A program made the translations under genes and the position numbers. Of a DNA stretch of 64,000 nucleotides, positions 1 to 64,000 are shown piece after piece. Each line of letters begins with the position of its first letter. Position 1 is the stretch's first letter. The DNA is from Psychroserpens luteolus (GTDB lineage Bacteria; Bacteroidota; Bacteroidia; Flavobacteriales; Flavobacteriaceae): the NCBI RefSeq assembly GCF_021032705.1, contig NZ_JAHVXI010000001.1, positions 682,001 to 746,000 of the forward strand, given 5' to 3'. The notes under the pieces were generated by a model. The model was not told the DNA's origin, ran no database searches, and saw only the letters and a program-made list of their open reading frames with translations.

Positions 1-471
1 TTTAGAGTGACGTCTTTCTATGGTGATGAAATAAAGATTCTGAAAGATTTTAAAAACCTATTGATTACACATTTCAGTAGTAACAAACACTTACTTTGTG
101 CGCACAATGGGAAAGAATTTGATTTCCCGTATATCGCTCGTCGTATGATTATTCACAACATAGAATTGCCATATAAGTTAAATCTCTTTGGAAAAAAACC
201 TTGGGAAGTACCTCATCTTGACACTTTAGAGCTTTGGAAATTTGGAGACTATAAAACTTATACCTCATTAAAGCTATTAACTAATGTTCTAGGGATACCA
301 TCACCAAAAGATGATATTGATGGTAGTCAAGTGTATCACGTCTACTACAAAGAAAAAGAAATCGATAGAATCATCACGTATTGTGAAAAAGACACCATTG
401 CTGTTGCTCAGATTTTCTTGAGGCTAAGAGGTGATGACTTATTACATGATAACGAGATCATTCATGTTTAA
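1..471 (+). CDS. 3'-5' exonuclease, PolB-like DEDDy family (5' end outside window)
   Basis: The reading frame is open from base 1, so the gene starts before the window; a GTG at 7 is internal. The visible part holds the Exo II motif (HNGKEFDFPYIARR), with the conserved N-G-x-x-F-D-x-P pattern, and the Exo III motif near its end (TYCEKDTIAVAQ), a Y-x-x-x-D arrangement typical of DEDDy exonucleases. The Exo I D-x-E motif must lie upstream of the window. This matches the predicted 3'-5' exonucleases related to the proofreading domain of family B DNA polymerases, which would act in the cytoplasm on DNA ends. The exact biological role is not known to me. It converges on the metalloprotease gene that ends at 551, with a shared terminator between them. 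Confidence 0.8.
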   Translation, partial: FRVTSFYGDEIKILKDFKNLLITHFSSNKHLLCAHNGKEFDFPYIARRMIIHNIELPYKLNLFGKKPWEVPHLDTLELWKFGDYKTYTSLKLLTNVLGIPSPKDDIDGSQVYHVYYKEKEIDRIITYCEKDTIAVAQIFLRLRGDDLLHDNEIIHV

Positions 472-499
472 GATGGTATTTATAGCTGATGCAATAAAA

Positions 500-526
500 A
501 AAGTCCAGACAAAATATCTGGACTTT
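500..526. terminator. Bidirectional intrinsic terminator between convergent genes
   Basis: Perfect 10-bp stem AAAGTCCAGA / TCTGGACTTT with a 7-nt loop. It has an A run on the left and a T/A-rich right flank, so it can serve the exonuclease gene on the plus strand and the metalloprotease gene on the minus strand. Nearly the same stem ends the next protease gene at 5435-5461. Confidence 0.8.
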
Positions 527-550
527 AAAAATTAGTTAGTTAATTAATTT

Positions 551-3500
551 TTATTGTTTTATAAATCGTTTAGTAAACGTTTCGCCTTCCGAAGTAAATC
601 GTATTTGATAAATAGCACCATCTAAATGACTTATATCTATGATATCATTTTTAACGATTCCTTTTCCTACGAGCTGACCAACTGTATTATAGATTTCGTA
701 TTGAATATCTGAATAATCAGACTTCACATTTAACACGTTTCCTTTAACAGGGTTTGGATATAAAGTAATGTCTTTAACATCGCTTAGTTCTGGTCGAGCA
801 GTTACTCCTTTTGCAGTACCTGTTGATAGGTTAATATTATCAATTGCAATATCTGCCTGCCATGTACTTCCAGTTAATCTGTTAAAACGTAATTGAACAC
901 TTCCACCAGTATAAGCAGATAAATCTACACTTGCTGATTGCCATGAGTTTCCTAAGTTACCTGAACTATTCCAGATACTTACCCAACTTGCACCATCATC
1001 ATTACTAGCTTCTAGGTCAATTGTTCCCATATTACTAGAACCAAATTGGTGGTAATTGAAACTAAATGTTGCTGTAGTTTCTCCACTCAAATCAAAACAT
1101 GGTGAATTAACGATAGCTCTTTTATTTGGGTATCCAGTATTATTTCCTGAGGCCTCCACATAAATATAGAATGAGCCCTCAATAGCACTTGATGGTCCAG
1201 TACCACTTGACGGTGTACCATTAGCATCTCTAGTCCAATTTAAATCATCTGCTCCAGACTGTGTCCAAGCACCTAAAGAGCTTTCAAAACCTTCAGTATA
1301 AGGATATGAAGTAATTCCTCCAGAACAGCCGTTAACCACAACTTCTCCATCAATTAAACTAATATCATCAATGGCGATATCTGCTTGCCAAGTACCTCCA
1401 GTAACTCTGTTAAAGCGTAATTGAACACTTCCTCCAACATAAGCATTTAAACTAACGTTAGCCGTTAACCATTGGTTACCTTGATTACCTGTACTATTCC
1501 AAATAGAAGTCCAACTAGCACCATCATCATCACTTATTTCTAAGTCTATACTTCCCATATCTGATGAGCCAAATTGGTGGTATTTGAAACTAAATGTTGC
1601 TTCAGTTAATCCAGACAAATTAAAACAAGGTGAATTTAATATGGCTTGTTTATTAGGGTAACCAGTGTTATTCCCAGAAGCTTCTACAAAAATATAGAAT
1701 GACCCTTCGGTAGCGCTTGATGGTCCTGTTCCATTAGATGGTGTTCCATTAGCATCTCTTGTCCAATTCAAATCATCACCTGTTGCTTGGGTCCAAGCTC
1801 CAAAAGAACTCTCAAACCCTTCAGAATAAGGGAATGTTGAAATTCCTCCTGAGCACCCTGATGATGGATCTGATACATTTACTGTTCTTACTGCTTGTGC
1901 ATTGTTTCCAGCAGAATCACTTACACTATAGGTCACTGCATAAGATCCGGCATTTGCAGTATCTACAGTTCCTGAAATAACAATACTAGAGGTTAAGTCC
2001 CCATCTTGATTATCTGTTGCTGTTGCGCCTTGCTCGTTATAGGTATCTCCAACTGTTAGATTTATAGTTGATGCTCCTATTAAAGTAATTACAGGTGGCG
2101 TTGTATCTGCCGTTACATTAACAGTTCTTGTAACTTGATTTGCTGTATTGCCAGATGAATCACTTACATTATAATTCACAACATACGTTCCAGCTGTGGA
2201 TGTATTAACTGAACCTGTAATAACAATATTTGATGTAAGATCACCATCAAAATTATCTGTTGCTGTTGCACCTTGTTCATTGTATGTGTCTCCAACATTT
2301 AGATTAATAGTTGCAGCTCCAATAAGTGTAATAACTGGTGCTGTTGTATCAGCAACTACAACTGTTCGAGTCACTTCAGTTGCAGCATTCCCAGCAGCAT
2401 CGCTCACATTATAGGTCACTACATATGTTCCAAGTATATTAGTGTTTACTGTGTCACCAGCAATGATAATATTTCCTGAAATATCTCCATCAACATTATC
2501 GGTAGCTGTTGCTCCTAATTCGTTATATGTATCTCCAGGGTTTAAATTAATTGTTGATGCACCATTTAAAGTAATTACTGGAGCTTCAGTGTCTGGTCCA
2601 GAACCTTGGATTATAACTGTATAATCTTCTACTTCTCCATACGTGAATGTTTCACATGATGTAGGTAAAGCATTATATTTCATTGACACACGCATTCTCG
2701 TTGAATTTTCAACCGCTCCAGATGGAATTGTAAAACTTCCACTTACTGAAGTAGCTTGCGTGTTTCCTTGTGTAAATACTTGCTCTCCTGCATCTGTAAA
2801 ATCACCATCTCTATTATAATCAATCCAAACAGAATACGCTTCATTATAGACTGTCCCAGTCCACGTTGGTGTTACAGTAATAGTATATTGAGAACCTTTA
2901 GTTAAAGTTGTTGAAATACTAGTGAAATCTGAATAAAATTGTGGGCCAGAAGCATTATCAATTGTATTTAATTGTACTCGACTTATATACTCATCATTTG
3001 TATTTGTACTTGCAGAATTACAATAGTTCAATTGCACATCTGTTGTCGTAAAGTTTACAGAAGAGCTATACGCTGAATTACTGCCTCCAGAACATTTACT
3101 TCTTACTTGCGCCTCATATTGAGTTAATGTGGTTAATCCAGAAATATTTGACGAGATTCCAGTAATAGCAGTTGTTGTCCAAGTTGATGTTCCTGTTTGA
3201 CGGTATCTTAGATCGTAAGTCGCTCCAGGAACGGCATCCCAACTTAATGTTGCCGTTGTAGCTGCCACATTAGATGCAGCAAGACCTGTTGGTACATTTG
3301 CATTACAAACAACTTGGCCTGCGATAGTAAAATTAGAATTAGAAATATCAAAGAAAATATTGTTAGCTCCTTTTACCATGACTCTATTTTGATTTCCTTG
3401 ATTATTTGGAACAACAATATCATGAGACCCATCATTAGCAACTCCAGAAGCAAGCGTTATAGGGTAAGTGTCACCTCCATCAGTAGATAAGAAAATATCA

Positions 3501-5245
3501 ACGTTTGCTGCATTAACACCATTTCCAGTAGTCCCTGCAACATTCCAAGTTACCGTTTGAGTAGTCCCTGCATTCCAGGTTACATTAGTATTTGGCGAGT
3601 TCACTACAAAAGGTCCTGCAGTACCATTAACAGTTACAACCATATCGTCACTATTGTTGGTTGCTCCACCTGCTCTATTATCTCTTACTGTTAATCTAAA
3701 ATTTAAGTTACGAGCTACATTAGGAACTGCTTCCCATTGCCAAGATGTGGCACCTGTTTTAATAGTCGATAATCTTGGGAAATATCGTTTCGTATCTGTA
3801 GTAGGATTGAAAGATCTAAACGCCACTCCAGATGTTGCATTAACACTTGGGTTGGTTGTTGCTGCATTGTTTTCATCATACTGCTCCCAACAATAGGTCA
3901 ATACATCTCCTGCATCTGCATCTGTTGCCGAACCATCCAATACAAATGCTGTTCCTCGTGGAATCGTATAATTAGCACCCGCATTCACTGAAGGCACTGA
4001 ATTCCCTGTAGCTGTGTTGGTTTGACAGCTCGTTGTTTTTATATAATTTGTGATTTGCTCTATTGATCTCGCATGAAAATACGGATCACTATTAGATTGT
4101 ACATCTGTTGCTCCAGTAATTCCGGCATAACCCATAATTGTAGATCCGCTTCCTGGTTCCATTTGGGCATTAGTTCCTTCATTTCCTCCATGCGTCCAAG
4201 TATGGTTTCCTCCAAACTGATGTCCCATTTCATGAGCGACATAATCAACATCAAAAGGATCTCCTTCAGGAATCGTAAGAGATGTCCATCCACTTCCTTT
4301 TTGTCCATTTACACAAACACAACCTATACAACCTGCATTACCATTATTTTGCAAGTTTGCAAATAAGTGCCCGATATCATAATTAGCTTCTCCAATTACA
4401 TTTGTCAATGTATTTTGAAGTTGTGTATTATATCCTCCTGTTGTATTTCCATAAGGATCACTCCCTGAATTTGTATAAATCACATCATCAGTATTACTAA
4501 TGAGAACCATAGTCACATTAAAATCATTCTCAAAAATACCATTAACACGTGTCATGGTCGTATTAATTGCTGCTAAGGCTAAAGCCTTAGTTCCGCCGTG
4601 ATACGCCGTATATTCACCAGTGGTCGAAACAGCTAATCTATAGGTTCTTAAAATACCATCATCGGCATTTCGCAATGCAACATCTCCGTTATCCAATTTT
4701 TGATTGACTTGGTCAGTTACCTCACACTCAAAATCATTGTTATAATTTAATTTGTCTGCTCTTTTGTAAGCCGTGTATAGTGTTAAGTCTTCGGTATATG
4801 GTTCAATAAATGTCGCAGGCATATTTGCTGATAAGCGCATACTTTGAAACCCTAAAGGGGACACGCTAAATCTAATAATCGCAGATGGATCATCAATCCC
4901 TTGTCCAACATAAGATCTAATTTCAGGATATCTTGCTTGTAGATCAGGAGTCATTGTCGAAGCTTCGGCTATTTTAAACCGTTCAAGCTTACCTTCATCA
5001 TTTGGAAATGATAATACAACTCCAGAAGATATGCCGTATTGGCTATTTCGCTGTGGCGCATTAGCTAAGGATTGTTTTAAGGCATCTATATTTAATGTAA
5101 ATGTCTGTGTCCTTGGTAAGTCTTGCTTACTTGCCTTAACTTGTTTTGAATTGTCAATTGTTTGTTTTTGCCAAAGTGTTTTACTTTGTGACATTGCAAA
5201 GGATACGCTCATTATAAAAATGAGCAAAAGTAGTCTCTGTTTCAT
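551..5245 (-). CDS. Secreted reprolysin-like zinc metalloprotease, multidomain, T9SS cargo
   Basis: A 1564-residue protein with an N-terminal signal peptide (hydrophobic to about residue 19, ending SFAMSQ). The zinc motif HEMGHQFGGNH starts at H338 and fits the metzincin pattern HExxHxxGxxH of the M12B/reprolysin type. Downstream come a fibronectin type III domain (about 650-735), a GEVED-type domain (about 740-880, with the text GEVEDYT), three tandem Ig-like DUF5011 repeats (about 886-1125), two closely similar MAM/jelly-roll-like modules (about 1130-1480) and a C-terminal type A sorting domain (LYPNPVKGN ... KRFIKQ). It should be exported by Sec, passed through the T9SS and anchored or released outside, degrading protein. 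The ATG at 5245 precedes the signal peptide directly. Family and sorting are well supported; the substrate is unknown. Confidence 0.9.
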   Translation of the reverse strand: MKQRLLLLIFIMSVSFAMSQSKTLWQKQTIDNSKQVKASKQDLPRTQTFTLNIDALKQSLANAPQRNSQYGISSGVVLSFPNDEGKLERFKIAEASTMTPDLQARYPEIRSYVGQGIDDPSAIIRFSVSPLGFQSMRLSANMPATFIEPYTEDLTLYTAYKRADKLNYNNDFECEVTDQVNQKLDNGDVALRNADDGILRTYRLAVSTTGEYTAYHGGTKALALAAINTTMTRVNGIFENDFNVTMVLISNTDDVIYTNSGSDPYGNTTGGYNTQLQNTLTNVIGEANYDIGHLFANLQNNGNAGCIGCVCVNGQKGSGWTSLTIPEGDPFDVDYVAHEMGHQFGGNHTWTHGGNEGTNAQMEPGSGSTIMGYAGITGATDVQSNSDPYFHARSIEQITNYIKTTSCQTNTATGNSVPSVNAGANYTIPRGTAFVLDGSATDADAGDVLTYCWEQYDENNAATTNPSVNATSGVAFRSFNPTTDTKRYFPRLSTIKTGATSWQWEAVPNVARNLNFRLTVRDNRAGGATNNSDDMVVTVNGTAGPFVVNSPNTNVTWNAGTTQTVTWNVAGTTGNGVNAANVDIFLSTDGGDTYPITLASGVANDGSHDIVVPNNQGNQNRVMVKGANNIFFDISNSNFTIAGQVVCNANVPTGLAASNVAATTATLSWDAVPGATYDLRYRQTGTSTWTTTAITGISSNISGLTTLTQYEAQVRSKCSGGSNSAYSSSVNFTTTDVQLNYCNSASTNTNDEYISRVQLNTIDNASGPQFYSDFTSISTTLTKGSQYTITVTPTWTGTVYNEAYSVWIDYNRDGDFTDAGEQVFTQGNTQATSVSGSFTIPSGAVENSTRMRVSMKYNALPTSCETFTYGEVEDYTVIIQGSGPDTEAPVITLNGASTINLNPGDTYNELGATATDNVDGDISGNIIIAGDTVNTNILGTYVVTYNVSDAAGNAATEVTRTVVVADTTAPVITLIGAATINLNVGDTYNEQGATATDNFDGDLTSNIVITGSVNTSTAGTYVVNYNVSDSSGNTANQVTRTVNVTADTTPPVITLIGASTINLTVGDTYNEQGATATDNQDGDLTSSIVISGTVDTANAGSYAVTYSVSDSAGNNAQAVRTVNVSDPSSGCSGGISTFPYSEGFESSFGAWTQATGDDLNWTRDANGTPSNGTGPSSATEGSFYIFVEASGNNTGYPNKQAILNSPCFNLSGLTEATFSFKYHQFGSSDMGSIDLEISDDDGASWTSIWNSTGNQGNQWLTANVSLNAYVGGSVQLRFNRVTGGTWQADIAIDDISLIDGEVVVNGCSGGITSYPYTEGFESSLGAWTQSGADDLNWTRDANGTPSSGTGPSSAIEGSFYIYVEASGNNTGYPNKRAIVNSPCFDLSGETTATFSFNYHQFGSSNMGTIDLEASNDDGASWVSIWNSSGNLGNSWQSASVDLSAYTGGSVQLRFNRLTGSTWQADIAIDNINLSTGTAKGVTARPELSDVKDITLYPNPVKGNVLNVKSDYSDIQYEIYNTVGQLVGKGIVKNDIIDISHLDGAIYQIRFTSEGETFTKRFIKQ

Positions 5246-5308
5246 CTGTCGAAGGATTTAAAATTATAAATTAATAGCTTTGAAAGTTTATTCAAATTCA
5301 CTTGAAGT

Positions 5309-5340
5309 TAAATATATTTTATTGTAACATCTATAGACAA
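5309..5340 (-). promoter_or_regulatory. Candidate Bacteroidota promoter for the M12B-like protease gene
   Basis: On the minus strand a TTG (5340-5338) is followed after 21 nt by TATATTTA (5316-5309), close to the TTG-N19..21-TAnnTTTG consensus. The start codon is about 64 nt further on, and the operator-like site at 5371-5387 lies just upstream. Inferred by consensus only. Confidence 0.45.
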
Positions 5341-5370
5341 ATCCTTAAAATTTTACATTTAACCTAATAT

Positions 5371-5387
5371 TTGTGGTTTTTCCGTAA
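5371..5387. promoter_or_regulatory. Imperfect copy of the TTACGG-N5-CCGTAA operator-like site
   Basis: The plus strand reads TTGTGG-TTTTT-CCGTAA. The right half and the T5 spacer are identical to the perfect inverted repeat at 7829-7845; the left half is degenerate. The shared 13-bp core starts 130 bp upstream of the protease start codon, against 125 bp for the other protease gene, in the same orientation. A shared activator site is an inference. Confidence 0.45.
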
Positions 5388-5434
5388 GTCATTTTCGGAT
5401 TTTACTTACAAAACTTAATAAATACGTAAAAAAA

Positions 5435-5461
5435 AAAGTCCAGATTTAAAATCTGGACTTT
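5435..5461 (-). terminator. Intrinsic terminator of the M43-like protease gene
   Basis: Stem AAAGTCCAGAT / ATCTGGACTTT with a 5-nt loop. On the minus strand it is followed by a long T run (complement of the A run at 5428-5437). It lies 24 bp beyond the stop codon at 5486. The stem is nearly the same as that at 500-526. Confidence 0.85.
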
Positions 5462-5485
5462 TGACATTAAGTAAACGGTTAGTGT

Positions 5486-7708
5486 TTATTGCTTAATGAA
5501 TTTTTTAGTCATTGTTTCTTCACCATCATTAACTTCAATGAAATACATTCCTGATTTCAGACTAGAAACGTTAATCTCTTTCACAGAATCTCCTTTCATC
5601 ATTGTTTGACCTAACATGTTCATGATTCTATAAGAAGCACTTACATTTCCTGATAACTTCACAAATAATGTGTTTCCTTTTACAGGGTTAGGATGGATAA
5701 CGAAATCTTCCTCAGACATAAATGAATTATCTGGTCTGTGATCCGTTCCAAGTGCTCTAATAGTATCTACTCTACCTGCACCATTGATACCTCTAATAGT
5801 TACTTGATCAATATAAACTTGATCTGCATTAGCTGATGCATCACACTGGAATCTAAATCTAGAATTGGATGCAAAATTAACATCTGAAGCATTTAATGTT
5901 ACTGTCGCCGTATAGAACGTATTGTTATTAAAGTTAGTTCCACTAGCATAAGATGCCACTGTACTATAAGACGATCCATTATAGTAACGCAACCAGAAAT
6001 CTTCTCCTGTTTCCATACTGTTTGCATAGAAATAGAATTCTACTTCAACTTGATCATAAGATGTCAAGTCTAAAGCTGAAGATGTCATTGCCGATGCCGT
6101 TCCAGAATTATCTCTTAATCTAATTGAATAGTTCCCTTCATAAGACCTAGTTCCAGAATATCTGAAGCAGTCACTTCCACCATCAGACCATCCGTCCCAT
6201 CCAGTCTCGAAGTAACCTTCACTTAAAACTGTAGTTCCAGGTGTTGAACAAGGTGCACAAGATGAACCTCCACAGTCTATTCCTGTTTCATCGCCATTTT
6301 GGATTCCATCTGTACATGTTGGTGCTGGTGCTCCTCCTAAACAGAAATCTGTTGCTTGAGAGCTTGTAAACGATCCTCCAGAGGCAAGAACTCCTGATGA
6401 ACCTGTAAGGCTGTAAGAACCATTTCCGTAAGAACAGCAAATACCATCTCCATAAACATCTGTGATTGTAAATGTATAACATCCATCAGGTAAACATAAA
6501 TCTTCTGTATATGTAGAACCGTCTGCCTGGCTACCATATGTTCCTCCAGAGGCTACTGTTTGTCCGCCACTGTTTGTTAATGTCCAAGCAGTTTCTTCTG
6601 GGTAGTTATCGAAAGTAATTGATAAATTTACTTCATTATCAGAGCAAGCTGTTTGGCAAGGTGCACATGATGAACCTCCACAATCTACTCCTGTTTCATC
6701 ACCATTTTGGATACCATCTGTACATGTTGGTGTTGGTGCTCCACCACCACATTTATCAGATAAAGCTAAGCTTCTTCTCACGCCTCCAGCTTCTAAAACT
6801 GCACGCATTCTATCTTTTTGACCTTGAGTGAATAAGTTCATACAAGAATCGTCGGTATAATCCATATAGTTCTGTACCATATCTGTAGAACCACAAGATA
6901 CTTGTCCAACAGGACATCCGCCATTAGAAGTTTGGTGTGTTGGTGTATCTGCTACAAAATCATTTCCACAGTTAGAATCTCCCCAAATGTGACGCAGATT
7001 AAAATAGTGACCAACCTCGTGAGTCGTTGTACGACCACCATCAAAAGGTGCAGAAACATTTCCTACTCTTCCAAAGTAATTGTAAGCCATTACAACGCCA
7101 TCAGTTGCAGCATTACCTCCAGGGAATTGTGCGTATCCTAAAATTGTTCTTCCTCCACTTGTCATTCTTGGTACAATCCACATATTTAAATACTCACTTG
7201 TATCCCATGGATCAACACCTCCAGAAGATGATCTTTTCATATCGTCACTGGTTCCCCAATCTTGTCGTGTTGTTGACTTTCTTGTAATACCAGTCGTTGC
7301 ATTTCCATTTGGATCTACCGTTACTAAACAGAATTCTATCTCAGAATCTGCAGCTTGAGACCATGTATTATCAGCATCTGGATTTGTACGTCTAAAATCT
7401 TCATTTAGAACATCTAGTTGTGATTGGATTTGTGCAACACTAATATTTTCAGTGCTATTGCGATATAAAACATGTACCACTACTGGAATAGTAATGATGT
7501 TACCATCAACTCTATTCATTTGCATTTCTTGAACCTTGTTTTGAGTAAAGGTTTCAATTTTTTGCATTCGAGCTTCTAAGCCTGGATCTAATTGTTTTCT
7601 TAATTCTAAGTTTTCCATCGCTCCACAATTTCGTTCAAGAGTCTCTTGAGCAAAAACGGAAAACATTGATAGAAAGCACAATAGTGTTAGTGTAAATGTT
7701 TTTTTCAT
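5486..7708 (-). CDS. Secreted pappalysin/cytophagalysin-type (M43) zinc metalloprotease, T9SS cargo
   Basis: A 740-residue protein with an N-terminal signal peptide (ending near SVFAQ). The catalytic motif HEVGHYFNLRH begins at H230, and a downstream DTPTH segment with paired cysteines is typical of the M43B family. Two Cys-rich repeats (CTDGIQNGDETG followed by CGGSSCAPC) flank a domain of about 100 residues with conserved Gly and Cys. A carbohydrate-binding-like beta-sandwich follows, then a C-terminal type A sorting domain (IHPNPVKGN ... KKFIKQ). It would be exported by Sec and T9SS and act extracellularly on proteins. It is separated from the next protease by a terminator and has its own promoter region, so the two are probably separate transcripts under shared control. 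The substrate is unknown. Confidence 0.9.
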   Translation of the reverse strand: MKKTFTLTLLCFLSMFSVFAQETLERNCGAMENLELRKQLDPGLEARMQKIETFTQNKVQEMQMNRVDGNIITIPVVVHVLYRNSTENISVAQIQSQLDVLNEDFRRTNPDADNTWSQAADSEIEFCLVTVDPNGNATTGITRKSTTRQDWGTSDDMKRSSSGGVDPWDTSEYLNMWIVPRMTSGGRTILGYAQFPGGNAATDGVVMAYNYFGRVGNVSAPFDGGRTTTHEVGHYFNLRHIWGDSNCGNDFVADTPTHQTSNGGCPVGQVSCGSTDMVQNYMDYTDDSCMNLFTQGQKDRMRAVLEAGGVRRSLALSDKCGGGAPTPTCTDGIQNGDETGVDCGGSSCAPCQTACSDNEVNLSITFDNYPEETAWTLTNSGGQTVASGGTYGSQADGSTYTEDLCLPDGCYTFTITDVYGDGICCSYGNGSYSLTGSSGVLASGGSFTSSQATDFCLGGAPAPTCTDGIQNGDETGIDCGGSSCAPCSTPGTTVLSEGYFETGWDGWSDGGSDCFRYSGTRSYEGNYSIRLRDNSGTASAMTSSALDLTSYDQVEVEFYFYANSMETGEDFWLRYYNGSSYSTVASYASGTNFNNNTFYTATVTLNASDVNFASNSRFRFQCDASANADQVYIDQVTIRGINGAGRVDTIRALGTDHRPDNSFMSEEDFVIHPNPVKGNTLFVKLSGNVSASYRIMNMLGQTMMKGDSVKEINVSSLKSGMYFIEVNDGEETMTKKFIKQ

Positions 7709-7752
7709 GTTAAATGTTTAAAAAATTAGTGTTAATGTTAAATTTTCGATCG

Positions 7753-7781
7753 TGAAAGTATTAAAATTTTGTTAATATCAA
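7753..7781 (-). promoter_or_regulatory. Candidate promoter of the M43-like protease gene
   Basis: Minus strand: TTG at 7781-7779, an 18-nt spacer, then TACTTTCA at 7760-7753. This is near the Bacteroidota consensus, but with a slightly short spacer and an imperfect -7. The operator-like inverted repeat lies about 50 bp upstream. Confidence 0.35.
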
Positions 7782-7828
7782 AATTTAACTATTACGTTTT
7801 CGTTGAACTGCAATCATAAAAAATTTGG

Positions 7829-7845
7829 TTACGGTTTTTCCGTAA
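7829..7845. promoter_or_regulatory. Perfect inverted repeat TTACGG-TTTTT-CCGTAA
   Basis: Six-bp perfect arms around a T5 centre, in the intergenic region between the M43-like protease gene (minus) and the peptide ABC gene (plus, starting at 7876). It has the form of a dimeric regulator site. Since the imperfect copy at 5371-5387 precedes the other protease gene at the same distance, the proteases are the more likely targets. The regulator is unknown. Confidence 0.5.
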
Positions 7846-7875
7846 ATCAATAACAGAAATTGACTACATTTACCT

Positions 7876-9567
7876 ATGCAAAAACCAAAATTGTTAGACA
7901 TAAAAGATCTCTCTATTTCTTTTTTTTCGGAAGGAACTGAGAATGAGATTATTCACAACATATCATATCATTTACATACTAATGAAGTCCTGGGTATTGT
8001 TGGAGAGTCTGGCTCTGGAAAATCGGTCTCGTCATTGGCTATTTTGGGTTTACTTCCGAAGAACATTTCAAAAATCACAAAAGGATCAATACAATTTAAT
8101 GCACAAGACCTCACCTTACTCAATCAAAAACAGTTTCAGAATATAAGAGGTAAAGAAATCGCTATGATTTTCCAAGAACCCATGAGTTCTTTAAACCCTT
8201 CGATGACCTGTGGAGAGCAAGTATGTGAAATAGTATTGCGCCACACTAAACTTTCAAAATCTGAGGCTAAAACTGAGACCTTATCGCTTTTTGAAAAAGT
8301 AAGACTTCCCTTACCTGAACGTATTTATAAAGCCTATCCTCATGAAATTTCTGGCGGACAAAAACAACGTGTAATGATTGCCATGGCTATTTCGTGTAAG
8401 CCAAAAATTCTAATTGCCGACGAGCCTACTACGGCATTAGATGTGACTGTACAAAAAGAAATTATTTTACTATTGAAACAGCTACAACAGGAAGAACAAA
8501 TGAGTATTATTTTCATTTCGCACGACTTGTCATTAGTTTCAGAAATTGCAGATCGCATTGTGGTAATGTATAAAGGTGATATTGTAGAACAAGGTAATGT
8601 ATCTCATATTTTTAAATCTCCCGAACAGCTATATACTAGAGCGTTGATAAACTCTAGACCTTCTATGGACAGCCGATTAAAACAATTACCAACTATTGAT
8701 GATTTTATAAATGGTACGGCAAATTCTGAAATTATTACTTCGGAAGAAAGAGCGTTACAACATAAGCGAATCTATAATGAGCACCCTCTTCTAGAAGTTA
8801 AAAATCTAGAAAAGGAATTCATCTCAAAATCGGGTTGGTTTTCAAAACCTGAATCTTTTAAGGCTGTTAATAATGTATCTTTTAAATTATATAAAGGTGA
8901 AACTCTGGGCTTGGTAGGGGAATCTGGTTGTGGTAAATCAACACTTTCAAATGCCATTCTACAATTAGATAAAGCTACTGCTGGTTCTATACACTATAAA
9001 GGAGAAGATATTACTAAGCTCTCTAAGAGTGCCATACGAAAACTTAGAAAAGATATTCAAATCATATTTCAAGATCCTTATGCCTCTTTAAATCCGAGGC
9101 TTACAGTGGGTAAAGCGATTATGGAACCTATGAAAGTACATGGTATTGGAAGTAATGATAAAGACAGAAAAGCAAATGTTTTAGAACTACTTTTAAAAGT
9201 TGGATTGGACGACACTTATTTCAATCGATACCCTCACGAATTTTCTGGTGGACAACGGCAGCGCATTGGAATCGCCAGAGCGATTGCTTTAAAACCTCAA
9301 CTTATAATTTGCGACGAATCAGTTTCTGCATTAGACATTTCTGTTCAGGCTCAGGTATTAAATCTATTGAACGAACTTAAAGATAATTATAGTTTTACAT
9401 ACATCTTTATATCTCATGACTTGGCAGTTGTGAAATACATGTCAGATCAATTGATTGTTATGAATAAAGGTGAAATTGAAGAACTAGATGATGCAGATGA
9501 AATCTATAGTAATCCGAAAAAAGAATACACTAAAAAACTTATTCATGCTATTCCAAAAGGATTATAG
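7876..9567 (+). CDS. Peptide/nickel-type ABC transporter, two fused ATPase domains
   Basis: A 563-residue protein with two complete ABC ATPase domains in tandem, as in the GsiA/YejF (DppD-DppF fusion) type. The first has Walker A GESGSGKS (residues 43-50), signature ISGGQKQR and Walker B ILIADEPT. The second has Walker A GESGCGKS, signature FSGGQRQR and Walker B LIICDES. Each domain is followed by the short C-terminal extension typical of oligopeptide importers. It would energise uptake of oligopeptides at the inner membrane. No permease or binding-protein gene is adjacent here, so those must be elsewhere. Its place beside two secreted proteases may reflect peptide scavenging, but this is inference. 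Confidence 0.9.
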   Translation: MQKPKLLDIKDLSISFFSEGTENEIIHNISYHLHTNEVLGIVGESGSGKSVSSLAILGLLPKNISKITKGSIQFNAQDLTLLNQKQFQNIRGKEIAMIFQEPMSSLNPSMTCGEQVCEIVLRHTKLSKSEAKTETLSLFEKVRLPLPERIYKAYPHEISGGQKQRVMIAMAISCKPKILIADEPTTALDVTVQKEIILLLKQLQQEEQMSIIFISHDLSLVSEIADRIVVMYKGDIVEQGNVSHIFKSPEQLYTRALINSRPSMDSRLKQLPTIDDFINGTANSEIITSEERALQHKRIYNEHPLLEVKNLEKEFISKSGWFSKPESFKAVNNVSFKLYKGETLGLVGESGCGKSTLSNAILQLDKATAGSIHYKGEDITKLSKSAIRKLRKDIQIIFQDPYASLNPRLTVGKAIMEPMKVHGIGSNDKDRKANVLELLLKVGLDDTYFNRYPHEFSGGQRQRIGIARAIALKPQLIICDESVSALDISVQAQVLNLLNELKDNYSFTYIFISHDLAVVKYMSDQLIVMNKGEIEELDDADEIYSNPKKEYTKKLIHAIPKGL

Positions 9568-9666
9568 CATGAATATTTTTTTAGTTAAAGTTAAGATGTT
9601 TTTGAGCAATCTTAGGGTGTTTTGAAAACCAGTTATAAACTTGTTTTCAGTAGGTGTAGGTTTTGG

Positions 9667-9722
9667 TAGATTTGGGGCAAAAAAGTTCATTCGGTTAAAA
9701 TTTATGATAGATTTGGGGCAAA
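9667..9722 (+). repeat. 15-bp direct repeat pair, spacing 41 bp
   Basis: The string TAGATTTGGGGCAAA occurs exactly at 9667-9681 and again at 9708-9722. The G4 run is unusual in this AT-rich gap. No function can be assigned; it may be a slippage or duplication product or a pair of binding sites. Confidence 0.6.
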
Positions 9723-9908
9723 TCATAAATGTTAGTAAATAGTAAATTTGGTTGTTTCGATTTGGTTCTGCTAATATGAAACTTATTTTCAATTAATCAG
9801 TTAAAACGCCTAATAAATCGATGAAATACATGTTTTTTTAACATTTATCTGTCGTAAAATAGAATTTTCCTACAATTAGCATTGTTCTTTTTTATTTAAT
9901 AATAAAAA

Positions 9909-9930
9909 AAGCCACTTAAAAAAGTGGCTT
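9909..9930 (-). terminator. Intrinsic terminator of the scoA-scoB operon
   Basis: Stem AAGCCACTT / AAGTGGCTT with a 4-nt loop. On the minus strand it is followed by a T run (complement of A9904-A9910). It lies 25 bp past the scoB stop. Confidence 0.85.
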
Positions 9931-9954
9931 CATGTTTTTATAGAACTCTTCTTT

Positions 9955-10608
9955 TTATAAATTCATTTCGGGAATGTCGTCTTCAATAATTAAGGTTCCC
10001 TCTGTTGCATTTTTTATATCATCTACAGAAACTCCTGGAGCACGTTCCAAAAGTTTAAATCCGTTAGCAGTTACTTCTAAAACTGCAAGATTAGTAACAA
10101 TCTTTTTTACGCAGCCTACACCAGTCAAAGGAAGAGAACATCGCTTTAATAATTTAGAAGCACCTGCTCTATTCGTATGCATCATAGCTACTATAATATT
10201 CTCTGCACTAGCTACTAGATCCATAGCTCCTCCCATGCCTTTAACCATTTTTCCAGGAATCTTCCAATTGGCAATATCGCCGTTTTCTGCTACTTCCATT
10301 GCACCTAGAATAGTTAAATCTACATGTTGTCCTCGTATCATCGAAAAGCTAGTAGCCGAATCAAAAAAACTAGCGCCTGGTAAGGTGGTAATTGTTTGCT
10401 TACCAGCATTAATTATGTCTGCGTCTTCTTCACCTTCAAAAGGAAATGGTCCCATTCCCAATACACCATTTTCACTTTGAAACTCAACTTCTATATCATC
10501 TCGCACATAGTTAGCCACTAATGTCGGGATACCAATACCAAGATTAACATAATACCCATCTTGAACTTCTTTCGCTATTCGTTTTGCGATTCCATTTTTA
10601 TCTAACAT
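9955..10608 (-). CDS. scoB: 3-oxoacid CoA-transferase subunit B
   Basis: A 217-residue family I CoA-transferase beta subunit. The catalytic glutamate lies in the motif SENGVLGMGP near residue 45, and glycine-rich text (GIGIPTLVANYV, KGMGGAMDL) matches the family. With subunit A it moves CoA from succinyl-CoA to acetoacetate or another 3-oxoacid, feeding ketone-body or branched-chain amino acid breakdown in the cytoplasm. It follows scoA with a 2-bp gap, so the two are cotranscribed, and a terminator closes the unit. The length is normal for the family. Confidence 0.93.
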   Translation of the reverse strand: MLDKNGIAKRIAKEVQDGYYVNLGIGIPTLVANYVRDDIEVEFQSENGVLGMGPFPFEGEEDADIINAGKQTITTLPGASFFDSATSFSMIRGQHVDLTILGAMEVAENGDIANWKIPGKMVKGMGGAMDLVASAENIIVAMMHTNRAGASKLLKRCSLPLTGVGCVKKIVTNLAVLEVTANGFKLLERAPGVSVDDIKNATEGTLIIEDDIPEMNL

Positions 10609-10610
10609 AA

Positions 10611-11312
10611 TTAATCTCTTTGTCTAACAGTTCGTTGTTCGATTCTTTTTTCATAACGTTCTCCTTGAAAGATACGCTTAACAAAAATGCCTGGAATATG
10701 AATTTGGTTTGGATCTAATGTTCCAACCGGAACTAGTTCTTCAACTTCGGCAACAGTTATTTTTGCCGCACCGCACATATTAGGATTAAAGTTTCTAGCA
10801 GTTCCTTTAAAAATGAGGTTTCCTGCTTCATCTCCTTTCCATGCTTTCACAAAAGCGAAGTCTGCCTTAAAAGCATACTCTAACACATACATTTTCCCAT
10901 CAAACTCTCTGGTTTCTTTACCTTCAGCAACTTCAGTTCCATAGCCTGCAGGAGTATATACAGCCGGGAAACCCGCTTGTGCAGCTCTACAACGTTCGGC
11001 CAAAGTGCCCTGCGGAATCAACTCGACCTCTAATTCTCCAGACAACATCTGTCTTTCAAACTCGTCGTTTTCTCCAACATATGAAGACGTCATTTTATCT
11101 ATTTGCTTGCCCTGTAATAATAAGCCCAAACCAAAATCATCTACGCCTGCATTATTAGAAATACATTTTAAGCCTTTGACGCCTAAACGCACCAGTTCGG
11201 CAATAGAATTTTCAGGAATTCCTGATAATCCAAAGCCGCCAAACATAAATGTCATATTATCTGCAACACCTTTAAGTGCCTCTTGGACATTAGCTACTTT
11301 TTTACTAATCAT
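10611..11312 (-). CDS. scoA: 3-oxoacid CoA-transferase subunit A
   Basis: A 233-residue alpha subunit of a family I CoA-transferase. The N-terminal text [11 protein letters not shown] and the later [12 protein letters not shown] are typical of the CoA-binding subunit, and the length fits. It is the first gene of a two-gene operon with scoB. The ATG at 11312 has no better in-frame alternative. It forms the heterotetramer with ScoB that activates acetoacetate using succinyl-CoA. Confidence 0.93.
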
Positions 11313-11350
11313 TTGTCTTTAATTTAGCATTGGAAAATTACGAAATAAAA

Positions 11351-11374
11351 AAGCCATTCAAAAATGAATGGCTT
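11351..11374 (-). terminator. Intrinsic terminator after the PBP1A gene
   Basis: Ten-bp stem AAGCCATTCA / TGAATGGCTT with a 4-nt loop, followed on the minus strand by a T run. It lies 25 bp beyond the PBP1A stop at 11399 and upstream of scoA. Confidence 0.85.
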
Positions 11375-11398
11375 GCGATTTTATAATAAAATAAAGCT

Positions 11399-13756
11399 TT
11401 AAAAATCGAGTACATCATCAAGTTCATCTGAAGGATCTGTACCTTCTCCATCGTTACCCTTCCACTTACTACAATCTACTTCAATAGAAAGGTTCGCAGG
11501 TTTTTCAAAATTATCTTTTGAAATCCCTAGTTCTTCATCTGCATAACATGCCTTCATGTACAATGCCCAGATTGGTAAGGCCATAGAAGCTCCTTGTCCA
11601 TACGCAATTGTTTTAAAGTGTGCAGCTCTATCTTCGGCACCTACCCATACACCTGTAACTAGGTTTGGAACCATTCCCATAAACCAGCCATCACTTTGAT
11701 TTTGTGTTGTCCCTGTTTTACCTGCTATTGGGTTATTCAATTCGTATGGGTATCCAGTAATAATTTCTTTGTATAATGCTTGACTCGCTCTCCAACTGCC
11801 TCTTAATCTACTTCCTGAACCAGACTCTACAACACCTTGCATTAAATTAACGGTTGTATAAGCTACTTCGGCACTCAAAACATCTTTGGTCTCTGGAGTG
11901 AATTGATATAACACTGTTCCGTTTTTGTCTTCAATTCGTGTGACCATAACAGGTTTGTTATAAACACCTTTATTCGCAAACGTAGAATATGCTGCCACCA
12001 TTTCATAAACACTAATATCTGGTGTGCCCAATGCTATTGCAGGTACGGGAGGTATATCAGAATCAACCCCTAAGTTTCTGGCCATATCAATTACGGGTTC
12101 TGGCCCAACTTTATCCATTAAACGTGCGGTTGCTGTATTAACCGAATTAGCTAGAGCATCTTTTAATGTCAGAAAACCATCATATCGACCATCTGAGTTT
12201 TTTGCTGTCCACGGTTCTGGATTTCCATATTTATCAGCTTCAATAGTAATTTGTTGCCTTGGTATTGTATCACATGGTGATAAATGCAATTGATCAACTG
12301 CTGTTGCATACACAAAAGGTTTGAATGTTGAACCTACTTGACGTTTACCTAATTTTACATGATCATACTGAAAGTGTCTAAAATTCATACCACCAACCCA
12401 AGCTTTCACATGGCCTGTTTGAGGGTCCATAGACATCATTCCAGGTTGTAGGAAAGACTTATAATAACGCATAGAATCAATAGGTTTCATAACCGTATCT
12501 ATTTCGCTAGGCTTTCCGTCAATCCAAGCAAATACACTCATTTGTGTTGGTTTTTGAAAAGAGTCTCTAATTTCTTTTTCAGACTTACCATTTGCTTTCA
12601 TAACACGCCAACGCTCTGATCGTGTCATGCTTCGGTTCATTAAGTCTTTAATTTCGTTTTCATCAAGCTCTAAAAAGGGTGCTGTTTTATTACGCTTAGG
12701 TGTATTTTGATTGTCAAACTCTGCTTGCAACCTAGGCATATGGCGTGCTACAGCATCTTCTGCATATTTCTGCATACGCGAATCGATGGTCGTGTAAATT
12801 TTGAGTCCGTCGTTATACAAATTATACGTCTCGCCGTCTGGCTTTGGATTGTTTTTAATCCAGTCTTTCATAAACTTATCGAGATACGCTCTAAAATAAG
12901 TTGCTGTACCTTCGCGGTGTGTTTCTGGAGAAAAATTAAGATCTAGCTCTGTTGCTTGAAGACTATCTTTTTCTGTTTCTGAAATGTATTCATACTTATA
13001 CATTTGTGCTAAAACAACATTACGTCTGTTCTTTACGCCAACAGGATTACGAGATGGTATTGGATTGTACAATGATGAGTTTTTGAACATCCCAACTAAC
13101 ATAGCAGACTCTTTTAAATCGAGGTCTTTAGGTTCTTTTCCAAAGTAAATACGAGTTGCGCTTCTAATCCCGTCGGCATTATTTCCGAAGTCATAAATAT
13201 TGAAGTACATCGCAATAATTTCCTCTTTAGTATATTGACGTTCTAAACGAATGGCAATAACCCACTCTTTTATTTTTTGAGTAACAGCTTCAAATAAATT
13301 TTTTGAACGTACACCAACAAATAATTGTCTTGCTAATTGTTGAGAGATAGTACTTGCGCCTCCTTTTCGGCTCAAGTAAGCAAAAGCTCTTAAAGTTCCT
13401 CTAAAATCAATACCAGCATGCTCATAATACCTAATGTCTTCGGTAGCTACTAAAGCATCGACTAAGTTCTGAGGTAATTCATCATAATCAACAGGTGTTC
13501 TATTATCATCTAAGTAAAATTTACCTAAAGTTTTATCGTCAGAAGAAATAATCTCTGTCGCTAAAAATGTTTTAGGGTTTTCGAGAATCGTATGGTCTGG
13601 CATATCACCAAATGCGCCCCATGATGCTAGTAAGAACATTAAGAAGAATGCGAAAACGCCTCCTGCAAAAATCATCCAAAAACGTCTTACATATTTTGAA
13701 AAATCTTGAGCTGAGCTATTTGTAGCCTTCTTTTTTTTAGTCGTTTTTTTTGCCAT
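11399..13756 (-). CDS. Penicillin-binding protein 1A (bifunctional peptidoglycan synthase)
   Basis: A class A PBP of about 785 residues. A short Lys-rich cytoplasmic tail and one membrane anchor (about residues 28-50) are followed by a GT51 glycosyltransferase domain with EDIRYYEHAG (catalytic Glu) and GASTISQQLARQ. The transpeptidase domain has STFKPF (active-site Ser, SxxK), SVN and KTGTTQ. It polymerises and crosslinks peptidoglycan in the periplasm. A TTG at 13762 would add two residues, but the ATG at 13756 giving MAKKTTKKK is the likelier start. It is 2 bp after the gldH stop, so ricT-like, gldH and this gene form one operon. Confidence 0.93.
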   Translation of the reverse strand: MAKKTTKKKKATNSSAQDFSKYVRRFWMIFAGGVFAFFLMFLLASWGAFGDMPDHTILENPKTFLATEIISSDDKTLGKFYLDDNRTPVDYDELPQNLVDALVATEDIRYYEHAGIDFRGTLRAFAYLSRKGGASTISQQLARQLFVGVRSKNLFEAVTQKIKEWVIAIRLERQYTKEEIIAMYFNIYDFGNNADGIRSATRIYFGKEPKDLDLKESAMLVGMFKNSSLYNPIPSRNPVGVKNRRNVVLAQMYKYEYISETEKDSLQATELDLNFSPETHREGTATYFRAYLDKFMKDWIKNNPKPDGETYNLYNDGLKIYTTIDSRMQKYAEDAVARHMPRLQAEFDNQNTPKRNKTAPFLELDENEIKDLMNRSMTRSERWRVMKANGKSEKEIRDSFQKPTQMSVFAWIDGKPSEIDTVMKPIDSMRYYKSFLQPGMMSMDPQTGHVKAWVGGMNFRHFQYDHVKLGKRQVGSTFKPFVYATAVDQLHLSPCDTIPRQQITIEADKYGNPEPWTAKNSDGRYDGFLTLKDALANSVNTATARLMDKVGPEPVIDMARNLGVDSDIPPVPAIALGTPDISVYEMVAAYSTFANKGVYNKPVMVTRIEDKNGTVLYQFTPETKDVLSAEVAYTTVNLMQGVVESGSGSRLRGSWRASQALYKEIITGYPYELNNPIAGKTGTTQNQSDGWFMGMVPNLVTGVWVGAEDRAAHFKTIAYGQGASMALPIWALYMKACYADEELGISKDNFEKPANLSIEVDCSKWKGNDGEGTDPSDELDDVLDF

Positions 13757-13758
13757 AA

Positions 13759-14262
13759 TCAATTTGTTTTTGAATGCTCTATTCTAAAACCTATATCTGT
13801 AATCCCTTCTAATTTGTCGATGCCGTCAACACTTCCATTTTGTCTCATGGCGTGTTGTATATTGATTGTATATTCTCCTAATTCGTCAAAAACAAAAGGG
13901 TCATCATAACCTTTATACCACAATTTATTTTCTTTAACATCGGTAAAACCTGTTCCTAAAAACGTACCATCGGGATTTGCCATATCATACTCTAGAGTAT
14001 CTTTTAAGGTTTTTCCGTTTGGGTAATTAAGCTCGATTATGAGAAATAAATTACTGTATTTGTAATCTTCGGTGTTTCTCAAATTAACGAATAAATTATA
14101 GTTGTTTATTGAATCTGGAGGTGTGACCTTAAATTCAATCAAATTATTCTTATCCCATTGATCAGGAACAGATTTGTATTCGTCAAACACTTGACTAGAG
14201 TCACAAGAGATTGTAATGACTCCTAATAATAAACAAATGAACCAATACTTATTTTTTTGCAT
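13759..14262 (-). CDS. gldH: Gliding motility lipoprotein GldH
   Basis: A 167-residue lipoprotein. The start at 14262 puts a hydrophobic signal directly before the lipobox VITISC; the longer open frame (to 14340) would lie inside the upstream gene. The mature part (SSQVFDEYKSVPDQW, later DVKENKLWYKGYDD) and the neighbours (a PSP1/RicT-like gene upstream, PBP1A downstream) fit GldH of Flavobacteriaceae. GldH is required for gliding and is linked to the stability of other T9SS/gliding lipoproteins. It overlaps the end of the upstream gene by 14 bp, consistent with translational coupling. Confidence 0.85.
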   Translation of the reverse strand: MQKNKYWFICLLLGVITISCDSSQVFDEYKSVPDQWDKNNLIEFKVTPPDSINNYNLFVNLRNTEDYKYSNLFLIIELNYPNGKTLKDTLEYDMANPDGTFLGTGFTDVKENKLWYKGYDDPFVFDELGEYTINIQHAMRQNGSVDGIDKLEGITDIGFRIEHSKTN

Positions 14263-15424
14263 TGTTATTATTCGATTTATGACGTCGTCTTTGTTTCCCT
14301 TTATTATTTCTACGTTTGTTTTTACGTTTTGGATTATCAAAACGCGTTAAACTATCTTGACCAACAACGTTTTCAAACTCTGTTTTAGTATCTTCAATTA
14401 GTTCTGAAGCGTATTCTTCTAGACTAGCTACTTTTTCTTTCCGCTTGTTTTTTTCTATAATTTCATTGGCTTGGGTTGTGGTTAGTTTATGCCAATTCAT
14501 CCATTCACCTTCATAAGCATACCACATATGTCCTTTGAAAATATCTGTTTTTTGACAAACAGCTTTTCCTTTCTCTGTATATAATCTTGTTTCGGTTTTA
14601 GGAAATGCTTTTAAAGCATCTAAATACGCATCGAGCTCGTAATTTAAGCAGCATTTTAATTTTCCACATTGGCCTGCAAGCTTCAATGGGTTTAAAGACA
14701 ATTGTTGATATCGTGCGGCAGAGGTACTTACCGATCTAAAATCGGTCAACCAAGTTGAACAACATAATTCTCTTCCACAAGAACCAATACCACCTAATCG
14801 TGCAGCTTCTTGACGAAAGCCAACTTGTTTCATTTCGATACGTGTTCTAAATTCGCGAGCAAATACTTTGATGAGTTCTCTGAAATCTACACGTTCTTCT
14901 GCCGTATAGTAGAATGTCGCTTTACTTGCATCGCCTTGGTATTCGATGTCTGAGATTTTCATCTGAAGTTTTAAATCAATTGCAAATTGTCTTGCTTTGA
15001 CTTTCATTGGTTCTTCTTTATCTCGTGCTGAAGACCAAATGTCGATATCTTTCTGACTAGCCTTGCGATAAATTTTTAAGACATTTTCTTCGTCGTCGAT
15101 ATTGATTTTTTTACGCTTCATCTGCACCCTCACCAACTCTCCAGTAAGTGTCACCATGCCAATATCATGACCAGATTTGGCTTGTGTGGCTACAATATCT
15201 CCTATGCTTAGTGTAAGGTTTTCGGTATTTCTATAGTATTGTTTACGTCCGTTTTTAAAACGAACTTCAATCCCTTTAAAGGGTTCTTGTCCTTGTGGTA
15301 ACGACATATTGGCTAACCAATCAAAAACAGTAAGTTTATTACAGCTATCGGTGCCGCAGGTCCCATTGTTTTTGCATCCTTTTGGTTGTCCATCCTTTCC
15401 AGTTGAGCAACTGTTACAACTCAT
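14249..15424 (-). CDS. PSP1 domain protein, RicT/YaaT-like
   Basis: A 391-residue protein. The N-terminus is Cys-rich (SCNSCSTGKDGQPKGC ...). The central PSP1 domain carries the paired Cys motifs GSCGRELCCS and CGKLKCCLNYE seen in RicT (YaaT), which in Bacillus binds Fe-S clusters with RicA/RicF and affects RNase Y-dependent mRNA maturation. The tail is very basic (KRKNKRRNNKGKQRRRHK), which could bind RNA. It is first in an operon with gldH and PBP1A. The PSP1 assignment is firm; the role in this lineage is inferred. Confidence 0.85.
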   Translation of the reverse strand: MSCNSCSTGKDGQPKGCKNNGTCGTDSCNKLTVFDWLANMSLPQGQEPFKGIEVRFKNGRKQYYRNTENLTLSIGDIVATQAKSGHDIGMVTLTGELVRVQMKRKKINIDDEENVLKIYRKASQKDIDIWSSARDKEEPMKVKARQFAIDLKLQMKISDIEYQGDASKATFYYTAEERVDFRELIKVFAREFRTRIEMKQVGFRQEAARLGGIGSCGRELCCSTWLTDFRSVSTSAARYQQLSLNPLKLAGQCGKLKCCLNYELDAYLDALKAFPKTETRLYTEKGKAVCQKTDIFKGHMWYAYEGEWMNWHKLTTTQANEIIEKNKRKEKVASLEEYASELIEDTKTEFENVVGQDSLTRFDNPKRKNKRRNNKGKQRRRHKSNNNNAKK

Positions 15425-15567
15425 GAAATTTTATATATAATTCGGCAACTTAGATAGTTGCCGAATGACGATTAGTATTTATTTTCAAATGTAAAGATAC
15501 TATTATTTATTAAGTAAAATAAATGAGCTTCTAAGTCTTAAACTTATACTAATTAAGGCTATATGAC

Positions 15568-16632
15568 TTATTTAGAAAATGAGTCAAAAATATTTCTCAA
15601 ATCCTTTTTATAAGGTAAATGATCTGCACGTCCTTTTTTAAAGATATCGTTACTATTTCCTTGACCTTTTCGTAATGCTTTTTGTTCTTCATAAGGTAAT
15701 CTATTGACTTCCATACAAGATGTAGAACAACAGTTTTCCATTTTTTCCTTACATGCATCACACTGAATAAATAGTAAATGACAAGCTTCATTAGCACAAT
15801 TGGTATGAAGATCGGCAGGTTCACCACATTGGTGACAGTTGGCAATGACATGATCACTAATACGTTCTGAGCGTCTTTGATCAAACACAAAGTTTTTGCC
15901 TAGAAATTTATTCTCTAAATCATTAGCTTCTACTTGCCTCACATAGTTGATAATACCACCTTCTAATTGAAACACATTTTTGAACCCTTTATGTTTGTAG
16001 TAGGCACTAGCCTTTTCACAACGAATTCCGCCAGTACAATACATCACAAGATTTTTATCTTCTTTATGTTCTTTTAAATCTTCTTCTATGAGATCTAACG
16101 ATTCTCTAAACGTATCTACGTCTGGTGTTACTGCATTTTTAAAATGACCAATCTCACTTTCATAATGATTTCGCATATCAACCAAAACAGTATTTGGATC
16201 TTCGATAAGTTCGTTGAATTTTTTGGCACCTACATGAACGCCTTTATTGGTGACATCAAAAGTGTCGTCATTTAAACCATCAGCTACAATTTTTTTACGC
16301 ACTTTGACTTTCAGTTTTAAAAAGGCAAAATTATCATGCTCAACAGCAATATTTAATCTTACATTTTCTAAAAAGGTAATCGTGTCTAAGTGGTTTTTAA
16401 AGGTTTCAAAGTTTTCTGCAGGAACAGATAATTGCGCGTTGATTCCTTCATGAGCGACATAAATACGGCCTAAGACCTCTTGTTCGTCCCAAGCTAAAAA
16501 TAGGTGGTTTCTAAAAATTTCGGTGTTGCCAATTTTGGCGTACTTGTAGAAAGAGATGGTCAAGCGTTCTTTTCCTGCTTGTTCGATAAGTTCTGCTCTT
16601 TCTTTAGCACTTAAGTTATTGTACAGTTGCAT
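15568..16632 (-). CDS. trhO: tRNA uridine(34) hydroxylase, rhodanese family
   Basis: A 354-residue protein of the TrhO/YceA family, which makes 5-hydroxyuridine at the tRNA wobble position with oxygen. An N-terminal acylphosphatase-like UPF0176 region (AHEGINAQLS) is followed by a rhodanese domain with VMYCTGGIRCEKAS, whose second Cys is the active residue. A C-terminal Cys-rich segment (CHQCGEPADLHTNC ... CDACKEKMENCC) probably binds zinc. The length is typical of the long form. It appears to be a single-gene transcript, with the strong terminator at 16716-16740 isolating it from the region upstream. Confidence 0.9.
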   Translation of the reverse strand: MQLYNNLSAKERAELIEQAGKERLTISFYKYAKIGNTEIFRNHLFLAWDEQEVLGRIYVAHEGINAQLSVPAENFETFKNHLDTITFLENVRLNIAVEHDNFAFLKLKVKVRKKIVADGLNDDTFDVTNKGVHVGAKKFNELIEDPNTVLVDMRNHYESEIGHFKNAVTPDVDTFRESLDLIEEDLKEHKEDKNLVMYCTGGIRCEKASAYYKHKGFKNVFQLEGGIINYVRQVEANDLENKFLGKNFVFDQRRSERISDHVIANCHQCGEPADLHTNCANEACHLLFIQCDACKEKMENCCSTSCMEVNRLPYEEQKALRKGQGNSNDIFKKGRADHLPYKKDLRNIFDSFSK

Positions 16633-16715
16633 GCTATACTAATTTTAAGGTTAAAGATTGATTTAAGTTGCAAAGGTATTATTTTTAGTAGAAAAACAAA
16701 TAAACAGCATAAAAA

Positions 16716-16740
16716 AGCCCTTTAGTTTGACTAAAGGGCT
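16716..16740. terminator. Strong bidirectional terminator upstream of trhO
   Basis: Eleven-bp perfect stem AGCCCTTTAGT / ACTAAAGGGCT with a 3-nt loop, A6 before and T6 after. It lies upstream, not downstream, of trhO, so on the minus strand it must end a transcript arising between here and recA. The only candidate is the short unit starting near 16965. Confidence 0.9.
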
Positions 16741-16751
16741 TTTTTGAGGAC

Positions 16752-16803
16752 TAACTCGTTATTAATATTTTTAAAATGTTCATCTTAAAAATAATACGAG
16801 TTA
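16752..16803 (-). other. Long imperfect hairpin after the 30-codon ORF
   Basis: Arms TAACTCGT (16752-16759) and TATTTTTAA (16766-16774) pair with TTAAAAATA (16785-16793) and ACGAGTTA (16796-16803), giving about 17 base pairs interrupted by an asymmetric internal loop. The right arm contains the TAA stop of the small ORF. The terminator follows directly, so in the minus-strand RNA this is a stable 3' structure. Confidence 0.6.
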
Positions 16804-16893
16804 ACCTCCATCGGCTTTACAGTTACTGTTTACTGTTACAGCTCCTGAAACACCTAATGTCTTGTTAAAAATAATTTTTCTAAAAAATCTCAT
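16801..16893 (-). CDS. Candidate 30-residue small protein in a short terminated transcript
   Basis: ATG at 16893 to TAA at 16803-16801, preceded by AGAGGG, a fair ribosome binding site for this phylum. The peptide has a basic, aromatic start (MRFFRKIIFNKT), then a small-residue stretch (LGVSGAVTVNSN), one Cys and a KADGG end. It sits between an ECF-type promoter (16970-16996) and a strong terminator, which supports a real transcript. It has no recognisable family. It could be a small membrane or signalling peptide, a peptide precursor, or a chance frame inside a regulatory RNA. Confidence 0.45.
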   Translation of the reverse strand: MRFFRKIIFNKTLGVSGAVTVNSNCKADGG

Positions 16894-16969
16894 CCCTCTG
16901 TAAGAATTGAATTTAGGATAAGCCAGTTAAGGCTTGGTTATCATAGCAAGATTTCCCAATCTCAATTAG

Positions 16970-16996
16970 TAGATGCAAAAAGTTAAAAAAGGTTGC
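16970..16996 (-). promoter_or_regulatory. ECF-sigma-type promoter (left member of the recA-flanking pair)
   Basis: Minus strand: GCAACC (16996-16991), a 14-nt spacer, then GCATCTA (16976-16970). An AAC-containing -35 and a short -10 at this spacing are the usual ECF layout. Aligned with the plus-strand site at 18140-18166 over 41 positions (16999-16959 against 18137-18177), 33 match without gaps, including an identical GACGCAACCTTTT start. Transcription would run left toward the terminator at 16716-16740. Confidence 0.65.
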
Positions 16997-17079
16997 GTCA
17001 TAACCCTAAAAAAAATTAAAAGTTGTTGTATTTTAGCTATCCGCTTCAAACAAGTATTCAATTAAAAATATTCAGATCG

Positions 17080-18078
17080 ATGAGCAGTGAAAAAGACGCA
17101 AAATTAAAAGCATTAAAACTAACTTTAGACAAACTAGACAAGGCCTACGGAAAAGGAACCGTTATGAAAATGAGCGACCAAGCAGTCGTTGATGTAGATG
17201 CGATTTCTTCGGGATCTTTAGGACTAGATATCGCTTTAGGCGTTGGTGGTTATCCTAGAGGAAGAGTGATAGAAATATATGGTCCAGAATCATCTGGTAA
17301 AACCACATTAACCTTACATGCTATTGCCGAAGCTCAAAAAGCTGGAGGTATAGCTGCCTTTATTGATGCAGAGCACGCCTTTGATAGAACATATGCTGAG
17401 AATTTAAATGTAGATATCGATAACCTCATCATATCTCAACCAGATAATGGCGAGCAAGCTTTGGAGATTGCAGATAATCTGATTCGTTCAGGAGCGATTG
17501 ACATTGTAGTGATTGATTCGGTTGCTGCATTAACACCTAAAAGTGAAATTGAAGGTGAAATGGGAGACTCTAAAATGGGGTTGCATGCACGTTTAATGTC
17601 TCAAGCACTTAGAAAATTAACCGGTTCCATAAGTAAAACTAATTGTACCGTTATTTTCATTAATCAATTGCGTGAAAAAATTGGTGTGATGTTCGGAAAC
17701 CCCGAAACGACCACTGGAGGAAATGCGCTTAAATTTTATGCTTCGGTTAGATTAGATATTAGACGATCTACACAGATAAAAGAGTCTGATGGTAATGTTG
17801 CAGGAAACAAAACAAGAGTAAAAGTGGTGAAAAATAAAGTAGCTCCTCCTTTTAAAATGTGTGAGTTCGATATTATGTATGGCGAAGGTATTTCTAAAGT
17901 AGGTGAAATATTAGATATTGCTGTAGAACTTGAAATCATTAAAAAAAGCGGCTCATGGTTTAGCTATGGTGACACCAAGTTAGGTCAAGGTAGAGATGCC
18001 GTTAAAGCATTAATCAAAGATAATCCAGAATTGATGGAAGAACTTGAAGAAAAAGTTCGAGAAAGCATTAATTCTTAA
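17080..18078 (+). CDS. recA: Recombinase RecA
   Basis: A 332-residue RecA, the strand-exchange ATPase of homologous recombination and the SOS response. Walker A is GPESSGKT at residues 68-75; [19 protein letters not shown], the L2-loop text ([19 protein letters not shown]) and [11 protein letters not shown] are all present. The open frame continues upstream to 17023, but the family starts near [10 protein letters not shown], so the ATG at 17080 is chosen. It is followed by its own terminator and flanked on both sides by outward-pointing ECF-type promoters. I saw no LexA-type site that I could support. Confidence 0.97.
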
Positions 18079-18101
18079 GTCGAAAGACTAACATAATATA
18101 A

Positions 18102-18126
18102 AAAAATCCCTCTTTTTGGGATTTTT
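18102..18126 (+). terminator. Intrinsic terminator of recA
   Basis: Stem AAAAATCCC / GGGATTTTT with a 7-nt loop, followed by further T residues, 23 bp after the recA stop. It separates recA from the ECF-type promoter at 18140. Confidence 0.85.
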
Positions 18127-18139
18127 TTTGTTTTTAGAC

Positions 18140-18166
18140 GCAACCTTTTGTTATGTTGTGCATCTA
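18140..18166 (+). promoter_or_regulatory. ECF-sigma-type promoter of the lipoprotein-sigma-barrel operon
   Basis: GCAACC (18140-18145), a 14-nt spacer, GCATCTA (18160-18166), then ATAATAGAAAT. Same -35, spacing and -10 as the minus-strand site at 16970-16996. The next genes are a lipoprotein and an ECF sigma factor, so autoregulation is the simplest reading. Inferred from sequence only. Confidence 0.65.
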
Positions 18167-18200
18167 ATAATAGAAATCGATACGTATTTCTAAATTTTAA

Positions 18201-18617
18201 ATGAATATGAAAAAGATATTTTTATTAAGTTTTTTGATGTTTTCGTTGTTCTCATGTAATATCTCTGACGACAACAACCCAAATTTTTATTATGAAGCGC
18301 TACCTATTGAATCTGTGGTTATTCCAGAAACATTTCAATTTGGTGAAACCTACGAGATTTTGTTGACTTACATTAAGCCAACAGATTGCCATGTTTACAA
18401 TAACTTATTTTATGAAAGTGATTTAAATCAACGTGATATTGCAATAGTAACTGCTGTATTTCCAGATAATGGCTGTAATGATCTTAATGAAGAAGAAGAA
18501 GTCTCTTTTAATTTTAAAGTGACTAACACAGGAACTTACACCTTTAGGTTTTGGCAAGGTAATGACGAGAGTGGTCTAGACACGTATTTAATTGTTGAAG
18601 TTCCAGTAGAAGAATAA
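18201..18617 (+). CDS. Small predicted lipoprotein, first gene of an ECF sigma operon
   Basis: A 138-residue protein with a short signal ending in the lipobox LFSC (MKKIFLLSFLMFSLFSC), followed by an acidic, beta-rich mature part with two later Cys (PTDCHVYNN, DNGCNDLNEEEE) and an acidic tail. ATGs at 18201 and 18207 are both possible. I do not recognise a named family. It lies 34 bp after an ECF-type promoter and 21 bp before the sigma gene, so it is likely cotranscribed. A role as a surface or periplasmic sensor, or as a target of the sigma factor, is inference. Confidence 0.75.
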   Translation: MNMKKIFLLSFLMFSLFSCNISDDNNPNFYYEALPIESVVIPETFQFGETYEILLTYIKPTDCHVYNNLFYESDLNQRDIAIVTAVFPDNGCNDLNEEEEVSFNFKVTNTGTYTFRFWQGNDESGLDTYLIVEVPVEE

Positions 18618-18638
18618 AAACTAACTAAACCTAACCAT

Positions 18639-19181
18639 TTGAGTTTAGAACAACTCATAGAGCGATGTAAAAAAAATGATGCTCAAGCACAAAGTCAACT
18701 ATATAAGCTATATGCGAGTAAACTGTTTTCGATTTGCTTGAAGTATTCACGTAACTATGCAGAAGCAGAAGATAACTTGCAAGACGCTTACATTACGATT
18801 TTTAAAAAATTTGATCAGTTTAAAAATCAAGGCTCTTTAGAAGGTTGGATGAAACGTATAACCATCAACACTGCTCTTCAACGCTACAGAAGTGCTGGTG
18901 TTTTTGACATTATTAATGAAGATCAAATTGAAGATGTAAGCGTAGAAGTTGATGATGATAATATAAGTATCGATTTTTTGCTGAATATTATTCAAGAATT
19001 ACCCGATCGTTATCGGTTGGTATTTAATTTATATGCTTTGGACGATTATTCGCACAAGGAAATTGCAAACCTGTTAGATATTTCGACAGGGACATCAAAA
19101 TCAAATCTAGCTAGAGCTCGATTGATTTTAAAAGATAAAATAGAACAATACAAAGCGAGACCCAACTCGCAAAGTTTATAA
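18639..19181 (+). CDS. ECF RNA polymerase sigma factor
   Basis: A 180-residue sigma-70 family protein of the ECF group. Region 2 (SKLFSICLKYSRNYAEAEDNLQDAYITIFKKFDQF) and region 4 (LPDRYRLVFNLYALDDYSHKEIANLLDIS) are clear, with no region 1 or 3. The start is TTG at 18639, giving (M)SLEQLIERC, the usual start of this flavobacterial group; no nearby ATG works. Its stop overlaps the ATG of the next gene by one base, so translation is probably coupled. It likely reads the ECF-type promoters on both sides of recA. Confidence 0.9.
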   Translation: MSLEQLIERCKKNDAQAQSQLYKLYASKLFSICLKYSRNYAEAEDNLQDAYITIFKKFDQFKNQGSLEGWMKRITINTALQRYRSAGVFDIINEDQIEDVSVEVDDDNISIDFLLNIIQELPDRYRLVFNLYALDDYSHKEIANLLDISTGTSKSNLARARLILKDKIEQYKARPNSQSL

Positions 19182-20776
19182 TGAGTGAAAAGAAAAACAT
19201 AGACAAACTCTTTAAGGAGCAACTCAAAGATTTTGAGGTTGCACCTCCTGAGGCTGTCTGGGAAAATATAGAACAAGAACTCCACAAAGACAAACGTAAA
19301 CGTAGAGTTATTCCTATTTGGTGGCGAATAGCAGGTGTTGCTGCTGCATTACTATTGTTGTTTACTGTAGGAAACACTTTATTTAATACTAATGGTGATA
19401 ATACTATCGAACAAGAAGTTGTTGATACTGATAAATCGAATACTAATTCTATCAATGATAGTAATGATGTTACAAATCCTTCAGATTTAAACACATCAAA
19501 CAATCAAGATAAGAACCCGATTGTCGATAACGATAGTTCTAAAAATGAAGAAGGCATTAATAATTCTTCTGAACAGTTAAATGATAATTTAACGACTACT
19601 GACGATTCAACCACTAAAACTAATGTTGCATCTTCTAATGAAGACGAGAAAAAATCATCATCTAAAAACTCCTCTTTAATTAAAAACAAATCTTTAAAAG
19701 AAAATGCTGTTGCAAATCAAAACAACATTAAGCTTAATACTACGAATAAAGATAAAACTAAGGTGTCTATTGATAACGAAAAGAATGCTGTAGTCAATAG
19801 CTCTAATACGCCTAGATCGAATAACAATATAGATTTGAATCCTGTTAAAAAGGAAAAGTCTGAAATTGACAAGCTTATTAAAAAAACAACATCATCTAAA
19901 GAGACTCAGGTAACTTCGGCAAATAATTCTGAAAAAGAAAACGGGACTACTACTATAGATACATCTAAAACAAAAGACGTTTTTAAAGAAGAAAATGCTA
20001 TTGAAAAAGCTATTGTCGAAGCTGAGCAAAATAAAGATGAAGTTGATGAAACCGAAGCGCCTATAAAACGTTGGAGTATCGCTCCTAATATAGCGCCTGT
20101 TTATTTTAATACCTTAGGAAAAGGGTCACCTATTGATGATCAATTTATAAACAATACCAAAGAAGGTGATATCAATGTAAGTTATGGTGTTAAAGGTAGT
20201 TATGCGATAAATAAAAAATTAAAAATTAGAGCAGGAATTAATAAGGTAGATCTAGGATATACTACAAATAATGTTGTTGCTTTTAGTAGACCAAGTAGCT
20301 CTGGCTCAAGCCGTCAGTTACAAAACATTAAATTACACGATACTACAACAACATTTATAAGTGCAAATAGTATAAGTTATACAACTGGACCTGAAATTTT
20401 GTTTACAAAAGAACAAGGCTCAATAGATCAGCAGTTAGGTTTTATTGAAGTTCCTATTGAGGTTGAATACAATTTAATAGATAAAAAAATAGGCCTAAAT
20501 CTTATCGGAGGTTTTAGCACATTATTTTTAAGTAACAATGAAATTTACTCCGTTCAAAATAATGGTGATAGAGCGCTTTTAGGTGAGGCTACAAATATTA
20601 ATGATATGAGTTATAGTGCCAATTTCGGAATTGGAGTTAACTATAACATTTCAAAACAATTACGATTTAATCTTGAACCCACGTTCAAGTATCAAATTAA
20701 CACATTCAATGATACGTCTGGTGATTTTCAACCATTCTTCATTGGTGTTTATACAGGACTTAGTTTTAAGTTTTAG
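19181..20776 (+). CDS. Anti-sigma-like membrane protein with C-terminal beta-barrel-like domain
   Basis: A 531-residue protein. The cytoplasmic N-terminus (IDKLFKEQLKDFEVAPPEAVWENIEQEL) resembles the short sigma-binding regions of flavobacterial anti-sigma partners. One membrane segment follows (about residues 48-65, IAGVAAALLLLFTVG), then a long linker (about 70-280) rich in Asn, Ser, Lys, Asp and Thr. The C-terminal 230 residues show alternating hydrophobic strands and end in GLSFKF, like an outer-membrane beta-barrel. Such a protein could span the periplasm and link outer-membrane state to the sigma factor next door. The topology and anti-sigma role are inferred from layout and gene order. 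Confidence 0.75.
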   Translation: MSEKKNIDKLFKEQLKDFEVAPPEAVWENIEQELHKDKRKRRVIPIWWRIAGVAAALLLLFTVGNTLFNTNGDNTIEQEVVDTDKSNTNSINDSNDVTNPSDLNTSNNQDKNPIVDNDSSKNEEGINNSSEQLNDNLTTTDDSTTKTNVASSNEDEKKSSSKNSSLIKNKSLKENAVANQNNIKLNTTNKDKTKVSIDNEKNAVVNSSNTPRSNNNIDLNPVKKEKSEIDKLIKKTTSSKETQVTSANNSEKENGTTTIDTSKTKDVFKEENAIEKAIVEAEQNKDEVDETEAPIKRWSIAPNIAPVYFNTLGKGSPIDDQFINNTKEGDINVSYGVKGSYAINKKLKIRAGINKVDLGYTTNNVVAFSRPSSSGSSRQLQNIKLHDTTTTFISANSISYTTGPEILFTKEQGSIDQQLGFIEVPIEVEYNLIDKKIGLNLIGGFSTLFLSNNEIYSVQNNGDRALLGEATNINDMSYSANFGIGVNYNISKQLRFNLEPTFKYQINTFNDTSGDFQPFFIGVYTGLSFKF

Positions 20777-20824
20777 GTTTTTTAGTTGGTTAGATAGTTA
20801 TTGCAAACTTCGCAATGATGACGA

Positions 20825-20852
20825 AAAGCTGCTCTGTGCCAAGAGCAGCTTT
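20825..20852. terminator. Bidirectional terminator between the barrel gene and plsC
   Basis: Eleven-bp stem AAAGCTGCTCT / AGAGCAGCTTT with a 6-nt loop, followed by T residues on the plus strand and by an A-rich flank that would read as T on the minus strand. It lies between convergent genes. Confidence 0.85.
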
Positions 20853-20857
20853 TTTGT

Positions 20858-21595
20858 TTAAGAATTATACGTTTCTAACTGATTTAACAGTAAGGTGCGT
20901 GTTTCACTATTTATACGTTTTGTATCATCTATTGTCAGACCTTCGGTTGAGATAAATCGATGTACTTTAGCTCTCATTTTTCCTGGACTTCCACTAAAAA
21001 ATGTATACGGAAATCGCTTTTTATTATCGCCAAACGTAATAGGAACAATTGGAATGTGATGATTAATAGCCATTCTAAAAGCACCATCTTTAAATTCGTC
21101 TAATACAATATGCTCATCAGGCACACCGCCTTCAGGAAAAATACAAATGCTCATACCTTGTTGTAATCGTCTTTGGGCTCTCAAAAACACACCTTGTCTA
21201 CTCTTAGAGCTACTTCTATCTACCAGAATACTAGTACGCTTATAAAAGAATCCGAATAATGGGATTTTTGCCAATTCCTTTTTTCCAACAAACACAAATG
21301 GGTTTTTTACAGTAACTAACATGAGCATAATGTCTGTCATCGATGTATGGTTAGCCACAAACATGTAACTCTTTCCTGGTTCGAGTGTTTCTTCATATTC
21401 TATAGTCACATTAAAACCCATACCAATTAAAATAAAACGTGCCCAAAAACGAGCGAGTTTAAAAAAGAATGGATACCAAGACTCTTTTAAAATTGAAATG
21501 ATCAAAATAGGAAGTAGTACAACAATAGGCAGTGCTACTAAAATGTAGAACCAAATACGATAAATTAACCAAAAGATGTACTTAAAAAAAATCAT
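20858..21595 (-). CDS. plsC: 1-acyl-sn-glycerol-3-phosphate acyltransferase
   Basis: About 245 residues with an N-terminal membrane region and the acyltransferase blocks: NHTSMTD (HX4D catalytic motif), IFPEGGVPDE (block III) and IPIVPITF (block IV). It adds the second acyl chain to lysophosphatidate in phospholipid synthesis at the inner membrane. The longer frame begins with a TTG at 21604, but this falls inside the -7 element CAAAAGTA (21602-21609), so the ATG at 21595 (MIFFKYIFW) is preferred. It is divergent from trpS. Confidence 0.88.
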   Translation of the reverse strand: MIFFKYIFWLIYRIWFYILVALPIVVLLPILIISILKESWYPFFFKLARFWARFILIGMGFNVTIEYEETLEPGKSYMFVANHTSMTDIMLMLVTVKNPFVFVGKKELAKIPLFGFFYKRTSILVDRSSSKSRQGVFLRAQRRLQQGMSICIFPEGGVPDEHIVLDEFKDGAFRMAINHHIPIVPITFGDNKKRFPYTFFSGSPGKMRAKVHRFISTEGLTIDDTKRINSETRTLLLNQLETYNS

Positions 21596-21601
21596 ATCCG
21601 C

Positions 21602-21609
21602 CAAAAGTA
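21602..21609 (-). promoter_or_regulatory. -7 element of plsC, nearly leaderless
   Basis: Minus strand TACTTTTG matches TAnnTTTG exactly and ends only 6 nt before the ATG at 21595. A clear -33 TTG is not seen. If used, the mRNA would have little or no 5' leader. Confidence 0.45.
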
Positions 21610-21619
21610 CATAATTGTT

Positions 21620-21650
21620 TTGAGCTATTTAATTAAAAAAAATACCTTTG
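21620..21650 (+). promoter_or_regulatory. Bacteroidota promoter of trpS
   Basis: TTG (21620-21622), a 20-nt spacer and TACCTTTG (21643-21650), a full match to the housekeeping consensus. The trpS start is about 50 bp downstream. It lies back to back with the plsC -7 element. Confidence 0.7.
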
Positions 21651-21700
21651 CTGACGATATAAGTTTAATTTACTAAAACAGATTTCTGCTTTCGCGGAAA

Positions 21701-22675
21701 ATGAACATGGCAAGAATACTTACAGGAATACAAAGTACAGGAACACCTCACTTAGGAAATATACTAGGTGCTATTTTACCTGCTATAGACATGGCAAATG
21801 ACGATAAAAACGACTCGTTTTTATTTATTGCAGATATGCATTCGTTAACTCAAATCAAAGACGCTGAAACGCTACGCCAAAACACGTATTCTACTGCTGC
21901 TACTTGGTTGGCATTTGGATTAGATATTAATACTACTGTGTTTTATAGACAAAGTGATATTCCGCAAGTAACAGAATTATCTTGGTATTTAAGCTGTTTC
22001 TTCCCATACCAACGTTTGACTCTAGCACATAGCTTTAAGGATAAAGCCGATCGCTTAGAAGATGTTAATGCAGGACTATTTACCTATCCAATGTTGATGG
22101 CTGCAGACATTTTATTATATGACTCTGATATTATTCCAGTAGGAAAAGATCAACTGCAACATATAGAAATGACGCGCGATGTAGCCTCACGTTTTCATGC
22201 AAAAGTAGGAGATACATTTGTCATGCCTGAAGGAAAAGTTCATGAAAACACCATGCTGGTTCCAGGAACAGATGGTGCTAAAATGAGCAAGAGTAAAGGG
22301 AATATTATCGATATCTTCTTACCAGAAAAAAAATTGCGCAAACAAATCATGTCTATCGAAACCGATAGTACGCCTCTTGAAGATCCTAAAGATTGGAAAA
22401 CATGTAACTGTTTTGCTTTATATAGCTTATTAGCTTCAAAAGAAGACATCGCTACAATGAAAACTAACTACGAGAATGGTGGTTATGGTTATGGCCATGC
22501 CAAACAAGCGCTATATGAATTAGTCTTAGATAAATTTACCGTACAGCGCGAACGTTACAACCACTTCATGACAAACCTCAACGAGATTGATGATGCCTTA
22601 GCTATTGGAGCTAAAAAAGCAAAACATGTTGCTGACGATGTCTTGAAACGTGTGCGTGAAAAAGTTGGATATTAA
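21701..22675 (+). CDS. trpS: Tryptophan--tRNA ligase
   Basis: A 324-residue class I aminoacyl-tRNA synthetase that charges tRNA-Trp. The HIGH-like motif is PHLGN near residue 19 and the KMSKS motif is intact at 194-198; GKDQLQHIEMTRD is characteristic of TrpRS. Two ATGs are possible (21701 and 21707); the second gives MARILTGIQSTG, the common start of the family, and the difference is two residues. A consensus promoter precedes it. The next gene starts 21 bp downstream and may be cotranscribed. Confidence 0.95.
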   Translation: MNMARILTGIQSTGTPHLGNILGAILPAIDMANDDKNDSFLFIADMHSLTQIKDAETLRQNTYSTAATWLAFGLDINTTVFYRQSDIPQVTELSWYLSCFFPYQRLTLAHSFKDKADRLEDVNAGLFTYPMLMAADILLYDSDIIPVGKDQLQHIEMTRDVASRFHAKVGDTFVMPEGKVHENTMLVPGTDGAKMSKSKGNIIDIFLPEKKLRKQIMSIETDSTPLEDPKDWKTCNCFALYSLLASKEDIATMKTNYENGGYGYGHAKQALYELVLDKFTVQRERYNHFMTNLNEIDDALAIGAKKAKHVADDVLKRVREKVGY

Positions 22676-22696
22676 TTTTATATAATCAAGACTTAG

Positions 22697-23215
22697 ATGG
22701 GTATTATCGTTGGGCTATTAATTCAAATACTAACATTTCCTGGAATTATTTTTGATCAATTTGCAAATAAAATAGTTTGTAATCTATTAGACATAGAAGT
22801 TCATGAAGTGAAATATCTGCAATTTGAAAGTCCAGCTGGATATCTCATTCATGATATTCCAGAAAGTTATTTAAAAGTCTTCTTAATCTCTATTGGTCCA
22901 TTTTTTATCTCAACCCTCATTGCAATATTAATGTTTGTTTTGGGTTACTCGCTAGATCAAAATGATGGCGCTTTAAGGTTAATTTTTAATTGGTTAGGTA
23001 TCTCTATTGCAGCACATGCATTTCCTACAAGTAAAAATGGTGATTTACTCTGGAAACAGAGCCTTATGGAAGTTAAAAACAAAAACTACATTGCTTTAGT
23101 TGGTTTTCCATTGGTGTTAATTATCTACTTGGCGAGACTATTACACTATTTCTGGTTAGATGTTATTTATGGTCTTATTCTGTTATTACTTATTGTAGAA
23201 CCTTGGTTTAAATAA
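22697..23215 (+). CDS. Membrane protein resembling M50/DUF3267 metalloproteases, zinc motif degenerate
   Basis: A 172-residue protein with about four membrane segments. The start (ILTFPGIIFDQFANKIVCNLLDIEVHEVKYL, then ESPAGYLIHD) follows the pattern of small site-2-protease-like proteins, whose first helix carries HExxH in the form P-G-x-x-x-H-E-x-A-H. Here that position reads DQFAN, so the zinc ligands are lost. It may be a non-catalytic relative. It follows trpS by 21 bp and overlaps the 3' end of dprA by 8 bp. Family assignment is from remembered motif shape and needs a profile search; the function is unknown. Confidence 0.65.
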   Translation: MGIIVGLLIQILTFPGIIFDQFANKIVCNLLDIEVHEVKYLQFESPAGYLIHDIPESYLKVFLISIGPFFISTLIAILMFVLGYSLDQNDGALRLIFNWLGISIAAHAFPTSKNGDLLWKQSLMEVKNKNYIALVGFPLVLIIYLARLLHYFWLDVIYGLILLLLIVEPWFK

Positions 23216-24311
23216 TTTCGAATTGTTTTCCCGGCAATGGTCTGATCACACCCTTCAATTCCATTGTTAACAGCATACTTGCAATTTTAAAAATAGGCAT
23301 TTGGCAGTTTAGAGCAATCACATCCAACAATTGCTTTCCGTGTTCTTTGAGATACTTATAAATGACTTTTTCTTCGGAAGTCAATTCTACAAACAACTGC
23401 TTTTGTATTGGTGTTTTTTTATGGTCTTCCAATTGCCAATTAAGCATGTAAGCAATATCTAACGGATTAGATAATACATGCGCTTGTTGGGTTTTTATCA
23501 AATTATTACAGCCAATACTTTGGGTATCGGTTACGCGACCTGGAACTGCAAACACGTCACGATTATAGGAGTTCGCAATATCTGCAGTAACGAGGCTACC
23601 ACCTTTTTCTGCAGATTCAATCACAATGGTAGCATCGCTTATACCAGCAATAATTCGGTTTCGTTTTAAAAAGTTATTTCTATCAAAAGCAGCACTACTC
23701 CAAAAATCGGTTAGAAATCCACCATGCTTTTCCACATCAACCCTATATTTTTTGTGTGATTTAGGGTAAATTTGATTTAAACCATGTGCTAAACAACCAA
23801 TGGTTTGCAAATTATTTTTAATCGCAGATTTATGAGCTGTGATATCTGTTCCGTAGGCAAAACCTGAAACGATTACAGGATCAAAAGAGCTGAGTTGCTC
23901 AATGAGTTTTTCGCAAAAGGCAACACCATAAGTCGTAATTTTTCGTGTACCCACAATACTAATAATTGGCTTATTCTTTAGTGCAATATGCCCTGATTGA
24001 AATAGTAAAATTGGACTATCAATACAGTGTTTTAACTTTTCGGGATAGTCATCATCGGTAAAATACAAACTGAAGATATCATTAGCCTTAATAAATCGCA
24101 GTTCATCTTCAGCAGCTTTTATATGTGTCGAATCATAAATACCCTTAACCGTTGTTAATCCAATACCATCTATTTTGAGCAGATTCGCTTTCTTTTCTTT
24201 TAATACGCCTTCAGCAGAACCACAATGGTTAATCAATTTCTTGGCGATTACATCTCCTATTTTTGGTATATGTTGTAATGCTAACACATGAATTAAATCT
24301 CGATCTGTCAT
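23208..24311 (-). CDS. dprA: DNA processing protein DprA
   Basis: A 367-residue DprA/Smf protein. An N-terminal helix-hairpin-helix region (IGDVIAKKLINHCGS, KIDGIGLTTVKGIY) precedes the Rossmann-like core with SIVGTRKITTYG, VSGFAYGTDITAH and IESAEKGGSLVTADIANSYNR. A C-terminal winged-helix-like domain follows. DprA loads RecA on incoming single-stranded DNA in natural transformation and is kept in many species without proven competence. It converges on the small membrane protein gene with an 8-bp overlap. Confidence 0.93.
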   Translation of the reverse strand: MTDRDLIHVLALQHIPKIGDVIAKKLINHCGSAEGVLKEKKANLLKIDGIGLTTVKGIYDSTHIKAAEDELRFIKANDIFSLYFTDDDYPEKLKHCIDSPILLFQSGHIALKNKPIISIVGTRKITTYGVAFCEKLIEQLSSFDPVIVSGFAYGTDITAHKSAIKNNLQTIGCLAHGLNQIYPKSHKKYRVDVEKHGGFLTDFWSSAAFDRNNFLKRNRIIAGISDATIVIESAEKGGSLVTADIANSYNRDVFAVPGRVTDTQSIGCNNLIKTQQAHVLSNPLDIAYMLNWQLEDHKKTPIQKQLFVELTSEEKVIYKYLKEHGKQLLDVIALNCQMPIFKIASMLLTMELKGVIRPLPGKQFEII

Positions 24312-24395
24312 ATAGTATATTTTCTATATGCAAGAAACAAAATTTACTTGTTAATAAATACTTAATGGGAAGTTTTATTCGCATTTAAAAATTTT

Positions 24396-24403
24396 TAACT
24401 TTG
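24396..24403 (+). promoter_or_regulatory. -7 element directly before the HU/SPOR gene (leaderless candidate)
   Basis: TAACTTTG matches TAnnTTTG exactly and is separated from the ATG at 24409 by only five T residues, so transcription would start at or next to the start codon. The -33 region reads TTT rather than TTG. Confidence 0.5.
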
Positions 24404-24408
24404 TTTTT

Positions 24409-25347
24409 ATGCAATTAGAGACTTACATCAGCGATTTATTATATAGATACGATTGTGTTATTGTACCTCAGTTTGGTGCTTTTTTAACACATCGCGTTTC
24501 GGCAAAAGTGCACGAAACTACACATTCATTTTATCCACCTAAAAAAGCATTGTCTTTTAACGAGCAATTGCAAAATAATGATGGGTTATTAGCTAATTAT
24601 ATAGCTGAAATTGAAAAAATCCCATATCAGGTTGCTGTTGAAAAAGTCGCAAAACAAGTCAAAGCAATTAAATCGTATTTAGTTGAAGGTGAAACAATTG
24701 CACTACATAATATAGGTGACTTAATTTTAAATACTGAAGGAAAGATAAATTTCGAACCTTCTCATCATATCAATTACCTTACTGATGCATTTGGTTTATC
24801 TCAATTAACGTCTTCTCATATTACCAGAGAGGTTTACAAAGAACAGGTTGAAGAGCTTGAAGATACTATTCCGCTAACTATTACACCAGAAACACGTAAA
24901 ACTAGACCTTATCTTAAATACGCAGCTATTGCATTAATCGCTTTAACGCTTGGTGGTTTTACGGCGTCTAATTATTATGTAAATCAAATTGAAAACCACA
25001 ACGAATTAGCACAAGATGAAGCTAATCAACAATTAGATGCCAGAGTACAGGAAGCAACATTTATCATTGATAACCCTTTACCTGCTGTGACTTTAACAGT
25101 TGAAAAGCCAACAGGAAACTATCATATTGTAGCTGGAGCGTTTCGTATTGAAGCTAATTCAGATAAAAAGGTCAAGCAACTAAGAGACAAAGGATTTAAA
25201 GCACGCAAAATTGGTGTTAATCGTTATGGACTCCATGAAGTCGTGTATTCTAGTCATACTGACAGAGTTGAAGCTTTAAACGCCCTACGAACCATAAAAC
25301 GAACTCACAATCGTGATGCTTGGTTATTGGTGAAGGCATTAGACTAA
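24409..25347 (+). CDS. HU/CCDC81-type domain protein with membrane segment and SPOR domain
   Basis: A 312-residue protein. Residues 1 to about 130 match the bacterial CCDC81-like tandem HU-fold region (YISDLLYRYDCVIVPQFGAFL at the start). A membrane segment lies near residues 167-185 (YAAIALIALTLGGFTASNYYV), and the C-terminus (from about 235, NYHIVAGAFR ... AWLLVKALD) is a SPOR domain, which binds denuded septal peptidoglycan. The protein may link a cytoplasmic HU-like domain to the division site. It is flanked by a near-leaderless promoter and a downstream hairpin. Domain calls are good; the cellular role is inferred. Confidence 0.85.
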   Translation: MQLETYISDLLYRYDCVIVPQFGAFLTHRVSAKVHETTHSFYPPKKALSFNEQLQNNDGLLANYIAEIEKIPYQVAVEKVAKQVKAIKSYLVEGETIALHNIGDLILNTEGKINFEPSHHINYLTDAFGLSQLTSSHITREVYKEQVEELEDTIPLTITPETRKTRPYLKYAAIALIALTLGGFTASNYYVNQIENHNELAQDEANQQLDARVQEATFIIDNPLPAVTLTVEKPTGNYHIVAGAFRIEANSDKKVKQLRDKGFKARKIGVNRYGLHEVVYSSHTDRVEALNALRTIKRTHNRDAWLLVKALD

Positions 25348-25363
25348 TTCACGAAAAAACCTT

Positions 25364-25394
25364 CTTACTGTCGATCATTCGAAATGACAGTAAG
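25364..25394 (+). terminator. Hairpin after the HU/SPOR gene (terminator-like)
   Basis: Nine-bp arms CTTACTGTC / GACAGTAAG with a 13-nt loop, followed after a few bases by a pyrimidine-rich stretch (CTTTCTTTTATTTCTTT). The loop text ATCATTCGAAAT resembles dispersed palindromic repeats of flavobacteria. It may terminate transcription 17 bp after the stop codon. Confidence 0.5.
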
Positions 25395-25456
25395 ATGGCT
25401 TTCTTTTATTTCTTTATAATTTCATTAAATCGTTTAGCTAAGATTTAAATTCATCT

Positions 25457-25464
25457 TACCTTTG
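25457..25464 (+). promoter_or_regulatory. -7 element of the thioesterase gene
   Basis: TACCTTTG, identical to the trpS -7 element, 23 bp before the ATG at 25488. The -33 position holds TTT or TTA rather than TTG. Confidence 0.5.
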
Positions 25465-25487
25465 CACGAAATTAAACGCTTATTTTA

Positions 25488-25997
25488 ATGGAGCCAAGAA
25501 CAGCTTTTCAGTCTAAAACTATCATGACCGATTTGGTACTTCCTAGTGAAACCAATCCTATAAACAATCTTTTTGGAGGTGAACTTTTAGCACGAATGGA
25601 TCGTGCTGCTAGTATTGCTGCGCGTCGCCATAGTAGACGAATTGTGGTGACAGCTTCTGTAAACCACGTAGCTTTTAATAGGTCGATTCCTTTAGGAAGT
25701 GTTGTGACCATTGAAGCTAAAGTCTCTCGAGCATTTACAAGCTCTATGGAGGTTTATCTCGATGTTTGGATTGAAGATAGAGAGTCTGGTGAATGCATTA
25801 AAGCTAACGAAGCTATTTATACATTTGTAGCTGTTGATGAAACAGGTCGTCCTGTAAAAGTACCTCAGCTTATTGCCGAAACTAAACTAGAAAAAGAGCG
25901 TTATGATGCCGCTCTACGCCGTAAGCAATTAAGCTTGGTTGTTGCTGGCAAAATGAAGCCTGCCGATGCTACAGAATTAAAAGCTTTATTTGAATAA
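25488..25997 (+). CDS. Acyl-CoA thioesterase (hotdog fold)
   Basis: A 169-residue single hotdog-domain protein of the YciA/BACH type. The text ETNPINNLFGGELLARMDRAASIAARRHS carries the conserved N-x-x-G-x-x-x-x-x-x-x-D pattern with the catalytic Asp, and VTASVNHVAFNRSIPLGSVVTIEA follows as in the family. It hydrolyses acyl-CoA in the cytoplasm; chain-length preference cannot be read from sequence. It has its own -7 element and seems to be transcribed alone. Confidence 0.88.
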   Translation: MEPRTAFQSKTIMTDLVLPSETNPINNLFGGELLARMDRAASIAARRHSRRIVVTASVNHVAFNRSIPLGSVVTIEAKVSRAFTSSMEVYLDVWIEDRESGECIKANEAIYTFVAVDETGRPVKVPQLIAETKLEKERYDAALRRKQLSLVVAGKMKPADATELKALFE

Positions 25998-26050
25998 TTA
26001 AACCTTTTTTCAAGCTAAAAGTCTTATAGTAGAATCAAATCTAAAATACT

Positions 26051-26263
26051 ATGAGAACTTTAATCCTTATTTTTTCGGCCGTATGCCTATTGAGTTTATC
26101 ATCTTGTGCTACTCGTGTAGTTACTAGACCTGCAACTGTAACGGTTATAAAAACACCTCCGAAACATTACAAAATTGTAAGAGTTAAAGGGAAGCGTTAT
26201 TACTTCTGGAACGGGAAACACTATAAAAAAACTAGAAAAGGATATGTGGTTGTGAGAGTGTAG
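26051..26263 (+). CDS. Small basic lipoprotein
   Basis: A 70-residue protein with a signal peptide ending in a lipobox (LLSLSSC at residues 13-19). The mature part is short, basic and rich in Tyr, Lys and Trp (HYKIVRVKGKRYYFWNGKHYKK), a pattern seen in small envelope proteins with repeated Y-x-W-x-(N/G)-G-x-x-Y text. No enzyme motif is present. The stop codon sits in the loop of an 8-bp hairpin (26251-26271). Likely an outer-membrane or periplasmic lipoprotein of unknown function. Confidence 0.75.
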   Translation: MRTLILIFSAVCLLSLSSCATRVVTRPATVTVIKTPPKHYKIVRVKGKRYYFWNGKHYKKTRKGYVVVRV

Positions 26264-26271
26264 CTCTCACA
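26251..26271 (+). terminator. Hairpin spanning the stop codon of the small lipoprotein gene
   Basis: TGTGAGAG / CTCTCACA perfect 8-bp arms, with TGTAG, which includes the stop, in the loop. Only a short ATTTTG follows, so it would be a weak terminator or an mRNA 3' stabiliser. Confidence 0.45.
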
Positions 26272-26407
26272 TTTTGTAAATCCCTAATAATGCGTTTCAA
26301 AATGCTATCACATTTTGTAAATCCACAATAGTATGTTTCAAAATGCTATCACATTTTGTAAATCCACAATAGTATGTTTCAAAATGCTATCACATTTTGT
26401 AAATCCA
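26267..26407. repeat. 41-bp tandem repeat, three copies plus an 18-bp partial inside the EnvC-like gene
   Basis: Copies begin at 26267, 26308, 26349 and 26390, exactly 41 bp apart. The second and third are identical; the first differs at a few bases; the fourth stops after 18 bp, which are the last codons and stop of the EnvC-like gene. Each full copy contains inverted CATTTTG / CAAAATG arms. It therefore looks like tandem duplication of the gene's 3' end between convergent genes. Confidence 0.9.
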
Positions 26408-27607
26408 ATTCGCTGGATTTTGTGGTTTGGCATCTTTAAATATGGCAAAACCTAAAATGGTTTCGCCTTGTCCGTTAGTAAATACTTCACCAATCACTTG
26501 ATTTGTAGTTACCTTATCGCCTTTCTTGACGTAAATCTTAGACAAGTTTCTATAAATGGTGATGTAATTACCATGTCTAAGCATGATAATCGGGTTTCCA
26601 TTTTTAACCACAATTATTCTAGAGACTTCACCATTAAAGACTGCCTTTACTTGTGTGTTTTTGGCTGTGGCAATCCTAACACCATTACTTTTAATAGGCA
26701 CTGTTCTATCAATAGGTGAAGGCTGTGTGCCGAAACGGATTTTCACCACACCTCTTTCTACAGGCCAAGGTAACTTCCCTTTGTTAGATGCGAAATTCTT
26801 AGCAATTAATTTAGATTCAGGTGTTAGAGCAAATCCTTTAGAGGAGGATGATTTTCCTGCTTTTCTATTAGATTCAGCTATAGCTTCTCTAATAATACGA
26901 TTAATCTCTCTGTCGATCTCATCAATTTCCTGCTGCTTCTTTTTAATCTTAGTGGTATACGAACTCATACTTTTTCGTATCGTAGCCATAAGTTTTTCTT
27001 GCTCTTTGAGTTCTTTTTCAAGTTCTTTTTTAGCAATTCTATTTTCAGCAACCAATTGTTCTTTATCTTTTTTCTGACGTAATAGATCGGTATTTAACTC
27101 TTGAAGTTTTTTAGTTTTAGCCTTAATCAAATCCCCTTGTTCCTTTTGATAATCTGCATACTGCTTGATATATTGTAACCTTTTATACGCTTGTTTAAAA
27201 TTTTCAGAAGACAACAAAAACATCACTCTACTCTGCTCAGATTTATTCTTGTAAGACTTTACAACCATCTCAGCATATTGTTTTTTTAATGTCGTTAACT
27301 GATCTCGCAAACTTGAAATTTCATTCTGATTTGCATTTATCTCTCGTGTTAGCAAATTAGCTTGATCATTAGTAACTTTTATTAAGTTTCGTCTTACGCT
27401 TACTTTGTAGTTGAGATCTTCAACTAAAGAAATTACAGATTTCTCTTCTTTCTTATTAGAAAACAATAATGCATTTAATTGCTTTAGTTCCTTTTGATAT
27501 TTAACACGTTTGGCTTCTAAAGCTTTTTGTTTATCACTTTGTGCTGTAATAAAAAAGCTGTTGAACAGTAAAAAAAGAAACGCTATGTAAATAGATCTAT
27601 TTCGCAT
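26390..27607 (-). CDS. EnvC-like murein hydrolase activator (degenerate LytM/M23 domain)
   Basis: A 405-residue protein with a signal peptide (to about residue 22, ending FFITAQ), a long coiled coil (about 25-250, rich in K, E, Q and L) and a C-terminal M23/LytM-like domain. The usual zinc ligands are not kept: the first H-x-x-x-D site reads PIKSNGVRI and the H-x-H site reads GFAIF, while the HGNYITIY strand remains. This fits EnvC-type activators of amidases rather than an active endopeptidase. It would act in the periplasm during cell separation. Its start overlaps the end of the DUF4292 gene by 11 bp, so the two are coupled. Confidence 0.85.
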   Translation of the reverse strand: MRNRSIYIAFLFLLFNSFFITAQSDKQKALEAKRVKYQKELKQLNALLFSNKKEEKSVISLVEDLNYKVSVRRNLIKVTNDQANLLTREINANQNEISSLRDQLTTLKKQYAEMVVKSYKNKSEQSRVMFLLSSENFKQAYKRLQYIKQYADYQKEQGDLIKAKTKKLQELNTDLLRQKKDKEQLVAENRIAKKELEKELKEQEKLMATIRKSMSSYTTKIKKKQQEIDEIDREINRIIREAIAESNRKAGKSSSSKGFALTPESKLIAKNFASNKGKLPWPVERGVVKIRFGTQPSPIDRTVPIKSNGVRIATAKNTQVKAVFNGEVSRIIVVKNGNPIIMLRHGNYITIYRNLSKIYVKKGDKVTTNQVIGEVFTNGQGETILGFAIFKDAKPQNPANWIYKM

Positions 27608-28379
27608 CTTCTAATATGATTTCATCAAAACCTGATGGGATTTTAAAAGGAAACCTAACGTCTTCATTTACTGAGACCGACTTGTACTCCATCACTACAT
27701 TGAGCTCTTCACTGTCTTCTACTGCGATAATCTTCATGTTTTGTGGTAAAATTTCCTTATCTACTTTTTGATACCCTAAATAATCTATTTGAAGGAATCG
27801 TTTTTTTGAAGGTTGTAATAATTGTTGCGAATCCATTTTAAAATGTGATGGATTAAGTAGTAAAAACAACTCTAAAAACAAGTCTTGATTTTTAGGTTGA
27901 AGGATATAAGAACTCTCATTAGTTGAAATGATATACTTATCATCATTTAAATCATACAATGGCTCTCCAATTAATAAACTCTGTACTTTAGTAAAATTGA
28001 GTTCAATTCCTAAGAGATCACTCAACAACTTATAATCACCATCAAAATATTGGTTATTTATCTTATCATAAAACCTTACACTATTTGGTGTGATTATAGC
28101 TCTGGCTAAGCCTAGCGTAGCACTAATCCAAATGGTTTTGTCTTTTTCCATTCTAAGATTGAGCGTATATGATGACTCTTTAAGGTCTTGAATAACATTA
28201 ATTTTAACTTTAGCTTGAAGTGTTTTAAACTTGGCATCACGCTTTCCATTTTCCTTTATTAATTGTTTTGCCGACAATTTATCATCTACTTTTCCTGATG
28301 CAACAACACTTCGTGCTGATCTACATGAAATGCCTAATGTAATGACCAGACAAATTAAACTGATTTTTAAAATCCTCAT
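27597..28379 (-). CDS. DUF4292 lipoprotein
   Basis: A 260-residue lipoprotein with lipobox LGISC (signal MRILKISLICLVITLGISC). The mature part is beta-rich, with text such as KTIWISATLGLARAIITPNSVRFYDKINNQYFDGD, typical of the DUF4292 family, which resembles the LolA/LolB-like fold. A role in envelope lipid or lipoprotein handling is possible but unproven. It lies between a TPR gene (5-bp gap) and the EnvC-like gene (11-bp overlap), an order I recall as common in Flavobacteriaceae. Confidence 0.85.
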   Translation of the reverse strand: MRILKISLICLVITLGISCRSARSVVASGKVDDKLSAKQLIKENGKRDAKFKTLQAKVKINVIQDLKESSYTLNLRMEKDKTIWISATLGLARAIITPNSVRFYDKINNQYFDGDYKLLSDLLGIELNFTKVQSLLIGEPLYDLNDDKYIISTNESSYILQPKNQDLFLELFLLLNPSHFKMDSQQLLQPSKKRFLQIDYLGYQKVDKEILPQNMKIIAVEDSEELNVVMEYKSVSVNEDVRFPFKIPSGFDEIILEDAK

Positions 28380-28384
28380 ATATA

Positions 28385-29746
28385 TTATTGATCTTTCAAT
28401 AAGGCTGCTGCCTTTTTAGCAAACGTCTCAGATTGTGTTATATTATTAATCTGTTTATATGCTTCACTTAATTGCTTGTAGAAATCGGCTTCCATTTTAG
28501 GGTTTTCAACCACATAATCAACACCCATTTCCAAACTTTCAATGGCCTTTTCAGGCTGTTTGATTTTATTATTAGCGACACCATTAATTAAGTATAGAAT
28601 AGGTTGGGCTGGAAAGATGTCGAGGGCTTCCATACTTTTTTGAGCGGCTTCTTTATCCTTATTCAAATCTATCTGAAGTAGAAGTACATCTCTGATAATT
28701 TTGAACTCATTTGGCTCTTGTTTTAAAGCATCTTGATAATACCCTAAAGCTTTTTCTTTATCGTTAGATTTTAAGTAATAGTCGCCGAGTTCTAACAAAG
28801 TTTTGACACTTTTATCTTCACTTACCAATGATGTGACTTCAATCAAATCTGCTTCGTATTCTGGGTTTTCTCCTACAAATTTCACAAAATCATTAAGCAC
28901 TTTAGCCTTGGCTTCGGGCTTAATTACTGGGCTTGTCAAAACCACTTTCATAGATGCAATAGCGCTTGTAGCATCACCTTCATCTAAATAAAATTTATAT
29001 AAAGCTAAATGTACTAATTGTGATTCTGGATTTAATTTTAACAGACGTTTTGCTGCATCAAATGCTTTTTTAGTCTCACCTGTTTCACTATATCTAAAAA
29101 TAAGGCGTAAGTAATTTGATTCGTCTTCTGGATTACTTTTTACGCGTTCCTCAAGGTTTTCTATGCGATCTTCATCATTTCCTGTTATATTATATATTTG
29201 GTTTCGCAAGTAATCTCTATCTTCACTATAGCCCAATTGTTCATCCATTTCGTCAAGTAACTTCAAAGCATCTTTATACTTTTTTACTCTAATGTAAAGC
29301 GATGCTAAATCTTGTTTATAATCTGGATGAAACTTAACCAGTTGCTTAACTGTTCTAAGCGCTCTGTCCATATCATTTTGTATGATATACACATCATACA
29401 ACTCGTCTAAAAACCATTCGTTTTCAGGTGATTTTGAAACCGCTTTTTTTAAAGCGTCTTCTGCCGCTCCATAATTTTTAAGTGCTTTGTAATTTTTTCC
29501 TAGCTCAAAATATAAAACAGGGTCATTATCTTTTAGTTCGATACATTTGAGAAGCGCATCAGCAGATTTTTGATAGTTTTCAATGCCCTTTTGTTTAAGA
29601 GCTTCAAAGAAATATTCTTGAAATTTATCTTCTACATTTCCCAAATCATCATCTGGACGCTTGTTGAAATCAACTTGCGCAACACTATTCTGCGGAAACA
29701 TAAGTATTCCGAAGACAAGAAGCAGGGTATATAGTTTAGTTTTCAT
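28385..29746 (-). CDS. Secreted tetratricopeptide repeat protein
   Basis: About 453 residues. The longer frame begins at 29782, but the ATG at 29746 (MKTKLYTLLLVFGILMF ... SVAQ) gives a clean signal peptide and is chosen. The rest is a series of TPR-like helix pairs (for example DPVLYFELGKNYKALKNYGAAEDALKKAV and SYLRLIFRYSETGETKKAFDAAKRLLKLNP), so it is probably a periplasmic scaffold. It follows the sugar nucleotidyltransferase gene and precedes DUF4292 in one run of same-strand genes. The partner is unknown. Confidence 0.85.
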   Translation of the reverse strand: MKTKLYTLLLVFGILMFPQNSVAQVDFNKRPDDDLGNVEDKFQEYFFEALKQKGIENYQKSADALLKCIELKDNDPVLYFELGKNYKALKNYGAAEDALKKAVSKSPENEWFLDELYDVYIIQNDMDRALRTVKQLVKFHPDYKQDLASLYIRVKKYKDALKLLDEMDEQLGYSEDRDYLRNQIYNITGNDEDRIENLEERVKSNPEDESNYLRLIFRYSETGETKKAFDAAKRLLKLNPESQLVHLALYKFYLDEGDATSAIASMKVVLTSPVIKPEAKAKVLNDFVKFVGENPEYEADLIEVTSLVSEDKSVKTLLELGDYYLKSNDKEKALGYYQDALKQEPNEFKIIRDVLLLQIDLNKDKEAAQKSMEALDIFPAQPILYLINGVANNKIKQPEKAIESLEMGVDYVVENPKMEADFYKQLSEAYKQINNITQSETFAKKAAALLKDQ

Positions 29747-29785
29747 TATAAAATTCTTCGTATGCTTTGAAAGATAATTCAAGAA

Positions 29786-30805
29786 TTATTCCAAAACAGA
29801 GTAATCACCAATACTAATGGCTTTAAAATCACCATTGTACTTTACATGATTACCAATCATAGCATGGTCTAAATTAGCGTTTTTAATGTTAGTATGGTTT
29901 TGAATTAAGCTATTTTTAACGCTTGAATTCTGGATAACACAATTGTTACCTATAGAGACATTTGGACCAATGGTTGCATTATGTAGCTCTACATGTTCAC
30001 CAATGTAACAAGGCTCAATAATAGTTGAACCATTATTTTTGATAGAATTTGCAATCATTTGCTCTTCACCATCAGCCTTTAAAAACCTTAACATTTTAGT
30101 ATTGGTTTCTAGTGTAACAGTCTTGTTTCCGCAATCCATCCACTCATCTACCGTACCTGTTTTAAAGACCTTTCCATCGGCCATCATACGTTTGATACCG
30201 TCATTGATCTGATATTCACCTCCATTCATAACGTTTTGATCAAGAACTTCTTGTAGCTTATCCTTTAAAACGGCTACATCTTTAAAATAATAAATACCTA
30301 TAACGGCTTGATCGCTTACAAAGGTCTCTGGTTTTTCAACAAGTTCTACAATCTCTTGATTATCATTAAGTTTTACAACACCATATGCTTCAGGGTTTGC
30401 TACTTTTTTTGTCCATATCACACTATCTGCATTAGGATCTAAGTCAAATTCTGCGCGAATAAGTGTATCGGCATAAGCAACTACAGCCGGTCCAGATAAG
30501 GATGGCTTTGCACACATAATGGCATGACCTGTACCTAATGGTTGGTCTTGACGGTAAATAGACGGTTTAGCGCCTAAGCTTGTTGCCAAACTTTTTAAAC
30601 TATCAACAACATCGTCTCCAAACCAAGCTGGATCACCCAAAACAAATGCAATTTCATCAATAGGTTGCTTCAACACTTTAGCAATATCTTTTACTAAACG
30701 ATGAACAATAGGTTGACCTGCAACTGGTATTAATGGTTTTGGTACTGTTAAACTATGTGGTCTTAATCGAGAACCTCGACCAGCCATGGGTACTATTATT
30801 TTCAT
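29786..30805 (-). CDS. Sugar-1-phosphate nucleotidyltransferase with left-handed beta-helix tail
   Basis: A 339-residue protein. The N-terminal nucleotidyltransferase domain starts with the signature MKIIVPMAGRGSRLRPHSLTVPKPLIPVAG (G-x-G-x-R-L and P-K-P). It continues with QPLGTGHAI, VVAYADTL and EWMDCGNK. From about residue 255 there are hexapeptide repeats of a left-handed beta helix (IGEHVELHNATIGPNVSIGNN). It makes an NDP-sugar (glucose-1-phosphate thymidylyl- or mannose-1-phosphate guanylyltransferase-like); the base and sugar cannot be fixed from sequence. It lies 19 bp after dut and may feed envelope polysaccharide. Confidence 0.85.
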   Translation of the reverse strand: MKIIVPMAGRGSRLRPHSLTVPKPLIPVAGQPIVHRLVKDIAKVLKQPIDEIAFVLGDPAWFGDDVVDSLKSLATSLGAKPSIYRQDQPLGTGHAIMCAKPSLSGPAVVAYADTLIRAEFDLDPNADSVIWTKKVANPEAYGVVKLNDNQEIVELVEKPETFVSDQAVIGIYYFKDVAVLKDKLQEVLDQNVMNGGEYQINDGIKRMMADGKVFKTGTVDEWMDCGNKTVTLETNTKMLRFLKADGEEQMIANSIKNNGSTIIEPCYIGEHVELHNATIGPNVSIGNNCVIQNSSVKNSLIQNHTNIKNANLDHAMIGNHVKYNGDFKAISIGDYSVLE

Positions 30806-30824
30806 TCTATAAGTTGATTCATTT

Positions 30825-31259
30825 TTATTTTACTCCTGTACTTCCAAATCCGCCTTCACCTCGTGATGTTTCTGAAAGTTCGCTAACCTCAATCCAATCT
30901 GCTCTTTCATGTTTAGCAATCACTAATTGTGCAATACGTTCGCCATTATTTATAGTAAAATCTTCACTAGACAAGTTGACTAAAATCACGCCTATTTCTC
31001 CTCTGTAATCGGCATCTACAGTTCCTGGAGCATTGAGCACAGTAATCCCTTTTTTAGCAGCTAAGCCACTTCTAGGTCTAACCTGGGCTTCGTAACCTAT
31101 AGGAAGTTCTATAAATAGCCCTGTACCCACAATACTTCGTTCAAGAGGTTTAAGAATTCTAGATTCAGATAAGTTGGCTCGTAAATCCATACCTGCTGAC
31201 GCAATAGTTTCGTAGTGTGGTAAATCGTGATTAGATGTATTAATGATCTTTATTTGCAT
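30825..31259 (-). CDS. dut: dUTP diphosphatase
   Basis: A 144-residue trimeric dUTPase, which hydrolyses dUTP to dUMP and keeps uracil out of DNA. All five motifs are visible: [48 protein letters not shown] and the C-terminal P-loop-like [10 protein letters not shown]. It sits between the flippase gene and the nucleotidyltransferase gene on the same strand, with small gaps (26 and 19 bp). Confidence 0.95.
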
Positions 31260-31285
31260 GCTTTTATTTATTTCTGCTATAAAAT

Positions 31286-32716
31286 CTAGCTTCTTTTAAG
31301 TAATAATTGTAACTCTTTTTTTTCTAAAAAAGCGATTAACGCTATGTAGAATAACAAAAATACAGTTCCTATTAAAATATCTCTATCAAAATAGTAATAA
31401 GTTATAAAACTTAATCCGGCACTTAACAACAAGTATATTCCAATTCGATTAATGTCATAAGGTACAGGATAGTATTTTCGACCTAAGGCATATGATATAA
31501 GCATCATTAAACCATAAGCAATTAATGTAGCATAAGCACAAGCCATAAAACCTATTTTAGGAATGAAAATAAGATTAAATGCAATGGTTATTGCGGCTCC
31601 AACAATAGAAATATACATACCAAAACGTGTTCTATCTGTTAACTTATACCAAATAGATAGGTTATGGTAAATACCTAGGCATAAATTTGCTAATAATACA
31701 ATTGGTACAATATCCAAGGCTAATAAGTAGCTTTCTTTCTTTATAAAAATAGGTCGTAATACATCAATATATATCACCACTATCATTAACCCTAAAGCGC
31801 CAACGATAGTAAAGTATTTTAATATAGTTGCATAGGTTTGTGTCGCATTTTCTTTATCTGAATGATTAAAGAAAAATGGTTCTGCTCCCATTCTAAATGC
31901 CTGAATAAAGAGCGTCATAAATACAGCTAACTTATAACATGCACTATAGGCTCCATTTACAAATTCACCTTCCATTTCTGGTAAGAGCCATTTATCTAAA
32001 TTCTCATTAATTACGAATGCTAAGCCCGCTACCATTATAGGCCAACCATAATTTAATAATTGTTTTAAAATATGAGTATCAAATTGAAGTTTGGCCTTAA
32101 AAAAATAAGGTGAAACCAATACTAGCACTACAGCACTTGCAATAAGGTTTGCAATAAAAATATACTCCACATTATTATCAACATTAAATAGTTGTCTTAA
32201 ACGTTCTGAGCCGTAGGCTTTAGAAAGCAAAAGCACATTTAATGCGACAATGACAAGTACATTTAGCAGCTTAATTAAAGCAAACTTAATTGGTTTACCT
32301 GTTACTCTTAAATAGGCAAAAGGAATGACTATCAATGTATCAATAAGCGTAATTCCAACAAGTAATGTATAGAATTCAGTATTGATTCTTAGTGTTTCAG
32401 AAATAGGAATTCTAAACAAAAACAGTAATGCTCCAAAAATAAAAGTACTCAACACAATGGTAATCATTGCAGTAGATAATACTTTGTTTTTGTCTTTGTT
32501 TTTACTAAAAAACCTAAAAAACGAGGTTTCCATGCCATAGGTTAAAATGACATTAAAAAACGCGGCAACTACATAGAACTCGGTATTTTCAGAATATCCT
32601 TCGTTTGGAAGTACATCAGTATGCAGTCGTACCAAAAGAAAGTTAATAAGTCGCGGCAAAACAATTGCCAACCCATATATAACAGTATCTTTAAAAAAGG
32701 ATTTTAGTACGCTCAA
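31286..32716 (-). CDS. Polysaccharide flippase (Wzx/MurJ-like superfamily)
   Basis: A 476-residue integral membrane protein with about 12-14 hydrophobic segments. The N-terminal pattern ([29 protein letters not shown]) is typical of oligosaccharide flippases of the MOP superfamily. It would move lipid-linked sugars across the inner membrane. The start is TTG at 32716; no in-frame ATG lies close by without losing the first helix. It leads a run with dut and the nucleotidyltransferase gene. The substrate is not identifiable. Confidence 0.85.
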
Positions 32717-32773
32717 GAGTTCTATTTTGTTCTGCTAAAATTACGTTTTTAGCAAACGCCAACCAAAGATAAG

Positions 32774-33235
32774 TTATTGCATTACAATTGGTCCATCCTT
32801 GTAGTAAATACCTTCGTTTTCAATAAGATTACTTATTTTAAAATATTTGGTCTCACCATTTTCACGGTAACTCACTACACATTCTCTATTTGTTATTTCA
32901 AACGGAAACTCTTTCATTGTATTAAGTTCATGTCCTTCGGAAATAGGCTTGCGTTTTACCAATTGTGATACGTATTTTCCTCTACTAGGAACTAATTTTC
33001 CTTTCAGGTTTCTGAAAAATACGCTATCAATTACTACATTATTAGCAGGTGTAAGATTGGCTATATGGAAATTGATTCCTGAACTCCCTACTTTTATTGG
33101 AGCTGTCCAATGTTGATAATATGCGCGACTATATTGGATTGGTGCAGCTTTTTCTAGCTTGTAGGCATTTGAGCATCCTAGCAAGGAAAAAACGATTAAG
33201 AGGCAACAAAACTGGGCAAATTTTGAAGTTTTCAT
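32774..33235 (-). CDS. Hypothetical lipoprotein, paralogue A
   Basis: A 153-residue protein with lipobox SLLGC at about residues 17-21. It shares the layout and key text of its neighbour at 33263-33769: K-L-(E/Q)-K-x-A-P near the mature N-terminus, Y-x-(Q/E)-x-W, a G-S-G-(I/L)-N segment, D-S-V-(F/Y)-F-R, then F-P-F-E, E-C-V-V-S-Y and a Y-(F/Y)-K-I segment. The two are clearly tandem duplicates 27 bp apart. I do not recognise a named family. Probably an outer-membrane-anchored beta-rich protein. Confidence 0.75.
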   Translation of the reverse strand: MKTSKFAQFCCLLIVFSLLGCSNAYKLEKAAPIQYSRAYYQHWTAPIKVGSSGINFHIANLTPANNVVIDSVFFRNLKGKLVPSRGKYVSQLVKRKPISEGHELNTMKEFPFEITNRECVVSYRENGETKYFKISNLIENEGIYYKDGPIVMQ

Positions 33236-33262
33236 TTTGGTTAAGTTTTAGATTTGGTTAAA

Positions 33263-33769
33263 CTAGTTTTTATTTGGTGGAGCACTTGGATAATTTAGTG
33301 GCTCCTTTTGTTTCACATTTAAAATTTTATAATATAATGTTTTATTGTTTTGTTTGTAACTCACAACGCATTCGTCGTCTTTCAATTCAAAAGGAAATGG
33401 TGTCATTGCACTTGGCATTTGATTAGCATACTCTTCTTTTGAATCACTACTCATAACTATGTCTTTTGGCGAATTATTGTCTGTCCTAAAAGATCCAACT
33501 AACAATTGTGAATTCTGTTTTACTTCTAACTTTGAGACTCTACCTCTAAAATAAACACTATCTAGCTCAATTGTATAGTCTCCAACAGGAATATATATAT
33601 TCAACCCAGATCCGCCACCTTGAACACCAGCATTCCAGTTTTGACAATACACTTCACCAAAGGATAGAGGTGCTTCTTTTTGAAGTTTTTGTGCACTTGA
33701 ACATTGTGAGAAACTAGCCATAAGGACGAGCATTAGTAGTAAGGTAGATATGTGTTTTAGGGCATTCAT
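33263..33769 (-). CDS. Hypothetical lipoprotein, paralogue B
   Basis: A 168-residue protein with lipobox SFSQC near residue 23. It shows the same motif order as the gene at 32774-33235 (KLQKEAP, GSGLN, LDSVYFRG, FPFELKDDECVVSYKQNNK, YYKIL) plus a central insertion of about 15 residues. Tandem duplication followed by divergence is the simplest explanation. Both read on the minus strand and are likely cotranscribed. The function is unknown. Confidence 0.75.
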   Translation of the reverse strand: MNALKHISTLLLMLVLMASFSQCSSAQKLQKEAPLSFGEVYCQNWNAGVQGGGSGLNIYIPVGDYTIELDSVYFRGRVSKLEVKQNSQLLVGSFRTDNNSPKDIVMSSDSKEEYANQMPSAMTPFPFELKDDECVVSYKQNNKTLYYKILNVKQKEPLNYPSAPPNKN

Positions 33770-33864
33770 TTTATTTATTCCATGCTATAAATATACAATT
33801 TCAAAATTAATGCCATAAAAAGAGACGAATTGAGTAGAATGCTATCTAACAATAGCTTACGATT

Positions 33865-34419
33865 TTAATTACTTATTTCTTTTAATATAGAAAGTTCTTT
33901 TTTGATTTGTTTTCCAATAAAAAGCACCATTACAACTAAGATAATTATCGATGAAAATACAATATAAGTATAAAATCCACTCGAAAGGTGTTTCTCAAAA
34001 GAAGGAAGCATTAATACAAAACCTATACAATACGCCAAAATAATAATTGGTGTAGCTATATAATGTATTCTTATTCTCTTCTTGTAATATGAAACCATGT
34101 TTTTACTGAAAACAGAGGCGCTTAAGGTAACGTCTATAGCTTTTAGTTTTTTTATACTAAAGTACTCTATACCAATTCTAATCAATAAAGAGCCAATCAT
34201 TAAAGATAGTGCAAAAGATATCAGTCCGTTATTATAAGCTTTTATATATGTAAAAAAGACGATTAAAATAAGTACAGTAGCTCCCAAAATAACATTCGTT
34301 ATTATTTGTTTTCTTTTGATACCGCTTAACTTCTTTAGTATTGATTCTGAACCATCGTTAGGTATATCTTGTTGTGGTTGATTTTTCCATTGGGATTTTA
34401 AATCTTCAAATGTTGTCAT
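33865..34419 (-). CDS. Small membrane protein paired with an ECF sigma factor
   Basis: A 184-residue protein. The soluble N-terminus (MTTFEDLKSQWKNQPQQDIPND) is followed by about four membrane segments in two pairs (about 40-80 and 120-170). Its ATG overlaps the stop of the sigma gene (34416-34904) by 4 bp, which implies coupled translation. Genes in this place are often anti-sigma factors, and the N-terminus could bind sigma, but no known anti-sigma domain is recognisable. Confidence 0.75.
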   Translation of the reverse strand: MTTFEDLKSQWKNQPQQDIPNDGSESILKKLSGIKRKQIITNVILGATVLILIVFFTYIKAYNNGLISFALSLMIGSLLIRIGIEYFSIKKLKAIDVTLSASVFSKNMVSYYKKRIRIHYIATPIIILAYCIGFVLMLPSFEKHLSSGFYTYIVFSSIIILVVMVLFIGKQIKKELSILKEISN

Positions 34420-34904
34420 TTTCTAACGCATTTAGTTAATTCTTTTTTAATTCTATATATCCTTACTCTAATCGTCTCATGAGACAACCCGGTAATTTCG
34501 GCTATTTCTTTTTGAGGCACACCCTCTAACTCTAGAAGTATGATACTTTTGTTTTCAGGTTTTAAACGTCCTATACAATGATATAATTTATTGAATTCAA
34601 GCTCTTTATCATTGTTTTGGTTTTCTGTAGACGCTTCTATATGATTAAGATGATTAGATAGCCTAACAGGTTTTTTCTTTCTTAACTCCAAAAGGCAAGT
34701 ATTAACAGCAATCCTATAAATCCAGGTAGTAATATTAGACTCATTTCTAAACGAATCCAAATGCTGCCATACCTTGATAAAAACATCTTGAGTTAAATCT
34801 TTTGAAAGCATTGCATCTCCATTAGTATAACCTAAGCATAGACGATTTACTTTAGCGTAATTAGCTTCGTATACCTCTTTAAATTGTTTCTCTAATGATT
34901 TCAT
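34416..34904 (-). CDS. ECF RNA polymerase sigma factor (second)
   Basis: A 162-residue ECF sigma factor. Region 2 (DAMLSKDLTQDVFIKVWQHLDSFRNESNITTWIYRIAVNTCLLELR) and region 4 (PENKSIILLELEGVPQKEIAEITGLSHETIRVRIYRIKKEL) are complete. It begins directly after the stop of the alpha/beta hydrolase gene (no gap) and overlaps the small membrane protein gene by 4 bp, so the three form one operon. It belongs to a different ECF type from the sigma factor at 18639 and presumably has its own promoter set. Confidence 0.9.
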   Translation of the reverse strand: MKSLEKQFKEVYEANYAKVNRLCLGYTNGDAMLSKDLTQDVFIKVWQHLDSFRNESNITTWIYRIAVNTCLLELRKKKPVRLSNHLNHIEASTENQNNDKELEFNKLYHCIGRLKPENKSIILLELEGVPQKEIAEITGLSHETIRVRIYRIKKELTKCVRK

Positions 34905-35750
34905 TTACTCTTGTAACTCTTCATGTATAGCTTTTAATAACCATTTTGGCTGATCAAACATTATAAAATGAGCAGATTCTTTAGCATATTTAATTGAATA
35001 TTCTTTTAAGTTTTTATACTGTTCTTCATATGTCTTCTTAACAACGCTTTCTCCATAAGGTTGTGTTGCGGCAAGAACAGTTACTGGTATTGATATTTTA
35101 GCTATAGATGTTCTTAAGTCTAATTTAAGCAAATCTGTATAACCGTAGACATATGTTTTTCGGTCTGCTTTTATAATCCACTCTTTAATTAAAGCGTGCT
35201 TTTCCTTGTTTAAAGACATTCCTCCTGCCATTTGCGATGCCATAACTTCAAAGCTATTAGCATCCATATCTAATAACCTTTGGTTGTATGGGTTATCATA
35301 CACAATGGTTTCACTATTAAAATTTGGAATCATCAAAGCACCTGCTGATGGCAAAGCATCTACAACAATAATCTTTTTGAATTTAGAACTTTGGTCTGTT
35401 GCTAACCACAAGCCTAGAGTTCCGCCCATACTATGCCCTACTATAGTTGCTTTTTGTAATTTATTTTTAGTAATATAGGTATTAACTCCTTCTTTAATTT
35501 TGGTGAGCCAAGGTGTCTCTATTGCAGGAACATCACCAAAGCCAGCAAAGGTAAACACATGGCATTCATTTGTTTTCGATAGTTCTTTAACCGTATCGTT
35601 CCAAACATCTCCTGTGCATGTAAATCCAGGAAACAATAATATTGGTTCTCCTTTGCCTTCAACCTTAACATCAAAAGGTTTGTTTTGTGCTTCTAAGGTT
35701 ATACTAAATACAGAAATAGTTAATAGTGCAATGATTTTAAATGTTTTCAT
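34905..35750 (-). CDS. Secreted alpha/beta hydrolase
   Basis: A 281-residue protein with a signal peptide (MKTFKIIALLTISVFSITLEA). The alpha/beta hydrolase fold shows the oxyanion-side text LLFPGFTCTGDVW, the nucleophile elbow VGHSMGG and the catalytic His in ESAHFIMFDQP. It is a serine hydrolase acting outside the cytoplasm; the substrate (ester, amide or lipid) is unknown. It is the first gene of an operon with an ECF sigma factor and a membrane protein. An inverted repeat lies directly before the start codon. Confidence 0.85.
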   Translation of the reverse strand: MKTFKIIALLTISVFSITLEAQNKPFDVKVEGKGEPILLFPGFTCTGDVWNDTVKELSKTNECHVFTFAGFGDVPAIETPWLTKIKEGVNTYITKNKLQKATIVGHSMGGTLGLWLATDQSSKFKKIIVVDALPSAGALMIPNFNSETIVYDNPYNQRLLDMDANSFEVMASQMAGGMSLNKEKHALIKEWIIKADRKTYVYGYTDLLKLDLRTSIAKISIPVTVLAATQPYGESVVKKTYEEQYKNLKEYSIKYAKESAHFIMFDQPKWLLKAIHEELQE

Positions 35751-35751
35751 G

Positions 35752-35787
35752 TTGTATCTTTTTAATTAATTTTCCCTTTAGATACAA
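35752..35787. promoter_or_regulatory. Inverted repeat before the hydrolase-sigma operon
   Basis: TTGTATCT (35752-35759) and AGATACAA (35780-35787) are perfect 8-bp arms around a 20-nt AT-rich centre. The near arm is one base from the ATG, so the pair could be an operator or a 5' mRNA stem. Confidence 0.45.
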
Positions 35788-35825
35788 AATCATAAAAATG
35801 TTACAGACTATATGTGAAAATAAAA

Positions 35826-35851
35826 AAACCCAACTCATACGAGTTGGGTTT
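35826..35851 (-). terminator. Intrinsic terminator of the atp operon
   Basis: Eleven-bp stem AAACCCAACTC / GAGTTGGGTTT with an ATAC loop. The minus strand continues into a T run (complement of A35822-A35828). It lies about 48 bp past the atpG stop. Confidence 0.85.
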
Positions 35852-35860
35852 ATGATTTAT

Positions 35861-35890
35861 GTGAGATGCTGAAACAAGTTCAGCATGACA
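35861..35890. repeat. REP-like palindromic element after atpG
   Basis: ATGCTGAA (35866-35873) and TTCAGCAT (35879-35886) flank ACAAG, within GTGAG ... GACA. I recall this GAGATNCTGAAAC ... TTCAGNATGAC style of element as dispersed in many flavobacterial intergenic regions. Only this clear copy is present here. Confidence 0.5.
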
Positions 35891-35898
35891 AAAAATTA

Positions 35899-36759
35899 TT
35901 AATTATTTAGTGCTTCTGCACCACCAACAATTTCTAAGATTTCGTTAGTAATCGCAGCTTGACGTGCTTTGTTATACGTTAATTTTAACTGATCTCTTAA
36001 TTCTGTCGCGTTATCAGTTGCTTTGTGCATTGCTGTCATACGTGCACCATGCTCTGAAGCAAAACTGTCTCTAACCGACTTATACAATTGTGTTTTTAAT
36101 GATTTAGGTATAAGTTGTTCAACGATTTCCACTTTTGACGGTTCAAAAATATAATCAACGTTGGTATTTGCCTCACCTTCTATTGGTACAATTGGTAAAA
36201 ACTGCTCTGTCATTACAATTTGCGTAGCAGCATTTTTAAATTTATTGTAAACGATTTCAATTTTGTCAAAATCACCTGCAACAAACTTGTCCATTAACAT
36301 CTGAGCAATTTCTGCAATATTATCAAAAGTTAAATCGTCATAGACTTCACTTTTATTAGCAATAACATTGTTAGTTTTTTTAAATGCATCATTAGCCTTT
36401 TTACCTATAGCCAAATAAGACACCTCTTGATTTGCATAAGTATCATTAGTAAGGTTTGTAACTTCCTTAATAATGTTAGAGTTAAAAGCACCTGCTAGAC
36501 CTCTATTAGAGGTCACCGCTACAATTAATACTTTTTTAACTTCGCGTTGTGATGCAAATTTACTTCCTGAGTCTCCATCTAAAGTAGCGCTTAAGCTTTG
36601 TAAAAGCTCTGTCAATTTATCTGAATAAGGACGCATTGCTGTAATAGCATCTTGTGCTTTCTTCAATTTTGCAGCAGATACCATTTTCATAGCACTTGTG
36701 ATCTGCATCGTTGAAGACACTGAAGATATTCTATTACGTATTTCTTTTAGATTCGCCAT
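35899..36759 (-). CDS. atpG: ATP synthase F1 gamma subunit
   Basis: A 286-residue gamma subunit, the central rotor stalk of F1. The N-terminus (MANLKEIRNRISSVSSTMQITSAMKMVSAAKLKKAQ) and C-terminus (ASEHGARMTAMHKATDNATELRDQLKLTYNKARQAAITNEILEIVGGAEAL) are the conserved coiled-coil parts. It is the last gene of the atp operon. The beta (atpD) and epsilon (atpC) genes do not follow, as they would in most bacteria. Confidence 0.96.
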   Translation of the reverse strand: MANLKEIRNRISSVSSTMQITSAMKMVSAAKLKKAQDAITAMRPYSDKLTELLQSLSATLDGDSGSKFASQREVKKVLIVAVTSNRGLAGAFNSNIIKEVTNLTNDTYANQEVSYLAIGKKANDAFKKTNNVIANKSEVYDDLTFDNIAEIAQMLMDKFVAGDFDKIEIVYNKFKNAATQIVMTEQFLPIVPIEGEANTNVDYIFEPSKVEIVEQLIPKSLKTQLYKSVRDSFASEHGARMTAMHKATDNATELRDQLKLTYNKARQAAITNEILEIVGGAEALNN

Positions 36760-36810
36760 ATTTTAAAATATGAAAACATCCTACGCTCAAATTGAACGTA
36801 GGACTATTAA

Positions 36811-38391
36811 TTATGCTCTATATTTAGCTGATAAGTCACTTGCTACAGTTGTTAATGTATCTGTAACCTCATCAGTTAATTTTCCTGCTTTCAAAGTGCT
36901 TAATACATCTTCATGCTTAGCTCTTAAGAATTCAATGAAATCTCTTTCAAATTCTTTTACCTTATTTACAGGAACGTCTTTTAATAAGTTTTTAGATCCA
37001 GCATAAATGATTGCTACTTGATCTTCAACAGTAAACGGATCGTTTTGTGCTTGTTTTAAGATCTCAACATTACGCTTACCTTTTTCAATTACATTCAATG
37101 TCACAGCATCTAAATCTGATCCAAACTTAGCAAACGCTTCTAATTCACGGAACTGAGCTTGATCAAGTTTTAATGTACCTGATACTTTTTTCATCGATTT
37201 GATCTGAGCGTTACCACCAACACGAGATACCGAAATACCTACATTAATTGCTGGACGAACACCAGAGTTAAATAAATCTCCATCTAAGAAGATTTGCCCA
37301 TCTGTAATAGAAATTACGTTAGTTGGGATATATGCAGAAACGTCACCCGCTTGAGTTTCAATGATTGGCAATGCCGTTAAAGAACCACCACCTTTTACGA
37401 TTGGTTTTAATGCCTCAGGAAGGTCATTCATTTCTTTTGCAATCGCATCATCATTAATCACTTTCGCAGAACGCTCTAATAATCTTGAGTGTAAGTAGAA
37501 AACGTCACCAGGATACGCCTCACGTCCTGGAGGACGACGTAATAATAAAGATACCTCACGATACGCAACCGCTTGCTTTGATAAATCATCAAATACAATT
37601 AAAGCAGGACGACCAGTATCTCTAAAATACTCACCAATAGATGCTCCAGTCATTGGCGCATAAACTTGCATTGCAGCAGGATCTGATGCATTAGCAGCTA
37701 CTATTGTTGTGTATGCTAAAGCTCCTTTTTCTTCTAAAGTCTTAGCAATGTTTGCTACTGTTGAGGCTTTTTGCCCAACAGCAACATATATACAATATAC
37801 AGGATTTCCTGCATCGTAAAATTCTTTTTGATTTAAGATCGCATCGATACAAACCGTAGTTTTACCTGTTTGACGGTCACCAATTACCAACTCACGTTGA
37901 CCTCTACCTACTGGAATCATAGCATCAATCGCTTTAATACCTGTTTGTAATGGTTCAGTTACTGGTTCTCTATAGATAACACCTGGTGCTTTACGCTCTA
38001 AAGGCATTTGGTAAGTTTCGCCAGTGATTGGTCCTTTTCCATCAATAGGGTTTCCTAAAGTATCTACAACACGTCCAACTATACCTTCACCTACATTTAC
38101 AGAGGCGATACGTCCAGTACGTTTTACAGTAGATCCTTCTTTTACTCCTGTAGATCCACCAAGTAATACGATACCCACGTTATCTTCTTCAAGGTTAAGT
38201 ACAATACCTTCTAGTCCTCCTTCGAATTCTACTAATTCTCCGTATTGAGCATTAGCTAATCCGTAGGCACGTACAATACCATCACCTGCAGTTAATACTG
38301 TTCCAACTTCGTCTAATGAAGCACTTGCTTCAAAACCTGAAAGTTGTTGTTTTAAGATTGCTGATATCTCAGCTGGTTTTACTTCTGCCAT
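36811..38391 (-). CDS. atpA: ATP synthase F1 alpha subunit
   Basis: A 526-residue alpha subunit. Walker A is GDRQTGKT, and [16 protein letters not shown] and [25 protein letters not shown] are the standard alpha signatures. With three beta subunits (encoded elsewhere) it forms the catalytic hexamer. It is preceded by atpH (39-bp gap) and followed by atpG (51-bp gap) on the same strand. Confidence 0.97.
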
Positions 38392-38430
38392 CTTATTCTA
38401 TTTTGACCCTTCGCTTTACTTAGGGCAAGT

Positions 38431-38967
38431 TTAATTTAATGTAAATTCTCTTTTTAATGTATTTAATTTATTTGCTACGCTAGCATTGTATTGAATATCT
38501 CCAACACGTAAAATGAATCCACCTAAAATAGTTTCATCAATAATATTTTCAACTTCAACATCTTTACCTGTAAGTTCTTTAACCTTAGCTAAAACTTTAA
38601 CTCTCAAGTCGTCAGTTAAAGGTACAGCAGTAGTTACTTTTGCTACTTGTGTTCCTTTTAACTCATCAAACAATCGGTTATAGCTTGCTGCTACATCATT
38701 TAAAAGTGCTAACCTTTTGTTTGAAATTAAGGTGTCAATTAAATTTGTTGTCATACTATCAGATCCTTTAAAAACCTCTAACAGTACTGCTTTTTTATCT
38801 GATGATCTAACTACAGGACTTTGAAGCATATCGCTTAAGTCTTTACTTTCTGCAATAGTAGTTGCGATTAATTTCATATCATTATTAACAGCTTCAGCTG
38901 TATTTTGATCTGATGCTAATCTTAAAACCGCCTTTGCGTAACGTAGTGCTGCTCTTGCTCCTGCCAT
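38431..38967 (-). CDS. atpH: ATP synthase F1 delta subunit
   Basis: A 178-residue delta (OSCP-like) subunit that joins F1 to the peripheral stalk. Typical text: ARAALRYAKAVLRLA at the start and ENIIDETILGGFILRVGDIQYNASVANKL near the end. It starts 5 bp after the atpF stop. Confidence 0.94.
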   Translation of the reverse strand: MAGARAALRYAKAVLRLASDQNTAEAVNNDMKLIATTIAESKDLSDMLQSPVVRSSDKKAVLLEVFKGSDSMTTNLIDTLISNKRLALLNDVAASYNRLFDELKGTQVAKVTTAVPLTDDLRVKVLAKVKELTGKDVEVENIIDETILGGFILRVGDIQYNASVANKLNTLKREFTLN

Positions 38968-38972
38968 TTTTT

Positions 38973-39467
38973 TTAGTTTAATGTTGCTTCACCTAACATA
39001 GACTCAACTAATTCTAATTGTTTGTCTTTGTTTGATAATTCTTGACGCACTACTTTTTCTGCAATTTCTACAGATAATCCAGCTACGTGATTTTTCAATT
39101 CAGCCATTGCAGATTTCTTTTCACTTTCGATAGCTGCTTGAGCTTTCTCAATGATTTTATTTGCTTTCTCTTGAGCTTCTGTCTCGGCATTAGCGATCAT
39201 TTGTTCTTTGATCTCACGTGCTTCTTTTAGCAATGCTTCTCTTTCAAGTCTTGCTTCTTTTAAGATACGCTCATTATCTGCTGTTAAGTTTTCCATCTCT
39301 TTACGAGCATTTTCAGCAGAAGCCAACGCATTTTTAATACCTTCTTCTCTGTCGCTTACCGCTCCAAGAATTGGTTTCCAAGCAAATTTTCTTAAGATTA
39401 AAAGCAAAAACAAAAATGTTATTGCTGTCCAAAATACAAGACCAAATTCTGGTGTAATTAAATCCAT
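38973..39467 (-). CDS. atpF: ATP synthase Fo b subunit
   Basis: A 164-residue peripheral stalk subunit: one N-terminal membrane helix (LVFWTAITFLFLLLILRKFAW), then a long charged coiled coil. The segment WKPILGAVSDREEGIKNALASAENAR is standard for the family. It lies between atpE and atpH. Confidence 0.95.
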   Translation of the reverse strand: MDLITPEFGLVFWTAITFLFLLLILRKFAWKPILGAVSDREEGIKNALASAENARKEMENLTADNERILKEARLEREALLKEAREIKEQMIANAETEAQEKANKIIEKAQAAIESEKKSAMAELKNHVAGLSVEIAEKVVRQELSNKDKQLELVESMLGEATLN

Positions 39468-39544
39468 TTCTTTGTTGTTTTTTAAATAACTTAAATTTTA
39501 AAGACACAGAAGCAACCAACCGTTACTTCTGTGCTTTGATTGTT

Positions 39545-39769
<225 letters not shown>

Positions 39770-39773
39770 TTAA

Positions 39774-40859
39774 TTAATGATGTGCTTCTTCTGTTGCCAT
39801 CCCAAAATAAAGGGCTGACAATATTGTAAATATATATGCTTGTATCGCTGTTACAATAATTTCAATAACTGTAATAAACAATGAGAATGCTACAGATACT
39901 GGAGCTATTGCCACAGACTTGAATACAAATATTAATGACATTAATGCTAAAATAATAACGTGTCCTGCTGTAATGTTTGCGAACAAACGTATCATTAACG
40001 AAATTGGTTTTACAAACATTCCGATAATTTCAATTGGCATTAAAAATATTTTCATAGGTACAGGAACTCCAGGCATCCAGAAAATATGTTTCCAGTAATT
40101 AGAGTTTCCACTTAATGTTGTGATAATAAAGGTAAATACTGCTAATGTACAAGTAAAAGCGATATTTCCACTAAGGTTAGCTCCGTTTAAAATTGGAATT
40201 AACCCAAATATGTTATTGATCCATATAAAGAAAAAGATCGTTAAAAGATATGGCATATATCTTTTGTATTTGTGTTCACCAATCATTGGTTTTCCAATTT
40301 CATCTCTAACAAATACAACAAGAGGCTCTATAAACCCGGCAATTCCAGTAGGAACCCCATCTTTAGATTTTTTATAACTTCTAGCAGCAGTAATAAATAT
40401 GAGCAATAATACAGCTACAGAAACCCACATCATAAACACATTTCTAGTGATTGAGAAATTTAAAGGTCTGTGCGCATTAGTTGGGTGGTGCTCTTCATCA
40501 AAGGCTACAGAGGTTGCATTAGCATCTAGTTGATAGATTTTTTCATGAAGCTTAACAAACTTTCCGCCATTGGCCTCTACTATTTCTTTACCTTGATCAT
40601 CATGATGGAACTTACTTGAAGAAAAAGTAGTTAATCCATTATCAGTCCATAATATAATAGGTAATGATAATGAAACTGGCTTCCCTTTCCAATCCCACAA
40701 GTGAAACTCATGAGCATCTTTGACGTGATGCAAAATCATCTCTTTTGCATTGAACTCTTCATCCTTATTCGGATCACTATCTTCTGATGCATATCCAGCA
40801 AACGAAATTGCTAAAAATAACATCGAAAATAATACGTTTTTAAAAGTGTTTAATATCAT
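39774..40859 (-). CDS. atpB: ATP synthase Fo a subunit with long N-terminal extension
   Basis: About 361 residues. The ATG at 40859 (MILNTFKNVLFSMLFLAISFAGYA) gives a signal-peptide-like start; the open frame runs on to 40910. An extra N-terminal region of about 140 residues with many His and Asp is typical of Bacteroidota a subunits. The membrane core follows, with IRLFANITAGHVIILALMS carrying the essential Arg of the proton channel. It leads the core atp genes. Confidence 0.93.
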   Translation of the reverse strand: MILNTFKNVLFSMLFLAISFAGYASEDSDPNKDEEFNAKEMILHHVKDAHEFHLWDWKGKPVSLSLPIILWTDNGLTTFSSSKFHHDDQGKEIVEANGGKFVKLHEKIYQLDANATSVAFDEEHHPTNAHRPLNFSITRNVFMMWVSVAVLLLIFITAARSYKKSKDGVPTGIAGFIEPLVVFVRDEIGKPMIGEHKYKRYMPYLLTIFFFIWINNIFGLIPILNGANLSGNIAFTCTLAVFTFIITTLSGNSNYWKHIFWMPGVPVPMKIFLMPIEIIGMFVKPISLMIRLFANITAGHVIILALMSLIFVFKSVAIAPVSVAFSLFITVIEIIVTAIQAYIFTILSALYFGMATEEAHH

Positions 40860-40986
40860 CCTGTATTGCTTAAAAATACGCTGCTTTAAATTCGGTGCAA
40901 ATGTACGCACATTATATTAATTGTCAAACAATAATTCAATGATTATTTAATGACTTATTTTAAAGAGGTTCAAGTCTTTGTATTCC

Positions 40987-41385
40987 TTACTTTTTCTGAA
41001 GAATTTTCACTACTGAATAGACTTCAAATGCAAGAAAAATAAAATATGGAATGAAAAAATTAGCGAGATCATAACCTTTTTGTTCTGGTTTAGATAATAT
41101 CCAAGGCAATAAAAACACCATAGTAAGTATCATCTTTACAAGCATTCCAAAAATGAACGTATTGAATACTTCGGTCTTACCTACAGATTCACGATAATTA
41201 ATTAATGTATAAATAATAATAACTGTAACAACATGAAATAAGTAAATATGCCAGAGCGGGAAAAATAAGATAACCTCTCCAGCGAAATGATAATTTAAAT
41301 AACTGTGGACCGCAAATAGCAAACCGCTTAGGGCAATGAGTTGAATAAGAAAGTTTGTTTCTCTCTTTTTAAAAACGTCGTTCAT
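40987..41385 (-). CDS. Four-helix membrane protein beside the atp genes (DUF6168-like)
   Basis: A 132-residue protein with about four membrane helices (for example LIQLIALSGLLFAVHSYLNY and MLVKMILTMVFLLPWIL). Position and shape, between AtpZ-like and atpB, match the small protein I recall as DUF6168 in flavobacteria, where AtpI would stand in other bacteria. Its ATG directly follows the stop of the AtpZ-like gene. A role in ATP synthase assembly is inferred from position. Confidence 0.75.
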   Translation of the reverse strand: MNDVFKKRETNFLIQLIALSGLLFAVHSYLNYHFAGEVILFFPLWHIYLFHVVTVIIIYTLINYRESVGKTEVFNTFIFGMLVKMILTMVFLLPWILSKPEQKGYDLANFFIPYFIFLAFEVYSVVKILQKK

Positions 41386-41670
41386 TTATTTATCTTCTTT
41401 TGAAATTGCAATAATACGTCTTATTATGTAAACAATAGATAGTATTACAGACAACAATGAGCCCGCAAGTGTATATAAATTATGAGTATTAGGATAGTGT
41501 TCATCAAGCTTGTAGCCAATGAATGTCCCAACTGCAATGATAGCAAACATTTGAATTGCTATTCCCGAAAACCGCGCATAGGTGTTAAGCGGTTTGACCT
41601 TTTTCTGGTGGTCTTGTTGGTGTTGTTGGTGTTGTTGGTTTGATTGTTGTTTGTTGTCCTGCTCCTGCAT
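41386..41670 (-). CDS. AtpZ/AtpI-family ATP synthase accessory protein
   Basis: A 94-residue protein with two membrane helices (FSGIAIQMFAIIAVGTFIGYKLDE and LYTLAGSLLSVILSIVYIIRRI), matching the AtpZ family that sits with atpI before atpB. The first 25 residues are Gln/His-rich and lie inside the end of the bactofilin gene in another frame, an 86-bp overlap. No in-frame start between that stretch and KPLNTYARFSG would keep the first helix, so the overlap seems real. Confidence 0.8.
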   Translation of the reverse strand: MQEQDNKQQSNQQHQQHQQDHQKKVKPLNTYARFSGIAIQMFAIIAVGTFIGYKLDEHYPNTHNLYTLAGSLLSVILSIVYIIRRIIAISKEDK

Positions 41671-42046
41671 TACTTGATTCTTTTAGGCTGCCTTTCATAG
41701 AACATGTTGCGTTAAAATTAGCTCCAGGCTCAACGGCCAGTTTACCAACAATAACTTCACCTTCAACATGTGCAGAAGATTTTAAAGACAAGGTATCAGA
41801 AAGCATTAATTTGCCTTTGAATTTTCCTTCAATATCAGCATTGGCACTTTTAAGAGTTCCATTAATGATTCCTGTTTTACCAATAACCACCTTTCCGGGT
41901 GTTTTGATATTTCCTTGAATTGAGCCTTCAATTCTGAAATCGCCTTCGCTAATGATGTCACCTGTGATGACAGTTCCTTTAGCAATCGTGTTCTGTTGTG
42001 AAATTGTTTCTGAAGCCATACGTCCTGTTTTTTTGTCTGAAAACAT
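41585..42046 (-). CDS. Bactofilin (polymer-forming cytoskeletal protein)
   Basis: A 153-residue bactofilin: a short disordered start, the right-handed beta-helix core (TISQQNTIAKGTVITGDIISEGDFRIEGSIQGNIKTPGKVVIGKTG) and a Thr/Pro-rich tail (TTIKPTTPTTPTRPPEKG). It self-assembles without nucleotide into filaments that mark envelope sites. It lies 10 bp after porW and overlaps the AtpZ-like gene by 86 bp, linking the T9SS gene to the atp operon in one string. Confidence 0.9.
   Translation of the reverse strand: MFSDKKTGRMASETISQQNTIAKGTVITGDIISEGDFRIEGSIQGNIKTPGKVVIGKTGIINGTLKSANADIEGKFKGKLMLSDTLSLKSSAHVEGEVIVGKLAVEPGANFNATCSMKGSLKESSNAGAGQQTTIKPTTPTTPTRPPEKGQTA
41614..41640. repeat. Three 9-bp tandem units read in two frames
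   Basis: TTGTTGGTG, TTGTTGGTG and TTGTTGGTT in a row. On the minus strand they encode the His-Gln-Gln repeat of the AtpZ-like protein and the Pro-Thr-Thr repeat of bactofilin at once. Expansion of this repeat changes both proteins without a frameshift. Confidence 0.8.
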
Positions 42047-42056
42047 AGGTCTAAGT

Positions 42057-44615
42057 TTATTGAGATTCTAGGTATTCGTTTAAGTTTTTGTGTCGTTGTA
42101 CAATTTCGTAGTTTGGCGAAGAAATTGAATAGAAATTTCGGTCAATTTTATGTTTACTCTCTTCTAGGATTTCAGCAAAACCTGAAGCTCCTTGAGCGCT
42201 AGTTAGTCCATGAACTACAACAAAAAGTGTATTAGTATCATAGACATCAATAGAGGTCGATAAATCAAAATAGTTGATTTTGGAAATAGCTTCGTTAAGC
42301 TCTTTTACAAAGTCTTCTATTTGATCTTTCTCATTAATATTGAAAGGGTATAGTACATTAAAGTGTTTCGCGGTATCATTACTCACAAATTCTTTTTTTG
42401 CTAGAATAGGAATCACTGTCTTCATAATCTCTTGCGCTTGTTTTCCTTCTTCTGAATTTGGATACGTAAGGGCAATAAAATTAACCCCTTTTTTATAGGC
42501 TTCGAATCCATTTAATCGACCATTGGCCGAAGCTTTTAAAATTTCAAATTTAGGTACCATTGGGTCACCTTCAAACTCGGTAATATATTGATCTGCTTTT
42601 GAAATAACCTCAGCATATTCTTGATTACCAAATTTACCAAATAAGCCTTCATAGAGACTCTCTGGGCTATTTTCATCTTTAGCAAATTCTGAGCGTGGGT
42701 TTAATAATATTTTTGCATATCGAGAATCAGGATAATTACTAACAATATCTGCTTTCATCGCATTAGCTTTTCCACTTAATCCTAATTCGGTATAAATCTT
42801 TTGTAAATTATATTTAGACGGTAATATGAGACGCTCTTCTGGATTGTTTTGTAATAGGGTTTCTAATTTACCCATTGCTAATTCATACTCTTTGAATTTT
42901 TCCTTATAAATCACTCCTAATTGGTAGTAAGCATAATTGCGGTTTTTTGCTAAGCTATCAATAACTTTTTGATCTGTAGGGATTTTAGAAATGTAAAATT
43001 CTGGATCAAATCGTTCATCTTCCGACGTATTTGCTGCAAGGTCATTAGCTCCTGGTGTAGCTCCTGGTCTAGATTTAGAATCGGATAGTCTCCAGTTATC
43101 TTTTAATTCTCTATCTCCCCAAACTTTAATAAATTCATTTTTACCAAAAGCAACGGTTGTTGAGTTATAAAAATAAAACTCTTGCTTTTGTGCATTATTT
43201 GCTGTTGGATCTGCTCTTTGTGATTTTCCAGATTTTGTATTAGTTGTTACTGAGCCAGCGTTGACAGATTTACGACGTTCTTCGGCCTCGGCCTTTTCTT
43301 TTTCTGCTTCGGCTATTGCTTTCTGTTCTTCAGTATATGTTGTGAAATATGTCAATCGGTCATCATCAGACATATTAACCAGTCTTAAAATACTATCGTG
43401 AGATTGTGCAATATCCTCATAGTAAATGACATCTTCTAAGTTTTCTCGCTTACGTTTAACAACACGATAAGGTTTTGAGTTAAGCTTCATGTTGGTCATA
43501 GTACTATCATAATAAGCACCTGCCATTTTGTATTGGGCATCATCAAAACTCATATCTCCAAGGGTTGCATAATCTCTAGACATAAGTTCTTTATCTCCAA
43601 GATTTGTACGTAATGACTTATTATAGTATGCAACGGCTAAAGAATCACTTTGATTTGCTCTATGGAATTCGGCAATTCGATAGTAAATCTTATCTAAGAA
43701 TGGGCGATTTTCCCTGTCTTCTTCAAGTGTTGTTAAATACTCAAGAAACTCAATCTTATTACCACTATCCATATCAAAATTATAGGATTTAGTTAAATGT
43801 GCATTGATATAGTATGGTCTTGGTATTTTACGGTGCATATCAATCACTTTATCAAAAGCAATATTGGCACTGTCTTTCTTGCCAAATTCATTGTAAAGTT
43901 GCCCAATGATATAATTAAAACGTGCTTTTTCTTTATTCTTCTTAGTGAATTCGGCCGCTATTCCTAATTCAACCAAAGCACTATCTTTAGATTTTACATT
44001 GATATAAGCTTGAGCGAGCATTGATGTTGCATCTGCCAAGTCCTGATCTTCTAGCTGTTCTTGCTCTAAAAGGCGTTTTAAATTTTTTATAGCCAGTTCA
44101 TTATTCTCCATTCTAATATTGGCCTTTTCTCTCCAAACTTTAGCTGTGTTGATTTTATCACTCGCTGGGTATTTATACAGAATGTAATTAAAAGCCTCAA
44201 GTGAAGGCACAAAACGTTGATCGAAATAACGGGCTTGACCTAATAAAAGGTAGGCTTCATCAATTTGAGGGTTGTATTCTTTCCCTTTGATGTTCATGCC
44301 GTGTTTTTGAACCGCTTTAATGGCTTTTTCCTCAGCACGTTCAAAATCTTGGTTTTTAGATTGACCAGGCAAGATAATCTCTTCAGAGAGTTGCATGCGT
44401 TCTATTGGTAATAATTCCCAATAGTTATCTGTTGCTGCATTATCAACTGTTTCTCTTCCTTTCTCTAATGCAATATTTCCGTTGTAAAGAATATTATACT
44501 TTGTCCCTAGAGCATGAAAATTTCGGTTAATAAACGTGTCTTTTTTACGCGAACAACTTGTGATAAAAAGTGTCACGCAAAACAGTGATATAATAACTTT
44601 AAAAGATGTATTCAA
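42057..44615 (-). CDS. porW: T9SS/gliding lipoprotein PorW (SprE)
   Basis: An 852-residue lipoprotein with lipobox LFITSC and long stretches of TPR-like helices. The start of the mature part (SRKKDTFINRNFHALGTKYNILYNG) is typical of PorW/SprE, which is needed for type IX secretion and gliding and joins PorK/N to the translocon. The start codon is TTG at 44615; no ATG is available near the signal peptide. It is followed at 10 bp by bactofilin and then the ATP synthase genes, an order I recall from other flavobacteria. It would support export of the two proteases at 551-7708. Confidence 0.87.
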   Translation of the reverse strand: MNTSFKVIISLFCVTLFITSCSRKKDTFINRNFHALGTKYNILYNGNIALEKGRETVDNAATDNYWELLPIERMQLSEEIILPGQSKNQDFERAEEKAIKAVQKHGMNIKGKEYNPQIDEAYLLLGQARYFDQRFVPSLEAFNYILYKYPASDKINTAKVWREKANIRMENNELAIKNLKRLLEQEQLEDQDLADATSMLAQAYINVKSKDSALVELGIAAEFTKKNKEKARFNYIIGQLYNEFGKKDSANIAFDKVIDMHRKIPRPYYINAHLTKSYNFDMDSGNKIEFLEYLTTLEEDRENRPFLDKIYYRIAEFHRANQSDSLAVAYYNKSLRTNLGDKELMSRDYATLGDMSFDDAQYKMAGAYYDSTMTNMKLNSKPYRVVKRKRENLEDVIYYEDIAQSHDSILRLVNMSDDDRLTYFTTYTEEQKAIAEAEKEKAEAEERRKSVNAGSVTTNTKSGKSQRADPTANNAQKQEFYFYNSTTVAFGKNEFIKVWGDRELKDNWRLSDSKSRPGATPGANDLAANTSEDERFDPEFYISKIPTDQKVIDSLAKNRNYAYYQLGVIYKEKFKEYELAMGKLETLLQNNPEERLILPSKYNLQKIYTELGLSGKANAMKADIVSNYPDSRYAKILLNPRSEFAKDENSPESLYEGLFGKFGNQEYAEVISKADQYITEFEGDPMVPKFEILKASANGRLNGFEAYKKGVNFIALTYPNSEEGKQAQEIMKTVIPILAKKEFVSNDTAKHFNVLYPFNINEKDQIEDFVKELNEAISKINYFDLSTSIDVYDTNTLFVVVHGLTSAQGASGFAEILEESKHKIDRNFYSISSPNYEIVQRHKNLNEYLESQ

Positions 44616-44740
44616 GTGGTTTAGTTTTTTGTAAATACTATAACTAAAATCGCTTGCATATATTATGCAATGCTGTAAAAATAAGCATCTTTTTGAATTA
44701 TCACCGAAAAATGGTCGGTTTTTAGACGTATAGTAAGGTC

Positions 44741-45448
44741 TTAAACCTGCTCAGATCCTGAAAAATGTGCTTCCAATTCTTTAAGCGTTGCTTCATTGGT
44801 TTCGAGATCTTTAACCACTTCTCCTTTTTCAAGCACTACAATACGTTCGCAAACATCGGTAACATGCATTAAATCATGGCTAGACACAAGAACGGTAACG
44901 CCTTGCTTTTCTGCTAAATCTTTAATAATCCCTTTGAGTCGTATTTGTGTTGTTGGGTCAAGATTTGCAAATGGCTCATCCAAAATAATCACATCGGGAC
45001 TACCAATAAGTGCAGCAACAATCCCAGCTTTTTTCTGATTCCCCTTACTAAGATCCCTAAGGTATTTTTTCTGGCCTAATATTTCACCATGAAAAAAATC
45101 TTCAAACTGAGCAACTAAGCTATCTACGTCGGCTTTGTTTTCTCCACGAAGCTCACCAATAAAGTAAAAGTATTCTTCAGGGGTTAAATATCCAATTAAG
45201 AAACTCTCATCAATAAAAGCTGATGTAAATGGCTTCCAATCTTCACTTTGGTCTACAACAACGCTATTATTAGTGATGTTTCCAGTCGTTGGTTTTATGA
45301 GGTCTAATAATAAACTAAAGTAAGTGGTTTTTCCTGCTCCATTATTTCCTACTAGCCCGAAACTTTGCCCTTTCGGAATCCCTAGTTCATCAATTTTTAA
45401 AACACGTTTTCCACTATATGCTTTTGAAAGGTCTTTTGTATGTATCAT
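44741..45448 (-). CDS. ABC transporter ATP-binding protein
   Basis: A 235-residue ATPase: Walker A GNNGAGKT (34-41), signature-like LSKGNQKKAG and Walker B VIILDEPFANLD. This is the NatA/CcmA-type exporter ATPase. It is preceded by a DUF5687 membrane protein with a 16-bp gap, so the pair is probably one exporter acting at the inner membrane. The substrate is unknown. Confidence 0.88.
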   Translation of the reverse strand: MIHTKDLSKAYSGKRVLKIDELGIPKGQSFGLVGNNGAGKTTYFSLLLDLIKPTTGNITNNSVVVDQSEDWKPFTSAFIDESFLIGYLTPEEYFYFIGELRGENKADVDSLVAQFEDFFHGEILGQKKYLRDLSKGNQKKAGIVAALIGSPDVIILDEPFANLDPTTQIRLKGIIKDLAEKQGVTVLVSSHDLMHVTDVCERIVVLEKGEVVKDLETNEATLKELEAHFSGSEQV

Positions 45449-45464
45449 AATGTTTTATATCGTA

Positions 45465-46946
45465 TTAAGTATCTTGACTAAAAGCGTCAATCATTTTATA
45501 TTTTGAATCGAGGTATTTCTTGGTGATTAGTGTCATTAATTTTTTATGAAGTACGATTCCTAAAACACCAAGTGCAATTAACAATCCTACAGCAGCTTCA
45601 AAACCAACAAGCCAGTTAGTAAGACCAAATAATGCCATCGGCAATATCATTAAAGGAATTCCAATTATCCATTGTACAGCTCCAGTTCCTTGATAATTAA
45701 ATGCCGCTTTTTTATCTAGATCTATTTTTTTTCTATTAAACGATCCTCCATAAAGAATCACATGCGAATTAACGCCTATGTTGTATATCGCTGTTGCGAA
45801 ATGCGCTATTAAAATTTTCCAACCGAAATACACATAGGGTATTCCTAAAACAAATAGAATAACAACACTCATGATCATGAGTACAAATTTGGATCTTAGG
45901 TACTGTTCATATTTGATGTTTTGGCTCATGAGCATTTTGTAATATCCGCTATCCCAAGCTGGAATAAATTGACCAAAATTGATGAGAAAAAACCCAGTAG
46001 AGAATACTCCAATGAATGCGAACATAAATTCCATATCTCTATATATAGGTTGAGGGTAGAAGAATAAGCCATATAACAACCCAATTGCTAAAAGCATAGT
46101 CATCGACTTGGTACGTTTATTTCTCCATATCAATTTTAAATCCAATTGCATAAAAGGAGCAATGTCTCCAAAACGCTTGGTCCATTCCATATTAGAGGCG
46201 TTGACTACAGCAACTTTTGTTTTTAAAGAGCTATCAAGATACAGTTTGGCCTTTAATTGTTTAAAGTTTATCACGTATAATCCAACCAAGACAACAATTG
46301 GTATCAATACAAAAATTGGATTGTTGTAGATAGCTGTGAACCCTTGTGCGATTAAATCTGAAAATGAAATAACATTAAAGTAATTTAACGCAAACAAACT
46401 TCCAACAAGCACAATTACTGGTAGAAAGGACAATTCTCTTTCCGAAGAAAAACTCTCTAAGATAAAGTTTAAGAAGTTAATAATCTGTACAACTACTATT
46501 GCTGTTAACAACCAAGCTAGTACTGAGGTTACTGGATAATCATTTACGATTAGGGTAATACTAAAAGGAATAAAAGCAAATAACGGTAAAATATTAAAAA
46601 ATGAAAATGCCGATTTTCGTAAGACATAATTAACCACTTTACTGCGCTTTACTGGTAAAGGCAATAAAGGTTTTACAGACATGACTGGTAACTTTTGAAA
46701 AAAGAATCGAATCGCAACGTCAAATAATATATAAAAAAACAAAAAGCTATTTAACGTAGTTAATGCATCTTGATCTGGATTAACTTTCCCTAATATTTTA
46801 TATAAAAAGATACCAATAAATAAAAATATCCCAATAAAATACAGTGCCAAAAAAGCCATTAAAATATTGATAGCAATACTCTTACCGAAACTTGCTGAAC
46901 GGAAGAATTGTTTCCATTCTAAGTTTAAAAAATGTTTGAGTTTCAT
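45465..46946 (-). CDS. DUF5687 membrane protein, likely ABC permease
   Basis: A 493-residue protein with about 12 membrane helices and a charged N-terminal segment (LKHFLNLEWKQFFRSASFGKSIAINILM) typical of DUF5687. It is found with single ABC ATPases of the exporter type, as here. It probably forms the membrane part of the transporter with the next gene. The substrate is unknown. Confidence 0.85.
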   Translation of the reverse strand: MKLKHFLNLEWKQFFRSASFGKSIAINILMAFLALYFIGIFLFIGIFLYKILGKVNPDQDALTTLNSFLFFYILFDVAIRFFFQKLPVMSVKPLLPLPVKRSKVVNYVLRKSAFSFFNILPLFAFIPFSITLIVNDYPVTSVLAWLLTAIVVVQIINFLNFILESFSSERELSFLPVIVLVGSLFALNYFNVISFSDLIAQGFTAIYNNPIFVLIPIVVLVGLYVINFKQLKAKLYLDSSLKTKVAVVNASNMEWTKRFGDIAPFMQLDLKLIWRNKRTKSMTMLLAIGLLYGLFFYPQPIYRDMEFMFAFIGVFSTGFFLINFGQFIPAWDSGYYKMLMSQNIKYEQYLRSKFVLMIMSVVILFVLGIPYVYFGWKILIAHFATAIYNIGVNSHVILYGGSFNRKKIDLDKKAAFNYQGTGAVQWIIGIPLMILPMALFGLTNWLVGFEAAVGLLIALGVLGIVLHKKLMTLITKKYLDSKYKMIDAFSQDT

Positions 46947-46973
46947 ATTTAATTTGGTTAGTTAGTCTCTAGA

Positions 46974-47378
46974 TTAGTTAGAGTGTTTTTGAGCAATCTG
47001 AGATAATTCCATTCCCCATGATTGACCAATAGACATTCCTGCTTGAGCGAGGTCTGTTTGCTTTGATGCTAATTTTTTTCCTAGGTCTGACTTATAAAAT
47101 ACGACTAATTGTGCAATGTCTTCTTTTGTAAACTCTTTCATGTAAACATCTGCCAACTGACTATATAAATCCTCCAAGGTACCATTAGCTTCTTTGGTGT
47201 AGGCTTCCTTCTTGTCTTCAGGAACCATAGCTCCAATTTGAGAAATCGCGTTATTAAAAGCATCTGCGGTTCCTGTGAGTTTAATGAATTCTATAGTTTG
47301 GGTTTTAAATTCTGTATTATCCTGTGCTTGGATAGTAAAGGCATATAGAAATGCAATAACATAGATTAATTTTTTCAT
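46974..47378 (-). CDS. DUF2059 secreted protein
   Basis: A 134-residue protein with a signal peptide (MKKLIYVIAFLYAFTIQAQ) and a helical DUF2059 domain whose most conserved part is QLVVFYKSDLGKKLASKQ. The function of the family is not known. It precedes the DUF5687-ABC pair on the same strand with a 27-bp gap, so it may be cotranscribed with them. Confidence 0.85.
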   Translation of the reverse strand: MKKLIYVIAFLYAFTIQAQDNTEFKTQTIEFIKLTGTADAFNNAISQIGAMVPEDKKEAYTKEANGTLEDLYSQLADVYMKEFTKEDIAQLVVFYKSDLGKKLASKQTDLAQAGMSIGQSWGMELSQIAQKHSN

Positions 47379-47489
47379 GGCTTGTGTTTATGTTTGATTA
47401 TTTAGAAATGTTAGTATTGCTAAACTGGATTTTGTTACAACTAAAATACAATTCCTAGTTCGATTTGTTATTTTTACAAAAAAATATTT

Positions 47490-48545
47490 ATGTCACAGTT
47501 TCATAAACTCACTATAAAAGAAATCACTAAAGAAACCGAAAAAGCAGTCACCATTAGTTTTGATGTGCCTCAACATCTAAAAGATGATTTCGGCTTTAAA
47601 GCAGGACAATATATCACTCTAAAAACCACGATTAATGGTAATGAGGTAAGACGCGATTATTCGTTATGTACATCACCTAAAAGCGACGAACTTAAGGTTG
47701 CGGTGAAAGAAGTTCAAGATGGTACTTTTTCGGCCTATGCCAACAATCAACTTAACGTTGGTGACACCCTAGATGTTGCGCCTCCTAAAGGACGGTTTAT
47801 ATTTGAGCCTAACGATTCTAAAACAAAAAATATCGCGCTTTTTGCTGCAGGAAGTGGGATTACTCCTGTTTTAAGCATTATTAAATGTGCATTAGAAGAA
47901 GAAGTATTAAGTAAGGTTATACTAGTGTATGGAAATAGATCTACGAGAGACACCATGTTCTTAAATGAACTATTAGAGTTGCAACATCAATACAGTTCAC
48001 GTTTTTCAATACAGTTTGTGTTTAGTCAAGCCGAAGAAGAGAATGCGATTTTTGGTCGTATTGAAAAAAGTACCGTCAATTATGTAATGAAAAACAAGTA
48101 TAAAGACATAGAGGTTGACGCCTATTATTTATGTGGTCCAGGCGGCATGATAAATACTGTGAAAGATGTTCTAGCCCAACATAACATCGATGAGAACCGT
48201 GTGCATTTTGAGTTGTTTAAAGCGGCGAAACCTGCCGATATAGATGATTCATCTGTGCCAGATGGTAGAACAAAAGTTACCGTTTTGTTGGATGATGAAA
48301 CCCTAACCTATGAAATGTCTCAAAAGCAATCTGTATTGGAAGCTGCTTTAGATGAAGATATTGATGCTCCATACTCTTGCCAAGGCGGTATTTGTAGTAG
48401 TTGTATTGCAAGAATTACAGAAGGTAAAGCAACAATGCGACAAAATAATATTTTAACCGATGGTGAATTGGCAGATGGACTCATTTTAACTTGTCAAGCA
48501 CATCCCACAACACCAACACTTTTTGTAGATTATGACGATGTTTAA
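47490..48545 (+). CDS. Ferredoxin-NADP-type reductase with C-terminal 2Fe-2S domain (PaaE-like)
   Basis: A 351-residue three-part reductase. The FAD-binding barrel has RRDYSLCTSP (R-x-Y-S). The NAD(P) domain has AAGSGITPVLSIIK and YLCGPGGMI. The C-terminal plant-type ferredoxin domain has CQGGICSSC, with the fourth Cys in LILTCQAHP. This is the layout of PaaE, the reductase of phenylacetyl-CoA epoxidase. No paaABCD genes are nearby, so it may serve another oxygenase or desaturase. A terminator follows. Confidence 0.87.
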   Translation: MSQFHKLTIKEITKETEKAVTISFDVPQHLKDDFGFKAGQYITLKTTINGNEVRRDYSLCTSPKSDELKVAVKEVQDGTFSAYANNQLNVGDTLDVAPPKGRFIFEPNDSKTKNIALFAAGSGITPVLSIIKCALEEEVLSKVILVYGNRSTRDTMFLNELLELQHQYSSRFSIQFVFSQAEEENAIFGRIEKSTVNYVMKNKYKDIEVDAYYLCGPGGMINTVKDVLAQHNIDENRVHFELFKAAKPADIDDSSVPDGRTKVTVLLDDETLTYEMSQKQSVLEAALDEDIDAPYSCQGGICSSCIARITEGKATMRQNNILTDGELADGLILTCQAHPTTPTLFVDYDDV

Positions 48546-48707
48546 GATACACATCATCTATTAAAATTGTCTTTAGTCGTAATAATCAACCTTTTATCGA
48601 AAAAACCTAAGATATTCTTACAAATTCTTGACGGCTAATTTTAATCAAAATAACTTAGTCCTCGATTAGAATTTAATCATAGGGATTATCTAAAAATTCT
48701 AAATCTT
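48546..48707. other. Gap between the reductase gene and its terminator
   Basis: AT-rich, about 160 bp before the terminator stem. I see no ORF with a credible start, no RNA gene and no clear promoter. It is probably the 3' untranslated part of the reductase transcript. Confidence 0.5.
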
Positions 48708-48730
48708 GCCTCACTCTTTTGGAGTGAGGC
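48708..48730 (+). terminator. Intrinsic terminator of the reductase gene
   Basis: Nine-bp stem GCCTCACTC / GAGTGAGGC with a 5-nt loop, followed by T7 and ATTTT. It lies about 160 bp past the stop and just before the convergent GT9 gene. Confidence 0.85.
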
Positions 48731-48735
48731 TTTTT

Positions 48736-49755
48736 TTATTTTAGAGCGTCATGGATTTTAGAAATAATGGTCTCTGGAGCAATAGATCTCATCACCTGCT
48801 CATATCCTTCTGGGAGTTTATTTCCATATACAGATGTTGGGATTTTAGGGTAACGTTCTCTATTAGCTAAGATGGCAGAATCTATAGTTTGATGAAATGG
48901 TAAAAAACCGGCATATGGATGTGTTACTCCCCAAACTGTAATTACATTTACACCTAGCATAGCCGCAAGGTGAGCATTTCCAGAATCCATAGCAAGCATG
49001 ACATCTAAATTTGATATGATATCCAATTCTTCGCCCAATGTAAAACGACCAGCAAGATTGATAACGTTTTCAAATTGACTAGCTATGGTATTTAATTGTT
49101 GGGCTTCATCATTCCCTGCTCCAAAAAGTAATACCTGATAGGTTTTCGAAAGTATGCCAACAACTTCGGTCATCAAATCGATGGGATACATCTTTCCTTG
49201 AAAAGCAGCAAATGGAGCAATCCCAACCCATTGTTTTTCATTATTCCCGGTAACATCCAAATGTTTTGAACTCAATTTTACTTTTTCTGGAAAAACAGGT
49301 TGAGATAAATCTAATGGATATCCCAACTTTTCAAATACATCTACATAGCGTTGATGTGTTGTTTTAAGCTGTTTAAAATATTGGCCAGAGGTCAATCTCT
49401 TTTTTTCCTCACGTCCTTTATCTATTTGAACTACTTTTTTTCCGAAGAGAAAGAATTTTAAAATCTTGCTTCGCAGAACATTATGTAAATCGGCAACAAG
49501 ATCAATATCTAATTGCAGTAATTCACGTGATAGTTTCCAAAGTCCGAAAACCCCTTTATGCTTCCCTTTAATTTCGGCTGCAATGCAATTAACATTAGGA
49601 ATGTCTCTAAAAAAAGCTTTAAAAAAAGGCTTGGTTAAAACGGTAAGTTTTACATCTGGATATTGTGATACAAAAGCTCTCAACACAGGTACGCTCATAG
49701 CAACATCACCCATTGCTGAGAGACGAATAACGAGAATGTGCTTTGGCTGTGGCAT
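48736..49755 (-). CDS. Glycosyltransferase family 9 (heptosyltransferase-like)
   Basis: A 339-residue GT9 protein. The N-terminus (ILVIRLSAMGDVAMSVPVLRAF) and C-terminal half (VGIAPFAAFQGKMYP, LAGRFTLGEELDIISNLDVMLAMDSGNAHLAAMLG, TVWGVTHPYAG) are the ADP-heptose:LPS heptosyltransferase pattern. It adds a core sugar to lipid A-linked oligosaccharide at the inner membrane. It follows a DUF4254 gene at 48 bp, a pairing I recall as frequent in this phylum. Confidence 0.88.
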   Translation of the reverse strand: MPQPKHILVIRLSAMGDVAMSVPVLRAFVSQYPDVKLTVLTKPFFKAFFRDIPNVNCIAAEIKGKHKGVFGLWKLSRELLQLDIDLVADLHNVLRSKILKFFLFGKKVVQIDKGREEKKRLTSGQYFKQLKTTHQRYVDVFEKLGYPLDLSQPVFPEKVKLSSKHLDVTGNNEKQWVGIAPFAAFQGKMYPIDLMTEVVGILSKTYQVLLFGAGNDEAQQLNTIASQFENVINLAGRFTLGEELDIISNLDVMLAMDSGNAHLAAMLGVNVITVWGVTHPYAGFLPFHQTIDSAILANRERYPKIPTSVYGNKLPEGYEQVMRSIAPETIISKIHDALK

Positions 49756-49803
49756 CTCAACAATTTGAATAACCCTCTAGACTAAATTGAGGATAATTGT
49801 TAC

Positions 49804-50412
49804 TTACTTCTGAGAGCGTAATACTGGATTAAGCTCATCATCATTGTACATTTTCATCTGTTTATAGACCTTCATGTACTTATCCCCTTTGTTTATATCA
49901 TCAAGAAGTGTATCAATAGCAGTAGATAAATCTACGCGTTGCTCTAATAAGATATTAAGCTTCTTTTGGCAAGCCTCTCTATGCGCATCTGAAGCGTCTT
50001 CACGAGTAGCTTCTTCATTCATGTGATAGATCTTAAGGGCTAGAATAGATAATCTATCTACTCCCCAAGCAGGACTTTCGGTATTAATTGTTGCATCGGC
50101 TTTAGGTGATATCTCTTTATATTTTTCCAGGAAATAACTGTCAATATACTCTACCATATCTGTTCTGTCTTGGTTTGAAGCATCAATTTGACGTTTCAAT
50201 TTTAAAGCAGCAACAGGATCTATCTGTGGGTCGCGAATAATATCTTCATAATGCCATTGAACAGTATCTATCCAACATTTTCTGTATAATAAATGTTCTA
50301 ATAAATTAGCATCCTTATCATACACGTTTGTAAATGGTTGGTCAACCGTGTTAATAATGTGGTATTTTTCAATAACCTCCTGAAATATTTTATTTGCGTC
50401 TTCTGAAAACAT
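49804..50412 (-). CDS. DUF4254 protein
   Basis: A 202-residue soluble, mostly helical protein without signal or membrane segments. Text such as LLEHLLYRKCWIDTVQWHYEDIIRDP and SPAWGVDRLSILALKIYHM is typical of DUF4254. The biochemical role is unknown; its steady pairing with GT9 suggests a link to lipopolysaccharide core synthesis. A -7 element (TATATTTG) lies on the minus strand at 50432-50439. Confidence 0.85.
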   Translation of the reverse strand: MFSEDANKIFQEVIEKYHIINTVDQPFTNVYDKDANLLEHLLYRKCWIDTVQWHYEDIIRDPQIDPVAALKLKRQIDASNQDRTDMVEYIDSYFLEKYKEISPKADATINTESPAWGVDRLSILALKIYHMNEEATREDASDAHREACQKKLNILLEQRVDLSTAIDTLLDDINKGDKYMKVYKQMKMYNDDELNPVLRSQK

Positions 50413-50431
50413 AATCTCTTAATTTAAAGTG

Positions 50432-50439
50432 CAAATATA
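50432..50439 (-). promoter_or_regulatory. -7 element of the DUF4254-GT9 operon
   Basis: Minus strand TATATTTG matches the Bacteroidota -7 consensus, 19 bp before the ATG at 50412. No convincing -33 TTG at the right distance. Confidence 0.4.
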
Positions 50440-50483
50440 GAAGTTATTATTAACTTTATCTCCCTTAAAAAAGACTTCAAAAC

Positions 50484-51143
50484 ATGCATATCCATAATCT
50501 ATCACAAGACAATTCTATTTTAAATTCTTTTATTTCTGAAATTAGAGATGCTCATATTCAAATTGATCGCATGCGCTTTAGACGAAATATCGAACGCATT
50601 GGTGAAGTTTTATGTTATGAAATGAGCAAGACATTAGATTATAAACCAGAAACTATTACTACCCCTTTAGGCGAAAGTCATACACAACTCTACAATGACG
50701 ATATTGTATTGTGCTCTATTTTAAGAGCTGGTGTACCATTACATAGTGGACTTCTTAATTACTTTGATGATGCCGAAAATGCGTTTATATCTGCTTACAG
50801 GCACCATAAAGCCAATCCTGAAACTTTTGAAATTATTGTTGAGTATTTGGCTTGTCCTAGCTTAGAAGGAAAAACACTTATTTTAGCAGATCCAATGTTG
50901 GCTACAGGACAATCTATGGTTGCTACTTTTGAAGCCTTGAAACCTTTTGGAACTCCAAAAAACATTCATTTAGTAAGTGTTATAGGAGCACAAGATGGTG
51001 TTGATTTTGTAAATGATCACTTTGGGAAAGACACACATCTCTGGATTGCTGCCATTGATGATACATTAAGTGACAAAGGTTATATTGTTCCTGGATTAGG
51101 AGATGCTGGTGACTTAGCCTTCGGAAAAAAACTACAACAATAA
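50484..51143 (+). CDS. upp: Uracil phosphoribosyltransferase
   Basis: A 219-residue UPRTase of pyrimidine salvage, making UMP from uracil and PRPP. The PRPP loop reads LADPMLATGQSM; ILRAGVPLHSGLLNYF and the C-terminal PGLGDAGDLAFG, which binds uracil, are present. It is divergent from DUF4254, and its end overlaps the DUF6427 gene on the other strand by 12 bp. Confidence 0.93.
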   Translation: MHIHNLSQDNSILNSFISEIRDAHIQIDRMRFRRNIERIGEVLCYEMSKTLDYKPETITTPLGESHTQLYNDDIVLCSILRAGVPLHSGLLNYFDDAENAFISAYRHHKANPETFEIIVEYLACPSLEGKTLILADPMLATGQSMVATFEALKPFGTPKNIHLVSVIGAQDGVDFVNDHFGKDTHLWIAAIDDTLSDKGYIVPGLGDAGDLAFGKKLQQ

Positions 51144-52055
51144 TATTGCTATTGGCGTCACTATTATTACCCATAACAATGTTTCCCTGAACCATTTCTC
51201 TGAAATAACTTCAAGATAGTTGGTCATGATAATTGATAATGGTGCAAATAGAAAGATAAACTCACTTCCATTTTTTGATGGTGCTAAGGCTATGATGACT
51301 ATTCCTAATATAGCTATTAATATGACGAGTTTAAATGATGGCCTATAGCTTTTCATTTGAGACCTTATATTTTTGATGTAATAGAATAAAGCCCAAAGCC
51401 CAAAGGACAATAGTATTGTTGAGCCTATGATAATTTGTTTAGAGTTTAAGGCGCTAAAGTCTAAACTAAAACCAAATAAGTTACTTGCAAATTTAAACAC
51501 GTCAATTTCAAGTATGATAAAACACGACGCTGTAATTACAATAACAGTAGCTATGCCAACGAGCGGGATAATGTAGTTTTTCACATCTACAATCGCATAT
51601 ACTATTAATGCTGCAAAAATCAGTATAAAAAACACTGAGGACCAAAAATAGAATAAAGTGGCAATTGCAATCCAAAAAGAGGCATCGAACAGCTTCTTTT
51701 TAATTGCTTTATGAGATCTTAAACTTATTAGACGACGTAATGCTAGCAATATGAAAAAGTTTGCTACAAGGATTTGAGAATTTAAAATGGTTGGTGGAAG
51801 AATAGCAAAAAACAATACATATAAGACAATATGGTAACTGTTGTTCTTAGCTAAACTGTTACGCGTCACTAGGAAATCAAAAACAAAGACAGACATTAAG
51901 CATACTAAAAATATAGCCGTTTGTTTAAAAAAGATGATAAGATCAATATCGTTAGTTAAGATTTTAAATTTTGAAAGCACAAAAACCAGTAATAGCATAA
52001 TGCTAACTACGATGTAGTGAATTGGTTTTGATTTGCTAAAAAAATTTGAAATCAT
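51132..52055 (-). CDS. DUF6427 multi-pass membrane protein
   Basis: A 307-residue protein with about 10 hydrophobic helices and no soluble domain. The N-terminal text MISNFFSKSKPIHYIVVSIMLLLVFVLSKF matches what I recall of DUF6427. It lies between upp and the small DUF6341 gene, a common flavobacterial order. Its function is unknown. Confidence 0.8.
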   Translation of the reverse strand: MISNFFSKSKPIHYIVVSIMLLLVFVLSKFKILTNDIDLIIFFKQTAIFLVCLMSVFVFDFLVTRNSLAKNNSYHIVLYVLFFAILPPTILNSQILVANFFILLALRRLISLRSHKAIKKKLFDASFWIAIATLFYFWSSVFFILIFAALIVYAIVDVKNYIIPLVGIATVIVITASCFIILEIDVFKFASNLFGFSLDFSALNSKQIIIGSTILLSFGLWALFYYIKNIRSQMKSYRPSFKLVILIAILGIVIIALAPSKNGSEFIFLFAPLSIIMTNYLEVISEKWFRETLLWVIIVTPIAILLL

Positions 52056-52083
52056 TGATCTGGTTTAAAATGAAAAAAATATG

Positions 52084-52091
52084 TAATTTTG
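52084..52091 (+). promoter_or_regulatory. -7 element of the DUF6341 gene
   Basis: TAATTTTG, a full TAnnTTTG match, 62 bp before the ATG at 52154. A TTG at 52055-52057 is 26 nt upstream, longer than usual. Confidence 0.4.
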
Positions 52092-52153
52092 CACTGTAAA
52101 TATATGATTATACCAACGAAGCTCACAAAGAGATTCTAAAAAAATATAATTTA

Positions 52154-52381
52154 ATGAAAGACTTTTTTTACGCTATAGAAGATTTATTCGTAAACATATT
52201 GTTTGCTCCATTTGATGCGTTAAGAGCATTAGAATTAGAAAATTGGTGGACGGCTAACATGCTATCTTGGATTTTCATTATCATAGGCATTGTTGCTATG
52301 GTATACTGGATGCTACAACTCAAAAAATTTAATGCAAATAATGAAGAAGATAAAAGTGTAACTTCTCATTCTTACTTATAA
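52154..52381 (+). CDS. Small membrane protein, DUF6341
   Basis: A 75-residue protein with one strong membrane helix (MLSWIFIIIGIVAMVYWMLQL) after an amphipathic, aromatic N-terminus (KDFFYAIEDLFVNILFAPFDALRALE). The pattern and its place next to DUF6427 and purD fit DUF6341. It ends 6 bp into the convergent purD gene. Its function is unknown. Confidence 0.8.
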   Translation: MKDFFYAIEDLFVNILFAPFDALRALELENWWTANMLSWIFIIIGIVAMVYWMLQLKKFNANNEEDKSVTSHSYL

Positions 52382-53647
52382 ATCGAAACCTATATCTTTT
52401 CGATAATTCATCTTATCAAAATGTAGTTTGTCTATATTTTGATAAGATTTTTTTATAGCCTCTTGGTAGGTGTTTCCGTAAGAAGTAATAGCCATTACAC
52501 GCCCTCCAGAGGTCACGATCTTATTGTCTTTAATAGTTGCTCCAGCATGAAATGGTATAGAGCCTTCAATCTGTTCTAAGCCTGTTATCTCCTTCCCTTT
52601 ATCATAGGCCTCAGGATAACCTCCAGATACTAGCATTACAGTTGTCGCAGCTCTATCATCAATGTCAATATCGATATCATTTAAACGGTTTTCAGATATG
52701 GCTTTAAATATTTCAACGATATCATTTTTCAACCTTGGTAAAACAACTTCGGTTTCTGGATCACCCATTCTTACATTATACTCAATTACTTTTGGGTTAT
52801 TCCCAACCTTGATCAAACCAATAAATACAAACCCTTTGTAAGGCAAATTGTCTTTTTGAAGTCCTAAAATTGTTGGTTTAACAATTTGTTCTTCAATGGT
52901 ATTTAAAAACTCATCTGTAGCAAAAGGAACTGGAGATACTGCTCCCATTCCTCCCGTATTTAGTCCAGTGTCACCTTCTCCAATTCGTTTATAATCTTTA
53001 GCAGTAGGTAAAATTTTGTAATGTTTACCATCGGTTAACACAAAACAACTTAATTCGATACCGTCTAAAAATTCTTCTATAACAACTTTCGAACTCGCAT
53101 CACCAAACTTAGCATCTACAAGCATGTTTTTAAGTTCTGCCTTTGCTTCATTTAGATCATTAAGAATTAAAACCCCTTTCCCTGCTGCTAAACCATCGGC
53201 TTTTAAAACATATGGAGGACTTAACGTTTCAAGGAATTTATAACCTTCTTCGACATTGTTAGCATTAAAACTTTGATAAGCAGCCGTAGGGATGTTGTGT
53301 CTAAATAAAAACTCTTTAGCAAACTCTTTACTTCCTTCTAATTCTGCTGCTGCCTTTTGTGGACCAATAACTGCAACATGTTTTAATTGGTCATCATTTA
53401 AAAAGAAATCATGAATTCCTTGAACTAAAGGGTCTTCTGGACCAACGACAACCATGTCAATATGATGTTCTAAAACCAAATTTTTTATCGCTTCAAAATC
53501 GGTAACACCAATATTTACATTTGTTGCTATTTGAGCCGTTCCAGAATTTCCAGGTGCCACAAAAAGGGCATCACATAATGGGCTTTGAGCTATTTTCCAA
53601 GCAAACGTATGTTCTCTTCCTCCAGAACCAAGAATTAAAATCGTCAT
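52376..53647 (-). CDS. purD: Phosphoribosylamine--glycine ligase
   Basis: About 423 residues, the GAR synthetase of purine synthesis. The start at 53647 gives MTILILGSGGREHTFAWKIAQS, the conserved N-terminus; the frame runs seven codons further upstream. ATP-grasp text includes LKADGLAAGKGV, VVIEEFLDGIELSCF, GLNTGGMGAVSP and VIEYNVRMGDPETEVVLPRL. A minus-strand -7 element (TATTTTTG, 53666-53673) lies 18 bp upstream. Confidence 0.95.
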   Translation of the reverse strand: MTILILGSGGREHTFAWKIAQSPLCDALFVAPGNSGTAQIATNVNIGVTDFEAIKNLVLEHHIDMVVVGPEDPLVQGIHDFFLNDDQLKHVAVIGPQKAAAELEGSKEFAKEFLFRHNIPTAAYQSFNANNVEEGYKFLETLSPPYVLKADGLAAGKGVLILNDLNEAKAELKNMLVDAKFGDASSKVVIEEFLDGIELSCFVLTDGKHYKILPTAKDYKRIGEGDTGLNTGGMGAVSPVPFATDEFLNTIEEQIVKPTILGLQKDNLPYKGFVFIGLIKVGNNPKVIEYNVRMGDPETEVVLPRLKNDIVEIFKAISENRLNDIDIDIDDRAATTVMLVSGGYPEAYDKGKEITGLEQIEGSIPFHAGATIKDNKIVTSGGRVMAITSYGNTYQEAIKKSYQNIDKLHFDKMNYRKDIGFDL

Positions 53648-53665
53648 GTTTTCAATTTGTTTGCG

Positions 53666-53673
53666 CAAAAATA
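53666..53673 (-). promoter_or_regulatory. -7 element of purD
   Basis: Minus strand TATTTTTG, a full TAnnTTTG match, close to the purD ATG at 53647. The -33 TTG is not clear. Confidence 0.4.
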
Positions 53674-53703
53674 ATTGCTTTTACGCTTAAAAAATAATTA
53701 GTT

Positions 53704-55041
53704 TTGAAAAAATATCTAATGACACTCTACAACTCATTGCTAAAGCATTTTATTTTACCTATTGGTGATGCGTTTACTAATGGAAGTTATTTAAAGTATA
53801 TTAAAGAGTGGAAAACAAATGATCTTAAATCTAATACAGAACTCAGGAGTATTCAAAATCAAAACCTGCAACGTATTTTAGATCATGCCGTTACCAATGT
53901 TCCTTTCTATAAAGATCAAAAGTCAACGGTTTTAACTGATTTCCCTATTTTAACTAAGGCTGTTTTAAGAACACATACCGAAGACTTGGTATCTTCATCC
54001 TGTAACATTTCAAAATTAGATAAGCATCATAGTAGCGGAAGTACTGGACAGCAATCGTTTACTTACATGACTAGAGATCATACGTTTTATTTACGAGCAC
54101 TACAAACACATTGGTGGCAATGGAGTGGGTATCGTTTTGGGGATTCGTTGCTCCAGTTTGGAATTTCGCAAAAGCGAAGCACTTTGAAATATCTAAAGGA
54201 TCTTTTTTTTAGAACGACCTATGTCAAAGCTTTTGGTTTATCTGAAACCGAATTAAAAGCTATTTTACGCAAGGTGAAAAAGAAAAAATATATATATATA
54301 GCTGGTTATCCTTCTGTCATAAATCAATTGGCTAAAGCAAGTCTATCTCATCACATACGGCCAAACGTAAAAGGGGTAATCTGCTTTGGTGATAAATTAT
54401 TTGACCATTATAAAACTACCATCAAAAATGCCTTTGGCTCTGACATCTCTTTAGTTGATACTTATGGTTGTGCTGAAGGTTTATTAATGGCGTGTAAACA
54501 TGATGCTGATTATTACAGTATTATGTCTCCTCATGTTTTTATTGAAGTGGTTGATGATGACGGAAAGCCTGTCGATGATGGAGTTATGGGACATGTATTA
54601 GTTACTTCCCTCACAAACTATGCAATGCCTTTAATACGTTATCGCTTGGGAGACCTAGCTATCAAACTTCCTAAAGACAAGTATCCTGAACATATGTCAT
54701 TGCAGTACCCTTTATTACAAAAAGTTGTTGGAAGGGAAACTGATATCATAAAAACAACACAAGGAGTTACACTTAATATTCATAGTTTTACGGGTGTTTT
54801 AGAATATTACCAAGCTATAGAACAGTATAAAATTATTCAAAATGACTTAGAACGTATTCGAATAGAATACATTGTTGATAAAACAAAGCCATTTGATATG
54901 AGTATACTAAACGACATTAAATCTAAGCTTCAAAAATTAACTAAAAACTGTTTAGATATCGTATTTGAAGAGGTTGATGTGATTAAGCCAACAAAGTCTG
55001 GCAAACCTCAGATTATAGAATCCAACTTGAAAAAAACTTAA
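53704..55041 (+). CDS. Phenylacetate-CoA-ligase-like protein (CapK family)
   Basis: A 445-residue member of the adenylate-forming CapK/PaaK-like group often encoded in capsule loci. Motif SSGSTGQQSF corresponds to the AMP-binding P-loop, and DTYGCAEGLLMAC and PLIRYRLGDLA follow as in the superfamily. It may activate or attach an acyl or amino acid group to the polysaccharide; the substrate is unknown. The frame begins with TTG at 53704 (MKKYLMTLYN); an ATG at 53719 is an equal choice. It opens the polysaccharide region. Confidence 0.82.
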   Translation: MKKYLMTLYNSLLKHFILPIGDAFTNGSYLKYIKEWKTNDLKSNTELRSIQNQNLQRILDHAVTNVPFYKDQKSTVLTDFPILTKAVLRTHTEDLVSSSCNISKLDKHHSSGSTGQQSFTYMTRDHTFYLRALQTHWWQWSGYRFGDSLLQFGISQKRSTLKYLKDLFFRTTYVKAFGLSETELKAILRKVKKKKYIYIAGYPSVINQLAKASLSHHIRPNVKGVICFGDKLFDHYKTTIKNAFGSDISLVDTYGCAEGLLMACKHDADYYSIMSPHVFIEVVDDDGKPVDDGVMGHVLVTSLTNYAMPLIRYRLGDLAIKLPKDKYPEHMSLQYPLLQKVVGRETDIIKTTQGVTLNIHSFTGVLEYYQAIEQYKIIQNDLERIRIEYIVDKTKPFDMSILNDIKSKLQKLTKNCLDIVFEEVDVIKPTKSGKPQIIESNLKKT

Positions 55042-55092
55042 ACACCAGTTGTTTTTTCATTGAGCTAAAAACCTCTATACAACCTAATTATA

Positions 55093-56250
55093 GTGAAAGA
55101 TATTCTTATTATAACAAGTTACTTTCCTCCCGAAATTGGAGCGGCTTCTAATCGAATTTTTCAGTTAGCAGACGGACTACAAAAAAGAGGCTTTAATGTC
55201 AATGTTTTAACGCCCTTACCTAATTATCCCACTGGTAAAATCTTTAAAGATTACAAAGGGAAGTTCAAGCATATTTCAGTAGAAAATAACATTACAGTTA
55301 ATCGTCTTTGGATTTATGCTAGTAACTCAAAGAATAAATTATTGCGCCTAATCGCTATGCTGTCATATAGTTTTAGCTTGGTTTGGTTTTTTATATGGCA
55401 TAAAGTTCCAAAAACAGTAATTGTACAATCACCACCGCTCTTAGTTGCGTTTACATGTTTGTTCTTTTTAAGAAAAAAGAAAAGAAATCTCATTTTAAAT
55501 GTGAGTGATCTTTGGCCAATAGCTGGTCTAGAATTGGGTGCTTTTAAAAAGAACTTTAGTTATAAAATGCTTGAAAGAATAGAACGTTATAATTACAAAA
55601 AAGCAAGTTTAGTTTTAGGACAAAGCGAAGAAATATTGACTCACGTGACCTCTCTTTTTTCAAAAAAACGAACGTTTCTATATCGTAATTTTCCCGAGTT
55701 TGACCCTCCTGAAATCGTAAAAGGCACCACAACACACAAAAAACTTAAAGTCGTTTATGCTGGCTTATTAGGTATCGCTCAAGGCATCTATAAACTCTGT
55801 CAAGAATTAGATTATAATGATATTGAGTTACATATTTATGGTTCTGGAGCTGAGCAATCTAAAATTGAGGACTTTTTATCTAATCATCCCGAGTTGCCTG
55901 TTTTTTATCACGGCCATGTCACTAGAGAGGAATTGCATGGTCTTTTAGTGCAATATGATGTTGCAATTATTCCGCTATTAAATAGAATTTATGGTAGTGT
56001 TCCTTCAAAAATATTTGAATATGCTCGTTTAGGACTACCAATGCTTTATTTTGGAGGCGGCGAAGGTGAGAGCATTATTGAAGCCCATAAACTGGGATGG
56101 GTAGCAAAGTCGGGAGATTATAATAATTTAAATAAGGTCATTTCTAAAATTAATACATTTTCGGCAGAAGAAAAAAGAAGTATTCAAAAAGAGGCCTTAG
56201 TCCATTTCAATTTTAGCAATCAATTAGAAAAGCTTAAACCACTTCTCTAG
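55093..56250 (+). CDS. Glycosyltransferase family 4
   Basis: A 385-residue GT-B enzyme. The N-terminal domain starts SYFPPEIGAASNRIFQLADGL, and the C-terminal donor site has VVYAGLLGIAQG and SVPSKIFEYARLGLP. It builds a sugar repeat at the cytoplasmic face of the inner membrane; donor and acceptor are unknown. The start is GTG at 55093. It ends 4 bp into the convergent priming transferase gene. Confidence 0.85.
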   Translation: MKDILIITSYFPPEIGAASNRIFQLADGLQKRGFNVNVLTPLPNYPTGKIFKDYKGKFKHISVENNITVNRLWIYASNSKNKLLRLIAMLSYSFSLVWFFIWHKVPKTVIVQSPPLLVAFTCLFFLRKKKRNLILNVSDLWPIAGLELGAFKKNFSYKMLERIERYNYKKASLVLGQSEEILTHVTSLFSKKRTFLYRNFPEFDPPEIVKGTTTHKKLKVVYAGLLGIAQGIYKLCQELDYNDIELHIYGSGAEQSKIEDFLSNHPELPVFYHGHVTREELHGLLVQYDVAIIPLLNRIYGSVPSKIFEYARLGLPMLYFGGGEGESIIEAHKLGWVAKSGDYNNLNKVISKINTFSAEEKRSIQKEALVHFNFSNQLEKLKPLL

Positions 56251-57602
56251 TAGGCTTTGTCTTCCCCTTTTACGGCATTTAAAAATGTTTGGGTAATTAT
56301 TTTTAAATCTAATAAAATTGACCAATTCTCGATGTAGAAGATGTCGTATTTCACACGACCAATGATATCTTTATCTGTTTCTATTTCTCCTCTAAATCCG
56401 CTTATTTGTGCTAAACCAGTAATGCCTGGTTTAACAAAATGTCGTACCATAAACTTATCAATTTTTTTGGCATACATATTTGTATGACTCACCATATGAG
56501 GCCTTGGTCCAACTACAGACATATCACCAAATAGAACATTAAAAAATTGAGGAAGTTCATCGATACTTGTTTTTCTAATAAATTTCCCAATTTTAGTAAT
56601 TCGTTGATCACCGCGTGTTGCCTGATACAGGTGTGCATCCTTATTAGGTGTCATTGATCTAAATTTATAACAATCGAATTCCTTATAATTAAAACCATTT
56701 CTAGACTGTTTAAAAAATACAGGTCCTCTTGATTCTAACTTAATCAAGATTGCAATTATTGGGGTTAACCATGATAAAATAAAGATAATCACTAAACTTG
56801 AGAAAATAATATCAAAAGTTCTCTTAATCACCATATTAAATGACTCTTCTAACGGTATGTTTCTAAGCGATAAAATAGGTATATAATCATAATACTCATA
56901 TTTTAATTTCTTAGAATAAATCTCCTTGTTGTCTGGTAAAAACTTTAATATTTTAAGATTGTTATCTGCAAAATTAGCAATATCACTAATTTGTTGGTTG
57001 GACAATTCGGAAATAGAACAGTAGATTTCATCTATATCCTCTTTTTTGATATAGGCGAAATAATCTTCTAGTGTTTCCTTTTTTTCTTTAATGCTAAATG
57101 TATTGACGTGAACGTAACCATATTCAGGGTTTTTGTTGAAAAAGGTTTCTAGGGCTTGTGTTTTTTTGTTGGCTCCAAAAATCACTGTTCGCCTAAAGTT
57201 TCCACCAAATGATACACGGTATTTTTGAAGTAAATAATAAATAGCAAACTTAAAAAACGTTATCCCTAAAAAGACCGCAAAAATATACTTGAATATTGTT
57301 ATTGGATAAATGTTTAAATCATGATAATACCCTGAAAAAGCAAATACTATTAAGGTAAATAGTACCATTTGTGTAAGAATTAAAGAAAAAATCTTTACCT
57401 CTCTTGTATACCTATAAACATCATAAAACTTAGAATAAACAGACAGAGTCACCCAAGACACTAACGCGAACACTATAAAAATAATCGGATCCGTATTTTG
57501 GAAAAAATATAAGATAGCAAGACCATTAACAATACTTAAATCAATTAAATATGAAATTGGCCTTAAATATCCCGAATATCGTCCTTGTTTAAATAAGCTC
57601 AA
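56247..57602 (-). CDS. Polyprenyl-phosphate glycosylphosphotransferase (WcaJ/WbaP type)
   Basis: A 451-residue priming enzyme that puts the first sugar phosphate on undecaprenyl phosphate. Four to five N-terminal membrane helices, a CoA-binding-like middle domain (RRTVIFGANKKT) and a C-terminal bacterial sugar transferase domain are present, the last with KRTFDIIFSSLVII, CYKFRSM, KTSIDELPQFFNVLFGDMS, VGPRPH and KPGITGLAQISG. The start is TTG at 57602, one base from the upstream UXS stop; no other start fits. Confidence 0.9.
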   Translation of the reverse strand: MSLFKQGRYSGYLRPISYLIDLSIVNGLAILYFFQNTDPIIFIVFALVSWVTLSVYSKFYDVYRYTREVKIFSLILTQMVLFTLIVFAFSGYYHDLNIYPITIFKYIFAVFLGITFFKFAIYYLLQKYRVSFGGNFRRTVIFGANKKTQALETFFNKNPEYGYVHVNTFSIKEKKETLEDYFAYIKKEDIDEIYCSISELSNQQISDIANFADNNLKILKFLPDNKEIYSKKLKYEYYDYIPILSLRNIPLEESFNMVIKRTFDIIFSSLVIIFILSWLTPIIAILIKLESRGPVFFKQSRNGFNYKEFDCYKFRSMTPNKDAHLYQATRGDQRITKIGKFIRKTSIDELPQFFNVLFGDMSVVGPRPHMVSHTNMYAKKIDKFMVRHFVKPGITGLAQISGFRGEIETDKDIIGRVKYDIFYIENWSILLDLKIITQTFLNAVKGEDKAY

Positions 57603-57603
57603 A

Positions 57604-58590
57604 TTATGGTTTTATGTGTTTAGAAAAATCTCTGTGATCTCTTTTAAATAAATCTTCTTTTGATAGGCTCTTAAAATACGCATAAGTCTTTTTCATGCCT
57701 TCCTCTCGACTCACTTTTGGCTCCCAATTTAACAACTTTTTTGCTAAGGAAATATCGGGTTGCCTTTGCATTGGATCATCAACAGGCAAATCTTTATACA
57801 CTGCTTTTTGCGATGTATTGGTAAGCTTTATTATTTCTTCGGCAAAATCACTTATAGAGATTTCGTTAGGGTTTCCAATATTTACTGGATACACATAATC
57901 ACTAAGTAATAATTTATAAATCCCTTCAACTTGATCATCAATATAACAAAATGATCGTGTTTGTGAACCATCTCCAAAAACAGTTAAGTCTTCTCCTCTA
58001 AGTGCCTGCCCCATAAAGGCAGGTATTACTCTTCCATCATTTAGTCTCATTCTTGGGCCATAGGTGTTAAAAATACGAACAATTCTAGTTTCTAATCCAT
58101 GAAACCTATGGTATGCCATTGTTATCGATTCTTGAAAACGTTTGGCCTCATCATAAACCCCTCTAGGTCCAATAGTATTTACATTACCATAATAAGATTC
58201 GTTTTGCGGATGCACTAGAGGGTCTCCGTAAACTTCTGATGTTGAAGCAATTAAAAGCCTTGCTTTTTTTACTTTTGCTAAACCTAATAAGTTATGTGTT
58301 CCTAATGAGCCTACCTTTAAGGTTTGAATTGGGATTTTTAAATAATCTATTGGACTAGCAGGCGATGCAAAATGTAATATATAATCTAAAGGTTTTTCAA
58401 TAGTAATATGTTGTGTTACATCATGTTCTATGAACTCAAAATTTGGATGAGACTGTAGGTGTTCTAAATTACGGATATCACCAGTAATAAAATTATCCAT
58501 ACCAATAACATAAAACCCTTCTTTTATGAAGCGATCACACAAGTGTGAGCCTAAAAAACCTGCGGCTCCAGTTATAAGTACATTTTTCAT
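57604..58590 (-). CDS. UDP-glucuronate decarboxylase (UDP-xylose synthase)
   Basis: A 328-residue extended short-chain dehydrogenase. It has the NAD site [14 protein letters not shown], the catalytic Y-x-x-x-K in [12 protein letters not shown], and [10 protein letters not shown] with the catalytic Thr/Ser. Its length and the [21 protein letters not shown] segment fit UXS. It converts UDP-glucuronate to UDP-xylose. It directly follows UDP-glucose dehydrogenase (no gap), so the two make one pathway. A 4,6-dehydratase is an alternative but less likely. Confidence 0.87.
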
Positions 58591-59901
58591 TTAAATTTCA
58601 GTATTTCTTCCTATTGATGCGTAGTGAAATCCTTCATTTTTCACATCTTTTACGTCATATAAGTTTCGTCCATCAAAAATGTTTAGTGCTTTCATTTTTG
58701 ATTTTAACTTATTAAAATCTGGTGTTCTAAATATACTCCATTCTGTACAGATAATCAAAGCATCAACATCATCTAAAACATCATACATATTCTTTGCATA
58801 ATAGAGTTTGTCTCCTAATTTCCTTTCAACATTAGACATGGCCTCAGGGTCAAAAACTCGCAATGAAGCACCTTGATTTAACAACTCTTCGATCATGTAT
58901 AACGATGGTGCTTCTCTAATATCATCGGTTTCGGGTTTGAATGCTAGTCCCCAAATACCAAATGTCTTTCCTTTTAAAGAGTTACTAAAGTGAGACATAA
59001 TCTTTGGCATTAATATTTTCTTTTGAGTATCATTAACTTTTATCACCGATTTTAAGATATCAAACTCATAGTCGTTATCTTGACCAGATTTGAATAATGC
59101 CTTAACATCTTTAGGGAAGCAAGACCCTCCATATCCAATTCCTGGGAACAAAAAGCGTTTACCAATACGAGAGTCTGTACCCATTCCTACACGTACCTTA
59201 TCAACATCTGCTCCAACTTTTTCGCAAAAGTTAGCAATCTCATTCATAAACGTAATTTTAGTCGCTAAAAATGAATTTGCTGCGTACTTAGTAAGTTCGG
59301 CAGAGCGTTCGTCCATTATGATAATTGGATTTCCAGATCGCACAAAAGGTTTGTATAGTTTTTCCATGAGTTTTGTGGCTCTTTCTGAACTAGATCCAAC
59401 CACAATTCGTTCTGGTTTTAAAAAATCGTCTACTGCAAATCCTTCTCTTAAAAATTCTGGATTAGAAACCACATCAAACTCTACTGTAGTTTCATTAGAG
59501 ATCGTTGCTTTTACTTTATCTGAAGTTCCTACTGGGACTGTGCTTTTGTCGACAATAACTTTATAGTCTTTTATATGTTTTCCAATGTCTTTAGCTACCC
59601 CTAAAACATAAGATAAATCAGCTGATCCATCTTCATCTTCAGGTGTTGGTAATGCTAAAAAAATGATATCTCCATGATCTAATCCTTCAGCTAATGATGT
59701 AGAAAACTTTAGTCTGTTAGCCTTGATATTACGTTCGAACAAAACATCTAAATGGGGCTCGTATATTGGAACGATGCCTTTTTGCATTTGTTCCACTTTG
59801 CTCTGGTCAATATCTATACAAAGTACTTCATTTCCTGTTTCTGCTAAACATGTCCCTGTTACTAAGCCTACATAACCAGTGCCAATTACTGATATTTTCA
59901 T
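58591..59901 (-). CDS. UDP-glucose 6-dehydrogenase
   Basis: A 436-residue enzyme oxidising UDP-glucose to UDP-glucuronate with two NAD. It has N-terminal NAD site GTGYVGLVTG, catalytic Cys in GYGGSCFPKD, and Lys in ELTKYAANSFLA. It feeds the UDP-glucuronate decarboxylase encoded next. A minus-strand -7 element (TATTTTTG, 59921-59928) lies 19 bp upstream, so it may start the operon 59901-56247. Confidence 0.93.
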   Translation of the reverse strand: MKISVIGTGYVGLVTGTCLAETGNEVLCIDIDQSKVEQMQKGIVPIYEPHLDVLFERNIKANRLKFSTSLAEGLDHGDIIFLALPTPEDEDGSADLSYVLGVAKDIGKHIKDYKVIVDKSTVPVGTSDKVKATISNETTVEFDVVSNPEFLREGFAVDDFLKPERIVVGSSSERATKLMEKLYKPFVRSGNPIIIMDERSAELTKYAANSFLATKITFMNEIANFCEKVGADVDKVRVGMGTDSRIGKRFLFPGIGYGGSCFPKDVKALFKSGQDNDYEFDILKSVIKVNDTQKKILMPKIMSHFSNSLKGKTFGIWGLAFKPETDDIREAPSLYMIEELLNQGASLRVFDPEAMSNVERKLGDKLYYAKNMYDVLDDVDALIICTEWSIFRTPDFNKLKSKMKALNIFDGRNLYDVKDVKNEGFHYASIGRNTEI

Positions 59902-59920
59902 TAATTATATTATTTAAAAG

Positions 59921-59928
59921 CAAAAATA
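59921..59928 (-). promoter_or_regulatory. -7 element before the UDP-glucose dehydrogenase gene
   Basis: Minus strand TATTTTTG, full match to TAnnTTTG, 19 bp before the ATG. No clear -33 TTG. Confidence 0.4.
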
Positions 59929-59975
59929 GAAAAATAAAGGTGGTAGATAATAATAATTTAATCTAAAAAGAAGGT

Positions 59976-61190
59976 TTACTTTTCTAGTTCAAGAATAAAG
60001 CGGTCTAAGATGTTTTCTTTTGAGTAGTTTTTCACCACATAAGTCTCGGCATTTTCGCCTAGATTTTCGCAAAGACTCTTATCGCTTTTTAATGTTTTAA
60101 TGCAATTCACTACTTCATCTACTGAGTTGTCACTAAAGTAATATCCACCTTGAGAGTCTTTATATACTGTAGCGACTTCTGAGTCTTTGTTTCCTGTAAC
60201 AATTGATGGTTTTGAACTTGCCATCATACCTAATAGCTTTGAAGGCATTACAGTATCTATGACATCACTTTTTTGAAATAGAAAATGAACATCTGCGCTT
60301 GATAAAAGTAAAGGAAGTTCTTCATAAGGCACCAAGTTAAAATGTTTAACAAAGTCATATGTTTTGATCTTCTCTACAACTTTTTCTTTTTCGGCTCCTT
60401 CACCTACAACGATTACTTCTATATCGCTAAGTGATTGTAGTTGGTCCAAAACTTTAAAGAAAAAATCCCAGTCTTGTTTAGCACCTATATTTCCAGAGTA
60501 TAAAATTTTAAATTTTTCCGAAGTTAAATGTGCGTGAGTTTTATCTGTTTTTACTCTAAATTTTGAGGTGTCAAGCCAATTGGTTAAATAGTATGTTTTT
60601 CTATTATTGACCTTAGAGTTTAATTTTTTAAGCATTCCGTTACTTATGGTACTAATGGTATCTGCTTTTTTAAGTAATACTCTTTCTAGCCAAAGTATCA
60701 TCTTTATAAAGATCGATTTATTGCTACTTAATAAACCAGAATCTATAGCGGCATCAAACTCGAAATCTTGTATATGAATCCACAATTTTGATCGATATCT
60801 CAGTTTTAAAAACCAACCAAGTAAAATAGACGAGGTAAAAGGAACGATACAGATTACGTGATCTGGTCTATCAATTTTAAATAGGTTAATGATATTTCCG
60901 AAGGTGAAACTAAGCAAATGTATAATCCGTTTGGAAAAAGAAGGGTTTGAAGGTACATATTGCTTATATCTGTAGACCGTTACCTCATTAATAACTTCTT
61001 TATACCATCGTTTTTTATCCTTATAATCTAATCTTATTTTCCATTGCGGGTAATATGGGAAACCAGTTATAATTGATACGTTATACCCTTTTGAAACTAA
61101 GTATTCAGCTTTTTGAGTTGTATATAAGCCAATGGCACTATCCTCGGGCGAATAGTTAACTCCAATAACAGTGACATTATTTTTCTTCAA
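59976..61190 (-). CDS. Glycosyltransferase family 4 (WcaI-like)
   Basis: A 404-residue GT-B enzyme. The N-terminus (VTVIGVNYSPEDSAIGLYTTQ) and the length resemble the colanic acid WcaI group; the C-terminal half has KILYSGNIGAKQDW and VMPSKLLGMMASSKPSIVTG. The start is TTG at 61190, one base after the stop of the acetyltransferase gene. It acts on undecaprenyl-linked intermediates; donor sugar unknown. Confidence 0.85.
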   Translation of the reverse strand: MKKNNVTVIGVNYSPEDSAIGLYTTQKAEYLVSKGYNVSIITGFPYYPQWKIRLDYKDKKRWYKEVINEVTVYRYKQYVPSNPSFSKRIIHLLSFTFGNIINLFKIDRPDHVICIVPFTSSILLGWFLKLRYRSKLWIHIQDFEFDAAIDSGLLSSNKSIFIKMILWLERVLLKKADTISTISNGMLKKLNSKVNNRKTYYLTNWLDTSKFRVKTDKTHAHLTSEKFKILYSGNIGAKQDWDFFFKVLDQLQSLSDIEVIVVGEGAEKEKVVEKIKTYDFVKHFNLVPYEELPLLLSSADVHFLFQKSDVIDTVMPSKLLGMMASSKPSIVTGNKDSEVATVYKDSQGGYYFSDNSVDEVVNCIKTLKSDKSLCENLGENAETYVVKNYSKENILDRFILELEK

Positions 61191-61191
61191 G

Positions 61192-61731
61192 CTATCGTTT
61201 CTTTAAAAATTTAGCAGGAGAGCCAACGAAGACAGAAAAACCATCTAAATTATCGATAACTGAACTTCTTGCTCCAACAACAGTGCCATCACCAATAGAA
61301 ATTCCTGGTGCTACAAAAACATCTGTAGCTAGCCAACATTCATTTCCTATGCTAATCTTTTTAGCATATATCGGAAAATCTGTTTTGTTATAATCATGAG
61401 AGCCTGTACAAATATACCCTTTTTGAGATATGACTGTATTACTGCCAATTTCTATTTCTCCTAGAGAATACAAGACAACGTCATCACCAATCCAACTGTT
61501 ATCTCCAATAGAGACCTTCCATGGATAAGTCATTTTTACACTTGGCCTAAGCAATACATTTTTACCAATTTTAGCTCCAAAAAGTTTAGCCAAAAAGCGT
61601 CGCCACCCATAAAAAAATTGAGGAGACCAGGCAAAAAGTGTTTTTTCCACAATCCACCAAAGTTGAACAACAATTTTTGATTTTCCTCTAAAGTCTTTTG
61701 GGACTTTAAATTTTTTTAGGTTTTGATACAT
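61192..61731 (-). CDS. WcaF-like acyltransferase (left-handed beta helix)
   Basis: About 179 residues. The C-terminal two-thirds is a hexapeptide-repeat beta helix (IGKNVLLRPSVKMTYPWKVSIGDNSWIGDDVVLYSLG, then IGNECWLATDVFVAPGISIGDGTVVGARSSV), as in the WcaF group of colanic acid acetyltransferases. It adds an acetyl group to a sugar of the polymer. A TTG at 61734 precedes the ATG at 61731; the ATG is chosen. Confidence 0.87.
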   Translation of the reverse strand: MYQNLKKFKVPKDFRGKSKIVVQLWWIVEKTLFAWSPQFFYGWRRFLAKLFGAKIGKNVLLRPSVKMTYPWKVSIGDNSWIGDDVVLYSLGEIEIGSNTVISQKGYICTGSHDYNKTDFPIYAKKISIGNECWLATDVFVAPGISIGDGTVVGARSSVIDNLDGFSVFVGSPAKFLKKR

Positions 61732-61827
61732 CAATTATATGCTTTACTCTAATTGTAAGGAATTGTAGTTTCTTGTTCCAAATTTCAAGGTAACCTAGCA
61801 ATAACTTATTCAACTTTAAAATAATCC

Positions 61828-61835
61828 CAAAGATA
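61828..61835 (-). promoter_or_regulatory. -7 element before the WcaF-like gene
   Basis: Minus strand TATCTTTG, full TAnnTTTG match, about 97 bp before the ATG at 61731. A TTG at 61863-61861 is 25 nt upstream, longer than ideal. Confidence 0.4.
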
Positions 61836-61909
61836 AAATTATCCTTTGTTTATCTGTATACAAAATAGAAAAACTCGCGTTTTATTAAATCTAATAACAA
61901 ATTAATGGC

Positions 61910-62992
61910 TTATTTTAACATACGCTTGTATAGTTTAAGCCAATCTTTAAATCGATATTGCCAAGAATACTCTTTTAAAACGAAATCATGCAGTTTAAGT
62001 CCGTTTTGATTTCTTTCTTCGAATGTCCAAGCAAGTACTGTTTTTAACGCATATTCTATCTCGTTTAAAATAGGGTTAACTAACAGCCCTCCGTTGTTAG
62101 ACCATTCTTTTTTTAATCCCGTTTGGAATGTTGTAATAACTGGTGTTTTGAATATAGCTGCTTCTAGGTTGACCATTCCAACAACTTCAGAGTGTGAAGG
62201 TGCAACAAAAATAAAAGCATCTTTAAACAGTTTTACTTTCTCTTCGCCAGTAATTAAACCCAAAAACTCAACTTTGTTTTTTAGTCCAAGTGTATCGACT
62301 AGTTCGTCTAGCTCTTGTTTATAATCATTAAAAGTTCCTGCGATTTTTAACTTAAAATCTATAGGATTTAAATTTGCAAAAGCTTTAATTAAAAGGTCTA
62401 TTCCTTTTTTAGGATCTAGCCTTCCAACATACAAAACATACTTTTCCTTATTATTGTAATAATCTTCAATGACAGTATTAGATTCTATTAGATTTGGAAT
62501 CTCTACAATTGGTGTTTTAGGGAATAGTATTTTTATTTCTTTAGCTTCATTACTTGTAATAGCATGTAAAAAATCAGCCTTAGAAAACACAGATTTGACA
62601 ACCAGATTAAAATATAATTTCTTTTTTAGTGTTCCTTGAAACCATAACCAAGGTTCATACATCCCATGACAAGTAATTAAAAAGGGGATGTTATGTTGTT
62701 TTGCAAATTTTGCAGCGGCATATTGTGGATACATCCAAACACCATGAATATGAATAAGATCGATTTCATTTTTTGCAAGCAAGTGCTTTAAAGTGCTTTT
62801 TAAGTTTTTTGAATATCGCCAAGGTGCTGTATCTCCATCAACTTTTATGATCTCATCTCCTTCTTCTTTTTGAGTGCTTAATATTTTAGAATTGACATTG
62901 TTGTTTAATAGTCTTGTATGTAGATCTAAAACGACAGTTCTAATACCCCCACTTTGGAATGAAAAATCTTCTAATACGTGTATAACGTTCAT
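61910..62992 (-). CDS. Glycosyltransferase family 4
   Basis: A 360-residue GT-B enzyme: N-terminal FSFQSGGIRTVVLDL, central LYVGRLDPKKGIDLLIKAF and donor-site VAPSHSEVVGMVNLEAA, where the second Glu of the E-x7-E motif lies. It works in polysaccharide assembly at the inner membrane. It follows the Wzy/WaaL-like gene by 27 bp on the same strand. Confidence 0.87.
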   Translation of the reverse strand: MNVIHVLEDFSFQSGGIRTVVLDLHTRLLNNNVNSKILSTQKEEGDEIIKVDGDTAPWRYSKNLKSTLKHLLAKNEIDLIHIHGVWMYPQYAAAKFAKQHNIPFLITCHGMYEPWLWFQGTLKKKLYFNLVVKSVFSKADFLHAITSNEAKEIKILFPKTPIVEIPNLIESNTVIEDYYNNKEKYVLYVGRLDPKKGIDLLIKAFANLNPIDFKLKIAGTFNDYKQELDELVDTLGLKNKVEFLGLITGEEKVKLFKDAFIFVAPSHSEVVGMVNLEAAIFKTPVITTFQTGLKKEWSNNGGLLVNPILNEIEYALKTVLAWTFEERNQNGLKLHDFVLKEYSWQYRFKDWLKLYKRMLK

Positions 62993-63019
62993 TATAAAAA
63001 TTTGATAAAATAATTGGCA

Positions 63020-64000
63020 CTATTGCTCTTCAGTTATTTTGTCTGTTTCCGTTTCTGAATTGAACAAAAATAAATTAATAAAAAACGAAAAGAAAATAAC
63101 ACCATCTTCACGCTCTAGGATGTTTTCAGAAAGCATATTTAAACCAAAGTACAATAATAGAAAAAACAATAAGTGATTACTATTTTTATTCGAAAATTTA
63201 AAGAGATAATAAAAATAAAACAAGAAGACTATTAGCCCAATGATACCTGTAGATAAAAGAACACTTAAAAATTGATTATGGGTATTATAGTTTTTTAATA
63301 ACAAGTTAGGGTTTTCTTCCTGATAGCAATCATCTAAAACACCTTTTACATCTCCCCAGCCATAGCCTATAATTGGAGATTTAACTGCTTGTTTAAAAGC
63401 GCAATTATAAATACTAAGTCGTAAAGCTGTAGACGAGTTAGGGTTTGTTTTTAATCCTTCAATATCTATTAGTTCTTTAAATCTATTTATATTATTAAAC
63501 TTAGGAATAAATAACATTGCTAAAATAAAGACAGCGGTTAAGGTCGACACGTATACTACTGCTTTCGTTTTAACTTTACTTCTAATAAGATAGATCGCCC
63601 CAACGATACCTATTGCTATTACTGGGCCTCTTTTATTTAATACGGCTAGAAAAACAAAAAATAGTACAAGTAAAAGTAAATGACAGAAAATCTTAGTCTT
63701 TTTTGTTTTGGAAATCATCTCTATCAAAAAGAGGATTCCTACTCCAATGTGCATTGATAGGTAAATAGAGTGTATTTCGTAACCAATAATTCTTAGGTCA
63801 ACTAAAGTATGGTAGTGAATAATAGTACCCTTAAATGTAAAGTATGGTTCGGTTAAAAAATAGTACGTAAAGGTTGAAGTTAAGAAAAACGCTAATGTGA
63901 TAATAAACACCCACTTTAGGGTATTTATGACCCTTTTATCTAACTTTTCTTTACAGTTATATAATAGCATAAATACCAAAGGGTATGCCAAAAGAGATAA
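63020..64000 (-). CDS. O-antigen ligase/polymerase-like protein (5' part outside window)
   Basis: The frame is open to the window edge (a TTG at 63991 is internal), so the N-terminus is missing; 323 or more residues are visible. Eight or so membrane helices surround a large loop with LRLSIYNCAFKQAVKSPIIGYGWGDVKG and a following NTHNQFLSVLLSTGIIG (H-N-x-F/Y-L). This is the Wzy_C pattern shared by WaaL ligases and Wzy polymerases. It joins or ligates polysaccharide units in the periplasm; which of the two cannot be told. Confidence 0.85.
   Translation of the reverse strand, partial: LSLLAYPLVFMLLYNCKEKLDKRVINTLKWVFIITLAFFLTSTFTYYFLTEPYFTFKGTIIHYHTLVDLRIIGYEIHSIYLSMHIGVGILFLIEMISKTKKTKIFCHLLLLVLFFVFLAVLNKRGPVIAIGIVGAIYLIRSKVKTKAVVYVSTLTAVFILAMLFIPKFNNINRFKELIDIEGLKTNPNSSTALRLSIYNCAFKQAVKSPIIGYGWGDVKGVLDDCYQEENPNLLLKNYNTHNQFLSVLLSTGIIGLIVFLFYFYYLFKFSNKNSNHLLFFLLLYFGLNMLSENILEREDGVIFFSFFINLFLFNSETETDKITEEQ

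Follow-up and report, generated by a model that had tools for sequence, protein, structure and literature searches.

In a 64,000-nt stretch of Psychroserpens luteolus DNA (the window), two closely matching sequence elements, P1 and P2, lie on either side of recA and point away from it (Table 1), and comparison across relatives makes it very probable that both are promoters of one ECF sigma factor. P2 would open the operon that encodes this sigma factor, and P1 likely makes a functional transcript, short in length, that is closed by a predicted terminator and in many lineages carries a conserved peptide ORF. The motif shared by P1 and P2 marks a candidate regulon that is wider than the two recA-flanking sites and takes in 7 other strict sites in this genome.

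Table 1 Features on both sides of recA, with positions in the window.
Feature	Position	Strand	Remarks
Intrinsic terminator (predicted)	16711..16745	-	Closes the P1 unit, before trhO
Predicted RNA hairpin GAGGTTAACTCG...CGAGTTAGTCCTC	16746..16808	-	Stop codon in 5' arm
30-codon ORF MRFFRKIIFNKTLGVSGAVTVNSNCKADGG	16801..16893	-	Stop included in span
Conserved 5' element TTGAGATTGGGAAATCTTGCTATGA	16941..16965	-	ATG opens a 5-codon mini-ORF here
P1, ECF-type promoter (predicted) GACGCAACCTTTT-N10-GCATCTA	16970..16999	-	Points away from recA
recA	17080..18078	+	Between P1 and P2
Terminator-like hairpin 3' of recA	18100..18128	+	
P2, ECF-type promoter (predicted)	18137..18166	+	Opens sigma operon; same motif as P1
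Small predicted lipoprotein, 138 aa	18201..18617	+	First gene of P2 operon; relative in 75/80 loci
ECF sigma factor, TTG start	18639..19181	+	Proposed reader of P1 and P2
Anti-sigma, 531 aa (Dma-like)	19181..20776	+	One TM-like segment, low-complexity tether, C-terminal outer-membrane barrel

The first-pass annotation had singled out GACGCAACCTTTTTTAACTTTTTGCATCTA at 16999-16970 on the minus strand and GACGCAACCTTTTGTTATGTTGTGCATCTA at 18137-18166 on the plus strand, identical at 33 of 41 positions, and a recheck of the window reproduced the sequences, coordinates, strands, spacing and identity. The core GACGCAACCTTTT-N10-GCATCTA is present in exactly two copies in the window, both facing outward from recA, and the extended form GCAACCTTTT-N10-GCATCTA gave the same number of matches (2, against 0 in 100 shuffles). 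It had also been claimed that nothing similar occurs elsewhere in the window, which holds: GCAACC-N14-GCATCTA had two matches without mismatch and none with 1 mismatch in the 64 kb, and the six further matches with 2-3 mismatches bring the total to 8 against 10.4 expected, which is chance level. ECF promoters have an AAC-containing -35 and a short -10 at about this distance, and both sites combine an AAC-containing -35, a short -10 at ~16-17 nt and a position 5' of the genes proposed to be regulated. A search of positions 16600-18300 against Rfam at gathering thresholds returned no match.

The pair is conserved well beyond this genome. Within the genus, P1 was found in 23/23 loci with 0-1 mismatches, always pointing outward and 68-83 nt 5' of the recA start, and P2 in 22/22 testable loci with 0-2 mismatches; in the remaining locus (L071) a contig edge falls on the P2 side, and in L080 P2 is 316 nt away. 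For other genera, we analyzed 80 recA loci, most of them the entries with the highest recA identity, together with some peptide-bearing loci, a sample that leans to closer relatives, and accepted sites within 450 nt of recA with at most 2 mismatches. P1 was present in 75/80, P2 in 76/80 and both in 72/80 of these loci, while inward-facing controls gave 0/80 on either side and shuffling of the upstream regions 0/1600. A separate scan of named genomes, in which loci were found with the sigma profile and P1 was tested with at most 3 mismatches and a 10-nt inner spacer, detected a P2-like site with 0-3 mismatches no more than 2.2 kb 5' of the sigma gene in 70/80 loci and P1 in only 39 of the 69 loci in which the upstream side of recA was present; P1 was not found in any of the testable loci that carry the label Flavobacterium sp. 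or F. subsaxonicum (7) or Aequorivita (2). Scanning relatives for conservation of the paired sites and for the motif in front of ECF operons had been proposed as checks on the original observation, and on both counts the observation is upheld. Because sigma genes on fetched stretches that lack recA are likewise preceded by P2-like sites (L254, 2 mismatches; L268, 3), the flanking of recA looks incidental, and on this comparison recA is probably a bystander.

Genome-wide, the motif is not unique to the window. Five perfect GCAACC-N14-GCATCTA sites occur in the whole genome (3.84 Mb); this short pattern with up to 2 mismatches is barely enriched (41 against 32 for the reversed control). We therefore use a strict pattern, GCAACCTTTTN{9,11}NNATCT, with the reversed pattern as the control, and it had 9 sites in the genome against 0 for the control. 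By inspection, 7 of the 9 are located shortly 5' of genes for predicted lipoproteins or secreted proteins, the sigma operon included. The targets are L021, L023 (the P2 operon), L024 (Calx-beta domains), L025 (LVIVD-like, under the domain cutoff), L026, L028 (a lipoprotein followed by an LVIVD protein) and L029 (CarboxypepD_reg-like, narrowly under the cutoff). The eighth site is P1, and the ninth, L027, has no clear target, with a 62-codon frame beginning ~180 nt downstream. All 23 genus genomes contain strict sites, and the reversed pattern matched once each in 3 of them. In one genome, two identical copies of the site (G020:C1:44627 and 45326) lie 699 nt apart, perhaps in a duplicated regulon member.

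The P1 unit begins with a conserved 5' element, whose ATG is the peptide's own start in some relatives with a 26-nt leader (L087, L196); GCTAT[GC][AT] occurs within 80 nt in 76 of 98 P1 units and in 1.1% of shuffles. In six genus loci (L064, L065, L068, L077, L078, L079) ~130 extra nt separate this element from the peptide ORF. On the far side of the unit, we noted by eye a box, TACCTTTG, at 16678-16671 on the minus strand, just 5' of trhO. The ORF has exactly 30 codons in 23/23 genus loci, its third codon positions are the most variable, and with a mean dN of 0.14, a mean dS of 0.66 and a median dN/dS of 0.22 (252 of 253 pairs usable), these substitution patterns indicate that it is under purifying selection in the genus. 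Across relatives, the peptide is 28-30 aa long; its start is basic, its middle hydrophobic and its C-terminus near-invariant (N[SG][NS]CK[AS]DGG, mostly reading NSNCKADGG). At E<1e-3, a peptide profile matched 55 of the 299 genomes of the family (a hand count, one match partial). Among the best 30 peptide loci, 3 of them from the genus itself, recA lies alongside and a GCAACC site (0-2 mismatches) precedes the ORF in 30/30. In an order-wide sample of 346 genomes, 27 of them listed, the peptide was found in 7 at E<=1e-3, all being the genome itself or members of the same genus or family; a match in G152 lies inside a 310-aa frame and is doubtful. The profile had no sequence relatives in the PDB (E<=1), and the family, which spans many genera of the Flavobacteriaceae, is apparently unannotated. 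On balance, we lean towards a translated, functional peptide.

Two properties bear on where such a peptide might reside. Its best 15-residue hydropathy is modest here (1.31, compared with 2.03 in one relative), which weakens the idea of a membrane peptide. Lipoboxes usually have L, V or I at position -3; at the corresponding position relative to Cys25 most members of the family have Asn, and in L187 the Cys itself is replaced by Phe.

For the RNA structure we used 46 segments with a usable 3' portion, of which 40 were aligned; the structure was drawn from folds of the same sequences, which favours it in the following figures. In the 40 sequences, 92% of the cells in the 10 basal pairs of the stop-codon hairpin were paired; 3 of these pairs showed changes on both sides, and some of the breaks in helix 1 are due to gap placement. 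The terminator was paired in 98.3% of cells, with both-side changes at 8 of 10 pairs. Sliding the partners lowered overall pairing from 95% to 26-51%, and for four of five covariation measures 0-3 of 500 shuffles attained the observed value; for the fifth, further pair types, 56 of 500 did.

The peptide was detected at >=20 bits in 43 of the 80 loci of other genera, and in the other 37 nothing reached this score, so the peptide would be dispensable. Four of the peptide-less loci (L115, L121, L133, L156) look by eye like decayed peptide genes. This raises the alternative that the product of P1 is a sigma-dependent regulatory small RNA, to which the ORF present in some lineages would be secondary. 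In its favour, 32 of the 37 peptide-less loci still pass the P1 test; a terminator was predicted for 31 peptide-less units, 20 of which are 78-109 nt long; and in an alignment these 20 share a block around TTTGCTATGAAA / GCTATGAAA (18/20, with ATC allowed for ATG) and, for most of them, a second block around GACTAACTC (variants in several) together with the predicted terminator stem. Moreover, L141 and L163 keep the surrounding element despite a changed ATG. Against it stands the purifying selection on the ORF within the genus. In addition, two other genes of the regulon (L025, L029) have GCTATGAAA around their start codons, and its conservation is therefore partly explained by translation initiation, while exact complements of the GCTATGAAA block, searched as 12-mers of this one block in 16 genomes, were not enriched (29, including the P1 loci, against 41 for the reversed control). 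We consider an RNA-only product to be the less likely but serious competitor of a translated peptide.

The candidate reader of P1 and P2, a protein of 180 aa, matches Sigma70_r2 and Sigma70_r4_2 above cutoff and thus has the regions 2 and 4 only that characterize ECF sigma factors; its closest match among the named genomes, from an uncultured Psychroserpens, is 95% identical. Reading frames across the genus show L or V before SLEQ/SLDQ-like sigma starts, which suggests a conserved non-ATG start. Relatives of the sigma and anti-sigma lie 3' of recA in 78/80 loci. The leading lipoprotein, which was additionally undetected in L141, L179 and L180, gave no match to Pfam at E<=0.001 and none to an NCBIfam family above the respective cutoff. 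To relate sigma and sites, we took a census of 299 genomes of the family, calling a genome sigma-positive if it had a match at E<=1e-55 (241 positive, 58 negative); the figures are hand counts, and 38 of the 58 negative genomes were assigned by elimination. A strict site was present in 201 of 241 sigma-positive and 8 of 58 sigma-negative genomes, 40 sigma-positive genomes being without one, and the reversed pattern in 53 of 241 and 10 of 58, respectively; with 8/58 strict against 10/58 reversed matches, sigma-negative genomes are at background level. Sigma-negative genomes are often small, and among the 15 of at least 2.5 Mb, 3 carry a strict site (hand count); genome size is a confounder of part of this association.

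Natural losses and displacements of the sigma gene bear on the same relationship. In L190, the recA locus of genome G067, the sigma gene, P1 and P2 are all missing. G283 (L158) has no close sigma orthologue, its congener G062 keeping one at 81% identity; the sigma operon is lost, an orphan P2 sits right after recA, and P1 (2 mismatches) and an intact peptide ORF are retained. In L161 (G041) the operon is displaced, with the sigma start 1.95 kb from recA, and the strict site has stayed with it, ~0.5 kb before the sigma gene. These cases fit the proposal that the sigma factor reads the sites, although what G283 retains after its loss of the operon also counts against it, as do four of the 80 recA loci of other genera (L139, L140, L146, L167), which have the sigma gene and fail the P1 test. 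A different possibility is that several ECF sigma factors with overlapping specificity read the sites rather than specifically the one at 18639. The genome itself has 23 ECF-like matches to the sigma query, among them a paralogue of 55% identity (G000:C11:67441-67968); two matches at E<=1e-55 were found in G000, G001 and G021; and, in the accessible text of a study of F. psychrophilum, overlap between ECF regulons is suggested (PMC9723704). However, most sigma-positive genomes of the family have a single match at E<=1e-55 (at most 11 candidates scored per genome) and yet carry sites, and G067 and its congener G288, which have other ECF-like matches but no close orthologue, have zero strict sites. 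We regard such shared reading as improbable.

We infer both transcription from the sites and the identity of the sigma factor from these genomic comparisons. Sigma losses, the co-occurrence of sigma and motif and the displaced operon in L161 support the claim of the first-pass annotation that one ECF sigma, encoded at 18639, would read both sites. Its further claim that this sigma controls its own operon and a short transcript is likewise backed by comparison, and needs to be widened by the 7 other sites, the peptide ORF in the short transcript and the incidental position of recA.

The order P1, short ORF, hairpin, terminator and trhO, with trhO on the other side of the peptide in 28 of the 30 best peptide loci, might suggest that P1 serves trhO and that peptide and terminator form a leader-peptide attenuator of this tRNA-modification gene. 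In the predicted folds, however, the stop-codon hairpin and the terminator are separate stems; of the 37 loci without a detected peptide, 35 have a detected trhO; and the TACCTTTG box between terminator and trhO fits the Bacteroidetes sigma-A consensus TAnnTTTG given in the accessible text of PMC9723704, so that trhO probably has its own promoter. On these three grounds, we set the attenuator aside as very unlikely. That the sites are not promoters at all but, for instance, a repeat that arose by chance or two copies of a site bound by another regulator is hardly credible given their fixed outward orientation, 10-nt inner spacer and AAC in the -35-like box, the start codons that follow closely on 7 of the 9 sites in the genome, the terminator after P1 and the zero inward-facing copies in the 80 loci.

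The third gene of the P2 operon encodes a putative anti-sigma factor. Read by eye, its sequence begins with a short N-terminal region and continues through a TM-like segment (IPIWWRIAGVAAALLLLFTVG) and a long tether rich in Asn, Ser and Lys to a C-terminal part. Orthologues share conserved N-terminal columns, and outer-membrane barrel families of Pfam were matched by many of them (OMP_b-brl in 32/51, OMP_b-brl_2 in 22/51), the barrel match of the window's own protein being weak (E 0.0013; 19.4 bits, with the cutoff at 28.7). A PDB search with the anti-sigma profile found no sequence relatives (E<=0.01). The Dma family, as far as described in the accessible text of PMC13088901, consists of an N-terminal region, one TM segment, a long tether and a C-terminal beta-barrel. 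With a C-terminal outer-membrane beta-barrel, as judged by its orthologues, and a gene that adjoins that of its sigma factor, the protein resembles the Dma family in sequence layout.

Together, these observations suggest a working model in which an autoregulated ECF sigma factor of the envelope-stress type (18639-19181) would be restrained by a Dma-like anti-sigma that probably spans from the cytoplasm to the outer membrane. Once released, the sigma factor would transcribe its own lipoprotein-sigma-anti-sigma operon from P2 as well as other lipoprotein genes around the genome. From P1, it would generate a short independent mRNA of ~260 nt that encodes the 30-aa peptide, with the peptide's stop codon held in the conserved hairpin, and ends at the terminator before trhO. 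As a guess, to which we attach low confidence, the peptide may sit in the inner membrane with its basic end in and its Cys-Lys-x-Asp-Gly-Gly end out and feed back on the envelope response, tuning it. More broadly, and with slightly more doubt than belief, we speculate that the P1 units form a new Flavobacteriaceae family of ECF-controlled dual-function transcripts, combining a CKADGG membrane microprotein whose stop codon lies in a hairpin with an RNA that keeps a function of its own after decay of the ORF in several lineages, and that they represent the microprotein/noncoding arm of a stress response under a dual membrane-spanning anti-sigma. A peptide family with strong RNA structure and repeated loss of the ORF offers a natural setting in which to ask whether peptide, RNA or both are at work.

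E. coli RpoE is an autoregulated envelope ECF sigma factor that has short, terminator-ended sRNAs, MicA, RybB and MicL, in its regulon. By analogy, the system proposed here would similarly join an autoregulated envelope ECF sigma to short terminator-ended transcripts. It differs from the RpoE sRNAs in that the short unit often has a conserved peptide ORF and in that our search (one block, exact 12-mers) found no base-pairing targets for a conserved seed.

Closer to P. luteolus, F. psychrophilum SM6, a member of the same family, has ECF-type promoters of which, in the accessible text of PMC9723704, one precedes a sigma/anti-sigma pair and one lies at a rhodanese gene annotated YceA. We considered whether the ECF promoter class described there is the same motif and rejected this: that class is marked by a CGT box within its -10 region and has T9SS genes as targets (PMC9723704), whereas the present motif reads GCAACCTTTT-N10-GCATCT and has lipoprotein genes as targets. 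In the accessible portions of the literature on the motif, the sigma factor, Dma, recA and small RNAs, we found nothing on the paired sites or the peptide, and in those on Dma-type anti-sigma systems no promoter motif for such a system.

The nearest known counterpart is the Das/Dma arrangement of Bacteroides thetaiotaomicron (Dma1, Dma2), which, as presented in the accessible text of PMC13088901, is alike in its compact operon and in the layout of an anti-sigma that adjoins its sigma factor. There, deletion of dma2 caused a strong rise of das2 and neighbouring genes, in line with autoregulation, and Das2 was assigned to ECF21 (PMC13088901). In contrast, a lipoprotein gene leads the operon in P. 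luteolus; relative to the accessible account in PMC13088901, additions are a putative promoter motif, an inferred regulon and, with the same type of promoter, a divergent unit for a peptide or RNA. Dma-type anti-sigma systems are a recent discovery in Bacteroidota, and for a system that resembles them we predict a promoter motif, a regulon of lipoprotein genes and an autoregulatory loop. The autoregulated ECF/Dma-like pair is the known part of this system; what is new is its motif, together with the inferred regulon and the divergent unit that carries the peptide or RNA.
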